Origin: Streptomyces ambofaciens ATCC 23877
GTDB lineage: Bacteria; Actinomycetota; Actinomycetes; Streptomycetales; Streptomycetaceae
Direction of reading: 5' to 3'
Length of the DNA stretch: 64,000 bases
Assembly (NCBI RefSeq): GCF_001267885.1
Contig: NZ_CP012382.1
Span: 4,885,001-4,949,000, forward strand
Shown: one piece after another, positions 1 through 64,000 of the stretch
Layout of the letters: the number at the start of each line of letters is the position of its first letter
How positions within the stretch are numbered: the first letter of the stretch is position 1
Program-made: the position numbers and the translations under genes
Notes under the pieces: model-generated
Databases searched by the model: none
Told to the model about the DNA's origin: nothing
Seen by the model: only the letters and a program-made list of their open reading frames with translations

Positions 1-1048
1 ACGGCTTCACCGGCGCGGCGGCGGGATCGTCCGCGTCCGCCGCGGACGCCGTGGTCTCCGCGTCGCCTCCGGTCATGCCGACGGAGGCGGCGGCGATGCC
101 GGCGACGCTCATCACGCAGGCCGACGGTACGGCGATGGTCATGAGCGCCGAGCGCTTGGCGGGCTGGCGGCGACGGGAGCGGGACCCGCTGCGGGAGGCG
201 GCGCGTGCGGCCGGGATCCGGGGGGCGGGGGTGACCTCTTCCTGGCCCTCCAGGAGGGCGGGCACGGTGGGGAGTTCCCCGGTGGCCGCCGCGTCCTCGT
301 ACGGGCCGGGTTCCTCGGAAGCCGACCGGTCGTCCGCCGTGCCGTTCTCCGGAGACGGTGACGGGTCCTGCGGGGAGCCGTCCGAGTTCCACTGCGTGGC
401 GTCGTAGGCCCCGGTGTCCAGGGTGCCGCCGTCGAAGGCTCCGGTGTGGAACGTGCCGGTCGCGAACGTGCCGGTGTCGAAGGTTTGGGTGCCCCAGTCC
501 CACTGCTGGGTCCGGTCGGCCGGGTTCCCGGACTGGTCCGGCGGGGACCAGGCGCCGGTGTCCCACTGGCCGGTGGCCCCGGTGTCCGTCGCCCGCGGCG
601 GCTCGGCCGGGGACTGCTCCTGGCCGGCCGCGGACCGCTGGTGGTCCGCCGTCCACGCGGTCGTGTCGTAGCCACCGGTGTCGTAGCTGCCGGTGCCGTA
701 GGCGCCGGTGCCGTAGCCGGTGTGCTGCGGGGCCGCGTACGCGTCGTGGTCCACGATCGGACCGCCACCGGTGGACCACTGGGTGGTGTCGTAGGCGCCC
801 GTGTCGTACGCGCCCGTGACGTCGTAGCCGCCGGTGTCCTGGCCCGGGAGGCTGCCGAAGAGGGGATCCGCGGCGAAGGTCGCCGTGGCGGTGCCGCCGG
901 TCGGAAAACCGGTGGCGTCGTAGCCGCCGTACGTGGTGAGGTCGCCGTACTGGGCCTCCCCTGTGCCGTACGACGCGTAAGGCGCCGCAGCGGCTTCGGA
1001 AGCCGAGGCCGGGGTGGTCATGGCCCCCGACGGGTGACGGTCGTTCAC
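1..1048 (-). CDS. Repeat-rich membrane-anchored/secreted protein, N-terminal part of a probable M23 peptidase (partial)
   Basis: Only the first ~349 residues are inside the window; the C-terminus lies off the left edge. Residues ~10-230 are low-complexity and full of degenerate Gly-Tyr-Asp-Thr-Gly and Thr-Gly-x-Tyr/Phe units, broken by Gln-Trp pairs. A short Arg-rich stretch follows, then one hydrophobic segment at about 300-328 that would be a signal anchor, then an Ala/Asp-rich linker. This N-terminal architecture is what I remember for Streptomyces M23 (LytM-type) cell-wall endopeptidases; the catalytic domain itself is not visible, so the family call rests on memory. I chose the GTG at 1048, with AGAG about 6 bases upstream, over the ATG at 1021, which has no ribosome site; the two are in frame. 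Confidence 0.6.
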   Translation of the reverse strand, partial: MNDRHPSGAMTTPASASEAAAAPYASYGTGEAQYGDLTTYGGYDATGFPTGGTATATFAADPLFGSLPGQDTGGYDVTGAYDTGAYDTTQWSTGGGPIVDHDAYAAPQHTGYGTGAYGTGSYDTGGYDTTAWTADHQRSAAGQEQSPAEPPRATDTGATGQWDTGAWSPPDQSGNPADRTQQWDWGTQTFDTGTFATGTFHTGAFDGGTLDTGAYDATQWNSDGSPQDPSPSPENGTADDRSASEEPGPYEDAAATGELPTVPALLEGQEEVTPAPRIPAARAASRSGSRSRRRQPAKRSALMTIAVPSACVMSVAGIAAASVGMTGGDAETTASAADADDPAAAPVKP

Positions 1049-1287
1049 CAACTTCTCTTTCGCCTCGACAACAGGGGCTGCCAGAGCAGTGCGGCGACTG
1101 TACCCGTCGGTATACGGGCGCGACAATCTTCCCCAGGTTTCGTGCCCGAAGGAAACGGGCAATCGGCCGTGTTTTGGGGGACGGCGGGCACGAGTTTGGC
1201 TTTGTGTTCGACGTTTGTTCGAAGCTGAACGGGTTGTGTCCGCCTGGTTCCGGACGCGTCAGGGCTTCGGGCGGCCGTCGGAAGGCG

Positions 1288-2244
1288 TCAGGCGACCGTC
1301 AGTCCGCCGGCCTGCCTGCCGGTTCCGGACTCCGGCTCCGCGGCGACGGCGTCGAGAGCCTGGCGAATGCCGGTGGCCACGGCGGGGTGCACGGGCAGGG
1401 CGAGGTGGCCGATGCCGCTCACCCGTACGTTCTGCACGGTCAGGTCGGGGTGGACGAGGCAGGCCGTCTCCAGCGGGTCCATCACGCGGTCCAGATCGCT
1501 CCAGAAGCTGACGAACTGTGTGCGGCAGCCCGGCGCGGGCAGGGTGAGCTCCTCCAGCACCGCCGATCCGGGGCGCATCTGGCGCACGATGGGGTGGGCG
1601 TTGGCCAGGGGGACCACCCGGGTGCCGGTGTGCGGGGTACCGAGCGTCACGAGCGTCCGGACGCGGAGGTCGCCGCCGAGGCGCTGCACGTAGTACCGCG
1701 CGATGAGGCCGCCCAGGCTGTGCCCGACGACGTCGACCCGTTCGCTGCCCGTCCGCTCGCAGATCTCCTCGATGTGCCGGCCGAGCAGCTCGGCCGCGGT
1801 ACGGATGTCGCAGGTCAGGGGGGAGTAGTTGAGCGACTCGATCTGGTGCCTGCCGTGCTGGGTGAGGCTGCGGCGCAGAAGCAGGAAGACCGAACGGTTG
1901 TCGATGAAACCGTGCAGCAGGACGACGGGAGGGCTGGTGGGGGCCGGGAGGCGGCAGGTGGGCGGGGCGGGCCGCGGGTCCTGGGAGTCCTGCGTCGGCA
2001 GGGGGGAGACGGGCCGGCGCTCCTGGATGACCCCCGAGGGGTAGAGGAGCAGATGCCCGGCGAGGATCGCGGCCTCCAGGGCGCTCGCCTTGAGGAGGGT
2101 CAGGGAGAGCCCGGTCAACCGGCCCGGAAGGGCCGCCAGCTCCGACAGTCCCGGGAGCCCCGGCACCCCAGGAAGGGCGGGGAGGCCGGGCAGAAGACGC
2201 CGGCAGAGCGGGAGTAGGGGCAGTGCTGCCGTGGTGACCTTCAT
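1288..2244 (-). CDS. Secreted alpha/beta-hydrolase, lipase/esterase
   Basis: A 318-residue alpha/beta-hydrolase of the bacterial triacylglycerol lipase/esterase type. The oxyanion-side HGF motif is at ~111-113 and the nucleophile elbow GHSLGG at ~174-179 (Ser176). A plausible catalytic His lies in GIGHLALP near 290 and an acidic partner lies between them. The N-terminus is a long Leu/Pro-rich hydrophobic region (LPGLPALPGVPGLPGL) that could act as export signal or membrane tether. The ATG at 2244 is preceded by a near-perfect AGGAGG eight bases upstream, so an in-frame start seven codons earlier is rejected. Substrate is unknown. It points toward the M23-type gene, with 239 bp between them. 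Confidence 0.85.
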   Translation of the reverse strand: MKVTTAALPLLPLCRRLLPGLPALPGVPGLPGLSELAALPGRLTGLSLTLLKASALEAAILAGHLLLYPSGVIQERRPVSPLPTQDSQDPRPAPPTCRLPAPTSPPVVLLHGFIDNRSVFLLLRRSLTQHGRHQIESLNYSPLTCDIRTAAELLGRHIEEICERTGSERVDVVGHSLGGLIARYYVQRLGGDLRVRTLVTLGTPHTGTRVVPLANAHPIVRQMRPGSAVLEELTLPAPGCRTQFVSFWSDLDRVMDPLETACLVHPDLTVQNVRVSGIGHLALPVHPAVATGIRQALDAVAAEPESGTGRQAGGLTVA

Positions 2245-2793
2245 GGGCCGACCTCCTGTCGGCACGCGCAGGGAGCCTCTGTCCCCCGTGTGCCCTCGTG
2301 GAGAGTCGTAACACCAGTGTTTCGTGATGTTTACGAGGTTTGACCGGTCGGATGTGCCGCTGTGCCACGTCAGCGGCCTGTGAGCACGGTGTGCCTGGTG
2401 AGCTTGGTGTAACCCGGTCGGTCCTGCGGTGCGTCGTGCGGGGGCGAGGTGCGCCGCCGCCCCTGTCCGGCCCTCGCTGCGGCTCTCCGTACGCGTGATG
2501 GCGCCGCGCCCTGGAGCGGTGCGCGGCGAACGTGTCCCACCATGTGATTTCCCCCTCTGTATCGACCACGAAACTGCCGGTTGCGGGATGCTGGCGATAA
2601 CGTTCGTTCACTTTCCCGGACGATGCGGTGCGGGGCTCCGTGCCCGGGTCGCGCCGGCGTGCGCTGGGCACTCGGCGCGCCGGGGACGATGTGCGGATCG
2701 GGCGTGTCGCTGCCCGTGCCCGTGTGTACGGCGTCGGCGAAGTGTGCGGTACTTGTCGGTACGGATGGATGTAGTCGCTTCATGGAGGCAGTG
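2245..2793. other. Divergent intergenic region, lipase / icmB
   Basis: About 550 bp separate two outward-reading genes. It should carry both promoters, but I cannot assign -35/-10 boxes with confidence. A short interrupted repeat, AACAC-CA-GTGTT, sits at about 2311-2322 on the lipase side. A possible small minus-strand reading frame (2370-2543) occupies the middle and is listed separately. Confidence 0.4.
2370..2543 (-). CDS. Possible small basic protein (57 aa), uncertain
   Basis: An Arg-rich 57-residue frame (starts MVGHVRRAPLQ) begins at an ATG with a good ribosome site, AGAGGGGGAAA, about six bases upstream. It ends with TGA inside the gap between the lipase and mutase genes. It has no recognisable domain, and Arg-rich frames arise easily by chance at this GC content. 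The ribosome site is the only real support. It could equally be a leader peptide or non-coding. Confidence 0.25.
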   Translation of the reverse strand: MVGHVRRAPLQGAAPSRVRRAAARAGQGRRRTSPPHDAPQDRPGYTKLTRHTVLTGR

Positions 2794-3210
<417 letters not shown>

Positions 3211-3385
3211 GCGCCGGGCACGGTTCGGGGCTGCGGGCGGCCGGCACCGGGCTGCGCCGCGGGTCGCGGGCGCTGGTCTGCGGACGGCGGGCGCGGGTCA
3301 GGTCGCCGCGCCGCCCCGGACCGAGGCCGGCCCTGGGCGGCTGCCCGCCCACGGCGTGGAGGCGCGGGCCGTGGGTGCGGACCCC

Positions 3386-5029
3386 TCACCCCGCCCTCAG
3401 TTCCTCGGCCATCGCCGCGCGCAGCCGCAACGTCGTGACGAGCCGCTGGAAGGCCTCCGCCCAGTAGCCCCCGGCTCCCGGCGCCGCGTCCTCCGACTCG
3501 TCGGGTATCGCCAGCAGACCGTCGAGACGGCCCGCCTCCGAGGGGTCGAGGCAGCGTTCGGCCAGACCCATGACGCCGCTGAAGCTCCACGGATAACTCC
3601 CCGCGTCGCGGGCGATGTCGAGCGCGTCGACCACAGCACGTCCCAGCGGCGGTGCCCACGGCACCGTGCACATGCCGAGCAACTGGAACGCCTCCGACAG
3701 TCCGTGGGTCGCGATGAACCCGGCGACCCACGTGGCCCGTTCGTCCGGCCCCAGCGTGCCGAGCAGTTTCGCCCGCTCGGCCAGCGAGACCGCGCCCGGC
3801 CCTCCGGCCTCGGGTGCCGTGGGCGCGCCGAGCAGGGCCCTCGCCCACGTGCCGTCGCGCTGCCGCACCGCGGCCCGGCACCACGCCGCGTGCAGATCGC
3901 CCTGCCAGTCGTCCGTCACCGGAAGAGCGACGATCTCCTCGGCGGAACGGCCACCGAAACGGGAGGTCCAGGCAGCGAGCGGGGCCGCCTCCACCAACTG
4001 ACCCAGCCACCACGACCGCGCGCCCCGGCCCGAGGGCGGTCTGGCCACGACGCCGTCCCGCTCCATGCCCGGGTCGCACTCGTGCGGCGCCTCGACCGCG
4101 ATCGCCGGTGGCTCCAGGGTTCGGTCGAGGAAGACGCACGTCACGGCACGCGCCGCCATCCGCGCGGCCAGCGCCGAGTCCGGCAGCGCCGACAGCAGTT
4201 CCGCCGCCGTCGCCCGTACGTTGCGGCTGCGGTCGGCCAGCGCCGCCTCGAGGAACGGCTCGTCCGCCGGTTCCAGCCCCGACCGCAGTGAGTCGAGGAA
4301 CATCAGCCGGTCCTCGGCCCGTTCCGTCGGCCAGGTGGAGGCCAGCAGCGCTCGGGCACCGGCGGGGTCGCGGGAGCGCAGGGCCGCCAGCAGAGCGACC
4401 CGCTCGGCGAACAGACCCTCCTCCCAGAGCCGCCGCACCTGCTCCGCCGCCTCGGGGCCGGGCAGGGCCGTGCCTCCGCCCGGCGTCGCGCGCAGGGCGA
4501 ACCGCCAGTCCGGATTCAACCGGGCCAGCCACAGCCCGCGGGGCCCCGCGAACGCCAGCGCCGCCGGACGCAGATCCGTGCGCCCCCGGGCCGCGTCCAG
4601 CAGGGCCGGGAGCGCCTCGGGGGGTGGCGCGAAGCCGTGGGCGTTCGCCGCCGCCAGCCACTGGGGGAGCAGCTCCATGAGGTCGGGCGCGGTGCCCCGG
4701 CGGCCGCCCCCCGCCGTGCCGGGTCGGTCGGTGAGCAGCGTCGTGAGCCGTCGGGCGGCCGCGGCCGGGAGCGGCGGGCGGCGGTCCTCGGGAGCCGGTT
4801 CTGGGCGCCGGCCCGCGGGCGCGGGGCGCAGTCCGGCGCGCCGGCGAACGGTCTCCGCGGCAGCCGCGTCCAGCAGTGCCGTCGGTGCGTGTGCACCGGG
4901 CGCGCAGCCCGGAGGGGTGCGTCGGTCCGTACCGAGCAGCGCGGCCGTGACCAGTTCCTCCCAGGCGCCGGGCGGTGCGGTGACGGGGGTGGGCACGCGG
5001 GCGTCGGTGGGCGTGGGTGTCCTGGTCAT
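3386..5029 (-). CDS. DUF5691 family protein (HEAT-like), part of the MoxR/VWA system
   Basis: A 547-residue Ala/Leu/Arg-rich, helix-rich protein that I recognise as DUF5691. No catalytic motif is visible. Regularly spaced helical segments (for example RNVRATAAELLSALPDSALA near 285-305) suggest a HEAT/ARM-like scaffold. It is the second gene of the minus-strand arm, 55 bp downstream of the SWIM gene, and probably shares its transcript. In actinobacteria this family occurs with MoxR, VWA, DUF5682 and SWIM genes, as here, which suggests a shared complex. Its biochemical role is unknown. The ATG at 5029 has AAGGGA about seven bases upstream. Confidence 0.8.
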   Translation of the reverse strand: MTRTPTPTDARVPTPVTAPPGAWEELVTAALLGTDRRTPPGCAPGAHAPTALLDAAAAETVRRRAGLRPAPAGRRPEPAPEDRRPPLPAAAARRLTTLLTDRPGTAGGGRRGTAPDLMELLPQWLAAANAHGFAPPPEALPALLDAARGRTDLRPAALAFAGPRGLWLARLNPDWRFALRATPGGGTALPGPEAAEQVRRLWEEGLFAERVALLAALRSRDPAGARALLASTWPTERAEDRLMFLDSLRSGLEPADEPFLEAALADRSRNVRATAAELLSALPDSALAARMAARAVTCVFLDRTLEPPAIAVEAPHECDPGMERDGVVARPPSGRGARSWWLGQLVEAAPLAAWTSRFGGRSAEEIVALPVTDDWQGDLHAAWCRAAVRQRDGTWARALLGAPTAPEAGGPGAVSLAERAKLLGTLGPDERATWVAGFIATHGLSEAFQLLGMCTVPWAPPLGRAVVDALDIARDAGSYPWSFSGVMGLAERCLDPSEAGRLDGLLAIPDESEDAAPGAGGYWAEAFQRLVTTLRLRAAMAEELRAG

Positions 5030-5084
5030 GCGGTCCCTTCCGCTTCCATTCCGGTTCCGTTCCGTCTTCCTGCCGTGGGACGGG

Positions 5085-6440
5085 TCAGTACAGCGGCACC
5101 GCCGGGCCCGGTCCGGCCGGCCAGGCCGTCAGCGGAGTGAAGCCCCGGTGGCCGAACTCCCCGAAGACCCGCACGGGCGCACCGCCCGACAGGGCGACCA
5201 GGCGCCACAGGCCCGGACGGCTCCCGGCCGGCGCCGACAGCGGCAGTGCCGTGTCCCCTTCGGCGTCCGCCAGTTGCCAGTGGTCTCCGTCCGGCACCGG
5301 GACGACCCGCGCCAGGGTCACCGGCACCGCGTCCAGCCACGGGTCCGCGCGGAGGGCCTCGCCGTACCGCACCGCCGCTCGGGACGTCGTCACTCCCTCC
5401 GGGCGTATGTCCGCGGGCGCGGGCGGGGTGAACCGCTCGCCCAGGGCGACCCGCTGCCGCCCGGCGCCCGGATACGCCGACACCTCGGCCTCGAAGGCCG
5501 ACCCGACGGGCAGCGCCAGCTCCGGTGCCCTGCCCGCGGCACCGTAGGACAGGAGCAGCGCGGTGCGCGCCGTGTCCGCGCCGTACAACCAGATGCGACG
5601 CGTCGTCAGCCGACTGTCCGCGGTGTCGTGCTGGGCGAGGACCAGCCACCGGTCCCGCACCGCAGGGCCGTCCGCGGACGCGGAGAGGCCGACGCGCGAA
5701 CGGACCGTGGCGGCCAGGTCGTCCGGCAGCCGGTCCCGGCGAAGCCAGCCCTGGTCGAGCAGGTGGAGGAGAGCGCACTCCTCCAGCAGCCGTACCGGCC
5801 AGCCGGCGCCGGACGACGGTATGCCCCCCAGGTCCCGCACCCGCGAGGCCAGCCCCGACGCCTGGGCGTCGACCATGCGGGCCGCCGTCTCCTCCCACAG
5901 CTCGTACCCCGACTGCTCGGCGCCGGCCAGGCCGCCGCGCAGCAGGTCCGCCAGTCGCTGCTCCAGCTCCGTCGCGCCCGCCGTGATCCGCTCGGCACGC
6001 TGCTCCGCCCGGCGCCGTGCGGCCCGCTGATCACCGGGCCCGGCCGTGACCCCGGCCGAGCTCGCCGTCCTCTTCCCCGCCACGCGCCCGCGCCGTCCCG
6101 CGATCCACCGTTCCACCCAGTCCGGCGCCTCGGCCACCGGCACCGCGTCACCCCCGCCCGCCCAGAGCAGCAGCAGCCCGATCGCGTGCTTGCACGGGAA
6201 CTCGTGGCTCGGGCAGCCGCACTCGTACGCGGGCCCGGACACCCCCACGACGTCCACGACCGTCCGATACGGCCTGCCGCCGCTCCCCTCGCACAGCCCC
6301 CACACCACCCCGTCCCCGGAACTTCCCGCCGCCGACCACGTCGCGGCCACGCCGAGTCTGCTCCCCGCTTCACGTGACGCGGCGTCAGGCGCCAGTGCCA
6401 GCACCTGGTCCGCGGTCCAGCGCACCCCCTGCTGAGTCAT
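5085..6440 (-). CDS. SWIM zinc-finger protein, part of the MoxR/VWA system
   Basis: A 451-residue protein with a SWIM zinc ligand set, C74-x-C76...C83-x-H85 (in ECGCPSHEFPCKHAIG). SWIM domains bind DNA or protein and often occur in chromatin or DNA-repair proteins. The remainder is alpha-helical and has no motif I recognise. I start at the ATG at 6440 rather than ten codons upstream. A perfect PafBC-type promoter (TTGTCAGTG-N8-TACCTT) ends at 6448, so transcription should begin almost on this A, giving a leaderless mRNA; there is no ribosome site. It is the first gene of the minus arm, ahead of DUF5691, and divergent from the MoxR operon. Confidence 0.85.
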   Translation of the reverse strand: MTQQGVRWTADQVLALAPDAASREAGSRLGVAATWSAAGSSGDGVVWGLCEGSGGRPYRTVVDVVGVSGPAYECGCPSHEFPCKHAIGLLLLWAGGGDAVPVAEAPDWVERWIAGRRGRVAGKRTASSAGVTAGPGDQRAARRRAEQRAERITAGATELEQRLADLLRGGLAGAEQSGYELWEETAARMVDAQASGLASRVRDLGGIPSSGAGWPVRLLEECALLHLLDQGWLRRDRLPDDLAATVRSRVGLSASADGPAVRDRWLVLAQHDTADSRLTTRRIWLYGADTARTALLLSYGAAGRAPELALPVGSAFEAEVSAYPGAGRQRVALGERFTPPAPADIRPEGVTTSRAAVRYGEALRADPWLDAVPVTLARVVPVPDGDHWQLADAEGDTALPLSAPAGSRPGLWRLVALSGGAPVRVFGEFGHRGFTPLTAWPAGPGPAVPLY

Positions 6441-6447
6441 GTCATCG

Positions 6448-6470
6448 AAGGTAGATCCCGCCACTGACAA
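6448..6470 (-). promoter_or_regulatory. PafBC/RecA-NDp-type DNA-damage promoter for the SWIM-DUF5691 arm
   Basis: On the minus strand TTGTCAGTG (6470-6462) is followed by exactly eight bases and TACCTT (6453-6448). This is a full match to the actinobacterial damage promoter tTGTCRGTG-N8-TAnnnT, recognised in mycobacteria by the PafBC activator and known at Streptomyces recA. The -10 lies about seven bases before the SWIM start codon, predicting a leaderless transcript. Confidence 0.75.
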
Positions 6471-6506
6471 TCGGTCGTGAGAGAGCGTCTTCGCAGGTCA
6501 GGGCGA

Positions 6507-6529
6507 TTGTCAGTGGCGTGGTGCACCGT
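6507..6529 (+). promoter_or_regulatory. PafBC-type DNA-damage promoter for the MoxR-DUF5682-VWA arm
   Basis: TTGTCAGTG (6507-6515), eight bases, then CACCGT (6524-6529). This matches the damage promoter except for C in place of T at the first -10 base. With its minus-strand partner it forms a perfect 13-bp inverted repeat (6461-6473 against 6504-6516). A start near 6536 would leave a ~36-base leader containing the GGAGGGGG site of the MoxR gene. Confidence 0.6.
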
Positions 6530-6571
6530 GGATGCGAGATCGAACCGGCCGAGCTGGAGGGGGACCAAGCC

Positions 6572-7705
6572 ATGCCTGTGTCCGCAGAACCGACGTCCGT
6601 CGACCCGGGCCGGAACGGGTCCGCCGCGGAGGCGTTGCGGCCGCACGCCGAGGAAGCGTTCGCGGCCGAACTCGCCGCGCTGGCCGCGCGGGACGACCGT
6701 CCGCGTCCGGCCCGCTGGAAGCTGTCGCCGTGGGCCGTCGCCACCTACCTGCTCGGCGGCACCCTGCCCGACGGCACCGTGATCACACCGAAGTACGTGG
6801 GCCCGCGCCGCATCGTCGAGGTCGCCGTCACCACGCTCGCCACCGACCGTGCCCTGCTCCTGCTCGGCGTGCCCGGGACGGCGAAGACCTGGGTGTCCGA
6901 ACACCTCGCCGCGGCCGTCAGCGGTGATTCGACCCTGCTGGTGCAGGGCACGGCCGGCACACCCGAGGAAGCCATCCGCTACGGCTGGAACTACGCGCGG
7001 CTGCTCGCCCACGGTCCGAGCCGCGACGCCCTCGTGCCCAGCCCGGTGATGCGTGCCATGGCCGAGGGAAGGACCGCCCGCGTGGAGGAACTGACCCGAA
7101 TCCCGGCCGACGTGCAGGACACGCTCATCACGATCCTGTCGGAGAAGACCCTGCCGATACCGGAGCTGGGCCAGGAGGTGCAGGCGGTCCGCGGCTTCAA
7201 CCTCATCGCCACCGCCAACGACCGTGACCGCGGGGTCAACGAACTCTCCAGCGCCCTGCGCCGTCGCTTCAACACCGTGGTGCTGCCGCTGCCGGAGACC
7301 GCCGAGGCGGAGGTCGAGATCGTCGCACGCCGCGTCGACCAGATCGGCCGCTCCCTCGATCTGCCCTCGGCGCCCGACGGCCTCGACGAGATCCGCCGCG
7401 TGGTCACCGTCTTCCGCGAGTTGCGCGACGGACTGACGGACGACGGACGCACGAAGGTGAAGTCGCCCAGCGGCACGCTGTCCCCGGCCGAGGCGATCTC
7501 CGTCGTCACCAACGGCCTCGCCCTGGCCGCCCACTTCGGTGACGGGGTGCTGCGGCCCGGCGACGTCGCCGCGGGCATCCTCGGCGCCGTCGTCCGCGAC
7601 CCGGCCGCCGACCGCGTCGTCTGGCAGGAGTACCTGGAGACGGTCGTCCGCGAGCGCGACGGCTGGAAGGACTTCTACCGGGCGTGCCGGGAGGTGACCG
7701 GGTGA
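6572..7705 (+). CDS. MoxR-family AAA+ ATPase
   Basis: A 377-residue MoxR-type AAA+ ATPase. Walker A is GVPGTAKT at ~99-106. The Walker B region reads VEEL near 171-174, with Glu-Glu rather than the usual Asp-Glu. Sensor 1 is ATAND at ~213-217, and an RRRF arginine-finger region lies at ~230. MoxR ATPases act as chaperones that remodel or insert cofactors into partners, usually paired with VWA proteins; the VWA gene is third in this operon. The ATG at 6572 has GGAGGGGG eight bases upstream. The in-frame ATG at 6518 overlaps the promoter and lies before the expected transcript start, so I reject it. Confidence 0.92.
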   Translation: MPVSAEPTSVDPGRNGSAAEALRPHAEEAFAAELAALAARDDRPRPARWKLSPWAVATYLLGGTLPDGTVITPKYVGPRRIVEVAVTTLATDRALLLLGVPGTAKTWVSEHLAAAVSGDSTLLVQGTAGTPEEAIRYGWNYARLLAHGPSRDALVPSPVMRAMAEGRTARVEELTRIPADVQDTLITILSEKTLPIPELGQEVQAVRGFNLIATANDRDRGVNELSSALRRRFNTVVLPLPETAEAEVEIVARRVDQIGRSLDLPSAPDGLDEIRRVVTVFRELRDGLTDDGRTKVKSPSGTLSPAEAISVVTNGLALAAHFGDGVLRPGDVAAGILGAVVRDPAADRVVWQEYLETVVRERDGWKDFYRACREVTG

Positions 7706-7807
7706 CGGGGAAGCGGACGCGGGCCCGGTTCCGGAGGGGTGTTCCGGAGCTCGGCGCGACGGGGACCACGGAGGGCTCGCCCTGGTCCCGGAGGGGAGGT
7801 GGGCGGC

Positions 7808-10312
7808 GTGACGGGTGCTGACAGGACCGGAAGCGGCGGGCCGCGGGGTGGTGCCGGGACCGCCCGGGCCGGCGGTGAAGCGCTGCTCCTCGGCGTACGC
7901 CACCACGGGCCGGGGTCGGCGCGGGCGGTCCGGGCGGCGCTGGAGCAGGCCCGGCCCGGAGTCGTGCTGATCGAGGGGCCACCGGAGGCCGACCCCTTGG
8001 TCCCGTTGGCCGCCGACGAGGACATGCGCCCACCGGTCGCGCTCCTCGCCCACGCCGTGGACGAGCCCGGCCGCTCGGCCTTCTGGCCCCTGGCCGAGTT
8101 CTCCCCCGAGTGGGTGGCCCTCCGCTGGGCCCTGGAGCACGACGTCCCCGCCCGCTTCATCGACCTCCCGGCCACCCACACGCTGGCCCGGCAGGAACCG
8201 GAGGACGCCCCGCCCGGGACGGACCGGACGGGTCAGGGGGAGCCCGGCACGGACAAGGGGGCCGAGACCTCCGCGGCCCTCCCCGATGTCCGGGTCGATC
8301 CGCTCGCCGCCCTCGCCGAGGCCGCCGGCCATGACGACCCGGAGCGCTGGTGGGAGGACGTGGTCGAGCACCGGGGCGCGGAGCACGGGGACGCGCTGGC
8401 ACCGTTCAGGGCGCTGGAGGAGGCCATGGGGGCGCTGCGGGAGACGGAGGAGGGCGGCGGGCGTGACCGGGACCTCGTCCGGGAGGCCTTCATGCGGTTG
8501 CAGGTCAGGGCCGCGCAGCGGGAGTCCACCCAGCAGGTCGCCGTGGTCTGCGGGGCCTGGCACGTGCCCGCGCTCCGGCGCAGGGTCACCGTCGCCGCCG
8601 ACCGCGCACTGCTCAAGGGGTTGCCCCGGACCAAGGTCGACATGACCTGGGTGCCCTGGACCCACCGCAGGCTGTCCCGGTCCAGCGGGTACGGGGCGGG
8701 GATCGAGTCACCGGGCTGGTACGGGCATCTGTTCGGCGCGCCGGACCGGCCGGTCGAGCGCTGGCTGACCAGGGTGGCCGGGTTGCTGCGGGAGGAGGAC
8801 CGGAGCGTCTCCTCGGCACACGTCATCGAGGCGGTGCGGCTGGCCGAGACCCTCGCGGTGATGCGCGGCCGTCCGCTGCCCGGGCTGAGCGAGACGACGG
8901 ACGCCGTGCGGGCGGTGATGTGCGAGGGCTCGGACGTACCGCTGGCGCTGGTGCACGACCGGCTGGTCGTGGGGGACGTGCTGGGAGAGGTGCCCGCCGG
9001 GGCGCCCGCGGTGCCCCTGCAGCGGGACCTGGACCGGACCCAGCGGCGGTTGCGGCTCAAGCCGGAGGCGTCGGAGCGGGAGCTGGAGCTCGACCTGCGC
9101 AAGGAGACCGACGCGGGGCGCAGCCGACTCCTGCACCGGCTGCGGCTGCTCGGTGTCGGCTGGGGCGAGCCGGCCGCCGCACGGGGGAGCACGGGCACGT
9201 TCCGGGAGACGTGGCGGCTGCGGTGGGAGCCGGAGCTGTCGGTGCGGGTCGCCGAAGCCGGGGTGTGGGGCACGACCGTGCTCGGCGCGGCGACCGCCAG
9301 GGCGCAGGCGGACGCCGTCACCGCGCAGGGTCTCGCCGATGTCACCGCCCTCGCCGAGCGCTGCCTGCTGGCCGAACTGCCGGACGCGCTGTCACCGGTG
9401 ATGCGGATCCTCGCGGACCGTGCGGCACTCGACATGGACGTCGGCCACCTCGCCCAGGCGCTGCCGGCCCTCGTCCGCTCACTGCGCTACGGCGACGTGC
9501 GCGGCACCGACACCGGAGCGCTGGCCGAGGTCGCCGCGGGTCTCGCCGAGCGGGTCTTCGTGGGCCTGCCCCCCGCCTGCGCCGGGCTGGACGCCGACGC
9601 GGCTCAGGAGATGCGCCGGCACGTGGACGCCGTGCACGGAGCGGTGGGACTGCTCGGTGACGCCCCCGCGCCGGGCCACGGCGCCCTGAGGTCCCGTTGG
9701 CAGGCCGTCCTGCGGACCCTCTCCGCGCGGGGCGGCGTGTCCGGGGTGATCCGGGGGCGGGCCGTGCGGCTCCTGCTGGACGACGGCGCGCTCGTGCCGC
9801 AGGAGGCTGCCCGGCTCATGGGGCAGGTGCTGTCCCGCGGGACGCCGCCGGCGGACGCGGCCGCCTGGATCGAGGGCTTCCTCGGCGGCGGCTCGGGAGG
9901 CGGCATGCTCCTCCTGCACGACGAGCGGCTGCTCGCACTGGTCGACGCCTGGCTGACCGGCGTACCGGCGGAGGCGTTCACGGACGTACTGCCGTTGCTG
10001 CGGCGCACCTTCTCGGCCTACGAGCCGGGAGTCCGCCGCAGCCTCGGCGAGTTGGTCCGGCGCGGGCCGGCGTCGCGGGGGAGCGTGACGACGACCGGTT
10101 CCGGCATACCCGGTTTCGGGGCCGGGCTCGCCACCGGACGTGCCGAAGCCGTGCTGCCGGTGGTCCGGCTGCTGCTGGGGCTGGACGAGGCGGAGGCGAC
10201 GGGCGAGCGAACCGGAACCCCGGACGCCGGCCCTGGCCCTGGCCATGACGCCGATACGGGCGGCGGGTTGCCGGGTGGCGACGACAACGACCTCGTGGGG
10301 GTGGACGCATGA
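7808..10312 (+). CDS. DUF5682 family protein, part of the MoxR/VWA system
   Basis: An 834-residue protein I recognise as DUF5682. Near the N-terminus it has LLLGVRHHGPGSARAV and VVLIEGPPEADP, and near residue 250 VVCGAWHVPALRRRV. Paired G-x-x-H elements with an acidic strand resemble the TIKI/TraB/EreA-like hydrolase fold, so a metal-dependent hydrolase role is possible; this is inference. The long C-terminal half is helical. The GTG at 7808 has GGGGAGGT about seven bases upstream; an ATG 23 codons earlier lacks a site. It overlaps the VWA gene by four bases (ATGA), indicating translational coupling. Confidence 0.82.
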   Translation: MTGADRTGSGGPRGGAGTARAGGEALLLGVRHHGPGSARAVRAALEQARPGVVLIEGPPEADPLVPLAADEDMRPPVALLAHAVDEPGRSAFWPLAEFSPEWVALRWALEHDVPARFIDLPATHTLARQEPEDAPPGTDRTGQGEPGTDKGAETSAALPDVRVDPLAALAEAAGHDDPERWWEDVVEHRGAEHGDALAPFRALEEAMGALRETEEGGGRDRDLVREAFMRLQVRAAQRESTQQVAVVCGAWHVPALRRRVTVAADRALLKGLPRTKVDMTWVPWTHRRLSRSSGYGAGIESPGWYGHLFGAPDRPVERWLTRVAGLLREEDRSVSSAHVIEAVRLAETLAVMRGRPLPGLSETTDAVRAVMCEGSDVPLALVHDRLVVGDVLGEVPAGAPAVPLQRDLDRTQRRLRLKPEASERELELDLRKETDAGRSRLLHRLRLLGVGWGEPAAARGSTGTFRETWRLRWEPELSVRVAEAGVWGTTVLGAATARAQADAVTAQGLADVTALAERCLLAELPDALSPVMRILADRAALDMDVGHLAQALPALVRSLRYGDVRGTDTGALAEVAAGLAERVFVGLPPACAGLDADAAQEMRRHVDAVHGAVGLLGDAPAPGHGALRSRWQAVLRTLSARGGVSGVIRGRAVRLLLDDGALVPQEAARLMGQVLSRGTPPADAAAWIEGFLGGGSGGGMLLLHDERLLALVDAWLTGVPAEAFTDVLPLLRRTFSAYEPGVRRSLGELVRRGPASRGSVTTTGSGIPGFGAGLATGRAEAVLPVVRLLLGLDEAEATGERTGTPDAGPGPGHDADTGGGLPGGDDNDLVGVDA

Positions 10313-11478
10313 CGACCGAGCCGGTGGATGCCGACCCGGCGCAGGAACGACTGCGGCGGTGGCGGCTGGTGCTCGGGGGCGACCCGGCCGACGGCACCGG
10401 CCGCACGCTCTCCGGGCGGGACGCCGCGATGGACGGCGCGCTCGCCGCGCTCTACGGGAAGGAGAGCAGGTCACGTCCCGGTCGGGACCGGTCGGCGGGT
10501 CTCGGGGCCTCCGCGCCGGCCGTGGCGCGCTGGCTGGGGGACATCCGCACCTACTTCCCCTCCTCCGTCGTGCAGGTGATGCAGCGGGACGCGATCGACC
10601 GTCTCGGTCTCGCCACCCTCCTGCTGGAGCCGGAGATGCTCGAGGCCGTGGAGGCCGACGTACACCTCGTCGGCACGCTGCTGTCCCTCCACAAAGCGAT
10701 GCCGGAGACGACGAGGGAGACGGCGCGGGCCGTCGTCCGCAAGGTGGTCGCAGACCTGGAGAAGCGGCTCGCCACACGCACCCGGGCCACGCTCACCGGC
10801 GCCCTCGACCGCAGTGCCCGCGTCACCCGGCCCCGCCACCACGACATCGACTGGAACCGGACGATCGCGGCCAACCTCAAGCACTACCTGCCCGAGCACC
10901 GGACGATCGTGCCGGAGCGGCTCATCGGTCACGGGCGGGCGTCCCGCTCCGTGAAGAAGGAGGTCGTCCTCTGCGTCGACCAGTCGGGGTCGATGGCGGC
11001 GTCGGTGGTGTACGCGTCCGTGTTCGGAGCGGTGCTGGCGTCCATGCGGTCGATCGACACCCGGCTCGTCGTCTTCGACACGGCCGTCGTCGACCTCACC
11101 GATCAGCTCGACGACCCGGTCGACGTCCTGTTCGGCACGCGACTCGGCGGCGGCACGGACATCAACCGCGCGCTGGCGTACTGCCAGTCGCGGATCACCC
11201 GGCCCTCGAAGACGGTGGTCGTGCTGATCAGCGATCTGTACGAGGGGGGCATACGCCACGAGATGCTCAAGCGGGTCGCGGCGATGAAGGCGGCGGGGGT
11301 GGGGTTCGTGACGCTGCTGGCGCTGTCCGACGAGGGAGCGCCCGCCTACGACCGGGAGCACGCGGCGGCGCTCGCCGCTCTGGGCACGCCCGCCTTCGCC
11401 TGCACGCCCGATCTGTTTCCGGAGGTGATGGCGGCGGCGATCGAGAGGCGGCCGTTGCCGATGCCGGACGCCGGGTGA
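10309..11478 (+). CDS. VWA (von Willebrand factor A) domain protein, MoxR partner
   Basis: A 389-residue protein whose C-terminal half is a VWA domain. The metal-ion-dependent adhesion site is intact: DQSGS at ~224-228 (DxSxS), the GGGTD threonine around 284-288 and the ISDLYEG aspartate near 308. The N-terminal ~200 residues are helical, as in MoxR-associated VWA proteins that recruit substrates to the ATPase. It is the last gene of the plus arm and overlaps DUF5682 by four bases. No signal peptide is seen, so it is cytoplasmic. Confidence 0.9.
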   Translation: MTTEPVDADPAQERLRRWRLVLGGDPADGTGRTLSGRDAAMDGALAALYGKESRSRPGRDRSAGLGASAPAVARWLGDIRTYFPSSVVQVMQRDAIDRLGLATLLLEPEMLEAVEADVHLVGTLLSLHKAMPETTRETARAVVRKVVADLEKRLATRTRATLTGALDRSARVTRPRHHDIDWNRTIAANLKHYLPEHRTIVPERLIGHGRASRSVKKEVVLCVDQSGSMAASVVYASVFGAVLASMRSIDTRLVVFDTAVVDLTDQLDDPVDVLFGTRLGGGTDINRALAYCQSRITRPSKTVVVLISDLYEGGIRHEMLKRVAAMKAAGVGFVTLLALSDEGAPAYDREHAAALAALGTPAFACTPDLFPEVMAAAIERRPLPMPDAG

Positions 11479-11674
11479 CGACTTGTCGATCCGAGGCGTC
11501 CTGCTTCCTGGCCATAAAAGGGACATGACTGACCATCGGTGACGACGGGCTTGCGTACCTGCCGGAGTTCCGTGCGAGGATCGCGCGTCGTATCGACGCG
11601 TTGTTCGATGCCCGCGCTGTCCGGTGAGTTGTCCGGCGCGCGACCCGTTCCGCCGTACGGGAGGAATCTCCCCC

Positions 11675-12697
11675 TTGAGCTGGTCAGCAGTTCTGCCCGG
11701 TGCCGCCCTGCGCGTGATGCGCGCGGCGGCCGGGCGGCGTGCGCTGCACGTGGGACTGCTGGTGGCCGGACTGTTCGTGCTCGGGGTGCTGTACGGGGAA
11801 CGGGCGCGGGCGGCCGGAGAGGCGCCGTCGGTGAGGGACACGGTCCACGAGGTGACCGGCGTCCCCCTGGACCAGGCTCGGGGTCGGGCCCGGGCCCTGG
11901 CGCAGGGTCGGAGTCAGGACCATGATCATGCCCAGGGTCGGGAGGCCGGCGCCCAGAAGTCCCGGACCGTCGTCGAGAACGCCGACGTGGTGCTTTCGGG
12001 GCTTCGTCCGCTGACGGAAGGCGTCGTCCGGCCCGTGGAGGAACGGGTTCTGGAGCCGGTCGGAAACGCGGTGGAGGCGGTGGGCCACGGGCTGGGTGCG
12101 GTCGTGCGGGCGCACGTGCCGCCGTCGGAGGCGCTGCCGCTTCCGTCCGTCCCCCCTCTGCCGTCCGCACCCTCGCTTCCAGGCCCGTCCGAGCTTCCGG
12201 GCCCGGCCGACCCGCCGGCCTCGCCCGGCCTGCCGGATCCGCCCGAGCTGACGGACCTGGTCGGCGCCGTGATGCCCGGCGCCCCGGCCCCGGAGCCCCC
12301 GCCGTCGGCCCCGCCGCCGGACGCCCCCGACGCTTCCGGTGCCTCCGAGGCCGCCGATGTCCGAGCCCCCGCCGAGGGAGCCGCAGGCCTCATGGCCGCC
12401 GCCCACGGGCCGGAGCACGTCGCCGAGGGGCCGTCCACCGCGGCCCGCGTCGACACGCGGCGCGCCCCGCTCGCGCCCGCCGGTCAGGCGCCCGTCCGCC
12501 GGGCACCCGCAGGCGACCCCGACGGCACGCTGGGCGCCGGGGCGGGTGCCGACCAGGGCACGCCGCGTCATGGCGACGCACACGCGGTCACCCCGCACCA
12601 CCCGATCCCGTTCCGGCTCGTGCCCGGCGCCCTCGTGGGTGCCGACACGGCCGAGACCAGGGACCGCTACCGGGACATTCCCGTCTCTCCCGCCTAG
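11675..12697 (+). CDS. Pro/Ala-rich envelope protein of unknown function
   Basis: A 340-residue protein with an N-terminal hydrophobic segment (~22-44, HVGLLVAGLFVLGVLYG) that acts as signal or anchor. A ~60-residue helical part follows, then a long Pro/Ala/Asp-rich low-complexity tail. I do not recognise a domain. The start is a TTG at 11675 with GGGAGGA nine bases upstream; an ATG 17 codons earlier has no site. The region just upstream (11479-11674) is less GC-rich than its surroundings and probably holds its promoter. No obvious operon partner. Confidence 0.6.
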   Translation: MSWSAVLPGAALRVMRAAAGRRALHVGLLVAGLFVLGVLYGERARAAGEAPSVRDTVHEVTGVPLDQARGRARALAQGRSQDHDHAQGREAGAQKSRTVVENADVVLSGLRPLTEGVVRPVEERVLEPVGNAVEAVGHGLGAVVRAHVPPSEALPLPSVPPLPSAPSLPGPSELPGPADPPASPGLPDPPELTDLVGAVMPGAPAPEPPPSAPPPDAPDASGASEAADVRAPAEGAAGLMAAAHGPEHVAEGPSTAARVDTRRAPLAPAGQAPVRRAPAGDPDGTLGAGAGADQGTPRHGDAHAVTPHHPIPFRLVPGALVGADTAETRDRYRDIPVSPA

Positions 12698-12789
12698 GGC
12701 AGGACCTCTCCCCGTCGCGCACCCGCCGCAGCCCGCCGTACGGGGGCGCGGAGAGGTGAGCCCACCGCCCCCCTCCGACGGTTCCGTTG

Positions 12790-12859
12790 CCCGGACCCCG
12801 GACCCCGGACCCCGGACCCCGGACCCCGGACCCCGGACCCCGGATCCCGGACCCCGGAC
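12790..12859. repeat. Ten tandem copies of CCCGGAC (7 bp)
   Basis: Ten consecutive 7-bp units; the eighth is CCCGGAT and all others are identical. It lies ~90 bp after the stop of the envelope-protein gene. Such short arrays expand and contract by slippage, so copy number is likely to vary between strains. Confidence 0.95.
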
Positions 12860-13338
12860 GACCGTCGCTTCTCCGAGCGGACGTCGCCGCCCTCCCGCGG
12901 AGCCGTCGGCCTCGATCCGCCGCCCTCGACGGCCGACCGCGCTGGTGCCTCGCCGGCCCGGCGGTCGGGAAGCGTCCCCGGGCCGACCGGCACCCTCCGG
13001 GACGCCCGCCGACCGGCCATGAGGTCACCGGCGTGCGGTACGTCGCCCGGTCGGTGGCCCCCGGCCCGCGCGACCGGTCTCCGGGACAGCGCGTACGGCG
13101 CGCCGGGCGACCCCGCAAGGGGTCTGACATCCGCCCACCTGGACATCAGGTGGGAGCACGAGCTTCGCGGGGCACAGGGCCTGGACGGTCCGGCCGAAAG
13201 CCGTCGGCCGCCGTCCGGCCGTAACCCCGCGGATCGGGCGGGGCGGTCCCCATTGGGGTGGGGACCGGCCGCCCGCACCTCCCGGGCCGCATCCCCGCGG
13301 CCCTACGGGGGCGTTCGACGGGCCTCACCGGGCCGACC

Positions 13339-13490
13339 CCAGCCCGGTGAGGCCCGCACCAGCCCGGTGAGGCCCGGACCAGCCCGTGGGCTCGCACCAG
13401 CCCGTGAGGCCCGCATCACCCCACTAGGCCGGCATCACCCCATCGAGGCCCGCACCACCCCACGAGGCCCACGTCAGGCCCGAGGCCCCC
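13339..13490. repeat. Degenerate ~19-20-bp tandem array
   Basis: About seven units related to CCAGCCCGGTGAGGCCCGCA. The first two are nearly identical, and the later ones drift (TCACCCCATCGAGGCCCGCA, CCACCCCACGAGGCCCACGT). There are no spacers between units, so it is not a CRISPR. Function unknown. Confidence 0.8.
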
Positions 13491-13779
13491 GTCGGCCGGC
13501 GCGGGTCCCGCAGTCCGGCCCGCTGCTCGGGCCCGCTCCTCGCGCCTCACATCCGGCACGCCGTGCCAGTGAGCGCGGCATCATGTGACAGGCATCACCG
13601 CTCAGGTGTGACCCACGATTTAGAGACCCTCCGCATGCGGCGATAACCTGCGAGACGGACATGCCGCGCGCTCGGTCACCGTGTGCGCCCCCCTTGTGAC
13701 ACAGCGGACGTCACGTTGCCCTTCGCGGCACGCCCACGCATCCAACGAACCGCGAGATCACTGATAGGGACGGAAGCGC

Positions 13780-14961
13780 GTGGACCTGTTCGAGTACCAG
13801 GCGAGGGACCTCTTCGCCAAGCACGATGTACCGGTGCTGGCCGGTGAAGTCATCGACACGCCTGAGGCGGCGCGCGAGATCACCGAGCGTCTGGGCGGCA
13901 AGTCCGTCGTCAAGGCGCAGGTGAAGGTCGGTGGTCGTGGCAAGGCCGGTGGCGTGAAGCTGGCCGCCTCCGCGGACGAGGCCGTCGCCCGGGCGACGGA
14001 CATCCTCGGCATGGACATCAAGGGCCACACGGTCCACAAGGTGATGATCGCCGAGACCGCCCCCGAGATCGTCGAGGAGTACTACGTCTCCTTCCTCCTC
14101 GACCGTGCCAACCGCACCTTCCTCTCCATCGCCTCCGTCGAGGGCGGCATGGAGATCGAGGAGGTGGCGGCCACCCGTCCGGAGGCCGTCGCCAAGACCC
14201 CGATCGACGCGATCGACGGCGTGACGCCGGAGAAGGCGCGCGAGATCGTCGAGGCCGCGAAGTTCCCGGCCGAGGTCGCCGACAAGGTCGCCGACATCCT
14301 GGTCAAGCTGTGGGACACCTTCATCAAGGAGGACGCCCTCCTGGTCGAGGTCAACCCGCTGGCCAAGGTCGTCTCCGGCGACGTCATCGCCCTCGACGGC
14401 AAGGTGTCGCTCGACGACAACGCCGAGTTCCGACACCCCGACTTCGAGGCCCTCCACGACAAGGCCGCGGCCAACCCGCTCGAGGCCGCCGCCAAGGAGA
14501 AGAACCTCAACTACGTCAAGCTCGACGGCGAGGTCGGCATCATCGGCAACGGCGCGGGTCTCGTCATGAGCACCCTGGACGTCGTCGCGTACGCCGGTGA
14601 GAAGCACGGCAACGTGAAGCCCGCCAACTTCCTGGACATCGGTGGCGGTGCCTCCGCCCAGGTGATGGCGAACGGCCTGGAGATCATCCTCGGCGACCCG
14701 GACGTCCGCTCCGTGTTCGTCAACGTCTTCGGCGGCATCACCGCCTGCGACGAGGTCGCCAACGGCATCGTCCAGGCGCTGAAGCTCCTGGAGGACCGCG
14801 GCGAGAAGGTCGAGAAGCCGCTCGTCGTCCGCCTCGACGGCAACAACGCCGAGCTGGGCCGCAAGATCCTCACCGACGCCAACCACCCGCTGGTCCAGCG
14901 CGTCGACACCATGGACGGCGCGGCCGACAAGGCCGCCGAGCTGGCCCACGCCGCCAAGTAA
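13780..14961 (+). CDS. sucC: Succinyl-CoA synthetase (ADP-forming) beta subunit
   Basis: A 393-residue ATP-grasp subunit of succinate-CoA ligase, which converts succinyl-CoA plus phosphate and ADP to succinate, CoA and ATP in the TCA cycle. The N-terminus [15 protein letters not shown], the ATP-grasp region ([18 protein letters not shown] near 48-65) and the C-terminal CoA-ligase domain with [15 protein letters not shown] near 288-302 are all typical, and the length is standard. The GTG at 13780 is preceded by GGGACGGAAG. It is followed after 28 bp by sucD, with which it forms the alpha-beta enzyme. Confidence 0.98.
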
Positions 14962-14989
14962 GCACTCAGGACGAGGACACCAACACACC

Positions 14990-15874
14990 ATGGCTATCTG
15001 GCTCAACAAGGACAGCAAGGTCATCGTCCAGGGCATGACCGGCGCCACCGGCATGAAGCACACCAAGCTCATGCTCGGTGACGGCACCGAGGTCGTGGGC
15101 GGCGTGAACCCGCGCAAGGCGGGCACCTCCGTGGACTTCGACGGCAACGAGGTACCGGTCTTCGGCACCGTCAAGGAGGCCATCGAGAAGACCGGCGCCA
15201 ACGTCTCCGTCATCTTCGTGCCGGAGAAGTTCACCAAGGACGCCGTCGTCGAGGCCATCGACGCCGAGATCCCCCTGGCCGTCGTGATCACCGAGGGCAT
15301 CGCCGTGCACGACTCGGCCGCCTTCTGGTCGTACGCCGGCAAGAAGGGCAACAAGACCCGGATCATCGGCCCGAACTGCCCCGGCATCATCACCCCGGGC
15401 CAGTCCAACGTCGGCATCATCCCGGGCGACATCACCAAGCCGGGCCGCATCGGCCTGGTCTCGAAGTCCGGCACGCTGACGTACCAGATGATGTACGAGC
15501 TGCGTGACATCGGCTTCTCGACCGCCGTCGGCATCGGTGGCGACCCGATCATCGGCACCACGCACATCGACGCGCTCGCCGCGTTCGAGGCCGACCCCGA
15601 GACCGACCTGATCGTCATGATCGGCGAGATCGGTGGCGACGCCGAGGAGCGGGCCGCCGAGTACATCTCGAAGAACGTGACCAAGCCGGTCGTCGGCTAC
15701 GTCGCGGGCTTCACCGCGCCCGAGGGCAAGACCATGGGCCACGCCGGCGCCATCGTCTCCGGTTCCTCCGGCACCGCCCAGGCGAAGAAGGAGGCCCTGG
15801 AGGCCGCCGGCGTCAAGGTCGGCAAGACGCCGACCGAGACGGCGAAGCTCGCCCGGGCCATCCTCGCCGGCTGA
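14990..15874 (+). CDS. sucD: Succinyl-CoA synthetase alpha subunit
   Basis: A 294-residue alpha subunit of succinate-CoA ligase, with an N-terminal CoA-binding Rossmann domain ([14 protein letters not shown]) and a C-terminal ligase domain. The phosphohistidine sits in [14 protein letters not shown] near residue 250. Start at ATG 14990; length is standard. Co-transcribed with sucC and followed by a strong hairpin. Confidence 0.98.
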
Positions 15875-15922
15875 GGACAGCCTGACCGGCCGAGCGCCTT
15901 CGCCGCGCCCGAGCCGAACGCA

Positions 15923-15966
15923 CGCCGAGTGGCCCGCACCCGTGACACGGGGCGGGCCACTCGGCG
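15923..15966 (+). terminator. Hairpin terminator after sucCD
   Basis: A perfect 15-bp stem (CGCCGAGTGGCCCGC against its complement) with a 14-base loop, starting 49 bp after the sucD stop. There is no U-tract, as is usual in Streptomyces. Confidence 0.8.
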
Positions 15967-15984
15967 TCGAAGGCGCCGCACGTC

Positions 15985-16094
15985 GTGCCCTACGACGGAC
16001 ACGCCGTACGACGCGCCGCGCAGGCACGTCGTGCCCTACGACGGACGTGCCCTACGACGGACGTGCCCTACGACGGACGCGCCCTACGACGCCC
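15985..16094. repeat. 16-bp repeat GTGCCCTACGACGGAC, four copies plus a variant
   Basis: Exact copies start at 15985, 16031, 16047 and 16063; the last three are strictly tandem, and a degenerate unit follows at 16079-16094. The array lies between the sucCD terminator and the 3' end of the convergent HTH-sigma gene. The 16-bp period is not a multiple of three, and no gene reads through it. Confidence 0.9.
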
Positions 16095-16120
16095 CGCGCA
16101 GGCCCTCGTGCGGGGGAGGG

Positions 16121-17458
16121 TCACTCCAGGCCGGGCGTCAGCCGTTGCGGCCCGTGCTGCAACTGGTCCCGCAGCTTCTGCCGCAGCTCCAGCTGCTCGT
16201 CCGACAGCGCGCCCGGCGCCACGGGGGGCGGCACTCCCCGCACCGTCTCGCCCGGGGACACGGGCGGCTCGTAGTGCGTGGGCGCGGTGCGCAGGGTCAG
16301 GGCCGTGGTGCCGATGAGGGCGACCGTGAACGCGATCGCGGCCCGGGTCAGGTACCGCGCCCGGCGTTCGCTGCCCCTGCGCACCGTCGGCGGCTCGGCC
16401 GCCCGCAGCCGCTCGGCCGACGCCACCTCCGCCAGCCTCCGGTGCAGCACCTGCGGGTCGGCCAGCTCGGGCAGCCGGTCGGCGACGGCCTCGCGGGCGC
16501 GCAGCAGCCGGTTCGCCGCCGTAGGGGTGCTCGCCTCCGTCTCCGCGGCCGTCTCGGGCAGACCGAGGCCCACACCGTCGTAGAGCACGAGCGTGCGGCG
16601 GCGCGGCGGGGGGAGGCGGAGCAGGGTGTTCAGCAGGGTGCGGTCGCCGGGGTCGACGGGCAGGGGCTCCGGGTGCCGGTGGCGCAGCCGGAACCGCTGC
16701 CACGGCGACAGCGCGTACTCGTACGCCGCGGCCCGGACCCAGCCCACCGGGTCGCGGTCGCGGGCCACCTCCGGCCATCGCTCCCAGGCGGACTGGAAGG
16801 CACGCTCCACCGACTCCCGCGCCAGTTCGCGACGACCGGTCAGCAGGTAGGCCTGCCGCACCAGGGCGGGGGCGCTGAACTCGTACAGCGCGTCGAAGGC
16901 CTGAGCAGGTGTCATGGAGACCGCTCCGGGGCGCGGCCCCGGCCCCGCCAACGCATCCGCACCCGCCCCCGGCTCCGGCCCGGAAACCGCGTCCGGACCC
17001 GTCTCCGTTCCCGCGCCCGAAACAGCCGGCGCGGGCCCCGCCTCTCGTGGCGTCCCCGGCTCGCGTGGCGCCCCCGGCTCTCCTCGCGCCCCCGTTCCCG
17101 GGGTCGCCCCGGAAGCCGGGGCCGAACCCGACTCCCGCCCGTCCAGCGGCTTCGCGGGGAGGACGAGGCTGTCGGCGGCCTCGTCCGTGGCGGCACCCGG
17201 CCCGGCGCCGACGGCCACGACGACGGGCACCGGCTTCGCCCGCCGGGACGCCGCCTCCTCGGCCAGGGTGTCGAGCAGCTTCGCGTACGCCTCCCGTTTC
17301 CGGCCGCGCGGAGTCGTGCGGCCGCTCTCCCACGCACGGACCGTCTCGTGGGTGACGCCCACCCGCGCCGCGAGCTGAGCCTGTGTCAGCGCGGCGTTCT
17401 CCCGCAGGCGTCGGCGTGCCTTGGGCGGAGGCAGCGGGGTCGCAGGGCTCCGTGTCAC
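16121..17458 (-). CDS. Membrane-anchored regulator: XRE HTH + sigma-70-like regions 2 and 4 + transmembrane segment
   Basis: A 445-residue protein of unusual build. Residues ~15-66 are a helix-turn-helix (LTQAQLAARVGVTHETVRAWESGR). A ~110-residue Pro/Gly/Ala-rich linker follows. Residues ~190-235 resemble sigma-70 region 2 (FDALYEFSAPALVRQAYLLT) and ~280-335 resemble region 4 (LLRLPPPRRRTLVLYDGVGL). A single transmembrane segment lies at ~365-388, then a Pro-rich tail. This suggests an ECF-like factor or anti-sigma-like protein tethered to the membrane; activity as a real sigma factor is not certain. The only plausible start is the GTG at 17458 with AAGGGGCG upstream. It is divergent from the PerM-like gene across a short AT-rich region. 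Confidence 0.75.
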   Translation of the reverse strand: MTRSPATPLPPPKARRRLRENAALTQAQLAARVGVTHETVRAWESGRTTPRGRKREAYAKLLDTLAEEAASRRAKPVPVVVAVGAGPGAATDEAADSLVLPAKPLDGRESGSAPASGATPGTGARGEPGAPREPGTPREAGPAPAVSGAGTETGPDAVSGPEPGAGADALAGPGPRPGAVSMTPAQAFDALYEFSAPALVRQAYLLTGRRELARESVERAFQSAWERWPEVARDRDPVGWVRAAAYEYALSPWQRFRLRHRHPEPLPVDPGDRTLLNTLLRLPPPRRRTLVLYDGVGLGLPETAAETEASTPTAANRLLRAREAVADRLPELADPQVLHRRLAEVASAERLRAAEPPTVRRGSERRARYLTRAAIAFTVALIGTTALTLRTAPTHYEPPVSPGETVRGVPPPVAPGALSDEQLELRQKLRDQLQHGPQRLTPGLE

Positions 17459-17471
17459 AGGACGCCCCTTC

Positions 17472-17502
17472 GTACGAAAAAGTACATAAACATATATTGA
17501 GC
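17472..17502. promoter_or_regulatory. AT-rich divergent promoter/operator region
   Basis: A strikingly AT-rich patch (GTACGAAAAAGTACATAAA, then CATATATTGA) lies between the HTH-sigma and PerM-like genes in DNA otherwise above 70% GC. It contains GTAC-N6-GTAC at 17472-17485. The HTH protein encoded next to it is the natural candidate to bind here. Confidence 0.45.
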
Positions 17503-17563
17503 GACACAACGGTCGTTCGCCTGTTACGCCGGTAAAGCGCGTGTCGTTGGGAGCATGGCGGGC

Positions 17564-19102
17564 GTGACCCAGACGACCGCTCACCGAGCCCCGTTGTCCC
17601 TGCTGCACACCCGGTGGCGTGACCGTTCGCCCGGACTGGCCGCCGGCCTCCTGGGCGGCACGCTCGCCGCGGCCCTGGGACTGGTCTCGTGCGCCGCGCT
17701 CGTGACGCTGCTCTGGATCAGCTCGCCGTACCCCGACAGCGGGCCCGGCGGTGCCCTGCACGTCGCCGCGGCGCTGTGGCTGCTGGCGCACGGAGTCGAC
17801 CTGGTCCGCCTCGACACGCTCTCCGGTGCCCCCGCGCCCATGGGCGTGACCCCGCTGCTGCTGCTCCTGCTGCCGCTGTGGCTGGTGCACCGGGCGGCCC
17901 GGGACGCCACGGACCCCGGGGACGGCGTGGGGGTGGCCGTGGGCGCGGGCCCGCGGGCGGGGGCCGGTGTGCGTCCGGGCGGGCTCCCGGACGCCGGACC
18001 GCCCCCCGTCTCCGCGCGGATCGCCTGGGCCGGGGTCGTCCTCGGGTACCTCGCCGTCGCCGCGCCCGTGGTGCTGTACGCGGCGGACGGTGTGCTGCGG
18101 CCCTCCTGGTGGTGGGCGGTGGTGTGCCTGCCGCTGGTCACCATGGGAGCGGCGGGCGCGGGCGTGTGGACGGCGTTCGGCCGGCCGGGCGGCCCGGTGG
18201 GGCGGGCGCTGCGCGTGCTGCCCCGGGAGCTGCGGGAGCTGATGGTGGAGCCGGACGCCCGCCTCGGCGCCGCGACGCGCGCCGCGGGGGCCGGCGCGGC
18301 CGTGCTGGTCGGGGGCGGGGCGCTGCTGCTCGCGGTCTCGCTGGTGTGGCACGGAGCCGCCGCCCAGGAGGCGTTCCTGCGGCTGACCGAGGGGTGGTCG
18401 GGCCGGCTCGCCGTGCTGCTCCTCTGTCTGACCCTGGTGCCGAACGCGGCGGTCTGGGGGGCGGCGTACGCCCTCGGCCCCGGGTTCGTGCTCGGCACCG
18501 GGCATGTCGTCGGCCCCCTCTCCTCCGCCCCCGCACCGCTGCTGCCGCCGTTCCCGCTGCTGGCGGCGGTGCCGGACGCGGGTCCGGGGACCCCGCTGCA
18601 CTGGGCGGCCGGGGCGGTGCCGCTGGCGGCGGGGGTGGCGGTGGGCTGGTTCACGGCACGGGCCGCGACGCCGGTGGCGTCGGAGTACGAGGAGGGCGGC
18701 GGGGTGTGGTCGTGGCGGCGGACCGTCGCCGCGACCGTACTGGCCGCCGTCCTGTGCGCGACTCTCGTCGCCCTGCTGGCCGCGCTGGCGGGCGGTCCGC
18801 TCGGTGGGGCCGGCCTGGCCCGCTTCGGGCCGGTGTGGTGGCAGGCCAGTGGCGCGACGCTGGGCTGGATCGCGGTGGTGGCGGTGCCCGTGGCGTCGGG
18901 GGTGCGCGCGTGGCGGCGGCGTGGCGCCGCCGCCGGGGCGGCGGAGGAGCCGGAGCCCGAGAGCGGGGACCCGTGCGACGGAGGCGGGCGCCGGTGGGGC
19001 CTGGGACCGGTGTCCGAGGCGTGGCGCCGCCGGGGACGTCGGCGGGCGAGCGAGGACGGCGACGGCGAGGGGAAACGGCGACGGCGAGGGGGACGGCGCT
19101 GA
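17564..19102 (+). CDS. DUF6350 / PerM-like polytopic membrane protein (probable frameshift near 3' end)
   Basis: A 512-residue protein with many Leu/Ala/Val-rich transmembrane segments between ~25 and 450 and a charged C-terminal tail. It matches DUF6350, the actinobacterial family that includes mycobacterial PerM, a cell-division/persistence protein also encoded beside purN. Start: GTG at 17564 with GGGAG ten bases upstream; the ATG at 17555 is too close to that site. The frame ends in a short basic run ([10 protein letters not shown]). In the next frame a plausible acidic tail continues ([20 protein letters not shown] to a stop at 19218-19220). Dropping one A of the AAA at 19073-19075 would join them into 551 residues. 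Confidence 0.8.
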
Positions 19103-19284
19103 GGGGGACGAGGGCGCCGTGCCCTTCGGGTTCTACGAAGGAAAAGGCGCCGACGCCGGCAAGGCGCCCTACGATCTCCTGTCGGCCGATCCCCCCGCGG
19201 AGCCGCCTCGGGCGCTCTGAGGGGTCACCCGCCGGCATCCCCCGGCGCCCCTTCTCCGGCGAACCGGGGAGCGGGCGGCGGGCG

Positions 19285-20097
19285 TCAGCCCTCCGTGCCC
19301 AGCAGGTCCCGGAGCTGTTCCGGGAGGTGGGTGTCGCAGGACTGCTTCGCCTCGTTGGTCAGGGCGTCGTTCCGGCAGGTGTAGTAGTCGTTGTAGACCA
19401 GCTGGGCACCGAAGGACGCGGCGACCAGCAGGATGCCCAGGGAAGCCGTGACCAGGCCGCTGATCGCGGCGGTCCGCTGCGGGCCGCCGGACTGGCCCGC
19501 GGGCGGGGCCGGGGTGTCCGGGTCGGAGGCGGCGCGGGGCTTGGCGCGCAGGGCGCTGATGCCCCAGTAGAGCGCCAGCGCGCCGAGCATCAGGGCCACG
19601 TACGGCCAGTTGAAGAGCGCGAAGAAGAGGGCCCACATGCCGCCCATCAGGGCATAGCGGGCACGCCGCTGCACGGGGTCCTTGGGGTCCCAGCGCGGGC
19701 CGGTGCCGCCGCCCGGACCCTCGGGACCGGAACCGGGACCGGGACCAGGGGCGCCGGGCCGCTCGCCGAAGCCGCCGGGCGAGCGGCCCGGCTGACGGTC
19801 GCTCCACTGCCGGCCCCACGGGGAGCGCCCGCCCTCGCCCCGGTCGCCGGACGAGCCCTGGGAGTCGTCGTCCCCCGACGGGTGCCGCGGCTGCCACGGG
19901 CGGTCCGGCGTGCCCTCCGGGGGCGGGGCGAACGGATTGTCCTGCTGGCCGGCGCCGTCCTGCCCGCCGCCGCTCCTCCGGTCCGAAGGGGTGTCGGGCG
20001 GCGAGGAGGGGCGCTCCCGCAGCAACACGGTGCTGCGCTCCCCTGGCTGCGCCGACTGCTGGGGGAGGGTGAGCAGTCGCAGGCTGCGGTCCGGCAT
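19285..20097 (-). CDS. Integral membrane protein of unknown function
   Basis: A 270-residue protein. The N-terminal half (~1-140) is Pro/Gly/Ser-rich and disordered. Hydrophobic segments follow at ~147-170 and ~200-225, and the C-terminal extracytoplasmic part has two cysteines ([19 protein letters not shown]) that could form a disulfide. I recognise no named domain. It is transcribed away from purN and convergent with the PerM-like gene. I use the ATG at 20097; a TTG just before it is possible. Confidence 0.7.
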
Positions 20098-20444
20098 CAA
20101 GTGAGCGTCTTCCCCTTGGCGATCGTGACGGTAAGGAACGGACGAACGGGTCGTACGACTGGTGAACGCGTGACGCGCGGGTCGCGTTCCCGGTCCGGCT
20201 CCACGCAGACGCTACCTTCCGGCCGCGCCCCCGTCCCGAGGGGGCCGTCCGGTGTGCCGGTATCGTTGCTGACGGTCGGCCGCTTCGTAGACTTCCCCGT
20301 ATCCCGGGGCGCGAAGCATTCGTACGACTGTACAAACCGATGAACGTGCCCGACCGGCGGTCCCGTCCGACCGGCGGACGAGCACGGCCGACGGCCGTAC
20401 GAGACCGACCGCACCGACCCGCTCCCCCGAGAAAGGCCCCCACC
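20098..20444. other. Divergent intergenic region upstream of purN
   Basis: A 347-bp gap between a membrane-protein gene (minus) and purN (plus). It contains two copies of TCGTACGACTG at 20151-20161 and 20320-20330, each centred on CGTACG. An in-frame ATG at 20340 could extend purN by 35 residues, but the extension is Arg/Pro-rich and has no ribosome site. I cannot place the promoters with confidence. Confidence 0.4.
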
Positions 20445-21083
20445 GTGGCCGCCAAGCCCGTGGCCCAGCGAGCCAAGCGCCTCGTCGTGCTGGTCTCCGG
20501 ATCCGGCACCAACCTCCAGGCGCTCCTCGACGAGATCGCCGCCACCGGCGTCGAGGCCTACGGGGCCGAGATCGTGGCCGTCGGCGCGGACCGCGAGGGC
20601 ATCGAGGGGCTGGCCCGCGCCGAGCGCGCCGGGCTGCCGACCTTCGTACGAAAGGTCAAGGACCACGGGAGCCGTGAGGAGTGGGACGCCGCGCTCGCCG
20701 AGGCCGTCGCCGCCCACGAGCCGGACCTCGTCGTCTCGGCCGGGTTCATGAAGATCGTGGGCAAGGAGTTCCTGGCCCGCTTCGGAGGGCGGTTCGTCAA
20801 CACCCACCCCGCCCTCCTCCCCAGCTTCCCGGGAGCCCACGGTGTGCGGGACGCGCTCGCGTACGGCGCCAGGGTCACCGGCTGCACCGTCCACTTCGTC
20901 GACGACGGCGTCGACACCGGGCCGATCATCGCGCAGGGCGTGGTGGAGATCCGGGACGAGGACGACGAGAGCGCTCTGCACGAGCGCATCAAGGAAGTCG
21001 AGCGAAGGCTGCTCGTCGATGTCGTGGGGCGGCTCGCCCGCAACGGCTATCGCATCGAGGGACGAAAGGTAGTTATCCAGTGA
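20445..21083 (+). CDS. purN: Phosphoribosylglycinamide formyltransferase (GART)
   Basis: A 212-residue 10-formyl-THF-dependent enzyme of purine synthesis that converts GAR to formyl-GAR. The phosphate-binding [12 protein letters not shown] lies near the N-terminus. The catalytic set Asn/His/Asp is in [12 protein letters not shown] and [11 protein letters not shown]. The GTG at 20445 gives the usual length and follows GAGAAAGG. Its stop overlaps the purH start (GTGA, four bases), so the two are coupled. Confidence 0.96.
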
Positions 21084-22645
21084 CCGCCGAGAGCAACAAG
21101 CGGGCCATCCGTCGCGCGCTGGTCAGCGTCTACGACAAGACCGGGCTGGAGGAGCTCGCCCGCGGGCTCCACGAGGCGGGCGTCGAACTCGTCTCCACCG
21201 GGTCCACGGCCGGCCGTATCGCCGCCGCCGGCGTCCCCGTCACCAAGGTCGAGGAGCTCACCGGCTTCCCCGAGTGCCTGGACGGCCGGGTCAAGACCCT
21301 GCACCCGAAGGTGCACGCCGGCATCCTCGCCGACCTGCGCCTGGACAGCCACCGGGAGCAGCTCGGCGAGCTGGGCGTGGAGCCCTTCGACCTGGTCGTG
21401 GTCAACCTCTACCCGTTCCGCGAGACCGTCGCCTCGGGGGCCACCCCCGACGAGTGCGTGGAGCAGATCGACATCGGCGGCCCCTCCATGGTCCGCGCCG
21501 CCGCCAAGAACCACCCCTCCGTCGCGGTCGTCACCAGCCCCGCCCGGTACGCCGACGTGCTCGCCGCGGTCAAGGGCGGCGGCTTCGACCTCGCCGCCCG
21601 CAAGCGGCTGGCCGCCGAGGCCTTCCAGCACACGGCCGCCTACGACGTGGCCGTCGCCTCCTGGTTCGCCTCCGCGTACGCCCCCGTCGACGAGACCCGG
21701 TTCCCGGACTTCCTCGGCGCCACGTACGACCGCGCCCACACCCTGCGCTACGGCGAGAACCCGCACCAGCCGGCGGCCCTGTACACGTCCCCCGAGGGCG
21801 GCGGCCTCGCCCGGGCCGAGCAGCTGCACGGCAAGGAGATGTCGTACAACAACTACACGGACACGGACGCCGCCCGCCGTGCCGCGTACGACCACGACGA
21901 GCCGTGCGTCGCGATCATCAAGCACGCCAACCCGTGCGGCATCGCGGTCGGCGCGGACGTCGCCGAGGCGCACCGCAAGGCGCACGCCTGCGACCCGCTG
22001 TCGGCGTTCGGCGGCGTGATCGCGGTCAACCGCCCGGTCTCCAAGGAGATGGCCGAGCAGGTCGCCGAGATCTTCACCGAGGTCATCGTGGCGCCCGACT
22101 ACGAGGACGGCGCCCTCGAGGCCCTCACCAAGAAGAAGAACATCCGCGTGCTGCGGGCCCCCGAGGCGCCCGCCGCCCCGGTCGAGGTCAAGCCGATCGA
22201 CGGCGGCGCCCTCCTCCAGGTCACCGACCGCCTCCAGGCCGAGGGCGACGACCCGGCCACCTGGACGCTGGCGACCGGCGAGGCGCTCTCCGAGGCGGAG
22301 CTGGCCGACCTGGCCTTCGCCTGGAAGGCCTGCCGCGCCGTCAAGTCCAACGCGATCCTCCTCGCCAAGGACGGCGCCTCCGTCGGCGTCGGCATGGGCC
22401 AGGTCAACCGCGTCGACTCCGCGAAGCTGGCGGTCGAGCGGGCGGGCGCCGAGCGCGCCGAGGGCGCGTACGCCGCCTCCGACGCCTTCTTCCCCTTCCC
22501 GGACGGCCTGGAGATCCTCACCGCGGCCGGCGTGAAGGCCGTGGTCCAGCCCGGCGGTTCGGTCCGTGACGAACTCGTCGTCGAGGCGGCCAGGAAGGCC
22601 GGCGTGACGATGTACTTCACGGGGACGCGGCACTTCTTCCACTGA
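21080..22645 (+). CDS. purH: Bifunctional AICAR transformylase / IMP cyclohydrolase
   Basis: A 521-residue bifunctional enzyme for the last two steps of IMP synthesis. The N-terminal MGS-like cyclohydrolase domain (~1-200) starts [19 protein letters not shown]. The C-terminal AICAR formyltransferase domain contains [23 protein letters not shown] and the C-terminal FPFPDGLE segment. It starts at a GTG overlapping the purN stop. The substrate AICAR/ZMP is the precursor of the ZTP sensed by the glyA riboswitch in this window. Confidence 0.97.
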
Positions 22646-22657
22646 CGCGGTGCGTGA

Positions 22658-22689
22658 GGGCGCCCCGGTGCACCGGCACCGGGGCGCCC
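22658..22689 (+). terminator. Hairpin terminator after purNH
   Basis: A 13-bp perfect stem (GGGCGCCCCGGTG and its complement) with a six-base loop, 12 bp after the purH stop. It is extended by imperfect CGTGA/TCACG pairing. Confidence 0.85.
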
Positions 22690-22815
22690 TCCGTCACGCG
22701 GGTGCCCCCGCCCGTGGCAACGCGGTCTCCGGTGGATACCGGCCCCTCGGCGCGGCCGGGACCGGCCGCGGTCCGACGGCCGCCCCGGCGGGTCGGTGGA
22801 TCCCCGACGTCGAAC

Positions 22816-22851
22816 GGCCCCCGTTCCCCTCCGCGGAGGGGAACGGGGGCC
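22816..22851 (-). terminator. Hairpin after the small secreted-protein gene
   Basis: A 36-bp perfect palindrome, two 18-bp halves with no formal loop (GGCCCCCGTTCCCCTCCG and complement). It lies 36 bp past the stop of the minus-strand gene and may terminate from both sides. Confidence 0.85.
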
Positions 22852-22886
22852 GCCGGTCGGCAGGCTCGCTCAGCGGGCCGTGCGGG

Positions 22887-23357
22887 TCAGCAGGGGCGCA
22901 GCGACCAGATCGGGTCCCAGGTCGCGGTGCCCGCCTGGTAGGCCGTCGAGGTCCAGCGGACGCTGCCGTCCCGGTTGAAGAACTTGGCGACCGTCCCCCG
23001 CGTCTGGTTGTTGGTGAACGGGCCGTCACCGGTCCAGTTGGTGACGTTCCACGTCTGGCACTTGTAGAAGTCGAACTTGGTGCCCTTGACGACCATGCAC
23101 AGGTGGCCGTAGTCGCAGGCCAGGTCCTGGGCGCCCTTGGTCCTGGGCGCCTCGGTGACGGTCAGCCCCTCGTACCGCACCGCGTCCGCGGTCACCCGGA
23201 GAGGCTCGGGCCGGTCGGCCAGCACCCGGTCGGCCGCCTGCTGGAGCGCGGTGACCCGGGTGCCGGCCGGGTCGGCGGCGGTGGCCAGGGTCGTGGAGCC
23301 GGCGACCAGGGCGGCCGAGGCCGCGAGGAGCATCGCGGCGGGTTTGATGATGTTCAC
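22887..23357 (-). CDS. Small secreted four-cysteine protein
   Basis: 156 residues with a clear signal peptide (~1-27, ending STTLATA|ADPAG). After a ~45-residue linker comes a compact C-terminal domain with four cysteines (ACDYGHLC, YKCQTW, final RPC), aromatic residues and a FFNRDGSVRW segment. It is reminiscent of peptidase-inhibitor I36-like secreted proteins, but I am not certain. The GTG at 23357 gives a proper signal peptide, with GGGGGAA upstream. It lies 97 bp downstream of the kinase gene on the same strand and may share its transcript. Confidence 0.75.
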   Translation of the reverse strand: MNIIKPAAMLLAASAALVAGSTTLATAADPAGTRVTALQQAADRVLADRPEPLRVTADAVRYEGLTVTEAPRTKGAQDLACDYGHLCMVVKGTKFDFYKCQTWNVTNWTGDGPFTNNQTRGTVAKFFNRDGSVRWTSTAYQAGTATWDPIWSLRPC

Positions 23358-23454
23358 TGTGGTTCCCCCATGAACGTCGGTGTCGTACCGCCGAAGCGGT
23401 GTGCTCACACCGTGCCCGTGGCGCCCGCCGAGCGGTACCTGGCACCTCTCAGGG

Positions 23455-25020
23455 TCACTTCGCGCCCCGCGGCGTGTACTCCTTGAGGTGGTGAGCGACG
23501 CGGTCGGCGTAGTCGCGGTACTTCGGGGGAACCCCGCCCGCGTCGTTCACCTTGTCGTACGACGTCCGGTAGGCGACCGCGATCAGCACCCGGCGGTCGC
23601 CCGGCAGGCGGGCGTCGAGGCGCGGCGTGATCCAGCACAGGTAGCGGCCCATCGCCGGGATGGACTCGGCGGGCGGGAACGGCGGCTCGGGAACGGTCGC
23701 GCCGGGGGTGCCGTCCTCGTTCATCCACCAGCGCAGCACCTTCGGGGTCCAGCGGGCGATGCCGTACTCGTCCCGGGCCGGGTCGGAGAGGGCCGGGTCG
23801 AAATCGCTCTCCACCTTCAGCATGGCGGCGATCAGGGGCGAGCTGACGTCCTTGCGATCGCAATCGTGTGCGGTCTCGACGATCAGCAGGCGGTAGGCGG
23901 GCGGCACGCCCCGGTCGGTGCGCAGTTCGTCGGCGCCGTAGGAGGCGGCGGAGACGTTCGTCGCCGTGGCGCCGGTGCCCTGGGCCCCCGGACCGGGGCC
24001 GCCGCCCTCGCCGTCGCCGCGGACGGCGAGGCCGTACCCGAGCGCGGCGGCGGTCACGGCGGCGGTCGCGGCGAGGGTCACCCGCCGGACGCGGGTGAGG
24101 CGCGGCAGGACGGACCGCCCCGGACGGCCACCGGACGCGGCCGCCGCCACCCGTCGTGACAGGACGTCCGTGCCGATGCGTTCGGCGTGCGTACGGGTCA
24201 GACAGGCGCGCACGATCTCCCGCCACGCCTCGGGCAGTGCGGGCGACAGCCGCAGCTCCTCGGTGCCGCGGGCGTAGGCGGCGCCGGCGTCGCGGCGGGC
24301 CGTCGGGGTGCCGCCGGGCAGCGGGAAGGAGCCGCTGAGCACGAGGTGGGCGAGGACGCCGAAGGCCCAGACGTCGGCCGAGGGGCGGATGCGGCGGCCG
24401 CGTTCACCGATCTCGGACCAGAGCAGCTCGGGCGGCGTGTAGTCGGGGGTGGAGAAGGCGGGCGTGTAGGCGTGGGTGCCTTCCAGTTCGGCGGCCATGT
24501 TGAAGTCGGCGAGCCGGACCGAGCCGTCCTCCATCAGCAGCACGTTGGCCGGTTTCAGGTCGCCGTGCACCCACCCGGCGGCGTGCAGCTGGGCCAGGCC
24601 CTCGCACACCTGGGCGACCAGCGCGGCGCCGCCGGCGGGACACGGCCGCGCGGCCAGCAGGGCGGCCAGGGACCCTTCCGCCTTCTCCAGCACGAGGACG
24701 GTGGCGCCGTCGAGGGCGGGGCGGGCCGGGTCGTCGACGACCAGGGTCTCGTACATCCGCACCAGCCGGGGCCTGCGCAGCCTGCGGTGCAACTCGACCT
24801 CGCGTTCCACGAGTTCGCGCAGGTGTGTGAGCTGGCGCGGGGTGCCCGTCCCGGTGGGCAGGAACTTCAGGGCGGCCGTGCTCGGCAGTCCGCCGTCGGC
24901 GCCGTCGACGCGACGGGCCTCGTACACGCTGCCGAAGGCACCCGTCGCGATCGGTGCCCGCACCTCCCAGCCGCCGACCCGGTACCCCTTCGGGACGACG
25001 ACGGCGTACGGCTCGGTCAC
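23455..25020 (-). CDS. Transmembrane Ser/Thr kinase with an extracellular SLT/lysozyme-like domain
   Basis: 521 residues. The cytoplasmic kinase domain spans ~12-290: Gly-rich loop ATGAFGSVY at 25-33, Lys52 in ALKF, HGDLKPAN at 152-159 with the catalytic Asp, DFN in place of DFG at 172-174, and PPE at 196-198. One transmembrane segment lies at ~314-333. The outside part (~375-515) resembles a soluble lytic transglycosylase/goose-lysozyme fold: a Glu in LKVESDFDP (E404), YGIARWTP where family members have a GLMQ-like motif, and AVAYRTSYDKVNDAGG like the AYNAG segment. It may sense or cut peptidoglycan. The GTG start overlaps the FHA gene stop by four bases (GTGA). Confidence 0.85.
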   Translation of the reverse strand: MTEPYAVVVPKGYRVGGWEVRAPIATGAFGSVYEARRVDGADGGLPSTAALKFLPTGTGTPRQLTHLRELVEREVELHRRLRRPRLVRMYETLVVDDPARPALDGATVLVLEKAEGSLAALLAARPCPAGGAALVAQVCEGLAQLHAAGWVHGDLKPANVLLMEDGSVRLADFNMAAELEGTHAYTPAFSTPDYTPPELLWSEIGERGRRIRPSADVWAFGVLAHLVLSGSFPLPGGTPTARRDAGAAYARGTEELRLSPALPEAWREIVRACLTRTHAERIGTDVLSRRVAAAASGGRPGRSVLPRLTRVRRVTLAATAAVTAAALGYGLAVRGDGEGGGPGPGAQGTGATATNVSAASYGADELRTDRGVPPAYRLLIVETAHDCDRKDVSSPLIAAMLKVESDFDPALSDPARDEYGIARWTPKVLRWWMNEDGTPGATVPEPPFPPAESIPAMGRYLCWITPRLDARLPGDRRVLIAVAYRTSYDKVNDAGGVPPKYRDYADRVAHHLKEYTPRGAK

Positions 25021-25763
25021 CGGGGCACCCGTCGCGGGGGTGCCGCGAGGACCATGAGGTCGTCCTCCCGTACGAGGTCGAAGCGGAGCGCCATGGAGAC
25101 CAGCGACTCCTTCTTGCCGTTGAGCCGCGCGCCCGCCTCCGCCGTCTCCGGCCCCGGCTTCAGGCGCAGCTTCACCGCCAGGTAGTCGATGTTCCACTGG
25201 ACGGTCGTGCGCGAGGCGGCCGGCCAGCCGGGCCGCAGCCGCTCGACGACCTGTTCGACGGTCGGCAGCGGCGCGTGCGGCGCCCCGCGCAGCCGCGGCT
25301 CGCACAGGGCGGCCAGGACGGCGAAGTACCGCTTGGTGCGGTCGACGGAGAAGGCCGGGGCGGTCGGCTCGCCGTCGGTGCCGTCCTCGGCGCGCAGGTA
25401 GTCGTGGCGCGGCGCCCACACCTCGACCGGCAGCAGGTCGCCCGCGGCGGGCAGCACGATCCGGGAGAACTCGAAGGGCACCGGGGCGTCCAGCCGGCCC
25501 GGCGCGACCTTGATGTGCTCGCCGGCGCCCTCCGGGTTCTCCACCACGTACGTCTGGTGGGCCGAGAGGTTGCTCACGGTCCAGAAGGTGCCGTGCGCGG
25601 TGATCTCACCCGCTCTGCGGGACACCCCGTCGTGCGCGATCAGCAGGCCGCCCTCGGGCACGGCCCGCCCGAAGACGAGCCGTTCGCCGGGGGCGAGCCG
25701 GAGTTGGGTGCGGGTGCGTTCGTCCTCCGTGGTCGGCGGAGGTACCACGATGATGCTGTACAA
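25017..25763 (-). CDS. FHA-domain protein, partner of the adjacent kinase
   Basis: A 248-residue protein with a forkhead-associated, phosphothreonine-binding domain at ~5-110 (LVFGRAVPEG, DGVSRRAGEI, WTVSNLSAHQTYV carry the usual GR, SR and N-S elements). The C-terminal ~100 residues (TVEQVVERLRPGWPAASRTTVQW) look like a winged-helix-like module. It is translationally coupled to the kinase by a four-base overlap, so it is a likely substrate or effector of that kinase. The start is a TTG at 25763 with GGGGAG seven bases upstream. Confidence 0.85.
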   Translation of the reverse strand: MYSIIVVPPPTTEDERTRTQLRLAPGERLVFGRAVPEGGLLIAHDGVSRRAGEITAHGTFWTVSNLSAHQTYVVENPEGAGEHIKVAPGRLDAPVPFEFSRIVLPAAGDLLPVEVWAPRHDYLRAEDGTDGEPTAPAFSVDRTKRYFAVLAALCEPRLRGAPHAPLPTVEQVVERLRPGWPAASRTTVQWNIDYLAVKLRLKPGPETAEAGARLNGKKESLVSMALRFDLVREDDLMVLAAPPRRVPR

Positions 25764-25815
25764 GGTGCGTCTCCCCGTGCCTGACGGCTGCCCGGGCCAG
25801 ACTATTGCGACGCAC

Positions 25816-25855
25816 CAGGGCCGTGCCCCCCTCGTAAGGGTGAGACACGGCCCTG
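25816..25855 (-). terminator. Hairpin after the Gly/Gln-rich membrane-protein gene
   Basis: A 10-bp perfect stem (CAGGGCCGTG/CACGGCCCTG) with a 20-base loop, between the stop at 25890 and the FHA start. It separates the membrane-protein gene from the FHA-kinase transcript. Confidence 0.6.
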
Positions 25856-25889
25856 TGACGTGATTGGCGAGAAAGCGTTCCGCGGTGGG

Positions 25890-26477
25890 TCAGTAGCGCG
25901 GGCGCTTGAACCAGGCGGCGCCGTTCGCGTTGCCGGCGAACACCGCGATCAGGATGCCGAGCACCAGGTGGATGATGCCGAAGATGGTGAACGGGTAGAC
26001 GGCGAGGACCGCGGTCAGGATGCCGAAGACCAGCGCGGTCACGCGCAGGCCGCTGCCCCCGGACGCGAACTTCACCGCCAGGACGGCCGCCCACACGCCC
26101 CAGGCCAGCGCCAGCACCGCGAAGCCCCACAGCGCGCCGGTCGGGTAGTCGGCCAGTCCCTCGAAGGCGGGGTCGTCCTTGGCCTGGTCGACGGCGACGG
26201 CCGAGAAGGCGAACAGGGCCGTGCCGATCACCTGGAAGCCGACGATCACCCAGAGCATGACCCGGGCGGCACCGACGGTTCCGGGCATCGTGGTGGGAGC
26301 GCCGCCGCCGTAGGGCTGCTGCACGGGCGGCGCCGACGGGTAGCCGTAGCCGGGCTGTCCCTGCTGCTGGGGATAGCCGTAACCGGGCTGGCCCTGGGGC
26401 GGCTGCTGCGGAGGGCCGTAGCCCGGCTGCTGGCCCTGCGGCGCACCGTAGGGGTTGTTCGGGTCGCCGAAACTCAT
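25890..26477 (-). CDS. Gly/Gln/Pro-rich membrane protein
   Basis: A 195-residue protein. The N-terminal ~70 residues are repeats rich in Gly, Tyr, Pro and Gln (QPGYGYPQQQ type). Four hydrophobic segments follow from ~75 to 180, resembling small Streptomyces DUF4190-like membrane proteins. The ATG at 26477 has GGAGGAAG about ten bases upstream. Function unknown. It is divergent from folD across 327 bp. Confidence 0.75.
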   Translation of the reverse strand: MSFGDPNNPYGAPQGQQPGYGPPQQPPQGQPGYGYPQQQGQPGYGYPSAPPVQQPYGGGAPTTMPGTVGAARVMLWVIVGFQVIGTALFAFSAVAVDQAKDDPAFEGLADYPTGALWGFAVLALAWGVWAAVLAVKFASGGSGLRVTALVFGILTAVLAVYPFTIFGIIHLVLGILIAVFAGNANGAAWFKRPRY

Positions 26478-26804
26478 GGCGGGACTTCCTCCGTCGCTGT
26501 CACGTGCGGGGACGACGCGCGGCCCGGCTCGGAGGAGGTACGTCGTTGCGGTTCGTCCCCCCGGTACGGCCCCGCGGCACTGTGCACCCCAATCGTTCTT
26601 GACCGGTCTCTCGCTTGTCCAGCCCGGCAACGAGGTGTTGTGCAAGTGCAACAACGTCGATCACGGGCGGAGACGCGGGGACGCGTTCCGCAATGTCGTT
26701 TTGGTGCTGCTTTGGTGGCGGGTGGGCGCCCGGGCGGTGCCCGCCCACCGTCCGGATCATGACCGGATTGGAACCCGGGGCCGGTCATCCGCGAGGATGG
26801 GGGT
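26478..26804. promoter_or_regulatory. Divergent intergenic region with an imperfect palindrome, membrane protein / folD
   Basis: Contains an imperfect inverted repeat, GTTGTGCA-AG-TGCAACAAC, at 26637-26655, where one A interrupts the right arm. No regulator is encoded next to it, and I cannot name the factor. A long GC-rich interrupted hairpin, GGGTGGGCGCCC / GGTGCCCGCCC, lies near 26719-26749. Confidence 0.4.
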
Positions 26805-27659
26805 ATGACCGCCCAGATTCTCGATGGCAAGGCCACCGCAGCCGCGATCAAGTCCGAACTGACCGCCCGCGTGGCGGCGCTGAAGGAGAAGGGCGTCACG
26901 CCCGGCCTCGGCACGATCCTCGTCGGGGAGGACCCCGGCAGCCAGAAGTACGTAGCCGGCAAGCACCGCGACTGCGCCCAGGTCGGCATCGCCTCCATCC
27001 AGCGCGAGCTGCCCGCCACGGCGACGCAGGAGGAGATCGAGGCGGTCGTCCGCGAGCTGAACGAGGACCCTGCCTGCACCGGCTACATCGTCCAGCTCCC
27101 GCTGCCCCGGGGCATCGACGAGAACCGCATCCTGGAGCTGATGGACCCGGACAAGGACGCCGACGGCCTGCACCCGATGAACCTCGGCCGTCTCGTCCTG
27201 AACGAGCCGGCCCCCCTGCCCTGCACCCCGAACGGCATCCTCACCCTGCTGCGCCGCCACGGTGTGGAGATCAAGGGCGCCGAGGTCGTGGTGGTCGGCC
27301 GCGGTGTCACCATCGGCCGCCCGATGCCGCTGCTGCTCACCCGGCGCAGCGAGAACGCCACCGTGACCCAGTGCCACACCGGCACCCGGGACCTGGCCGC
27401 CCACCTCAAGCGCGCGGACATCGTCGTCGCCGCCGCCGGCTCCCCGCACCTGGTCCGTCCCGAGGACGTCAAGCCGGGTGCCGCCGTCCTCGACGTCGGC
27501 GTCTCCCGCAACGCCGAGGGCAAGATCATGGGCGACGTCCACCCCGGTGTCGCCGAGGTGGCCGCGTGGATCTCCCCGAACCCGGGCGGTGTCGGCCCCA
27601 TGACCCGTGCCCAGCTGCTCGTCAACGTGGTCGAGGCGGCGGAGCGCAGTGCCGGCTGA
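26805..27659 (+). CDS. folD: Methylene-THF dehydrogenase / methenyl-THF cyclohydrolase
   Basis: A 284-residue bifunctional enzyme that interconverts 5,10-methylene-, methenyl- and 10-formyl-THF, the donor used by PurN and PurH. The catalytic Lys lies in [13 protein letters not shown], the folate-binding region in [11 protein letters not shown], and the NADP-binding fold in [17 protein letters not shown]. Length is standard. Start ATG 26805 after GGATGGGGG. It overlaps the DUF3017 gene by 11 bases. Confidence 0.97.
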
Positions 27660-28188
27660 CGACACGCGCGCCGGGAGCCGGGAGCGCGCCGAAGGCCGGG
27701 AGCGCGCCGAGGGCCGAGGGCGCGCGGAGGCCCCGGAGCAGGCGGAGGAACTCACCGTCCGGGACCCCGTCAGCGCGCCCGACGCCGAGGGCAGGCCGCG
27801 GCGGGCCACCCGCCGGTTCCCGCTCTTCACCCGTGACACCGCGCGCCCCGAGGGCGGCGGCCGGGCCGCCACCGCCGACGCGCCGGCGCCCGCCCGGCAG
27901 TGGCCGATCCTCCTCGTGGTCGGCCTGGTCGGGATCGGCCTGCTGCTGAGCGCGCTGGACGTGTTCCGCTGGGGTCTGGTGCTGATCGGCGCCGCGCTGC
28001 TGTGCGGCGCCGTGCTCCGCTGGCTGCTGCCCGACGTCGGCATGCTCGCCGTGCGCTCGCGCTTCACGGACATCGCCACCTACGGCGTCCTCGGCCTCTC
28101 CATCGCCCTGCTGGCGCTGATGGCCCAGCCGGACCCGCTGCTGGAGATCCCGTTCCTGAAGGACACCCTGCACTTCACGGTGAGCTAG
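27649..28188 (+). CDS. DUF3017 membrane protein
   Basis: A 179-residue protein with a charged, repetitive N-terminus ([17 protein letters not shown]) and three hydrophobic segments between ~88 and 160, which I recognise as DUF3017. The GTG at 27649 lies inside the folD 3' end with GGCGGAG upstream, so translation is coupled. The folD-DUF3017 pair is common in Streptomyces; function unknown. Confidence 0.8.
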
Positions 28189-28198
28189 GGACCGGGCA

Positions 28199-28239
28199 CG
28201 GCGGCCCGTCCTCCACCCCCGTGGAAGGACGGGCCGCCG
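28199..28239 (+). terminator. Hairpin terminator after folD-DUF3017
   Basis: A 14-bp stem (CGGCGGCCCGTCCT and complement), with further CCAC/GTGG pairing in the loop, starting 11 bp after the stop. Confidence 0.85.
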
Positions 28240-28578
28240 CCGCGACCAACCCTCCTGCACGCGGAACGCCCTGTTCAACGCCTGTCAGGCCGCTGTGGCA
28301 CGGAAGTGACCGTTCCGCTACTCCGTCACGCGCGCTGTGAAAAACAGGGTTCGGTGCGGGGCACGGCAACGCCGGTGGGACACTGGACCGCGGGTCGACA
28401 GGCGTGCGACGGTGCATGCCCGCGGCCCCTGTGCTCCTGTGCGCCCCCACCCCGGGAACTGAGATCCTGACCGGGCGCATCCCTGTGGGTAGCCAGAACG
28501 AGGACTCCGCGCGGGACGCCGCGCGCGAGGACAACGGGGAACGAACAGCACGTCACCGGGGGGAAGAGGGGGGAAGCA
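28240..28578 (+). other. Upstream region of the XRE/DUF2690 gene
   Basis: About 340 bp with no supported gene. Its last 30 bases are purine-rich, with GGGGGGAAGAGGGGGGAAG just before the start codon. I cannot assign promoter boxes. Confidence 0.4.
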
Positions 28579-29865
28579 ATGCCTCGTTGGAAGGCCTTGC
28601 CGGATGAACTCGATCCGCAGATCAAAGAGTTCACCAGTCAGTTGCGCCGGCTCGTGGACCGCAGCGAGCTCAGCATCGCGTCGGTGGCCGACGCCACGGG
28701 TTACAGCAAGACGTCCTGGGAGCGCTATCTGAACGGCCGGCTGCTGGCGCCGAAGGGCGCCATCGTGGCCCTGGCCGAGGTGACGGGCACCAATCCCGTC
28801 CACCTGACCACCATGTGGGAGCTGGCGGAGCGTGCCTGGAGCCGCTCGGAGATGCGCCACGACATGACCATGGAGGCCATCCGGATCTCGCAGGCGCGGG
28901 CCGCGCTCGGCGAGCTGGGCACGCCCGCGGCCGCGTCGGGCACCGGCGGCAGGAGCGGCCGGGGAAGCCGCTCCGGCCGCCACGGCGGGGGAGCGACGGC
29001 CACGCCCGGGATCGCCGGGCCGGCCGGTGTCGCGCCCACCCTGCCGCCGGCGGTCCCCGTGCAGCCGACGGCCGCCGACAGCCCCGACTCCGCCGTCGGC
29101 ACGGCACGGGGCGGCGGTGCGCCGAGCTCCTCCTCCCTCCCGTCCTCCGGCGGCACGACCGACGGCAACTCGTGGAACATGGCCGGGTACCGGGGGCCGG
29201 CGCCGACCGGTGACCGCACGGCGCGGCCCGGGCACCCGGCGGGCACCCGCGAAGCGGCGGGACCCGCGGCCCCGCCGGTCACCCCCGCACCGGGCCACCG
29301 GGGGCCTTCGGGAGCGCACGGCGAGCCCCCGCGCGGCGGCTCCCGCTCGCGGAACGGGTCCGCCGGGGGCGGCAGCAAGCGGATGATGACGTTCGTCGCG
29401 GGTGTCGTCGGCGTGCTGGTCGTGATCGCGGGCGCCTTCTTCCTGCTGGGCGACGGCGGCGACAAGAAGAACGAGGGCGCCGAGTCCTCCCCGTCGCCGA
29501 CCGTGAGCTCCGACCCCGCGCTGCCGCCGGGCGTGAAGTGCAGCGGCGACGCCTGCACCGGCAAGGACCCGGAGATCATGGGCTGCGGCGGCGACCTGGT
29601 GACCACCGCCGCGACCGCCACCGTCGGCACGGCCGCCGTCGAGGTCCGCTACAGCAAGGCCTGCGGCACCGCGTGGGCCCGTGTCACCCAGGCCGCCCAG
29701 GGCGACGAGGTCCAGGTGAGCGCGGACGGCAGGAACGCCCAGACGGGCACGGTCACCGGGACCGGCGACACCGTCGCGTACACGCCGATGGTGGCGGTGA
29801 AGTCCCCGGCCGACGCCGAGGCGTGCGTGACGCTGGCGTCGGGCCGGAAGGGCTGCACGGAGTGA
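28579..29865 (+). CDS. XRE-type HTH protein with a transmembrane segment and C-terminal DUF2690
   Basis: A 428-residue protein. The helix-turn-helix lies at ~18-65 (LSIASVADATGYSKTSWERYLNGR). A ~190-residue Gly/Pro/Ser-rich linker follows, then a transmembrane segment at ~271-292 (MTFVAGVVGVLVVIAGAFFLL) and a ~110-residue outside domain with five or more cysteines (KCSGDACTG, MGCGGD, KACGTAW, EACVTL, GCTE) matching DUF2690. The topology puts a DNA-binding domain inside and a Cys-rich sensor-like domain outside. The ATG at 28579 follows GGGGGGAAG. It stands alone, with no obvious partner. Confidence 0.85.
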   Translation: MPRWKALPDELDPQIKEFTSQLRRLVDRSELSIASVADATGYSKTSWERYLNGRLLAPKGAIVALAEVTGTNPVHLTTMWELAERAWSRSEMRHDMTMEAIRISQARAALGELGTPAAASGTGGRSGRGSRSGRHGGGATATPGIAGPAGVAPTLPPAVPVQPTAADSPDSAVGTARGGGAPSSSSLPSSGGTTDGNSWNMAGYRGPAPTGDRTARPGHPAGTREAAGPAAPPVTPAPGHRGPSGAHGEPPRGGSRSRNGSAGGGSKRMMTFVAGVVGVLVVIAGAFFLLGDGGDKKNEGAESSPSPTVSSDPALPPGVKCSGDACTGKDPEIMGCGGDLVTTAATATVGTAAVEVRYSKACGTAWARVTQAAQGDEVQVSADGRNAQTGTVTGTGDTVAYTPMVAVKSPADAEACVTLASGRKGCTE

Positions 29866-30185
29866 CCGCCGGAGCGTGACCGGCAGCCGGTGAGCGTGCG
29901 GCCGCACACCGCGGGCAGGCCTCCTGCGGGCCGTGCCCTCGGTGGGGCCGCGGCGCGGGCCGGTAGCCGCACGGCAGCCCGGCCCCCTCCCGCGGTGGGT
30001 GCGCGGTGCCCCGGACGGCCCGGAAAATAAAATCCGCCCCCGGCAGGCATGGCTCGCGTCATGTCGGGCACGCGAGAAGTACCCCCACGGGAGTCCGGCA
30101 ACGGCACCCCCGAACGGCGGTCGCCTTCGCCCCTCCTCTCCCGGACAGGCGGCCGCCTCATTCATGTCCCGGCCCGCACCTCGCC

Positions 30186-30243
30186 GGGACACCCGGGCGG
30201 CCCACCCCGTATCAGGGACACCCGGGCGGCCCACCCCGTATCC
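30186..30243. repeat. Two tandem 29-bp repeats upstream of mdh
   Basis: Units 30186-30214 and 30215-30243 are identical over 28 bases (GGGACACCCGGGCGGCCCAC then CCCGTATC) and differ only in the last base. A third, diverged half-unit follows. With no spacer, this is a tandem duplication, not CRISPR. Confidence 0.95.
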
Positions 30244-30328
30244 AGGGCACCCGGAGGACCCGGAGACGACCTGTGGGCCGGGCCACACCGGCCCGGACGT
30301 CCCGGGCACCGCGGGCGCGATAGCCTGA

Positions 30329-31405
<1,077 letters not shown>

Positions 31406-31447
31406 CCCACCCACGCCGCCGCCGGACCGCGTGTCCGGCCCGGCGCT

Positions 31448-31492
31448 CGCACCGGTCCCCGGCACCGCCACGGCGGTCCGGGGACCGGTGCG
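31448..31492 (+). terminator. Hairpin terminator after mdh
   Basis: A 15-bp perfect stem (CGCACCGGTCCCCGG and complement) whose 15-base loop itself pairs (ACCGCC/GGCGGT), giving a long rod 43 bp after the stop. Confidence 0.85.
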
Positions 31493-31607
31493 TTCCCCCT
31501 CGGCGCCCTGTTGACGTTCCGGTCTCGCGGGCCCCTCGCCTCCCCTATGCTGATGCCCCGTCACATCGTCCGTCGTCGACGGACTTCACGCGCATCGGGG
31601 GATCGGC

Positions 31608-33374
31608 GTGAGCACCGCCTACGTGCCGCAGCAACCACAGCAGGGCAACGCGGGGACACCGCCGGAACCCCCGCCCGTTCCGCCGTACGCCAGCGAGGCC
31701 ACCCGGCTGCTGTGTGCGGGCGCCTATCTCGACCCCGCCTACCGGGACCGCGTCATCGAGGAGCTGTACCTCGACGAGCAGCGGATCGTGGCGCCGTCGC
31801 TCGGCTTCGACGCCGCCCGGGTCCTCGCCCACGCCCTGCGGGCCCGCCGGCAGGAGCTGCTGTGGTCCGCGGCCGTCATCGGCCTGTGGGTGGTGGGCCT
31901 GCCGCTCAGCGGCTGGCTGCTCGCCTTCTTCGTGTGGCCCAGCGTGCTGCTCGCCCTCGCCCCCTGGCTCAAGGGCCGCGCCGAGCGGCCGCCCCTGTAC
32001 CGGCGGCTCGCGGCCTTCGTGGCGCGCTGGTGGGGCCGACTGCAGTTCGCGTTCTTCCTGTTCGCGCTGGTCGCCTTCGCGTTCGGCGGCGGCGAGGACG
32101 ACGACTCCTCGTACGGCTCCTCGTCGTACGGCCTCTACGACTCGGGCGGCACCGACTGGCGGGAGGTCACCGACGTGGTGACCCCGTCCCTCGGCGACGG
32201 CACGGGCCTGATCGAGGTGTGGCAGGCCTGGTTCGGGATCGCCGTCCTGGTGCTCATCGGGCTCTGTGTGGCCGCGCAGCGCAACCAGTTCGCCCGCGCG
32301 CTCGCCGCCGAGCTGTCCCCGGGACGCTTCCCGGACGCGGCCGGGGACCCGGCGGAGAAGGCCGAGGGCGGACGGTTCCAGCGGCTGATGGGGCGCATCC
32401 GGCTGGAGCAGCACGCGCCGCTGATCATGTACAACGAGAAGCACCCGTTCTGCGGGGCGGGAGCGGCGTACGACACCTGGGTCCTGGCCGTCGAGCTGAA
32501 GCCGGACGACGAGAGGAAGCAGCAGCCGCTCAGCAACCGCGTGATCCTGGACCGCGTCCGGCCCCTGATCGAACAGCTGCGCCTGCCCTCCGAGTACGCG
32601 GGCGCCCAGGTGCGCGACCGGTTGCGCCGGCTGGAGATCGACGAGTGCGTGTTCCTCCCGGTGGAGGGCCTGCTCGACCGCGCGCAGGCCCCCTACGACT
32701 GGGAGCAGTTCGAGCAGCACCGGACGAGCGCCGTCGAGGAGGGCGCCGAGAAGCGGCGGCACTTCCTGCGGATCCGGGTCGGGGGCTGGGAGGAGGAGCT
32801 GGTCGTCACGGTCTTCGTACGCCTGCACACGCAGGGCCGGATGCTCATGCTGGAGATCGCCCCGCACGTGCTGACGCCGGTGCGCGCGGACTTCAAGGAC
32901 GCCGACCGCGCCTCCCACCGGTTCCGCAACAACAACGTGCTGGGCAAGGCGGCCGGCGCCATCGTCCTGGTGCCCGGTTCCGTGGGCCGCTCCCTGGTCA
33001 CCCTCGGCCGCGGCGCGGTGTACGGCTGGCGGCTGCTGACCGGCGGCCACACCGGCGCGCTCCCCGCTGGCCCCGCCGTCTCCGTACGGGAGCTGGCCTC
33101 GACGCCGACCGGGTCGACCTTCCAGGAGATGGACGTCAGCCGCTACCTCCGGAGCATCCAGGACCGGGTGGGGCACGGGGTGCGGCTGGCCCTGGCCGAC
33201 GCCGGCTACGAGACCGGTGAGTTCGTGCAGAAGATCGTGAACCTCAGCAACGGCAGCACCTACATCGGCAACGCCGAAGGGGCGACCTTCGCCGTCGGCG
33301 ACAAGGCCCACGTCTCGTCCAAGTCGGGCGGCCCCGCGCCGCAGAAGGGATCCGGAAACCATGGCAGCACATGA
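31608..33374 (+). CDS. Membrane protein of unknown function ending in an IGNAxGATFAVGD motif
   Basis: 588 residues. A short Pro-rich N-terminus is followed by a helical segment (~27-85) and hydrophobic segments at ~86-125, ~147-163 and ~207-225. A large, probably cytoplasmic region (~240-560) contains RVILDRVRPLIEQLRLPSEY and a CVFLPVEGLLDRAQ strand-helix unit. The extreme C-terminus carries YIGNAEGATFAVGDKAHV, which recurs at the N-terminus of the next protein. I recognise no family. The GTG at 31608 follows GGGGGATC. It overlaps the next gene by 14 bases and heads a three-gene operon. Confidence 0.7.
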   Translation: MSTAYVPQQPQQGNAGTPPEPPPVPPYASEATRLLCAGAYLDPAYRDRVIEELYLDEQRIVAPSLGFDAARVLAHALRARRQELLWSAAVIGLWVVGLPLSGWLLAFFVWPSVLLALAPWLKGRAERPPLYRRLAAFVARWWGRLQFAFFLFALVAFAFGGGEDDDSSYGSSSYGLYDSGGTDWREVTDVVTPSLGDGTGLIEVWQAWFGIAVLVLIGLCVAAQRNQFARALAAELSPGRFPDAAGDPAEKAEGGRFQRLMGRIRLEQHAPLIMYNEKHPFCGAGAAYDTWVLAVELKPDDERKQQPLSNRVILDRVRPLIEQLRLPSEYAGAQVRDRLRRLEIDECVFLPVEGLLDRAQAPYDWEQFEQHRTSAVEEGAEKRRHFLRIRVGGWEEELVVTVFVRLHTQGRMLMLEIAPHVLTPVRADFKDADRASHRFRNNNVLGKAAGAIVLVPGSVGRSLVTLGRGAVYGWRLLTGGHTGALPAGPAVSVRELASTPTGSTFQEMDVSRYLRSIQDRVGHGVRLALADAGYETGEFVQKIVNLSNGSTYIGNAEGATFAVGDKAHVSSKSGGPAPQKGSGNHGST

Positions 33375-33714
33375 GCCGAACGTGCACATCGGCAACGCGC
33401 AGGGGGCCACGTTCGCCGTCGGCGACAACGCGAACGTGACGGGCAACTACGGCACCGCGGCGTCGCGCGACCAGGCCGCCGAGGAGCTGCTGCGGGCGGT
33501 GCGGGAGCTGCGCGCCGACCTGGCCCGCATCCGGCGGACCGAGCAGACCGCCGAGCTCGACACGGCCCTCGCGGACACCGAGGAGGAGATCACCCGCACC
33601 GGCACGGCCCCCGAGGGCCGCCTCCAGCGGCTGCGGACCCTGCTCGAGGACACGCAGACCGCCCTGTCGCTGTTCGCGTCCTTCGGGACGGTGGCCGGGC
33701 TGCTGGGGATGTGA
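33361..33714 (+). CDS. Small protein with an IGNAxGATFAVGD motif and a coiled-coil-like tail
   Basis: 117 residues. Residues ~7-30 are VHIGNAQGATFAVGDNANVT, nearly the same as the end of the preceding protein. Residues ~38-100 are a charged helical, probably coiled-coil stretch (EELLRAVRELRADLARIRRT), followed by a hydrophobic C-terminus (LSLFASFGTVAGLLGM). No known domain. It starts at an ATG inside the upstream gene's 3' end, and its stop is four bases before the next gene's ATG. The shared motif suggests it assembles with the upstream membrane protein. Confidence 0.7.
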   Translation: MAAHEPNVHIGNAQGATFAVGDNANVTGNYGTAASRDQAAEELLRAVRELRADLARIRRTEQTAELDTALADTEEEITRTGTAPEGRLQRLRTLLEDTQTALSLFASFGTVAGLLGM

Positions 33715-33718
33715 ACCG

Positions 33719-34804
33719 ATGAGCGGGGGACAGCAGCGGTACTGGAACGAGTCCGCCCAGCGCTGGGAGGACACGGCGGACGGCGCGACGCCGGCCACCC
33801 CGCCCCCACCGCCCAGGCCGGGCTCCGTACCGGAAGCACCGCCCCGAACGTCCCAGGCACCCCAAGCGCCCCAGGCACCCCGACCGCCTCGGACACCCCC
33901 GCCTCCCCGGGCCCCGGACCCCGGCGGCCCACCCGGCGTCTCGGTGCCGGTGCCGGTGTCGCCGCCCGCCCCCGGTCCCTGGTCCACGCCCGAGCTGCCG
34001 TACCCGGACTCGCCGCCGCCCGGGCACCCGTCGGCCCCGGCCGCCCCCGCCGGCACCGGCGGGCCCAGCCGCCGGCTGGTGTGGTCCGTGCTGGGCGGAG
34101 CCGCCGCGGCCGGGGCCGTGGTGGCCCTCGTCCTGACCCTGGTGGTCCCGGGGGACGACGGCACGGACGACCGCGGCGGCCGGGGGACGGGGCCGGCGAG
34201 CGCGTCCGCGGATTCCCCGGCCTCCACGCCCTCGGCCCTGCGGACCGGGGAGACCGGGGAGACCGGGGCGCCCGCGCCCCCGGACGAGGCGTCGGAAGCG
34301 GTCACCGAGCCGCCCGACGGCTACGAGGTGCACGCCGACGAGGAGGGCTTCACCATCGCCCGGCCCGAGGGCTGGGTGCGCGAGGAGCTGCCCTCGGAGT
34401 ACGGCATGGGCGTGGTCAACTACCGCAGCTCCGACGGCGGGCTGCGATTGCAGGTCTACCAGGTGGCGGAGGCCTCGCCCGACGCGTCCTTCGAGCTGTT
34501 CCTCTCCGACGCCACCCCCAAGGCGGACGGCTTCCGGCAGCTCTCCCTGGAGACGCTGGACGACGGCGACTTCACCGGCTCCCGGCTGGAGTACCTCGTC
34601 GACTCCATCAAGGGGGAGCCCGACATCGGGCCCTGGCACGTCGTGGACGAGCGTTTCCTGGCCGCCGACGGCGAGGTGTACGCGATCGCCGCCTACGGAG
34701 CCGACGCGGACGGCCGGGAGGACGAGCGCGAGCTCCTGCGGACGGCGCTCGGCCACTTCTGCCCGCCGTCCACCACCTGCGCGCCGGCGACCGGAGACCA
34801 GTAA
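33719..34804 (+). CDS. Membrane-anchored protein with a Pro-rich cytoplasmic tail and an extracellular domain
   Basis: 361 residues. The N-terminus MSGGQQRYWNESAQRWED is a short Trp-containing module and is followed by ~90 Pro-rich residues. A transmembrane segment lies at ~119-141 (LVWSVLGGAAAAGAVVALVL), then a Ser/Thr/Glu linker. A compact outside domain (~200-350) starts GYEVHADEEGFTIARPEGW, resembling the lipoprotein-like domains of Streptomyces sensor proteins, and ends with a Cys pair (CPPSTTC). Third gene of the operon; function unknown. Confidence 0.7.
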   Translation: MSGGQQRYWNESAQRWEDTADGATPATPPPPPRPGSVPEAPPRTSQAPQAPQAPRPPRTPPPPRAPDPGGPPGVSVPVPVSPPAPGPWSTPELPYPDSPPPGHPSAPAAPAGTGGPSRRLVWSVLGGAAAAGAVVALVLTLVVPGDDGTDDRGGRGTGPASASADSPASTPSALRTGETGETGAPAPPDEASEAVTEPPDGYEVHADEEGFTIARPEGWVREELPSEYGMGVVNYRSSDGGLRLQVYQVAEASPDASFELFLSDATPKADGFRQLSLETLDDGDFTGSRLEYLVDSIKGEPDIGPWHVVDERFLAADGEVYAIAAYGADADGREDERELLRTALGHFCPPSTTCAPATGDQ

Positions 34805-34894
34805 CCGGCAACATGCCACCCCTCCCTCGCGACGTGGGTGATTCCTTCCGTTCCGTCCGCTTGTTCCGTGACTCGGCACACTTCCGGACCGGGA

Positions 34895-34910
34895 TCCGCA
34901 TGCATGCGGA
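34895..34910. promoter_or_regulatory. 16-bp perfect palindrome upstream of the betaine operon
   Basis: TCCGCATGCATGCGGA, centred ~93 bp before the aldehyde-dehydrogenase start in the 191-bp gap. It is a candidate operator for osmotic or choline control. No regulator gene is adjacent, so the binding factor is unknown. Confidence 0.45.
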
Positions 34911-34995
34911 GCACAAGGGCATGTGCTCCCGGTCCCGTGGACGACACGCGTGTGACTCACGGGCGCTGAACAGGAACGGAAGGCATTCATCGATC

Positions 34996-36516
34996 ATGGC
35001 GGACAGTACGGAACTTCAGGCGCGCGAGACGATCCACGCCGGCGGACGGTGGCGGGCGGCCGTCTCGGGCGGCACCCGCGAGATCGTCGACCCCGCGGAC
35101 GGCCTGCCCTTCGCCGTGGTCGCGGAGGGTGACGAGCAGGACACCGACCTCGCCGTGGCCGCCGCCCGGCGCGCCTTCGACGAGGGGGAGTGGCCGCACA
35201 CCCCGGTCGCCGGCCGCGCCGCCCTGCTGCGCCGTGTGGCCGACCTCCTCGTGCGCGACCGCGAGAAGCTCGGCCTGCTGGAGAGCCGCGACGCGGGCAA
35301 GACCGTGGAGGAGGGGCGGGTCGACATCGACTGCGTCGCCGACGCCTTCCGCTACTTCGCGGACCTGGTCGCCGGCGAGGCCCCCGGCCGGGTCGTGGAC
35401 GCGGGCTCGCCCGACATCCACAGCGTCGTCGTGCACGAACCGGTCGGCGTCTGCGCGATGATCACGCCCTGGAACTACCCCCTGCTCCAGGCCAGCTGGA
35501 AGATCGCCCCGGCGCTCGCCGCCGGCAACACCTTCGTGATCAAGCCCAGTGAGATCACCCCGCTCACCACCGTCGCCCTGATCGACCTGCTGGTCGAGGC
35601 CGGCCTCCCCACCGGCGTCGCGAACATCGTCACCGGCCCCGGCCACACGGTCGGCGCCCGGCTCGCCGAGCACCCCGACGTCGACCTGGTCTCCTTCACC
35701 GGCGGCCTGATCAGCGGCACCAAGGTCGCCCAGGCCGCCGCCGTCACCATCAAGAAGGTCGCCCTCGAACTCGGCGGCAAGAACCCCAACGTCGTCTTCG
35801 CCGACGCCTGCGACACCGAGGAGGGCTTCGACACCGCCGTCGACCAGGCCCTCAACGCCGCCTTCATCCACAGCGGGCAGGTCTGCTCGGCGGGCGGCCG
35901 CCTGATCATCGAGGAGTCGGTCCGCGAACGCTTCGTCGCCGAACTCGCCCGCCGCGCCGAGAGGATCCGCCTCGGCCGCGGCACCGAGGAAGGCGTCGAG
36001 TGCGGCCCGCTCGTCTCCGAGCAGCAGCGCGCCAAGACCGAGAACCACGTCGCCTCCGCGCTGGCCGAGGGCGCCGAGCTGCGCTGCGGCGGCAAGCGCC
36101 CCGAGCCGTCCCCCCAGCGGCCGGAGAGCGGCTACTTCTACGAGCCGACCGTCCTCGACCGCTGCCACCGGGAGATGAAGGTCGTACGGGAGGAGGTCTT
36201 CGGACCGGTCCTCACCGTCGAGACCTTCCGCACCGAGGACGAGGCGGTGGCCCTCGCCAACGACACCGAGTACGGTCTGGCCGGTGCCGTCTGGACCGCC
36301 GACGCGGGACGGGCCCGCCGGGTCGCCGGCCGGCTGCGTCACGGCACCGTCTGGATCAACGACTTCCACCCCTACCTGCCGCAGGCCGAGTGGGGCGGCT
36401 TCGGCAAGAGCGGAGTCGGCCGCGAACTCGGCCCCGCGGGCCTCGCCGAGTACCGCGAGAGCAAGCACGTCTACCAGAACCTCGCACCCGAGCCCGTCCG
36501 CTGGTTCGCCGGCTGA
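34996..36516 (+). CDS. betB: Betaine-aldehyde-type NAD(P) aldehyde dehydrogenase
   Basis: 506 residues, ALDH superfamily. The catalytic Cys297 is in HSGQVCSAGG and the general base Glu258 in ALELGGKNP; the Asn is in ITPWNYPLLQ. Placed directly before a choline-oxidase gene and a glycine-betaine importer, it should oxidise betaine aldehyde to glycine betaine. Choline oxidase can do both steps, so it may also serve other aldehydes. ATG 34996 follows a GGAACGGAAGG stretch at a rather long distance. First gene of a five-gene operon. Confidence 0.9.
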   Translation: MADSTELQARETIHAGGRWRAAVSGGTREIVDPADGLPFAVVAEGDEQDTDLAVAAARRAFDEGEWPHTPVAGRAALLRRVADLLVRDREKLGLLESRDAGKTVEEGRVDIDCVADAFRYFADLVAGEAPGRVVDAGSPDIHSVVVHEPVGVCAMITPWNYPLLQASWKIAPALAAGNTFVIKPSEITPLTTVALIDLLVEAGLPTGVANIVTGPGHTVGARLAEHPDVDLVSFTGGLISGTKVAQAAAVTIKKVALELGGKNPNVVFADACDTEEGFDTAVDQALNAAFIHSGQVCSAGGRLIIEESVRERFVAELARRAERIRLGRGTEEGVECGPLVSEQQRAKTENHVASALAEGAELRCGGKRPEPSPQRPESGYFYEPTVLDRCHREMKVVREEVFGPVLTVETFRTEDEAVALANDTEYGLAGAVWTADAGRARRVAGRLRHGTVWINDFHPYLPQAEWGGFGKSGVGRELGPAGLAEYRESKHVYQNLAPEPVRWFAG

Positions 36517-36577
36517 CCGGACCCGCCCGGCCGCACCACGTCCCCGCACCATCCGCTCGCCCCACTGGAGTACCTCC

Positions 36578-38110
36578 ATGCCAGAGACCACCCACGTCTA
36601 CGACTACGTCGTCATCGGCGGCGGCACGGCGGGATCGGTGATCGCCTCCCGCCTCACCGAGAACCCGGACGTCACCGTCGCCGTCATCGAGGGCGGCCCC
36701 AGCGACGTCGGCCGCGACGACGTGCTGACCCTGCGCCGCTGGATGGGGCTGCTCGGGGGCGAGCTGGACTACGACTACCCCACCACCGAACAGCCACGCG
36801 GCAACTCGCACATCCGGCACAGCCGGGCCCGGGTGCTCGGCGGCTGCTCCTCCCACAACACCCTCATCGCCTTCAAGCCGCTGCCGTCCGACTGGGACGA
36901 GTGGGAGGCCGCGGGCGCCGAGGGCTGGGGCGCGGTGCCGATGGAGGCGTACTACGCGCGGCTGAAGAACAACATCGTCCCGGTCGACGAGAAGGACCGC
37001 AACGCCATCGCCCGCGACTTCGTGGACGCGGCGCAGAAGGCGCTGGAGGTCCCCAGGATCGAGGGCTTCAACAAGAAGCCGTTCACCGAGGGCGTCGGCT
37101 TCTTCGACCTCGCCTACCACCCCGAGAACAACAAGCGGTCGTCGGCCTCGGTGGCGTACCTGCACCCGGTGATGGACGAGCGTCACAACCTCACCCTCAT
37201 GCTGGAGACCTGGGCGTACCGGCTGGAGCTGGACGGCACCCGCGCCGAAGGCGTCCACGTCCGCACCAAGGACGGCGAGGAGCTCCTCGTCCGGGCCCGC
37301 AACGAGGTCGTGCTGTGCGCCGGCGCCGTCGACTCGCCGCGCCTGCTGCTGCACTCCGGCATCGGCCCGAAGGCCGACCTGGAGGCGCTCGGCATACCCG
37401 TGGCGCTCGACCTGCCCGGCGTCGGCGAGAACCTGCTCGACCACCCCGAGTCGGTGATCGTGTGGGAGACCCACGGCCCCATCCCGGAGAACTCCGCGAT
37501 GGACTCCGACGCCGGCCTGTTCGTGCGCCGCGACCCCGAACACGCGGGCCCCGACCTGATGTTCCACTTCTACCAGATCCCGTTCACGGACAACCCGGAG
37601 CGCCTCGGCTACGAACGCCCCGCGCACGGCGTCTCCATGACCCCGAACATCCCGAAGCCCAAGAGCCGCGGCCGCCTGTACCTCACCAGCGCCGACCCCG
37701 AGGTCAAGCCGGCCCTGGACTTCCGTTACTTCACCGACGAGGACGACCACGACGGCCGCACCCTCGTCGACGGCATCCGCATCGCCCGTGAGGTCGCCAG
37801 GTCCGAGCCGCTGGCCGGCTGGCTCAAGCGCGAGGTCTGCCCCGGCCCGGACGTCACCGGCGACGAGGAGCTGAGCGAGTACGCCCGCAAGGTCGCCCAC
37901 ACCGTCTACCACCCGGCGGGCACCTGCCGGATGGGCGCCGCCACCGACGAGCTGGCCGTCGTCGACCCCGAGCTGCGCGTGCGCGGCCTGACGGGCCTGC
38001 GCGTCGCCGACGCCTCCGTCTTCCCGACCATGCCCGCCGTGAACCCCATGATCGGCGTGCTCATGGTCGGGGAGCGCGCCGTCGAGCTGATCGGTGGTGA
38101 CAACCGATGA
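36578..38110 (+). CDS. Choline oxidase-like GMC flavoprotein
   Basis: A 510-residue GMC oxidoreductase. The FAD-binding motif [15 protein letters not shown] is at ~11-25. GGCSSHN contains His93, which aligns with the His that covalently holds FAD in Arthrobacter choline oxidase. The active-site His445 ([11 protein letters not shown]) and Asn489 (AVNPMIG) are present. This fits oxidation of choline through betaine aldehyde to glycine betaine using oxygen, more closely than E. coli-type BetA. ATG 36578 has GGAG about eight bases upstream. It overlaps the ATPase gene by four bases. Confidence 0.88.
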
Positions 38111-39234
38111 CCACGACCGTCAACGACACCGCCGCCGAGCGTCCCCCGGTCTTCGCCGTCGACGGCCTGTGGAAGGTCTTCGGCCCCAAGGCCGCCCGCG
38201 TCCCCGCCGACCCGGAGCTCGCCGCCCTGAGCCCGGCCGAGCTGCGTTCCCGCACCGGCTGCACGGCCGCCGTGGCGGACGTCTCCTTCGACGTGCGCAA
38301 GGGCGAGGTCTTCGTCGTCATGGGCCTGTCCGGCTCCGGCAAGTCCACGCTCGTGCGCTGTCTGACCCGGCTGATCGAGCCGACCGCCGGCGGCATCGCC
38401 ATCGACGGCGAGGACGTCCGCGCCATGGACCGGTCCCGGCTGCGCGAACTGCGCCGGCACCGCGCCGCGATGGTCTTCCAGCACTTCGGCCTGCTCCCGC
38501 ACCGCACCGTCCTCGACAACGTGGCCTACGGCCTGGAGGTCCAGGGCATGGGCCGCGCCGAGCGCCGCGAACGCGCCGCCGCCGTCGTCGCCAAGGTCGG
38601 CCTGGAGGGCCTGGAGCACCGCCGCCCCGGCCAGCTCTCCGGCGGTCAGCGCCAGCGCGTCGGACTGGCCCGCGCCCTCGCCGTCGACCCCGAGGTGCTG
38701 CTCTTCGACGAGCCGTTCAGCGCGCTCGACCCGTTGATCCGGCGGGACATGCAGGAGGAGGTCGTCCGGCTGCACCGCGAGGAGGGCCGCACGATGGTCT
38801 TCATCACGCACGACCTCCAGGAAGCGCTCAAGCTGGGCGACCGCATCGCCCTGATGCGCGACGGCCGCGTCGTGCAGCTCGGCACCCCCGAGGAGATCGT
38901 CGGCTCACCCGCCGACGACTACGTCCGCGCGTTCGTCCGCGACGTCCCGCGCGAGCAGGTGCTCACCGTCCGGACGGCCATGCGCCCCGCCGCCTCCGCC
39001 GACGAGGCCGGCAGCGGTCCGGCGCTGCGGCCCGACGCCACCGTGTCGGAGGCCATCGAGGCCGTCGCCCGGGCCGGCTCCCCGGCCCGCGTGATGGACG
39101 CAGGACGCTGCCTCGGCGTGGTCGACGCGGACGCGCTGCTCGGCGTCGTGGCCGGCACGGACCAGCCCGGGGAGGCTGATGCCCCGGGCCCGGAACTCGC
39201 CGAGGAGGCGGATCAGCGCAAGGAGGCGGTCTGA
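38107..39234 (+). CDS. Glycine betaine/proline ABC importer ATPase (ProV/OpuAA type)
   Basis: A 375-residue ATPase: Walker [10 protein letters not shown] at ~74-82, signature LSGGQRQR at ~177, Walker B VLLFDEP at ~197-203 and an H-loop in [12 protein letters not shown] ~30-residue insert ([20 protein letters not shown]) precedes the core. The C-terminal region has a single CBS-like unit ([20 protein letters not shown]) rather than the usual pair, so osmosensing by CBS domains may differ. Translationally coupled on both sides. Confidence 0.93.
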
Positions 39235-41177
39235 TGGCCACGGTCACCGCCCCCGCCGCCCGCCCCGCGCGCCCCGGCGTCCTGCGCCGGCCGGCCGCCC
39301 GCAAGCTGCTGGTCCTCGCGGTCGCCGCCGCCGTCCTCGTCCCCCTGGCCGTCTCCCGGTGGGGCGGCGCGACCTGGCCGGACGCCCTCACCGTCGACGT
39401 GTCCGGACCGCTCGGCAGGGCCAGCGACTGGATCATCGACAACCGCGACAGCCACCCGCTGTTCCTCTACTTCTTCGGCCACGTCAGCAACGTCGTCGTC
39501 CTCGCCGTACGCGCCGTGTACCTCGCCCTCCTCGCCGTCGGCTGGGCCGGGGTCACCGCGATCGGCGCCCTGGTCGCCTGGCGCGCGGCCGGCGTGCGGC
39601 TGGCGCTAAGCACGGCCGCCGCGTTCCTGGCCTGCGGCCTGCTCGGCATGTGGGTGCCGACCATGCAGACCCTGGCCCTGATGGTCGTCGCCGTCCTCGC
39701 GTCGGTCGCCGTGGGGGCCCTGCTGGGACTCGCCGCCGGCCTCTCCGACCGCATGGACCGCGTACTGCGCCCGGTGCTCGACACCATGCAGGTGCTGCCC
39801 GCCTTCGCCTACCTCCTGCCCGTCGTCCTGGTCTTCGGCATCGGCGTACCCGCCGCCGTCCTGGCCACCGTCGTCTACGCCGCCCCGCCCATGGCCCGGC
39901 TCACCTCGCTCGGCCTGCGCGGTGCCGACAAGGAGGTCCTCGAAGCCGTCGAGTCCCTCGGCACCACCGCCCGCCAGCGGCTGCTGACCGCCCGCATCCC
40001 GCTGGCCCGCAAGGAGCTCCTCCTCGGCGTCAACCAGACGATCATGATGGCGCTGTCCATGGCCGTCATCGCCTCCGTCATCGGCGCCGGCGGCCTCGGC
40101 GACCGCGTCTACCAGGCGCTGGCCTCGGTCGACGTCGGCGCGGCCCTCGCGGCCGGCATCCCGATCGTGCTGCTCGCCGTCGTCCTCGACCGGGTGACCG
40201 GCGCGGCGGGGGAGCGGCTCGGGGAGTCCGAGACCTCCCCGCTGACCTGGCTGTACCTCCTCGTCGCCGCCGCGGCCGTCGCGGTCGCCGGACGGCTCGC
40301 CGGGTTCCTGGACTGGCCCGAGGCCTGGGAGGCGGACATCGCCGAGCCCGTCAACCGGGCCGTCGACTGGATGACCGCCCACCTGTACTCCGGCGTCCCC
40401 GTCGTCGGTGGCACCGCCGACTGGGCCGCGCACTTCACCAGCTGGGTCCTCAACCCGCTCCGGGACGGCCTCCAGTGGCTGCCCTGGTGGTCCGTCCTCC
40501 TGGCCGTCGCCGCCCTGGCCTGGCTGATCGGCACCTGGCGCACCGCGCTCACCGCCGTCCTCGCCATGGCCGCGATCGGCGTGCTCGGCGTGTGGAACCC
40601 GTCCCTGGACACGCTCTCCCAGGTGCTGGCGGCCGTCGCCGTGACCCTGGTCATCGGCTTCGCCACCGGCATCGCCGCCGCCCGCAGCGACCGCTTCGAA
40701 CGGCTGCTGCGGCCCGTGCTGGACGTCTTCCAGACCATGCCGCAGTTCGTCTACCTGATCCCGGTCGTCGCCCTCTTCGGCGTCGGACGCGCGCCCGCCG
40801 TGGCCGCCGCGGTCGTCTACGCCCTGCCGGCCGTCGTCCGCATCACCGCCCAGGGACTGCGCCAGGTCGACCCGGCGGCCCTGGAGTCGGCCCGTTCGCT
40901 CGGCGCCACCAGCGGACAGCAACTGCGCCAGGTGCAGCTCCCGCTGGCCCGCCGGTCGCTGCTGCTCGCCGTCAACCAGGGCGTCGTCCTGGTCCTGGCC
41001 GTCGTCATCATCGGCGGCCTGGTCGGCGGTGGGGCGCTCGGCTACCAGGTCGTCTTCGGCCTGGCCCAGGGCGACCTGGCGACCGGCCTGGTGGCCGGCG
41101 CGGCGATCGTCTGCCTCGGCCTCATGCTCGACCGGGTCACCCAGCCGTCCGAACGACGTACGAAGAAGGGAGCCTGA
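39234..41177 (+). CDS. Glycine betaine ABC permease, two fused ProW-like domains
   Basis: 647 residues, about twice the size of a ProW/OpuAB permease. There are two internally homologous transport domains. Each has an EAA-type cytoplasmic loop: LEAVESLGTTARQRLLTARI (~240) and ALESARSLGATSGQQLRQVQ (~550). The first domain is preceded by extra transmembrane segments. One chain probably supplies the whole membrane channel that normally needs a dimer. ATG 39234 overlaps the ATPase stop and has AAGGAGG upstream. Confidence 0.92.
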   Translation: MATVTAPAARPARPGVLRRPAARKLLVLAVAAAVLVPLAVSRWGGATWPDALTVDVSGPLGRASDWIIDNRDSHPLFLYFFGHVSNVVVLAVRAVYLALLAVGWAGVTAIGALVAWRAAGVRLALSTAAAFLACGLLGMWVPTMQTLALMVVAVLASVAVGALLGLAAGLSDRMDRVLRPVLDTMQVLPAFAYLLPVVLVFGIGVPAAVLATVVYAAPPMARLTSLGLRGADKEVLEAVESLGTTARQRLLTARIPLARKELLLGVNQTIMMALSMAVIASVIGAGGLGDRVYQALASVDVGAALAAGIPIVLLAVVLDRVTGAAGERLGESETSPLTWLYLLVAAAAVAVAGRLAGFLDWPEAWEADIAEPVNRAVDWMTAHLYSGVPVVGGTADWAAHFTSWVLNPLRDGLQWLPWWSVLLAVAALAWLIGTWRTALTAVLAMAAIGVLGVWNPSLDTLSQVLAAVAVTLVIGFATGIAAARSDRFERLLRPVLDVFQTMPQFVYLIPVVALFGVGRAPAVAAAVVYALPAVVRITAQGLRQVDPAALESARSLGATSGQQLRQVQLPLARRSLLLAVNQGVVLVLAVVIIGGLVGGGALGYQVVFGLAQGDLATGLVAGAAIVCLGLMLDRVTQPSERRTKKGA

Positions 41178-41178
41178 G

Positions 41179-42129
41179 ATGTCGCGCAAGCGGATCACGG
41201 CCGCCGTCGCCGTGCTGGTCCTGGCCACCGGCTGCGGCGCCGCCGACATGACCGAGCAGGCGTCCCCGTTCGCGAACGCCCAGGGCGCCAGGACCGTCAC
41301 CCTGTCCGTGCAGTCCTGGGTCGGCGCCCAGGCCAACGTGGCCGTCGCCCAGTACCTGCTGGAGCACGAGCTCGGCTACCGCGTCGACACCGTCCAGGTC
41401 GACGAGGTCCCCGCCTGGGACGCGCTCAGCCAGGGCCGGGTCGACGCCATCCTGGAGGACTGGGGCCACCCCGAGCAGGAGCAGCGCTACGTCCGGGACA
41501 AGGGGACCATCACCGCCGGCGGCGACCTCGGCGTCACCGGGCACATCGGCTGGTTCGTCCCGACGTACTTCGCGAAGAAGCACCCGGACGTCACGGACTG
41601 GAAGAACCTGAACAAGTACGCCGAACTGCTGCGCACCGCGGAGAGCGGCGGCAAGGGCCAGCTGATGGACGGCTCCCCGTCCTACGTCACCAACGACAAG
41701 GCCCTGGTGGACAACCTGAACCTGGACTACCAGGTCGTCTTCGCCGGCTCCGAGGCCGCCCAGATCACCCAGATCGAGCAGTTCGCCAAGGAGAAGAAGC
41801 CCTTCCTGACCTACTGGTACACCCCCCAGTGGCTGTTCGAGAAGGTGCCGATGACGGAGGTGAAGCTGCCGCCGTACAAGGAGGGTTGCGACGCCGACCC
41901 GGCGAAGGTCGACTGCGCCTACCCGGTCACCCCGCTGCAGAAGTACCTCAACGCCGGCTTCGCCGAGGACGGCGGCGAGGCGGCGGAGTTCCTGAAGAGG
42001 TTCAGGTGGACGACCGAGGACCAGAACGAGGTGTCCCTCATGATCGCCGAGCAGAAGATGCGGCCCGACGAGGCGGCGAAGAAGTGGGTGGGCAGCCACG
42101 AGTCCGTCTGGAGGAAGTGGCTGCCCTGA
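41179..42129 (+). CDS. Glycine betaine-binding lipoprotein (OpuAC/ProX type)
   Basis: A 316-residue substrate-binding protein. The signal peptide ends in a lipobox-like LVLATGC, so it is membrane-tethered. The OpuAC-type domain has the Trp residues expected for a quaternary-ammonium aromatic cage (SVQSWVGAQANV, LEDWGHPEQ, GHIGWFVPTYF, TYWYTPQWLF). Two bases separate it from the permease gene. Last gene of the operon; its stop is only three bases from the stop of the convergent gene. Confidence 0.93.
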   Translation: MSRKRITAAVAVLVLATGCGAADMTEQASPFANAQGARTVTLSVQSWVGAQANVAVAQYLLEHELGYRVDTVQVDEVPAWDALSQGRVDAILEDWGHPEQEQRYVRDKGTITAGGDLGVTGHIGWFVPTYFAKKHPDVTDWKNLNKYAELLRTAESGGKGQLMDGSPSYVTNDKALVDNLNLDYQVVFAGSEAAQITQIEQFAKEKKPFLTYWYTPQWLFEKVPMTEVKLPPYKEGCDADPAKVDCAYPVTPLQKYLNAGFAEDGGEAAEFLKRFRWTTEDQNEVSLMIAEQKMRPDEAAKKWVGSHESVWRKWLP

Positions 42130-42132
42130 CGC

Positions 42133-42876
42133 TCAGTCCACCAGGTCCGCCGCGATCTCCCGCAGCGCGCCCTGCGCGCGCCGCTGGAGGCCGGGCCCGA
42201 ACGTGACCCGGGTGGCCCCGAGTCCGCCGAGCTGCGCGGGCGAGGGGCCCTCCCCGGGCAGCGCGTGCACGTTCACCGGCCCCTGGATCCCGGACCGCAG
42301 CACCGGCAGTACCCCGACGGGGGCGTCGATCGGATAGACGCAGTCGGCGCCCGCCGCGACGTACAGCGCGGCCCGCCCGATCGCCGCGTCCGGATCGTCG
42401 ACGCCCCGGACGAACGTGTCGATCCGGGCGTTGAGGAAGAGCCGGTCCCCGGCCGCCGCCCGTACCTCGCCCAGCCACTCCGCGTGCTCGCGCGGGTCCT
42501 TGAGCACCCCGTCCGCGGAGTCCTCCAGGTTGCAGCCCACCGCCCCCGCCTCCAGCAGCCGTTCCACCAGCTCCTCGGGAGCCAGCCCGTACCCGTCCTC
42601 GACGTCCGCCGACACGGGCACGTCCACGGCCCGCGCGATCCGCGCGACGGCCGCGAACATCTCCTCGGCCGGGGTCGCCCCGTCCGCGTACCCCAGGGAC
42701 GCGGCCACGCCCGCGCTGGGCGTGGCGAGCGCCGGGAACCCCGCGTCCGCGAAGACCCGGGCGCTCGCCGCGTCCCACGGGCCGGGCAGGACGAGGGGGT
42801 CGCCCGGTACCCGGCCGTGGTGCAGGGCCCGGAAACGGTCCGCCCCGCTCTTCGTGTCCGTCGTAGGGCCCGTCAC
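42133..42876 (-). CDS. Isocitrate lyase/PEP mutase-family protein
   Basis: A 247-residue TIM-barrel protein of the ICL/PEP-mutase superfamily. Metal-binding and active-site elements are ADVEDGYGLAPEE and NLEDSADG; NARIDTF is also conserved. The ICL catalytic KKCGH-type Cys loop is absent, so it is not isocitrate lyase; it may be an oxaloacetate hydrolase- or carboxyphosphonoenolpyruvate-mutase-like lyase. The GTG at 42876 overlaps the upstream AhpD-like stop by four bases (GTGA), forming a two-gene operon. Confidence 0.85.
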   Translation of the reverse strand: MTGPTTDTKSGADRFRALHHGRVPGDPLVLPGPWDAASARVFADAGFPALATPSAGVAASLGYADGATPAEEMFAAVARIARAVDVPVSADVEDGYGLAPEELVERLLEAGAVGCNLEDSADGVLKDPREHAEWLGEVRAAAGDRLFLNARIDTFVRGVDDPDAAIGRAALYVAAGADCVYPIDAPVGVLPVLRSGIQGPVNVHALPGEGPSPAQLGGLGATRVTFGPGLQRRAQGALREIAADLVD

Positions 42877-43400
42877 CCGTGCTGGCCCGGCGTGTAGTGC
42901 CCCGGCGTCAGCCGGCAGGTCACGCCGAACCTGTTCCAGGCGTTGATCACCGTGATCGCGGCGATCAGGTGGGCCATCTCCGTCTCGTCGAAGAACTTCG
43001 CGGCCCTCTCGTACACCTCGTCCGGCACGAAGCCGTCCGTCAGCACGGTGACCGCCTCGGTCAGCTCGATCGCGGCGAGCTCCCGCTCCGTGTAGAAGTG
43101 CCGCGACTCCTCCCAGGCGGCGAGCTGCACGATCCGCTCCACGCTCTCACCGGCCGCCAGGGCGTCCTTGGCGTGCATGTCGAGGCAGAACGCGCAGTGG
43201 TTGAGCTGGGAGGCGCGGATCTTCACCAGTTCCTTGAGCTTGGGGTCCAGCCCCTGGCCCGCGGCCTTCTCCAGCCCCAGCATCGCCTTCCAGACCTCGG
43301 GGGCGTGCTTGGCCCACTCCAGCCGGGGGGCCTGCTCGGCGGCGAAGGAGTCGGGGGCGGCGGTGGCCGTGTCCGTCGGGTTCGTCGTGTTCGTCGTCAT
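42873..43400 (-). CDS. Carboxymuconolactone decarboxylase/AhpD-family protein
   Basis: A 175-residue all-helical AhpD-like protein with the redox motif in LNHCAFCLDMHAKDA (CxxC followed by His). Family members act as thiol peroxidases or decarboxylases; the CxxC-x3-H arrangement favours peroxidase-like chemistry. Start ATG 43400. It is divergent from a MocR regulator only 46 bp away, which probably controls it. Confidence 0.9.
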   Translation of the reverse strand: MTTNTTNPTDTATAAPDSFAAEQAPRLEWAKHAPEVWKAMLGLEKAAGQGLDPKLKELVKIRASQLNHCAFCLDMHAKDALAAGESVERIVQLAAWEESRHFYTERELAAIELTEAVTVLTDGFVPDEVYERAAKFFDETEMAHLIAAITVINAWNRFGVTCRLTPGHYTPGQHG

Positions 43401-43432
43401 GCCTCGAGACTAGAAGCGAGGCAGCCCAGGAG

Positions 43433-43446
43433 TATGGTCCATTCCC
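43433..43446 (+). promoter_or_regulatory. Likely leaderless promoter and ATGG-T-CCAT element of the MocR gene
   Basis: TATGGT at 43433-43438 lies nine bases before the ATG at 43447, so a transcript would begin almost on the start codon. ATGG-T-CCAT (43434-43442) overlaps this -10 box and could be an autoregulatory site. The whole AhpD/MocR gap is 46 bp. Confidence 0.4.
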
Positions 43447-44856
43447 ATGGGGAAACCGTGGGCCACTTTCGGCGTCGACCTGCACCTGGACCGCTCCGGA
43501 AGACCCGGGCTGCGCCGCGGCCTCACCGACGCCCTGCGCGAGGCCGTCCGCGGCGGCCGGCTGGCTCCCGGCACCCGGCTGCCCTCCTCCCGCTCGCTCG
43601 CCGGCGACCTGGGCGTGGCACGCAACACCGTGGCCGAGGTCTACGCCGACCTGGTCGCCGAGGGCTGGCTCACCGCCCGCCAGGGTTCCGGCACCCGGGT
43701 CGCCGAGCGGACCCCCGCCACGCCCGGCCGCCGCCGCCCCGCCCCGTCCCGCCCGGCACCGCACCGGCGGGAGCCGGCACCGCCCGCCTACGACCTCGTC
43801 CCCGGCACCCCCGAACTCGCCTCCTTCCCCCGCACCCGGTGGTTGCGGGCGGCCCGCCGCGCCCTGACCGCCGCCCCCGACCGGGCCCTCGGCTACGGCG
43901 ACCCCCGCGGCCACGTCGAACTGCGCACCGCGCTCGCCGGTTACCTCTCCCGCGCCCGGGGCGTGCACGCCGACCCCGACCGGATCGTCGTCTGCTCCGG
44001 CTTCCTCGGCGGGCTCGGTGTCCTCACCGACCTGCTGCACCGCCGGGGAGCGCGCTCCCTCGCGGTCGAGTCCTACGGCCTGCCCCACCACCGCCGGCTG
44101 ATCCGGCGCACGGGCCTCGACATGCCACCGCTGCCCTTCGACGACCGCGGCACCCGCCTCCCGGACGACCCGATCGCCGCCCAGGCCGTCCTGCTGACGC
44201 CCTCCCACCAGTTCCCGCTGGGCCTGCCGCTGCTCCCGGAGCGGCGGACGGCACTGATCGACTGGGCCCGCGGCACCGGCGGCCTGGTCCTGGAGGACGA
44301 CTACGACGGCGAGCTCCGCTACGACCGCCAGCCCGTCGGAGCCCTCCAGGGCCTGGACCCCGACCGCGTCGTCTACCTGGGCACCGCCAGCAAGTCCCTG
44401 GCCCCCGCCCTGCGCCTGGGCTGGCTGGTGCTGCCCGGGTCGCTCGTCGAGGAGGCCATGGACGCCATGGCCGGCCGCATCCCGGGCGTCCTCGACCAGC
44501 TGACCCTCGCGGAGTTCATCGGCTCCGGGGACTACGACCGGCACGTGCGGGCCGCCCGGCTGCGCTACCGGCGCCGCCGCGACGCCCTGGTCGCCGCCCT
44601 CGCCGAGCGCGCCCCCGAGGTGCGCGTCACCGGCATCGCCGCCGGAATGCACGCCGTCCTCCGGCTGCCGCCGGGTACCGAGCAGCAGTTCGTCCGGGCC
44701 GCCGCCTGGCACGGGCTCGCGGTCCAGGGCATGTCCATGTTCCGGCACCCCGAGGCGGCCGTCCCCCCGTTGGACGCCCTCGTGGTCGGCTACGGCACCC
44801 CGCCCGACCACGCCTGGACGGGGGCTCTGGACGCGCTGTGCCGGGCGCTGTCGTAG
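43447..44856 (+). CDS. MocR/PdxR-type GntR regulator with an aminotransferase domain
   Basis: A 469-residue protein: an N-terminal GntR winged helix (~12-80, LPSSRSLAGDLGVARNTVAEVYADL), a linker, and a fold-type I aminotransferase-like domain (~110-460). The PLP Lys316 lies in GTASKSLAPALRLGW and the Asp in VLEDDYDGELRYDR. Such proteins sense PLP or amine metabolites. Genome position suggests control of the divergent AhpD-like/PEP-mutase operon. No ribosome site is seen at ATG 43447; see the leaderless promoter. Confidence 0.92.
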   Translation: MGKPWATFGVDLHLDRSGRPGLRRGLTDALREAVRGGRLAPGTRLPSSRSLAGDLGVARNTVAEVYADLVAEGWLTARQGSGTRVAERTPATPGRRRPAPSRPAPHRREPAPPAYDLVPGTPELASFPRTRWLRAARRALTAAPDRALGYGDPRGHVELRTALAGYLSRARGVHADPDRIVVCSGFLGGLGVLTDLLHRRGARSLAVESYGLPHHRRLIRRTGLDMPPLPFDDRGTRLPDDPIAAQAVLLTPSHQFPLGLPLLPERRTALIDWARGTGGLVLEDDYDGELRYDRQPVGALQGLDPDRVVYLGTASKSLAPALRLGWLVLPGSLVEEAMDAMAGRIPGVLDQLTLAEFIGSGDYDRHVRAARLRYRRRRDALVAALAERAPEVRVTGIAAGMHAVLRLPPGTEQQFVRAAAWHGLAVQGMSMFRHPEAAVPPLDALVVGYGTPPDHAWTGALDALCRALS

Positions 44857-44935
44857 AGTCCCCGGCGGGCGGCGGCCGTGCACGCGGCCGGCCCGACGGT
44901 GGTACCTGGACGCGGAGCACGGGGGAGAGACGGAC

Positions 44936-45295
44936 ATGGCGGAGACCCGGCGACGGCTGCGGTCGAGCACGGTGGTGCTCGGCGGCATGGGAGTGCTCGC
45001 GGCGGCCCTGAGCGCGTGCGGTTCGGACCCCGACCGCCGGTGCGTGGACCGCGACAGCTACGACTGGATCAACGGCTACAAGGTCGTCGCCGACAAGAAC
45101 TGCAGGCCGGGCTCGTCCGGCGGTGCGTACGGCAAGGGCGGCAAGAAGGGGTCCGGATCGTCGAAGGCGTCGGACGCCGACTGGTACTACGACGCCGACG
45201 TCAGCGGCGGCTGGGCCGCCGAGGGCACCTTCAGCCGCGACGAGGCCGTCGACCGGGGCGGCTTCGGCTGCTCCTCCGGCAGCGGCGGCGGCTGA
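44936..45295 (+). CDS. Small lipoprotein beside the glutathionylspermidine-synthase-like gene
   Basis: 119 residues. The lipobox ALSAC places the lipidated Cys at ~28. The mature part is Gly/Ser/Lys-rich, has three more cysteines and ends RGGFGCSSGSGGG. It lies five bases before the next gene. E. coli has an analogous pairing, YgiB (DUF1190, Gly-rich end) with YgiC (glutathionylspermidine-synthase-like), so these two probably act together in the envelope. ATG 44936 has GGGGGAGA upstream. Confidence 0.8.
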   Translation: MAETRRRLRSSTVVLGGMGVLAAALSACGSDPDRRCVDRDSYDWINGYKVVADKNCRPGSSGGAYGKGGKKGSGSSKASDADWYYDADVSGGWAAEGTFSRDEAVDRGGFGCSSGSGGG

Positions 45296-45300
45296 GCGTC

Positions 45301-46485
45301 ATGGAACGCCGCACCACCACGCCCCGCCCCGACTGGCAGCGGACCGTGGAGGAGCAGGGGTGCGTCTACCCCCTGACCCGCCACCCCGACGACTCCCTGC
45401 GCCCCTACTGGGACGAGAGCGCGTACTACGTCTTCTCCCTCCAGGAGGTCGAGGCGCTGGAGGAGGTCGTCGAGGAACTCCACCGCATGTGCCTGGCGGC
45501 GGCCGAGCACATCGTCACCACCGACCGCTTCGCCGACCTCGGCATCACCGACCCGCGCGTGGTCCGGGCGGTCACCGAGGCCTGGCACCGCCGCGCCGAA
45601 CTCCCCTCGGTGTACGCCCGGTTCGACCTGCGCTACGACGGCACCGGGCCCGCCAAGCTGCTGGAGTACAACGCCGACACCCCGACCTCCCTCGTCGAGG
45701 CCGCCTCGCCCCAGTGGTTCTGGATGGAGGAGCGGTTCCCCGGTGCCGACCAGTGGAACTCCCTCCACGAGCGGCTCGTCGACGCCTGGAAGAAGCAGGC
45801 CTCGCTCCTGCCGCCGGGCAGCCCGCTGTACTTCGCGCACTCCGAGGCCGACGAGCTGGGCGAGGACCTGATGACGGTCGCCTACCTCAAGGAGACCGCC
45901 GAGCAGGCGGGCCTGGAGACCGAGTGGATCTCCATGGAGGAGATCGGCTGGGACCGCCTCTCCGGCCGCTTCGTCGACACCAGGCTGCGCTTCATCCGCA
46001 GCGTCTTCAAGCTCTACCCCTGGGAGTGGCTCACCACCGACCGCTTCGCCGACCACGTCCTGGACACCCTCGACAACGGCGGCGGCACCGGCACCACCCT
46101 GTGGATCGAGCCCGCCTGGAAGATGCTGCTCAGCAACAAGGCGCTGCTGGCCGTCCTCTGGGAGCTCCACCCCGGCCACCCCAACCTCCTCCCCGCCTAC
46201 CTGGACGGCCCGAGGGACCTGGCCCGCACCACGGGTCACGTGGCCAAGCCCCTGCTGGGCCGGGAGGGGGCCGGCGTCACGATCCACCGCCCCGGCACGC
46301 AGGCGCCCCCGCGCACGGAGGCCTGCTGCTACCAGCAGCTGGCCCCCCTCCCGGACTTCGACGGCAACCACGTCGTGCTCGGCGCGTGGGTGGTGGAGAA
46401 CGAGGCGGCCGGCCTGGGCATCAGGGAGTCGAGCGGCCTGGTCACGGACGAGTACGCCCGCTTCCTGCCGCACGTGATCCTCTGA
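45301..46485 (+). CDS. Glutathionylspermidine synthase-family ATP-grasp protein
   Basis: A 394-residue ATP-grasp ligase domain like the C-terminal half of E. coli glutathionylspermidine synthase and like YgiC/YjfC. Conserved parts include RFDLRYDGTGPAKLLEYNAD, LWELHPGHPNLLPAY, VAKPLLGREGAGVTI and GAWVVENEAAGLGIRES. It lacks the amidase half. Streptomyces does not make glutathione, so the true acceptor is unknown, perhaps an amine or a peptide. Co-transcribed with the preceding lipoprotein gene. Confidence 0.88.
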   Translation: MERRTTTPRPDWQRTVEEQGCVYPLTRHPDDSLRPYWDESAYYVFSLQEVEALEEVVEELHRMCLAAAEHIVTTDRFADLGITDPRVVRAVTEAWHRRAELPSVYARFDLRYDGTGPAKLLEYNADTPTSLVEAASPQWFWMEERFPGADQWNSLHERLVDAWKKQASLLPPGSPLYFAHSEADELGEDLMTVAYLKETAEQAGLETEWISMEEIGWDRLSGRFVDTRLRFIRSVFKLYPWEWLTTDRFADHVLDTLDNGGGTGTTLWIEPAWKMLLSNKALLAVLWELHPGHPNLLPAYLDGPRDLARTTGHVAKPLLGREGAGVTIHRPGTQAPPRTEACCYQQLAPLPDFDGNHVVLGAWVVENEAAGLGIRESSGLVTDEYARFLPHVIL

Positions 46486-46493
46486 CCCGCCCC

Positions 46494-46530
46494 GCAGGGG
46501 AGCGGCGGGGAACCGCGCGGCCGGCCGCGA
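46494..46530. repeat. Streptomyces intergenic GGGGAACCGCGCG repeat, copy 1
   Basis: Contains CGGGGAACCGCGCG followed by GCCGGCC, a variant of the widely scattered Streptomyces element GGGGCGCGGGGAACTGCGCG. It lies just after the ATP-grasp gene and can form a hairpin. A second copy follows glyA. Confidence 0.6.
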
Positions 46531-46588
46531 CGCAGCCGCGGTCCGCCACGGACGGCGACCGGCGGAGGCCTTCCGGTAGCCTGGCCTC

Positions 46589-46672
46589 GGGCCGTGACTG
46601 GCGCGCTGGGATGGGACCAACCATCGGGGAGCGGCCCGCGAAGAACAAGTGCCGTGCGCCTGGGCCGTCCGT
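46589..46672 (+). promoter_or_regulatory. ZTP (pfl) riboswitch upstream of glyA
   Basis: All conserved blocks of the pfl/ZTP aptamer are present in order: GGGCCGTGACTGGCG at 46589-46603, then GGGATGGGACCAACCATCGG, GGGGAGCGG at ~46626-46634 and the distal GTGCGCCTGGGC at 46655-46666, which forms the pseudoknot. It ends ~40 bases before the glyA start. It should sense ZMP/ZTP, which builds up when 10-formyl-THF is short, and raise SHMT expression. A Shine-Dalgarno site (CCGGAGGTCCCC) follows, so translational control is possible. Confidence 0.88.
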
Positions 46673-46707
46673 ACCGTGAACGCTGAACGCAACGTCCGGA
46701 GGTCCCC

Positions 46708-48159
46708 ATGTCCGCCGAGCAGTCGCTCACCCCCGAGTCCACCGCCTACCGCGCCGCCCTCGACGTCATCCGCGCGGTCGAGCCGCGCGTGGCCGACGCG
46801 ATCGGCCAGGAGGTCGCCGACCAGCGCGAGATGCTCAAGCTGATCGCCTCCGAGAACTACGCCTCCCCGGCCACGCTCCTGACCATGGGCAACTGGTTCA
46901 GCGACAAGTACGCCGAGGGCACCGTCGGCCGCCGCTTCTACGCCGGCTGCCGCAACGTCGACACCGTCGAGTCGCTGGCCGCCGAGCACGCCCGCGAGCT
47001 CTTCGGCGCCCGGCACGCCTACGTCCAGCCGCACTCCGGCATCGACGCCAACCTCGTCGCCTTCTGGGCCGTCCTCGGCGCCCGCGTCGAGGTGCCCTTC
47101 CTGGAGAAGGCCGGCGCCCGCCAGGTCAACGACCTGACCGACGCCGACTGGGCCGAGCTGCGGAGCGCCTTCGGCAACCAGCGGATGCTCGGCATGTCCC
47201 TGGACGCCGGCGGCCACCTCACCCACGGCTTCCGCCCGAACATCTCCGGCAAGATGTTCGACCAGCGCTCCTACGGCACCGACCCGGCGACCGGCCTCAT
47301 CGACTACGAGGCCCTGCGCGCCTCGGCCCGCGAGTTCAAGCCGCTGATCATCGTCGCGGGCTACTCCGCGTACCCCCGGCTGGTGAACTTCCGGATCATG
47401 CGCGAGATCGCCGACGAGGTCGGCGCGACCCTCATGGTCGACATGGCCCACTTCGCCGGCCTCGTCGCGGGCAAGGTCCTCACCGGCGACTTCGACCCGG
47501 TCCCGCACGCCCAGATCGTGACGACGACCACCCACAAGTCGCTGCGCGGCCCGCGCGGCGGCATGGTCCTGTGCGACGACTCCCTCAAGGACCAGGTCGA
47601 CCGCGGCTGCCCGATGGTCCTCGGCGGTCCGCTCCCGCACGTCATGGCCGCCAAGGCCGTCGCCCTCGCCGAGGCCCGGCAACCCGCGTTCCAGGACTAC
47701 GCCCAGCGCATCGTCGACAACGCCCGCGCCCTCGCCGAGGGCCTGATGAAGCGCGGCGCCACCCTGGTCACCGGCGGCACCGACAACCACCTGAACCTGA
47801 TCGACGTGGCGTCCTCCTACGGCCTCACCGGCCGCCAGGCCGAGGCCGCCCTCCTCGACTCCGGCATCGTCACCAACCGCAACGCGATCCCGGCCGACCC
47901 GAACGGCGCCTGGTACACCTCCGGCATCCGCATCGGCACCCCGGCACTGACCACGCGCGGTCTGGGCACGGCGGAGATGGACGAGGTGGCCGGCCTCATC
48001 GACCGCGTCCTCACCACCACCGAGGCGGGCACCACCAAGTCGGGCGCCCCGTCCAAGGCCGCCCACGTCCTGGACGAGAAGGTGGCCCGGGAGATCGCCC
48101 AGCGCGCCACGGACCTGGTCCAGGGCTTCCCCCTGTACCCGGAGATCGACCTCGGCTGA
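46708..48159 (+). CDS. glyA: Serine hydroxymethyltransferase
   Basis: A 483-residue PLP enzyme that converts serine plus THF to glycine plus 5,10-methylene-THF. The PLP Lys277 lies in [35 protein letters not shown] and [11 protein letters not shown] are typical. It is longer than many SHMTs (~420), with an insert near 130-175 ([17 protein letters not shown]). ATG 46708 has GGAGG eight bases upstream. It sits behind a ZTP riboswitch, linking it to purNH and folD. Confidence 0.96.
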
Positions 48160-49269
<1,110 letters not shown>

Positions 49270-49446
49270 GCGCGGCCTCGCACCTCAGTACTGATCCCCG
49301 GACACCCGTGCGCCCCGGTACGCCGTCGTAGCGCTGCACATCACTCCGGTTGCGCCTGCCCAGGGCACGGCCGTGGCCTTACAGTCGATAGCCGGGTGTC
49401 CTGCACCGCGACACACAACGAGCGACACGGAACGACAGGAGACGAC

Positions 49447-50025
49447 GTGGGGACCGTAACGATCGGCGTGTCGATCGCGGTCCCGGAGCCTTACGGCAGC
49501 GAGCTCCAGCAGCTGCGCGCGGGCTTCGGCGACGCCGCTGCTCACGGTATCCCCACGCACGTCACCCTGCTGCCGCCGACCGAGGTCGACGGCGCCGTGC
49601 TGCCCGCGATCGAGGTCCACCTCGCGGAGGTCGCGGCGCGCGGCCGGCCCTTCCCGATGCGGCTGTCCGGGACCGGGACCTTCCGCCCGCTGTCGCCGGT
49701 GGTCTACGTCCAGGTGGTCGAGGGCGCCGCGGCCTGCTCCTGGCTGCAGAAGCGCGTCCGGGACGCCTCCGGGCCGGTCCCCCGGGAACTGCAGTTCCCG
49801 TACCACCCGCACGTCACCGTCGCGCACGGCATCGAGGAGGCGGCGATGGACCGCGCCTACGAGGAGCTGTCCGACTACGAGGCCCAGTGGCCCTGCACCG
49901 GGTTCGCGCTCTACGAGCAGGGCGCCGACGGGGTGTGGCGCAAGCTGCGGGAGTTCCCCTTCGGCAGCGCCACGGTGCCGCCGCAGACGGGACGCGTGGA
50001 GAGCGGCTCCCTGCCCGCCAGATAG
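49447..50025 (+). CDS. 2H phosphoesterase-family protein (2'-5' RNA ligase-like)
   Basis: A 192-residue 2H-superfamily protein with both catalytic tetrapeptides, THVTLLPP (~43) and PHVTVAHG (~121). Family members act on 2',5'-linked or cyclic phosphodiesters in RNA or nucleotides; the substrate here is unknown. The GTG at 49447 has AGGAG six bases upstream. It is convergent with the DprE2-like gene, with six bases between the stops. Confidence 0.88.
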   Translation: MGTVTIGVSIAVPEPYGSELQQLRAGFGDAAAHGIPTHVTLLPPTEVDGAVLPAIEVHLAEVAARGRPFPMRLSGTGTFRPLSPVVYVQVVEGAAACSWLQKRVRDASGPVPRELQFPYHPHVTVAHGIEEAAMDRAYEELSDYEAQWPCTGFALYEQGADGVWRKLREFPFGSATVPPQTGRVESGSLPAR

Positions 50026-50031
50026 CCCCGC

Positions 50032-50787
50032 TCAGACCGGCAGCCGCCGGAACACGGCCCGTGGCAGGTGCCGCAGCGCCGACATCACCACCCGCAGCGC
50101 GCCGGGCACCCACACCGTCTCCGAGCGCCGCCGCAGCCCCAGCTCGATCGCCGTGGCGACCGCCTCGGGCGTCGTGGCCAGCGGCGCCTCGTCCATCCCC
50201 GCGGTCATCCGCGACCGTACGAACCCGGGGCGCACGACCATGACGTGCACGCCCGTGCCGTACAGCGCGTCGCCGAGGCCCTGGGCGAAGGCGTCCAGGC
50301 CGGCCTTGCTGGAGCCGTAGATGAAGTTGGCGCGGCGGGCCCGCTCGCCGGCCACGGAGGAGAGCACCACCAGGGAGCCGTGGCCCTGGGCCTGGAGGGC
50401 GCGGGCGCTGACCAGCCCGGCCGAGACCGCGCCGGTGTAGTTGGTCTGCGCCACCCGCACGGCGTTCAGCGGCTCGCGCTCGTCGTGGGCCTGGTCGCCC
50501 AGGATGCCGAAGGCGAGCAGCACCAGATCGACGTCGCCCTCGGCGAAGACCTTGCCGAGCACCGCCTCGTGGGACTCGGGATCGAGCGCGTCGAAGGCGA
50601 CGGTGCGCACCTCGGCGCCGAGGCCGCGCAGCTGCTCGGCCGCACCGTCCAGGGCGGGGGAGGGGCGGCCGGCCAGCCACACCGTGCGGGTGCGGCGGGC
50701 GACCAGACGGCGCGCGGTGGCGAGCGCGATCTCGGACGTGCCGCCGAGGACGAGAAGGGACTGGGGGATGCCGAAGGCGTCCTTCAC
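50032..50787 (-). CDS. SDR reductase of DprE2 type
   Basis: A 251-residue short-chain dehydrogenase: NAD-binding GGTSEIALATARRL at the N-terminus and catalytic Ser plus Tyr-x3-Lys in VVLSSVAGERARRANFIYGSSKAGL. It resembles decaprenylphospho-beta-D-erythro-pentofuranosid-2-ulose 2-reductase (DprE2), and lies 16 bp downstream of a DprE1-like gene as in mycobacteria. GTG 50787 has AGGAG about eight bases upstream. The prenyl-sugar substrate in Streptomyces is unproven. Confidence 0.85.
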   Translation of the reverse strand: MKDAFGIPQSLLVLGGTSEIALATARRLVARRTRTVWLAGRPSPALDGAAEQLRGLGAEVRTVAFDALDPESHEAVLGKVFAEGDVDLVLLAFGILGDQAHDEREPLNAVRVAQTNYTGAVSAGLVSARALQAQGHGSLVVLSSVAGERARRANFIYGSSKAGLDAFAQGLGDALYGTGVHVMVVRPGFVRSRMTAGMDEAPLATTPEAVATAIELGLRRRSETVWVPGALRVVMSALRHLPRAVFRRLPV

Positions 50788-50803
50788 TACAGCTCCTGAT
50801 TGC

Positions 50804-52195
50804 CTAGAGGTGGAGGCGGCGGGCCAGGTCGGACACGAACACCCCGCGCGGGTCCAGCTCCGCCCGCAGTGCACGGAAGTCGTCCAGCCGCGGGTACATC
50901 GCGTCGAGCAGTTCGGGCCGCAGCCGGGAGTCCTTGGCGAGGTAGACCCGGCCGCCGGCCCGGGCGACCTCCTCGTCGAGGTCGTCGAGGAACGCGCCGA
51001 GGCCCGGCAGCCCCGCCGGGATGTCCAGGGCGAGGGTCCAGCCGGGCACCGGGAAGGACAGCCATCCCGGATCGGCGTCCCCGAACCGCTTGAGGACGGC
51101 CAGGAAGGACGGGCAGCGCTGCTCCGAGATGCGCCGCACGATCCGGCGCAGGGCGTCCTCGCGTCCGTGGCCGACGACGAACTGGTACTGCACGAAGCCG
51201 CCGCGGCCGTAGACCCGGTTCCAGTGCGGGACACCGTCCAGGGGGTGGAAGAACGTGGAGATCCGCTGGAGCTGGCCGGTGCGCCGGCGGGGGGCCCGGC
51301 GGTACCAGAGCTCGTTGAACAGGCCCACCGTCGTCCGGCTGAGCAGGCCGTCGGGGACGAGGTCGGGAGCGGCCGGCAGCCGGGAGGTGCGGAAGGCCAG
51401 TGGCGCCCGGCGCGCCCGCCCGCCCTCGGGCAGCGCGTCCAGCGGGGCGTGGTCGCCGCGGGTGAGCACCGCCCGACCGGTCGCCGCGCCGCGGGCGAGG
51501 AGGTCGATCCAGGCGACCGAGTAGCGGTAGCGGTGGTCCGTGGCGGTGAGGCGGGCCATCAGGTCGTCGAGGTCGGTGGCGCGCTCGGTGTCGACCGACA
51601 TCAGCGAGGTCCGGACCGGCTGGAGCCGCACGGTCGCGGTGAGGATCACGCCGGTCAGGCCCATGCCGCCGGCGGTGGCGTCGAACAGGGGCGTGCCCTG
51701 CTCCACGGTGCGGACCCGGCCGTCGGCGGTGAGCAGCTCGAACGCCGGCACGTGCCGGGCGAAGGACCCCGACACGTGGTGGTTCTTGCCGTGGATGTCC
51801 GCGCCGATCGCCCCGCCGACCGTCACGTAGCGGGTGCCGGGCGTCACCGGCACGAACCAGCCGAGCGGCAGCAGGACCTCCATCAGCCGGTGCAGGGAGA
51901 CGCCCGCGTCGCACAGCACGGTGCCGTTGTCGGCGTCGATGGCGTGGATGCGGTCCAGGCCCGTCATGTCGAGCACGGCGCCGCCCGCGTTCTGCGCGGC
52001 GTCCCCGTACGCCCGTCCCAGGCCCCTCGGGATGCCGCCGCGGGCTCCGCACTCCCGTACGGCGTCGGCGGCCTCCTGGTACGTCCGGGGGCGGATCAGC
52101 CGGGCGGCCGTGGGCGCGGTGCGGCCCCAGCCGGTGACCGGTCCCCAGGTGGTGTCGGGGCCCTCTTCGGCGGCGGGAACGGTGTCGGCAGACAT
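50804..52195 (-). CDS. FAD-linked oxidase of DprE1 type
   Basis: A 463-residue VAO-family flavoprotein. The FAD-binding PP-loop spans GLGRAYGDAAQNAGG and TVGGAIGADIHGKNHHVSGS. The C-terminal part (QYQFVVGHGREDALRRIVRR, SFLAVLKRFG) matches DprE1-like decaprenylphosphoryl-ribose oxidases. With the neighbouring reductase it would epimerise prenyl-phospho-ribose to prenyl-phospho-arabinose. Start ATG 52195. Divergent from the PAP2-UbiA-GtrA genes. Confidence 0.85.
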   Translation of the reverse strand: MSADTVPAAEEGPDTTWGPVTGWGRTAPTAARLIRPRTYQEAADAVRECGARGGIPRGLGRAYGDAAQNAGGAVLDMTGLDRIHAIDADNGTVLCDAGVSLHRLMEVLLPLGWFVPVTPGTRYVTVGGAIGADIHGKNHHVSGSFARHVPAFELLTADGRVRTVEQGTPLFDATAGGMGLTGVILTATVRLQPVRTSLMSVDTERATDLDDLMARLTATDHRYRYSVAWIDLLARGAATGRAVLTRGDHAPLDALPEGGRARRAPLAFRTSRLPAAPDLVPDGLLSRTTVGLFNELWYRRAPRRRTGQLQRISTFFHPLDGVPHWNRVYGRGGFVQYQFVVGHGREDALRRIVRRISEQRCPSFLAVLKRFGDADPGWLSFPVPGWTLALDIPAGLPGLGAFLDDLDEEVARAGGRVYLAKDSRLRPELLDAMYPRLDDFRALRAELDPRGVFVSDLARRLHL

Positions 52196-52328
52196 GCCGG
52201 TGACCGTATCGCCCTCATGCGAACGATTAGTTCCAAAACATCCCGGTCGTACCCGAAACGGGTGATTAATGGTATGTCGCTCGATCATGCCGGACTTCGC
52301 ACGGCGTCGGCGTGAACAGTGAGGACAC

Positions 52329-52838
52329 ATGGACGACCTCGACGACATGGACCACCGGATCGTGACGGCGCTCAGAGCCTGCGGCACGGACCCGCGCGTG
52401 GCCGGTGCCGCGCGCGCCCTGTCCTGGGCCGGGGAGCACGGAGCGCTGTGGCTCGCGGCGGGCCTCGCCGGAGCCGCCGTGGACGGCGCGCGACGCGGCG
52501 CCTGGCTGCGCGGTACGGCGCTCACCGCGGGCGCGCACCTCGTCAGCATGGGAGTCAAGCGGGTCGTGCGCCGCCCGCGCCCCGCCCACGTCGTGCCCCT
52601 GGTGCGCACCGCCGGCCGGCACTCCTTCCCCAGCTCCCACGCCGCCTCGGCGACGGCGGCCGCCGTCGCCTTCGGCGCGCTGGGCATCGGCGCCGTCCGG
52701 CCGCTCGCCGCCGCCGTGTGCGTCTCCCGGCTGGTCGTCGGCGTCCACTACCCCTCGGACGTGGCGGCGGGCGCGGCCCTGGGCGCGCTCACCGCCCGGC
52801 TCGGCGCCGACTGGATGCGCGGAGGCACCCGTGACTGA
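52329..52838 (+). CDS. PAP2-family membrane phosphatase
   Basis: A 169-residue membrane protein with the three PAP2 motifs: KRVVRRPRP (~78), HSFPSSHAAS (~97-106) and RLVVGVHYPSDV (~137-148). In mycobacteria a PAP2 gene (Rv3807c) lies next to the UbiA-type DPPR synthase and is thought to remove the 5-phosphate from decaprenylphospho-phosphoribose; the same order here suggests that role. ATG 52329 follows GTGAGGA. It overlaps the UbiA gene by eight bases. Confidence 0.9.
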   Translation: MDDLDDMDHRIVTALRACGTDPRVAGAARALSWAGEHGALWLAAGLAGAAVDGARRGAWLRGTALTAGAHLVSMGVKRVVRRPRPAHVVPLVRTAGRHSFPSSHAASATAAAVAFGALGIGAVRPLAAAVCVSRLVVGVHYPSDVAAGAALGALTARLGADWMRGGTRD

Positions 52839-53781
52839 GACGGCGGTCCTGCGGCAGCGCGCACCCGAACGGCGGCGGGACCCCGCCCCGCCCCGCCGGA
52901 AAGGGCTGCTGCCCGGTCTGCTCAGGACCGCGCGCCCCCGCCAGTGGATCAAGAACGTCCTGGTCGTCGCCGCCCCGGCCGCCGCCGGCGAGCTGTTCCT
53001 CCGGCACACGCTGATCCAGCTCGCCCTGGTCTTCGTCCTGTTCACCGCCTGCGCGGCCGCCGTCTACCTCGTCAACGACGCCCGGGACGCCGAGGCCGAC
53101 CGCGCCCACCCCGTCAAGCGGCACCGCCCGGTCGCCGCCGGCCAGGTCCCGGTGCCGGTCGCCTACGCCGTCGGGGGCGCCCTCGGCGTCCTCGCGCCCC
53201 TCGCCGCCGCCTGGCTGTGCACGCCGGCCGTCGCCGCCCTGCTGACCGCCTACCTCGCGATGCAGCTGGCGTACTGCGTCACCCTCAAGCACGTCCTCGT
53301 CGTCGACCTCGCCGTCGTCACCACCGGCTTCCTGATGCGGGCGATGATCGGCGGACTCGCGCTCGGCATCCCCCTGTCGCGCTGGTTCCTCATCACCACC
53401 GGCTTCGGCGCGCTGTTCATGGTCTCCGCCAAGCGCTACTCCGAAGCCGTCCAGATGGCCGGGAAGGCGGGCGCCACGCGCGCGCTGCTCACCGAGTACA
53501 CCACCGGCTACCTCCGCTTCGTCTGGCAGCTCGCGGCCGGCGTCGCCGTCCTCGGCTACTGCCTGTGGGCCATGGAGGAGGGCGGCGTCCCGCACACCAG
53601 CGTGCTGCCCTGGCGCCAGCTGTCCATGGTCGCCTTCATCCTCGCCGTCCTGCGCTACGCCGTCTTCGCCGACCGCGGCACCGCCGGCGAACCCGAGGAC
53701 GTCGTCCTGCGCGACCGGGCGCTCGCGCTGATCGGCGTCGCGTGGCTGGCGATGTACGGCCTGGCGGTGGCCAATTGGTAG
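52831..53781 (+). CDS. UbiA-family prenyltransferase (DPPR synthase-like)
   Basis: A 316-residue polytopic UbiA protein. The first Asp-rich motif, NDARDAEADRAHPVKRHRP (~88-106), closely follows what I remember of mycobacterial Rv3806c, decaprenyl-phosphate phosphoribosyltransferase; a second region is SAKRYSEAVQMAG. It would move 5-phosphoribose from PRPP to polyprenyl phosphate. GTG 52831 has GGAGG upstream. It overlaps both neighbours. Confidence 0.87.
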   Translation: MTETAVLRQRAPERRRDPAPPRRKGLLPGLLRTARPRQWIKNVLVVAAPAAAGELFLRHTLIQLALVFVLFTACAAAVYLVNDARDAEADRAHPVKRHRPVAAGQVPVPVAYAVGGALGVLAPLAAAWLCTPAVAALLTAYLAMQLAYCVTLKHVLVVDLAVVTTGFLMRAMIGGLALGIPLSRWFLITTGFGALFMVSAKRYSEAVQMAGKAGATRALLTEYTTGYLRFVWQLAAGVAVLGYCLWAMEEGGVPHTSVLPWRQLSMVAFILAVLRYAVFADRGTAGEPEDVVLRDRALALIGVAWLAMYGLAVANW

Positions 53782-54260
53782 CCGCCCGCACCCCGGGCAC
53801 CCGACGCGAACTGGCCGGCTTCGCCGCCGCCGGGCTCCTCGCCTACGCCGTCGACCTCGGCCTCTTCACGGTCCTGCGCGGCCCGGCCGGACTCGACCCG
53901 CTCACCGCCAAGGCCCTGTCCTTCCTCGCCGGCTGCTCCGTGGCGTACGCGGGCAACGCGCTCGGCACCTACCGGCACAGCCGCCCGCGGGGCCTGCGCC
54001 CCTACGCCGTGTTCTTCGCGGTGAACGCCGCCGGCGCCGCCGTGCAACTGCTCTGCCTGGCCGTCAGCCACTACGGCCTCGGCCTCACCTCGCAGCGCGC
54101 CGACACCGTCTCCGGCGCGGTCGTCGGCATGTTCCTGGCCACGCTTCTGCGTTTCTGGGGCACAAGAACCCTGGTGTTCCGCACCGGCCCCGCGACCGGC
54201 GGCGGATCGGGATCATGGAACGAGGGAACCGGGGGCAGAGTCGGATCATGGACTGGCTGA
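53775..54260 (+). CDS. GtrA-family membrane protein
   Basis: A 161-residue GtrA-like protein with four hydrophobic segments from ~15 to 135 and the family motif in NALGTYRHSR and FWGTRTLVF. GtrA proteins are proposed flippases for polyprenyl-phospho-sugars; mycobacterial Rv3789 sits beside dprE1. The TTG at 53775, inside the UbiA 3' end, is the best start. It overlaps the next gene slightly. Confidence 0.82.
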   Translation: MVAARTPGTRRELAGFAAAGLLAYAVDLGLFTVLRGPAGLDPLTAKALSFLAGCSVAYAGNALGTYRHSRPRGLRPYAVFFAVNAAGAAVQLLCLAVSHYGLGLTSQRADTVSGAVVGMFLATLLRFWGTRTLVFRTGPATGGGSGSWNEGTGGRVGSWTG

Positions 54261-55186
54261 AGAAGCTCCCCGTCGTGGGGCCGTGGCTGGCACGGCTGAT
54301 GGCCACCCACGCCTGGCGCTCCTACGAGCGGCTGGACCGCGTGAAGTGGACGCGGCTGGCCGCCGCCATGACCTTCACCAGCTTCCTCGCGCTCTTCCCG
54401 CTGCTCAGCCTGGCCGCCGCCGTCGCCGCCGCCACGCTCGGCAAGGAGCAGCAGGACCGGCTCCAGGACAAGATCGCCGAACAGATCCCCGGCATCTCCG
54501 ACCAGCTGAACATCCAGGGCCTGATCGACAACGCCGGCACCGTCGGCCTGATCTCCGGCGCCCTGCTGCTGTTCACCGGCATCGGCTGGGTCGACGCCAC
54601 CCGGGGCTGTCTGCGCGCCGTCTGGGAGCTGCCCGACGAGGAGGAGAACCCGGTCATGCACCGGGTCAAGGACGGGGGCGTCCTCGTCGGACTCGGCGGC
54701 GCCCTCCTGGTCACCGTGGCCATCTCCACCGTCGCCTCGGCCCTGGTCGGCTGGATCATCCACCGGCTCGGCATCGCCGAGGGCGGCTTCGGCGGCGTCC
54801 TCCTCTACGTCGCCGCGTTCGCCGTCGCCGTGCTCGCCGACTTCCTCCTGCTGCTGTACGTCCTGACCCTGCTCCCCGGCGCCAAGCCGGAGCGCCGCCG
54901 CCTGGTGGTGGCCGCGCTGATCGGCGCGATCGGCTTCGAACTGCTGAAGCTGCTGCTCAGCGGCTACATGCAGGGCGTCGCCGGAAAGAGCATGTACGGC
55001 GCCTTCGGCGTCCCCGTCGCCCTGCTGCTGTGGATCAACTTCACCTGCAAGCTCGTGCTGTTCTGCGCCTCCTGGACGGCGACGGGCAGCAAGGAGCAGG
55101 AGCTCGGCGACCAGGAGGACGGGGAGCAGGACGTCACGGGCGGGTCCGGCGACGGACCAGGTCCGGCAGCGGCCATTTCCGGTTGA
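54248..55186 (+). CDS. YihY/BrkB-family membrane protein
   Basis: A 312-residue YihY family protein with six hydrophobic segments; typical are AAAMTFTSFLALFPLLSLAA and the GVPVALLLWINFTCKLVLF end. Role unknown; it is not an RNase. I take the ATG at 54248 (MDWLKKLPVVG) with GGGGGCAGAG upstream, though an ATG 11 codons earlier is in frame. Its last 53 bases overlap the end of the convergent carboxypeptidase gene. Confidence 0.88.
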   Translation: MDWLKKLPVVGPWLARLMATHAWRSYERLDRVKWTRLAAAMTFTSFLALFPLLSLAAAVAAATLGKEQQDRLQDKIAEQIPGISDQLNIQGLIDNAGTVGLISGALLLFTGIGWVDATRGCLRAVWELPDEEENPVMHRVKDGGVLVGLGGALLVTVAISTVASALVGWIIHRLGIAEGGFGGVLLYVAAFAVAVLADFLLLLYVLTLLPGAKPERRRLVVAALIGAIGFELLKLLLSGYMQGVAGKSMYGAFGVPVALLLWINFTCKLVLFCASWTATGSKEQELGDQEDGEQDVTGGSGDGPGPAAAISG

Positions 55187-56414
55187 TCAGGAACACGCCG
55201 CCCGCGAGCAGCACCAGCAGTCCGCCGGCGATGCCGGCCGCGATGCCGACCCCGCCGGAGCCGTCCGCGGTCGGGGCGCCCGCCACCGGCTTCGTGCCCG
55301 CCGCGCCCTTCCCGGTGCCGCCGGCCTCCCCGGCGGCGCCGTCGCCCGGCTCGGGGCTGGCCTGCGCGGCGCTCCTCGGCGGCACCAGCTCGCCGACCGG
55401 CTCCACCTTGCCGGCCGCCTTGAAGCCCCAGTCGAACAGGCGGGCGGTCTCCTTGTAGACCTCGTTGTGCTCGTCCTTCGCCGGGTTCATGACCGTGACC
55501 AGCAGCACCTTGCCGCCCTGCTCGGCGACGCCGGTGAAGGTGGAGCCCGCGTTGGTGGTGTTGCCGTTCTTCACGCCCGCGATGCCCGGGTAGACGTCCA
55601 TGTCCGAGTCGCCGGACAGCAGCCTGTTGGTGTTCTGGATCTCGAAGGGCTTGCGGGAGGTCTTGCCCTTCTTGTCCTTCTTCGTCTCGCCCGGGAACTT
55701 GGCGCTGACCGTCGACGCGTACTCGCGGAAGTCCTTCTTCTGGAGCCCGGAGCGGGCGAACAACGTCAGGTCGTACGCGGAGGAGACCTGCTCCGGGGCG
55801 TCGTAGCCGTCGGGGCTGACGACGTTCGTGTCGAGGGCCTGGAGCTCCTCGGCGTGGTCGTTCATCTCCGCCACGGTGCTCTCGACGCCGCCGTTCATCG
55901 CGGACAGCACGTGCACGGCGTCGTTGCCGGACCGCAGGAAGACGCCGAGCCACAGGTCGTGGACGGTGTACGTCTCCTCCTCCTTGATGCCGACCATGCT
56001 CGACCCGGCACCGACGTCCGCCAGATCGGAGGGGACGACCTTGTGCTTGGTCGTCTTCGGCCACTTCGGCAGCAGTGTGTCAGCGAACAGCATCTTCAGC
56101 GTGCTCGCCGGGGCCAGCCGCCAGTGCGCGTTGTGCGCGGCGAGCACGTCGCCGGACTCGGCGTCGGCCACGATCCAGGAACGGGCGGTGAGGTCCTTCG
56201 GCAGCACGGGCGCCCCACCCGCCAGGGAGACCTGCGTGCCGGGCTTCCCGAGCCGTGCGCCGCCCACGGTCGACATCGACGCGGGCGGAGCGGCCGACGG
56301 GCTCGCCGAGGGACTCGGGGCGGCCGTCGCGCCGGGCGCGAGGGCGGCGAGAGCGGTCAGGGCGGCGGAGGTGACCGTCAGGGCGCGCCTGGCGGTCTTC
56401 TTGGGTGCGGGCAC
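55134..56414 (-). CDS. D-alanyl-D-alanine carboxypeptidase (S11, PBP5-like), membrane-anchored
   Basis: A 426-residue S11 peptidase. After the signal peptide, the active-site motifs are STLK in LAPASTLKMLF, SGN in FLRSGNDAVH and KNG (instead of KTG) in AGVKNGNTTN. A Pro/Ala/Gly-rich linker leads to a C-terminal transmembrane segment (~390-412) and a basic RRRTRP tail. It trims the terminal D-Ala of peptidoglycan stem peptides. GTG 56414 with GGGAGG ~13 bases upstream. Confidence 0.9.
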   Translation of the reverse strand: MPAPKKTARRALTVTSAALTALAALAPGATAAPSPSASPSAAPPASMSTVGGARLGKPGTQVSLAGGAPVLPKDLTARSWIVADAESGDVLAAHNAHWRLAPASTLKMLFADTLLPKWPKTTKHKVVPSDLADVGAGSSMVGIKEEETYTVHDLWLGVFLRSGNDAVHVLSAMNGGVESTVAEMNDHAEELQALDTNVVSPDGYDAPEQVSSAYDLTLFARSGLQKKDFREYASTVSAKFPGETKKDKKGKTSRKPFEIQNTNRLLSGDSDMDVYPGIAGVKNGNTTNAGSTFTGVAEQGGKVLLVTVMNPAKDEHNEVYKETARLFDWGFKAAGKVEPVGELVPPRSAAQASPEPGDGAAGEAGGTGKGAAGTKPVAGAPTADGSGGVGIAAGIAGGLLVLLAGGVFLINRKWPLPDLVRRRTRP

Positions 56415-56505
56415 GAGCGAGAACGTACCTCCCGGGACCGGCGCGGTCCTACCCCCCTTCCCACCCCGCGCACGGATCCGGACACGGTGCGGCGATACTG
56501 AAACC

Positions 56506-56745
56506 ATGAAGCTCAGCCGCCCCGTCTCCTGGTTCCTGCTCGCTTTCGGGGTGTGGAGCTGGATCATCTGGATCACTTTCGTCAAAAACCTGGTCAAGGA
56601 CGGCAGCGGGCTCGCCTTCGAGGACGGCGACCCCACGGCGTACTTCTGGGTGCACCTGCTGCTCGCCGTCGTGTCCTTCGTATTGGGGACGGTCGTCGGG
56701 GTCATCGGGTTGCGTGGACTGCGCGCACTGCGCCGAACGTCATAG
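56506..56745 (+). CDS. SCO4848-family small membrane protein
   Basis: A 79-residue protein with two transmembrane segments (~7-27, ~49-70; WFLLAFGVWSWIIWITF and HLLLAVVSFVLGTVVGVIGL). It matches the Streptomyces family named after SCO4848. Function unknown. Start ATG 56506, with no strong ribosome site. It precedes the metallophosphoesterase gene by 36 bp. Confidence 0.8.
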   Translation: MKLSRPVSWFLLAFGVWSWIIWITFVKNLVKDGSGLAFEDGDPTAYFWVHLLLAVVSFVLGTVVGVIGLRGLRALRRTS

Positions 56746-56781
56746 GCGTCGAGGACGTCACAACTGAGGGGAATCGACGGC

Positions 56782-58191
56782 ATGGTGGTCGTCTTCGCGC
56801 TTGTCGCGCTGGCCGTGGTGAGCGTCCTCGTGACGGCGAACTGGTACGTGTGGCGGCGCCTGTTCCGCGACACGACCCGGGGCTCCGGCCCGGTGCGCCG
56901 TATCGGCGCGGTGGTGATCGCCGGCGGCTGGGTGCTGGCGGTGGCCGCGCTGGTCGCCGAGCGTGCGGGCGCGCCCTTCTGGCTCCAGCGCGTCCTGGCC
57001 TGGCCCGGCTTCCTGTGGATGGCCCTGTCGATCTACCTGCTGCTGGCGCTGCTGGTGGGCGAGGTCGTCCGTCCGCTGCTGCGGCGGTTCCTGGAGCGTC
57101 GGGCGGCCCGGCGGCCGGCCGCGGGGGAGGCGGGACCGGGGACGGCACAGGCGCCCGGTGCGGACACCGAGCGCATACCGGCGGGAACGGCCCCCCGCGC
57201 GGAGGCCGCGACCGAGGAGGCCGCGCGCGAGGGCGCCGCGCGCCATGAGGCCCCGCCCGAGGAGGCCGCGCCCACCTCGGCGCAGGGCCCCGCACCGGAC
57301 ACCGACCTGTCCGGCACCACGCCCGACGTCGGCTCCGGCGGCCGGCCCGAGAGCCCTCTGGCCCTCCCCTCCCGCCGTCTCTTCGTCTCCCGCGTCGTCG
57401 CCGGCGCCGCCGCCGCGGCGGCCGTGGGGACGGTCGGCTACGGCACGTACGGCGTCCTGAACGGCCCGACGGTGAAGCGGGTGACCGTGCCGCTGGCCAA
57501 GCTCCCGCGCGCGGCGCACGGCTACCGCATCGCCGTCGTCAGCGACATCCACCTCGGCCCGGTGCTCGGCCGGGGCTTCGCGCAGAAGGTCGTCGACACC
57601 ATCAACTCCACGCAGCCCGACCTGATCGCCGTTGTCGGCGACCTGGTCGACGGCAGCGTGAAGGACCTCGGCCCGGCGGCGGCCCCGCTGGCCCAGCTGC
57701 GGGCGAGGCACGGCGCGTACTTCGTCACCGGCAACCACGAGTACTTCTCCGGCGCCGAACAGTGGGTCGCCGAGGTACGGCGGCTCGGCCTGCTGCCGCT
57801 GGAGAACGCCCGCACCGAGCTGCCCCACTTCGACCTGGCCGGCGTCAACGACGTGGCGGGCGAGGACGAGGGCCAGGGCCCCGACTACGACCGGGCCCTC
57901 GGCGACCGGGACCGGACCCGCGCGTGCGTGCTCCTCGCCCACCAGCCGGTGCAGATCCACGACGCCGTCGACCACGGCGTGGACCTCCAGCTCTCCGGCC
58001 ACACCCACGGGGGCCAGCTCTGGCCCGGCAACCTCATCGCGGGCGCCGCCAACCCCACCCTGGCGGGCCTGGAGCACTACGGCGACACGCAGCTCTACGT
58101 CAGCCGCGGCGCGGGCGCCTGGGGCCCGCCCACGCGTGTGGGGGCGCCCTCGGACGTCACGGTGATCGAGCTGGCCTCACTGCGGGCCTGA
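56782..58191 (+). CDS. Membrane-anchored metallophosphoesterase
   Basis: 469 residues. Three or so N-terminal transmembrane segments (~1-95), then ~90 Pro/Glu/Ala-rich residues and another hydrophobic segment (~195-220). A calcineurin-like phosphoesterase domain follows with all metal motifs: VVSDIHLG, VVGDLVDGS, TGNHEYFS, LLAHQP and LSGHTHGGQL. It resembles YkuE/YaeI-type lipid or nucleotide phosphoesterases. Its last 15 bases overlap the end of the convergent TetR gene. Confidence 0.92.
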   Translation: MVVVFALVALAVVSVLVTANWYVWRRLFRDTTRGSGPVRRIGAVVIAGGWVLAVAALVAERAGAPFWLQRVLAWPGFLWMALSIYLLLALLVGEVVRPLLRRFLERRAARRPAAGEAGPGTAQAPGADTERIPAGTAPRAEAATEEAAREGAARHEAPPEEAAPTSAQGPAPDTDLSGTTPDVGSGGRPESPLALPSRRLFVSRVVAGAAAAAAVGTVGYGTYGVLNGPTVKRVTVPLAKLPRAAHGYRIAVVSDIHLGPVLGRGFAQKVVDTINSTQPDLIAVVGDLVDGSVKDLGPAAAPLAQLRARHGAYFVTGNHEYFSGAEQWVAEVRRLGLLPLENARTELPHFDLAGVNDVAGEDEGQGPDYDRALGDRDRTRACVLLAHQPVQIHDAVDHGVDLQLSGHTHGGQLWPGNLIAGAANPTLAGLEHYGDTQLYVSRGAGAWGPPTRVGAPSDVTVIELASLRA

Positions 58192-58953
58192 GGGGTCCCC
58201 TGCGGCGGTGTCCCGCGAGGGTGCCGCCTTCTTCGCCGGGTCCGGCAGCGCCTTGGTCATCCCCGGCAGGAAGTCCGTGAACAGCTCGTGCACCTCGCGC
58301 ACCAGCGGGCGCAGTACCCGGAAGCGGGCCAGGGCCACACCCCGCGCGGTCAGCCGGGCACCGCGCTCGGCGAGGCGGTAGCTGCGCTCGCGCCCCTCCG
58401 TCCGGTCGAAGATCCAGTACAGGACCAGACCCATCTGGGAGAGCCACAGCAGCTCGGGCAGGATGTCCCGCAGTTCCGCGGGCACCTTGGTCCTCGTCCC
58501 GGCCAGCACCGAGCGGTGGACGCTGATGGCCTCCACGCGCGCGTGCTCCGACTCGGGGGAGAAGGGGCTGAGCGGGCTGTCCGGATCGGCCGCGTTCTTG
58601 AAGAACTGCACCGCGAACTCGTGGTACGGCGTGGCGATGTCCAGCCAGACCTTCAGCACGCCCGCCAGCCGGGACTCCAGGTCGGTCTCCTTGGCCAGCA
58701 CCTCCCGGACCGCCGCCTGGTGCTCGGCGGCGATCCGGTCGTAGAAGCCCTGGATCAGGTGCTCCTTGCCGGCGAAGTAGTAGTACGCGTTGCCGACGGA
58801 GACCCCGGCCTCCTGGGCGATGGCCCGCATGGTGGTCCGGTCGTAGCCGCGTTCCTGGAACAGCCGCATGGCCGTCTCCAGGATCAGCGCGCGGGTCTGC
58901 TCGGACTTGCTGAGGGGGGCACCGTCGTCGGGGCCGTCGTTCTTCGCAGGCAC
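58177..58953 (-). CDS. TetR-family regulator, likely autoregulatory
   Basis: A 258-residue TetR protein. The N-terminal HTH is at ~20-65 (ILETAMRLFQERGYDRTTMRAIAQEAGVSVGNAYYYFAGKE). The longer C-terminal ligand domain includes TPYHEFAVQFFKNAADPDSP and a charged tail. It is the third gene of a minus-strand operon whose promoter carries two TTGAAC-type palindromes, the best candidates for its operator. Start GTG 58953. Confidence 0.92.
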   Translation of the reverse strand: MPAKNDGPDDGAPLSKSEQTRALILETAMRLFQERGYDRTTMRAIAQEAGVSVGNAYYYFAGKEHLIQGFYDRIAAEHQAAVREVLAKETDLESRLAGVLKVWLDIATPYHEFAVQFFKNAADPDSPLSPFSPESEHARVEAISVHRSVLAGTRTKVPAELRDILPELLWLSQMGLVLYWIFDRTEGRERSYRLAERGARLTARGVALARFRVLRPLVREVHELFTDFLPGMTKALPDPAKKAAPSRDTAAGDPSGPQ

Positions 58954-58964
58954 GGGACCAGAGC

Positions 58965-59447
58965 CTAACGAGTGGCGCAGGTGCCGTCGTCACAGCCGGG
59001 GCCCGTGTACATCCACCCGTGGCCCGGCTCGTAGACCCAGCCGTCGGCGCGACGGTAGCCGTTGCCGCCCCACCGGCCCGCCCGGCGCCACTTGGCGGCG
59101 GCCAGCACGGCGCCCCTGGCCAGCTTCGCCCCGGCGGGCGTGCCGAGCCGGTGGGCGAGCGGCCGGTGCTCGCGCAGCGCCCACAGGACGACGATCCAGG
59201 CGGCGGCGCCCCGGTACACCTGCCCGGCGTCGCCGACCACGGTGACCTCCTCCAGGGAGGTGCCGTGGTCGAGCCCCGGGAAGCGCCGGCGCGCCTCGTC
59301 CGACCCGGCCGGGACCAGCTCCAGCGGCACCAGCCGCGGCTGCCGCAGCAGCCAGTCCCGTACGTGGGTGCACAGGGAGCACTCGGCGTCGTAGAGGACG
59401 GTGAGCCGGCGCACGGGGGCGCCGGCCGTCCCGGGAGCGGGAGCCAT
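58965..59447 (-). CDS. DCC1-like (DUF393) thiol-disulfide protein
   Basis: A 160-residue protein with the DUF393 motif VLYDAECSLCTHVRDWL (DxxCxxC). DCC proteins are predicted thioredoxin-like thiol oxidoreductases. The C-terminus adds a Trp/Gly-rich stretch with two more cysteines (GPGCDDGTCATR). Second gene of the TetR operon, four bases after the previous stop. Confidence 0.88.
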   Translation of the reverse strand: MAPAPGTAGAPVRRLTVLYDAECSLCTHVRDWLLRQPRLVPLELVPAGSDEARRRFPGLDHGTSLEEVTVVGDAGQVYRGAAAWIVVLWALREHRPLAHRLGTPAGAKLARGAVLAAAKWRRAGRWGGNGYRRADGWVYEPGHGWMYTGPGCDDGTCATR

Positions 59448-59451
59448 CGGC

Positions 59452-59859
59452 TCAGGCCCCGGCCGTCGGGGCCACCCAGCCCTGCGGCGGGACCGGCGGC
59501 ACCTGCTCCCGCTCCATCACCCCGCGCCGCCGGATGCGGTTGAGCACGTACACGTTGCCGAGGTGCATCACGCCGAGCACCAACAGCACCACGCCGAGCT
59601 TGGTCGACAGCGCCTCGAAGACGCCCCGGGTGTCGACGATGGTCTCGTCGTCGCTCAGGTAGAGGGCGACGAAGCCGAGGTTGACGAGGTAGAAGCCCAC
59701 CACCAGGAGGTGGTTGACGGCGTCGGCGAGCTTCTCGTTGCCGTGCAGCACGTCGGAGAGGAAGACCCGGCCGTTGCGGCTGAGCGTGCGGGCCACCCAG
59801 ATGGTCAGACCGATGCTGACCAGCAGGTAGATGACGTAGGCGATGACGGTGCGGTCCAT
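59452..59859 (-). CDS. Three-segment membrane protein of the TetR operon
   Basis: 135 residues with hydrophobic segments at ~4-24, ~44-68 and ~85-108 (VIYLLVSIGLTIWVA, HLLVVGFYLVNLGFVALYL, GVVLLVLGVMHLGNVYVL). I recognise no named family. First gene of the operon. ATG 59859 follows AAGGGGTGGGGC, and its promoter carries the twin operators. Confidence 0.8.
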   Translation of the reverse strand: MDRTVIAYVIYLLVSIGLTIWVARTLSRNGRVFLSDVLHGNEKLADAVNHLLVVGFYLVNLGFVALYLSDDETIVDTRGVFEALSTKLGVVLLVLGVMHLGNVYVLNRIRRRGVMEREQVPPVPPQGWVAPTAGA

Positions 59860-59872
59860 GCCCCACCCCTTC

Positions 59873-59886
59873 TTGAACGCGTTCAA
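59873..59886. promoter_or_regulatory. TetR operator candidate, copy 2 (TTGAACGCGTTCAA)
   Basis: A perfect 14-bp palindrome in the leader of the membrane-protein gene, 14 bp before its ATG. Nearly identical to the copy over the -35 box, 45 bp centre to centre. Confidence 0.7.
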
Positions 59887-59902
59887 AACGCTGACGGGGA
59901 TG

Positions 59903-59931
59903 ACTCTAGACCCGTTTTTGAACACGTTCAA
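59903..59931 (-). promoter_or_regulatory. Promoter and overlapping TetR operator, copy 1
   Basis: On the minus strand the -35 TTGAAC (59931-59926), a 17-base spacer and -10 TAGAGT (59908-59903) form a good vegetative promoter. TTGAACACGTTCAA (59918-59931, one mismatch from palindromic) covers the -35 box, so a bound regulator would block the polymerase. The TetR encoded in this operon is the natural candidate. Confidence 0.75.
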
Positions 59932-60010
59932 GCGAGAGGCGGGGAAGGCTGGGCGAACGGGCGGACGGGTGGACGGGTGGACGGGCCGAGTCGGGGGAGG
60001 AGGGGCCGCC

Positions 60011-60421
60011 TCAGAGGCGGCGGGCCAGCTCGGGCCGCTTGGAGTAGTCCGTGAGGCCGACGACGTTGCCCCAGGGGTCGGCGAACTCGACGGTCCAGCC
60101 GGTGGCGACGGAGAAGGGCTCGTCGAGCGGCTCCACCCCGGCGTCGCGCAGCGCCCGGGACGCGGTGCGGGCGTCCGACACCTCCAGCCACACCCGCGCG
60201 GAGGGCCACAGCGGCGGCCGCCGCCCGAACTCCTCCTCGGCCCGCAGCAGGAGGCCCGGCGTCTCGCCGCCGGCCTTCAGCAGGGCGATCCCGGCCTCGT
60301 CGAGCCGGAAGGCGACCGGGAAGCCGGCCCGCTCGTAGAAGTCGACGGCCGCACCGAGGTCCCCGACGGGCAGCAGGACGTTGTCGAACCCGAGCAGTTC
60401 GTACGACTCATGATCTGACAT
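60011..60421 (-). CDS. VOC-family (glyoxalase-like) protein
   Basis: A 136-residue vicinal-oxygen-chelate protein with two beta-alpha-beta-beta-beta halves (VLLPVGDLGAAVDFYERAGF, then VWLEVSDARTASRALRDAG and ATGWTVEFADPWGNVVGLTDYS). Substrate unknown. The ATG at 60421 lies in a TGACGTCA palindrome. Not part of the TetR operon. Confidence 0.88.
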   Translation of the reverse strand: MSDHESYELLGFDNVLLPVGDLGAAVDFYERAGFPVAFRLDEAGIALLKAGGETPGLLLRAEEEFGRRPPLWPSARVWLEVSDARTASRALRDAGVEPLDEPFSVATGWTVEFADPWGNVVGLTDYSKRPELARRL

Positions 60422-60588
60422 GACGTCACATTAGGTGTGCGGGGCGCGAACCGGGCGCAAGCGGCGGCGGGGCGGCGGCGCGGTCACTCGTTGGGGCGGA
60501 CGGCCTTCCCGGGCCCCGACTTCTCTTTGTCCTTCCGGTCCTGCAATATGACCGGCAGTTTCCCGCGACGTCCAGGAGTGACACCACT

Positions 60589-61038
60589 GTGAGCGAGCAG
60601 CCGCAGCAGCCGTCCCAGCCGCCCGGTTACGGCTACCCGAACCAGGGCCCCGGCCCGGCCGATCAGGCCGGTCAGGCCGGCCCCTACGGCTACCCGCAGG
60701 GTGCCTACCAGCAGCCCGGTCACCAGCCGCCGCCCGGCGGCTACCAGGCGCCGGGCTACCAGCAGGCGCCCGGGTACTACGCCCCCGACCCCAACGTGCC
60801 CTTCGGCTACGACCCCTACGGTCGCCCGTACTCGGACAAGTCGAAGATCGTCGCCGGTATCCTCCAGCTCTTCCTCGGCACCTTCGGCATAGGCCGCTTC
60901 TACGTCGGCAACGTCGGCATGGGCATAGCCCAGTTGCTCACCTGCGGCGGCCTGGGCTTCTGGGCGCTGGTCGACGGCATCATCTACCTGGTCAGCAACG
61001 ACCGTACGGACGCCCAGGGGCGGATCCTGCGTGGCTGA
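60589..61038 (+). CDS. TM2-domain membrane protein with a Gly/Tyr/Gln/Pro-rich tail
   Basis: A 149-residue protein: ~85 residues of GYG/GYQ/PGY repeats, then a TM2 domain (SKIVAGILQLFLGTFGIGRF, QLLTCGGLGFWALVDGIIYL). GTG 60589. It overlaps the DUF2752 gene by eight bases. Its TM2 half is nearly identical to that of the gene at 61657. Confidence 0.9.
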   Translation: MSEQPQQPSQPPGYGYPNQGPGPADQAGQAGPYGYPQGAYQQPGHQPPPGGYQAPGYQQAPGYYAPDPNVPFGYDPYGRPYSDKSKIVAGILQLFLGTFGIGRFYVGNVGMGIAQLLTCGGLGFWALVDGIIYLVSNDRTDAQGRILRG

Positions 61039-61450
61039 GGCGGCTCGTCCCGCACCACCCGGCCGGCGGCGCCTGCCGCGGCACCCGGCGGCGGCACCCC
61101 TCGCGGTGCTCGTCGCGGGCGCCGCGGGCGCCGGCTACCTCTGGGCCACCGACCCGCACGAGCCCGGACACCTGCTGCCGCAGTGCCCGTTCCGCTACGT
61201 CACCGGCCTGCTGTGCCCGGCCTGCGGCGGCACCCGCATGACGTACGACCTGATGCACGGTCACTTCGCGGCCGCCTGGCTGGACAACCGGGCCCTGCTG
61301 CTGGCCGCGCCGTTCGCGCTGGCGCTGTGGGGGCGCTGGACGGTGGAGGGGCTGCGCGGCCGTCCCTACCGGCCCCGGATCGCCCCGTGGGCCCAGGCGT
61401 CGATCCTGCTGGCGGCGGTGGCCTGGACGGTCACCCGCAACGTCGTATGA
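61031..61450 (+). CDS. DUF2752 membrane protein
   Basis: A 139-residue protein with three hydrophobic segments and the DUF2752 signature CPFRYVTGLLCPACGGTRMT. GTG 61031, coupled to the TM2 gene. TM2-DUF2752 pairs are common in Streptomyces; function unknown. Confidence 0.9.
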   Translation: MAEAARPAPPGRRRLPRHPAAAPLAVLVAGAAGAGYLWATDPHEPGHLLPQCPFRYVTGLLCPACGGTRMTYDLMHGHFAAAWLDNRALLLAAPFALALWGRWTVEGLRGRPYRPRIAPWAQASILLAAVAWTVTRNVV

Positions 61451-61656
61451 GCAACGCGGATCACGAAATGGGAACGTTGGATCATAATATTTCCCAACCG
61501 GCCCGCTCGTCTCCTACGCTTCCTCACGCACAGGGGGGGACGGCCACGTCACTGACGTGAGCCGCCGTGCGTCGAGCGTGCGATCAGCGGTGTTCCCTCC
61601 TGGGCCGCCGGGGCTCTCCGCCCCGGACCGTCCCACATCTCCCCAGGAGCACCACC

Positions 61657-61923
61657 ATGACCGTCCCCCCGAACGCCGCCGCTCCCTACGGTGTCGACCC
61701 GCAGGGCCGTCCGTACTCGGACAAGTCGAAGATCGTCGCCGGTATCCTCCAGCTCTTCCTGGGCACCCTGGGCATCGGCCGCTTCTACGTGGGTTCCGTC
61801 GGCGTGGGCGTGGCTCAGCTGCTGACCTGCGGTGGCCTGGGCGTCTGGGCGCTGATCGACGGCATCATGTTCCTGGTCAGCAACGACCGCACGGACAAGG
61901 AAGGCCGCCCGCTGCGCGGCTGA
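61657..61923 (+). CDS. TM2-domain membrane protein, short paralogue
   Basis: An 88-residue TM2 protein almost lacking the repeat tail. From YSDKSKIVAGILQLFLGT onward it is nearly the same as the gene at 60589, so a local duplication is likely. ATG 61657 has CAGGAG about nine bases upstream. The 206-bp gap before it has an AT-rich patch (GGATCATAATATTTCC near 61481) that may be its promoter. Confidence 0.9.
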   Translation: MTVPPNAAAPYGVDPQGRPYSDKSKIVAGILQLFLGTLGIGRFYVGSVGVGVAQLLTCGGLGVWALIDGIMFLVSNDRTDKEGRPLRG

Positions 61924-61963
61924 CGCCCCGTCACCCGGGCGGCGCCGCCGCCCGCGACGCGGA

Positions 61964-62006
61964 ACGGCCGAGGGCCCCGATCGACGTGATCGGGGCCCTC
62001 GGCCGT
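61964..62006. terminator. Bidirectional hairpin between the TM2 gene and sdhB
   Basis: A 19-bp perfect stem (ACGGCCGAGGGCCCCGATC and complement) with a five-base loop, between two convergent genes. Confidence 0.9.
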
Positions 62007-62023
62007 GGCGGTGGAACGGCGGA

Positions 62024-62797
62024 TCAGAAGCGGCGCGTGATGAGCGCCCGCTTCACCTCCGCGATCGCCTTGGTGACCTCGATACCGCGCGGGCAGGCGT
62101 CCGTGCAGTTGAAGGTCGTGCGGCAGCGCCAGACGCCGTCGCGGTCGTTCAGGATCTCCAGCCGCTGCTCGCCGGCCTCGTCGCGCGAGTCGAAGATGAA
62201 GCGGTGGGCGTTGACGATCGCCGCCGGGCCGAAGTACTGCCCGTCGTTCCAGAACACCGGGCACGAGGACGTGCAGGCGGCGCACAGGATGCACTTCGTC
62301 GTGTCGTCGAAGCGCTCGCGGTCCTCGGCGGACTGGAGACGCTCACGCGTCGGCTCGTTGGTGTCCTTCGTGATCAGGAAGGGCATCACGTCCCGGTACG
62401 CCTGGAAGAACGGCTCCATGTCGACGACCAGGTCCTTGAGGACCGTCAGGCCCTTGATGGCCTCGACCGTGATCGGCTTCTCGGGGTTGATGTCCTTGAT
62501 CAGCGTCTTGCAGGCGAGCCTGTTCTTGCCGTTGATCCGCATGGCGTCCGAACCGCAGATGCCGTGCGCGCAGGAGCGGCGGAAGGTGAGGCTTCCGTCC
62601 AGGTCCCACTTGATCTTGTGCAGCGCGTCGAGGACGCGCTCCTTCGGGTCGATCTCCAGCTGGAAGTCTTCCCAGGCGGCCTCCGCCGAGACCTCCGGGT
62701 TGAACCGCCGGACGCGGAAGGTGACCGTGATGTACGGGGAGTCGGCGAAGCCGGGCTCGGGGGCCTTGTCGCTCTTCTCCATGACAGGGGTAGCCAT
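62024..62797 (-). CDS. sdhB: Succinate dehydrogenase iron-sulfur subunit
   Basis: 257 residues. The N-terminal [2Fe-2S] domain has CAHGICGSDAM and the following Cys in NRLACKTL. The C-terminal domain has CILCAACTSSCP and CRTTFNCTDACPRG for the [4Fe-4S] and [3Fe-4S] clusters. It passes electrons from SdhA to quinone. ATG 62797 overlaps the sdhA stop by one base (TGATG). Confidence 0.97.
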   Translation of the reverse strand: MATPVMEKSDKAPEPGFADSPYITVTFRVRRFNPEVSAEAAWEDFQLEIDPKERVLDALHKIKWDLDGSLTFRRSCAHGICGSDAMRINGKNRLACKTLIKDINPEKPITVEAIKGLTVLKDLVVDMEPFFQAYRDVMPFLITKDTNEPTRERLQSAEDRERFDDTTKCILCAACTSSCPVFWNDGQYFGPAAIVNAHRFIFDSRDEAGEQRLEILNDRDGVWRCRTTFNCTDACPRGIEVTKAIAEVKRALITRRF

Positions 62798-64000
62798 CAG
62801 TACTTACGCTCCATCGGCTGGTAGCGGGTCTGGACGACCGGCTTGTAGTCGAGCCGGATGGACTCGGCGCCGTCGTCGCCCACCTCGCGGTACGCCATGG
62901 TGTGGCGCATGAAGTTGACGTCGTCGCGGTTGGGGAAGTCCTCGCGGTAGTGACCGCCGCGCGACTCCTTGCGGGCGAGCGCGGACACCGCCATGACCTC
63001 GGCCAGGTCGAGCAGGTTGCCCAGCTCGACGGCCTCCAGCAGGTCGGTGTTGAAGCGCCGGCCCTTGTCCTGGATCGACACGTTCTTGTAGCGGGCGCGC
63101 AGCTCGCCGATCTTCTCGACGGCCGTCTTGATCGTCTGCTCGGTGCGGAACACCATGACGTTGGCGTCCATGCACTCCTGCAGCTCGCGGCGGAGCTCGG
63201 CCACCCGCTCGGTGCCGGTGGAGGCGCGCAGCCGCTCGATCTGCCCGACGACCAGGGACGCCGGGTCCTCCGGCAGCTCGACGAAGTCCGCCTTCTGGGC
63301 GTACTCCGCGGCGGCGATGCCGGCCCGCTTGCCGAAGACGTTGATGTCCAGCAGCGAGTTGGTGCCCAGGCGGTTGGCGCCGTGCACGGACACGCAGGCC
63401 ACCTCGCCGGCCGCGTACAGGCCGGGCACGACGGTCGTGTTGTCCGCCAGCACCTCGCCCTCGACGTTGGTCGGGATGCCGCCCATGGCGTAGTGCGCGG
63501 TGGGCTGGATCGGGATCGGGTCCGTGTAGGGCTCGATGCCGAGGTAGGTCCGCGCGAACTCCGTGATGTCGGGCAGCTTGGCGTCCAGCTGCTCCGGCGG
63601 GAGGTGCGTGAGGTCCAGGTAGACGTGGTCGCCCTCGGGACCGCAGCCGCGGCCCTCGCGGATCTCCGTGTAGATGGAGCGCGAGACGACGTCGCGCGAG
63701 GCGAGGTCCTTCATGACCGGCGCGTACTTCTCCATGAAGCGCTCGCCGTCCTTGTTGCGGAGGATGCCGCCCTCACCGCGGGCGCCCTCCGTCAGCAGGA
63801 TGCCCATGCGCCAGATGCCGGTCGGGTGGAACTGGAAGAACTCCATGTCCTCCAGCGGCAGTCCGCGCCGGTACACGGCCGCCTGGCCGTCGCCGGTGAG
63901 CGTGTGCGCGTTGGACGTCACCTTGAAGAACTTGCCGGTGCCGCCGGACGCGTAGATCACGGACTTCGCCTGGAAGACGTGGATCTCGCCGGTCGCCAGT
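62797..64000 (-). CDS. sdhA: Succinate dehydrogenase flavoprotein subunit (C-terminal part)
   Basis: The last ~400 residues are present; the N-terminus lies beyond the right edge. Visible motifs include the FAD/active-site region [19 protein letters not shown] and GEGG, the substrate-binding stretch [15 protein letters not shown] with its catalytic His, and [16 protein letters not shown]. The C-terminal [14 protein letters not shown] is typical. It oxidises succinate to fumarate. Co-transcribed with sdhB. Confidence 0.96.

Follow-up and report, generated by a model that had tools for sequence, protein, structure and literature searches.

Two outward-facing PafBC-type promoters probably drive both arms of a split MoxR/VWA gene system in Streptomyces

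Introduction

PafBC, a regulator activated by single-stranded DNA, associates with the complex of RNA polymerase and sigma A at promoters that carry a −26 motif (PMC11804915, available part). The closest described promoter is P1 of recA in Mycobacterium tuberculosis and M. smegmatis (RecA-NDp), in which the −26 element TTGTCRGTG is followed, 8 nt further on, by TAnnnT, a consensus that we took from the accessible part of PMC5656591. The same part lists MoxR1, MoxR2 and a von Willebrand factor protein as reduced in M. smegmatis lacking pafBC. In Streptomyces, RecA-NDp promoters have already been reported for recA and SCO6735, the latter being induced by UV (PMC5087735, in excerpt). For S. venezuelae, the accessible section of PMC9380542 states that, according to an initial search, the PafBC motif of M. 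smegmatis did not seem to be conserved.

The closest described gene set is yehL-yehM-yehP of Escherichia coli, whose products match the MoxR, DUF5682 and VWA proteins considered here (phmmer E values of 2.8e-72, 9.5e-41 and 1.9e-68, respectively). In E. coli, YehQ, named as a SWIM protein, comes after YehP, so that SWIM is last there and first here; moreover, YehQ does not match our SWIM or DUF5691 protein at E 0.01, although YehQ and SWIM carry the same name. The E. coli yehLMPQ record assigns no process to these genes.

Here, we analyse an 82-bp stretch of the Streptomyces ambofaciens ATCC 23877 chromosome (positions 6448-6529 of a 64,000-nucleotide window, the whole stretch of DNA that was studied) and conclude that it very probably consists of two separate, outward-facing PafBC-dependent (RecA-NDp) promoters, which together drive a split five-gene system. 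It resembles the mycobacterial recA P1 in its motif, but differs from it in that two copies stand back to back, the plus arm carries CAnnnT and the role of PafBC is a prediction. The promoters of S. coelicolor recA and SCO6735 belong to the same genus and bear the same element by name (PMC5087735, in excerpt); unlike the present locus, however, they serve single genes with one promoter each.

Results

The five genes lie on both sides of the 82-bp stretch, with MoxR, DUF5682 and VWA in this order on a single strand:

3386..5029, minus strand: DUF5691 protein, second gene of the minus arm, all-helical model
5085..6440, minus strand: SWIM zinc-finger protein, first gene of the minus arm (PF04434, 19.8 bits against a cut-off of 19.6)
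6572..7705, plus strand: MoxR-type AAA+ ATPase (YehL-like), first gene of the plus arm
7739..10312, plus strand: DUF5682 protein (YehM-like)
10309..11478, plus strand: VWA/CoxE-like protein (YehP-like)

Taken together, the five products presumably resemble MoxR/VWA remodelling pairs. The all-helical DUF5691 model (pLDDT 81.5) gave no PDB match at E<=0.001, with TM-scores of about 0.2 and mostly helical-repeat proteins in the top rows, and the Pfam HEAT match of this protein is weak (E 0.092). For DUF5682, the mean pLDDT is 52.4 and we make no claim about its fold; its invariant motifs GxRHHG, EGP and CGxWH are, in our estimation, reminiscent of EreA/ChaN/TraB-type enzymes, and a permissive Pfam scan returned no match of that type. 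Literature searches for DUF5682, for yehLMPQ or for a SWIM zinc finger together with MoxR and von Willebrand found nothing, nor did one joining Streptomyces, mitomycin, transcriptome and MoxR. Two other identities for the gene set were considered and rejected. As an anti-phage defence system, the five proteins gave only a marginal match between MoxR and IetA (E 0.0086) when compared with the PADLOC models, and as a MoxR-vWA-beta-propeller ternary conflict system, the bpMoxR family PF20030 scored 23.8 bits, below its cut-off of 27.

The features between the two leading genes are as follows:

6438..6440, minus strand: SWIM start codon ATG, 8 nt after the −10 element; a leaderless mRNA is predicted, its end being deduced from this spacing
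6448..6453, minus strand: −10 element TACCTT of the SWIM arm, 8 nt after the −26 element
6459..6473, no strand: left arm of the inverted repeat, perfect over 15 bp
6462..6470, minus strand: PafBC-type −26 element of the SWIM arm, TTGTCAGTG
6494..6499, plus strand: CAGGTC block upstream of the plus site, present in many orthologues as judged by eye
6504..6518, no strand: right arm of the inverted repeat, perfect over 15 bp
6507..6515, plus strand: PafBC-type −26 element of the MoxR arm, TTGTCAGTG
6524..6529, plus strand: −10 element CACCGT (CAnnnT form) of the MoxR arm, 8 nt after the −26 element
6536..6537, plus strand: predicted transcription start of the MoxR arm, placed at the distance that separates the −10 element from the start codon in leaderless sites of this class
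6556..6562, plus strand: Shine-Dalgarno-like GGAGGGG of moxR

The preliminary description of this DNA had given the inverted repeat the right coordinates and letters but too short a length, as its perfect arms extend over 15 bp and not 13 bp. Perfect 13-bp inverted repeats are not rare in themselves: the window holds 39 such 13-mer pairs with gaps of 0-60, three of which come from the repeat at 6459-6518. The GC content of the 15-bp repeat is 0.54, versus 0.77-0.92 for the other 13-mer inverted pairs of the window. Both copies carry the −26 element TTGTCRGTG exactly, and re-reading the letters bore out that the minus copy is an exact match to TTGTCRGTG-N8-TAnnnT. The leaderless SWIM mRNA proposed earlier also agrees with the spacing, since the SWIM start codon (6440) sits 8 nt past the −10 element; on the other side, the moxR ATG at 6572 leaves a predicted leader of about 35 nt. 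The window contains exactly two perfect matches to TTGTCRGTG-N8-YAnnnT, both at 6448-6529, and with one mismatch allowed it contains three; 100 shuffles gave 0.21 on average and never more than 2.

Other forms of control were searched for and rejected. For SOS/LexA control, the window has 13 matches with at most one mismatch versus 15.97 expected, and none lies between SWIM and moxR: no SOS-like box occurs in 6441-6571, the nearest being at 6587. Likewise, no match to the sigma-70 consensus of a housekeeping promoter was found in 6380-6620.

In the 8.39-Mb host genome, the strict pattern TTGTCRGTG-N8-TAnnnT occurs at 19 sites versus none in the reversed control, the 9-mer TTGTCAGTG alone at 53 versus 4, and TTGTCAGTG-N8-CAnnnT at 14 versus none. 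We scanned spacers of 0-39 over 52 TTGTCAGTG sites, which are the 53 less one identical copy. TAnnnT stood at spacer 8 in 17 of the 52 and only once in total over the other 39 spacers, while CAnnnT stood at spacer 8 in 13 and at most twice at any other spacer; the remaining −10 forms at spacer 8 were GAnnnT (5 sites) and AAnnnT (2 sites). This enrichment indicates that in this genome CAnnnT is, next to TAnnnT, a genuine −10 form of the class. Thus, the earlier remark that the plus copy departs from strict TAnnnT holds, but its verdict that this copy misses a base does not: the plus copy, though off the strict consensus, behaves like a member of the RecA-NDp / PafBC promoter class. A start codon follows the −10 element by 8 nt at 17 of the 52 sites.

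The genes behind these sites include many that act on DNA. Strict sites precede recA, uvrA, uvrB, ruvC and dnaX among others. Of 18 strict sites (the minus arm of our locus left out), 10 are followed by domains of DNA repair, recombination or replication, as are 5 of the 12 CAnnnT sites searched. About half of the leading frames have no link to repair, which counts against our interpretation. Two identical CAnnnT sites near the two ends of the large contig, at 37124 and 8266795, one of them before an Mrr-type protein, are probably terminal repeat copies.

The arrangement is conserved. As the earlier description had proposed, we aligned the orthologous loci across Streptomyces, and nearly all of those examined retain both motifs; a motif absent from orthologous loci, which that description had named as a refutation, was not what we observed. 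The first set (109 loci fetched, 108 anchored, 105 distinct) consisted of best matches and was hence biased to close relatives, so the 20 least similar full-length members listed were added. In the resulting 130 loci, which include the window and count some species twice, the minus site was present in 130 of 130, each time with its −10 element 7-9 nt ahead of a start codon, and a plus site with CAnnnT in 129, locus L261 being the one that has no plus site; the exact 9-mer was kept in 122 (minus) and 121 (plus). Within the first set, the plus −26 element was exact in 102 of 105 loci and the minus −10 element was TAnnnT in 96, the other nine carrying a full minus site further off, adjoining SWIM. 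The 20 least similar loci, in which SWIM identity is only 50-74% over the aligned part, all have the minus TAnnnT site (19 with the exact 9-mer), and 19 have the plus CAnnnT site (14 with the exact 9-mer). Among representatives below 85% identity (61 plus and 58 minus, from 125/130 anchored loci), conservation is highest in the motif columns and close to background in the flanks upstream; on the downstream side of the minus site lies the coding sequence of SWIM, which is conserved in its own right.

These loci bear on whether the inverted repeat is a single palindromic operator for a dimeric regulator instead of two promoters. A perfect 15-bp dyad is what such an operator could look like, but in 129 loci the two copies lie anywhere from 26 to 764 bp apart (median 38; above 200 bp in 12), each copy retaining its own −10 element at 8 nt. 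Nor do the other 51 genomic copies of the 9-mer have a neighbour within 3 kb; the outward-facing pair at 6448-6529 is the only one within 100 bp, versus 0.008 expected by a rough formula for 53 randomly placed sites. Because the spacing of the copies is not kept, we reject the operator and regard it as extremely improbable.

The plus arm deserves separate consideration. Its −10 element is CAnnnT in all 105 loci of the first set and TAnnnT in none, and one could suppose that the locus has a single PafBC promoter, that of the minus arm, with the plus copy being a relic of rearrangement and the moxR promoter lying elsewhere. The extra conserved bases in the plus spacer, which hint at another element, would fit such a relic as well. 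A relic should decay, yet the plus CAnnnT site persists in all but one of the 20 least similar loci, and the same form at spacer 8 is a regular one that also stands before dinB-, ligase- and polymerase III delta-prime-type genes. We therefore think it unlikely that the plus copy is a relic, and retain two promoters.

The extra bases are observed in 6519-6531, where the spacer TGGTG is shared by 92-98% of representatives and G-T-G-G, which spans the end of the −10 element, by 82-100%. As this is more than the promoter class needs, another element may overlap the plus site. By eye, many loci also show a GCAGGTC block ahead of the plus site, and others show it in inverted form ahead of the minus site; an extended pattern linked to CAGGTC gave 12 matches in the host genome versus 5 in the control, with a spacing that missed the window's own site.

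In an even draw of 150 Streptomyces genomes, a facing pair 32-62 bases apart occurred in 108 versus 2 in the control. Among the 69 genomes with listed pair positions, 58 matched moxR by eye and 11 had pairs only elsewhere. A MoxR match was present in 146 of the 150, five of them only at the level of a paralogue of about 45% identity. Away from moxR, we also noticed that a segment of about 78 bp recurs in genomes G005, G020, G056, G057, G075, G080, G092, G111 and G127; its ends are facing CACTGACA/TGTCAGTG, and its interior is common to these genomes.

The host genome encodes PafB-like and PafC-like proteins near pafA (the Pup ligase gene), which match M. smegmatis PafB of 7p5x and PafC at E 1.5e-52 and 9.6e-50, respectively. 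The PafB recognition helix has two conserved arginines (PMC6789036, available part), and the segment F-x-RMFERDK, which we take to contain both, is the same in the host PafB as in M. smegmatis. It could be argued that the promoter class is as proposed but is driven by another regulator, either ClgR, for which work cited in the accessible part of PMC5656591 describes recognition of this P1 motif in M. smegmatis, or another WYL pair, given that the host genome has five matches to the PafC HTH family. The retention of the RMFERDK segment in the host argues against this, as does the absence of P1-driven recA transcription when PafBC is missing (PMC5656591, same part). We consider another regulator very unlikely and PafBC the probable activator.

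In a phylum-wide sample, all 17 genomes with at least three strict sites have a PafC-type domain, a comparison that is confounded by relatedness and in which 190 of 246 genomes match the domain. Genomes such as G285, G346, G356 and G367 have the domain and no strict site, so a PafC-type domain alone does not predict the motif. All eight genomes of the genus Streptomyces in this sample have 10-40 strict sites versus 0-1 in the control. These counts, from other members of the genus, point in the opposite direction to the S. venezuelae statement in the accessible section of PMC9380542.

Of 49 loci from other genera of the class, 45 carry SWIM, DUF5691 and MoxR collinearly on one strand; in three of the exceptions the contig ends before SWIM, and the fourth (L235) yielded no DUF5691. 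In L192 and L193, the two loci inspected that far, DUF5682 and VWA continue on the same strand. SWIM and DUF5691 share one reading frame in 11 of the 52 loci having both (L192, L193, L212, L214, L215, L226, L227, L238, L239, L242 and L243), which suggests that the two act as one unit. We then scored promoters before SWIM in 43 usable loci, 16 of 59 having been set aside, mostly for an unaligned SWIM N-terminus. Sixteen of the 43 scored 11 or more out of 12, which none of 1456 control windows taken from these loci did, and 31 scored at least 10 versus 27 of 1456; in 27 of the 43, a score of 10 or higher coincided with a start codon lying 6-11 nt downstream of the −10 element. Outside the class, none of six usable loci reached 11 of 12 before SWIM, the best score being 10. 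Judged by these matches, a SWIM-side promoter of putative PafBC type, often apparently leaderless, is present in other actinobacterial families.

Discussion

If the mechanism described in mycobacteria applies here, DNA damage would generate single-stranded DNA that activates PafBC, which would then allow the housekeeping RNA polymerase to use promoters composed of the −26 TTGTCRGTG and a −10 element and devoid of a normal −35. The SWIM/DUF5691 and MoxR/DUF5682/VWA halves would thus be produced together, the minus promoter with its TAnnnT giving a leaderless SWIM mRNA and the plus promoter with its CAnnnT a moxR mRNA with a leader and a ribosome site. This would place the five-gene system in the DNA-damage regulon, as far as the promoter class allows us to infer. 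A gene set present in almost every Streptomyces genome examined, and with a relative in E. coli, would thereby acquire a role in the DNA-damage response that can be tested. The finding also bears on the published question of whether the PafBC motif is conserved in S. venezuelae (PMC9380542, accessible section).

The T versus C kept at the first −10 base, combined with leaderless versus leadered mRNA, suggests that the output of the two arms may be unequal. It is tempting to speculate, although we hold this to be a rather doubtful proposal, that this genus-wide imbalance (T on the SWIM side, C on the MoxR side) sets the ratio of SWIM-DUF5691 to MoxR-DUF5682-VWA subcomplexes within one remodelling machine, induced by DNA damage and having stalled repair or replication complexes as its substrates.

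From the collinear order and the SWIM-side promoter found in other genera, Streptomyces seems to carry one promoter for each split half. The simplest history would then seem to be an ancestral, collinear operon driven by PafBC from one promoter before SWIM, which was split in Streptomyces. Outward-facing pairs of strict PafBC-type sites were also seen in two other actinobacterial genomes, at about 2178/2219 of L190 and about 1998/2122 of L191; one site of the latter pair stands before a protein that, in our own reading, is SbcD-like.
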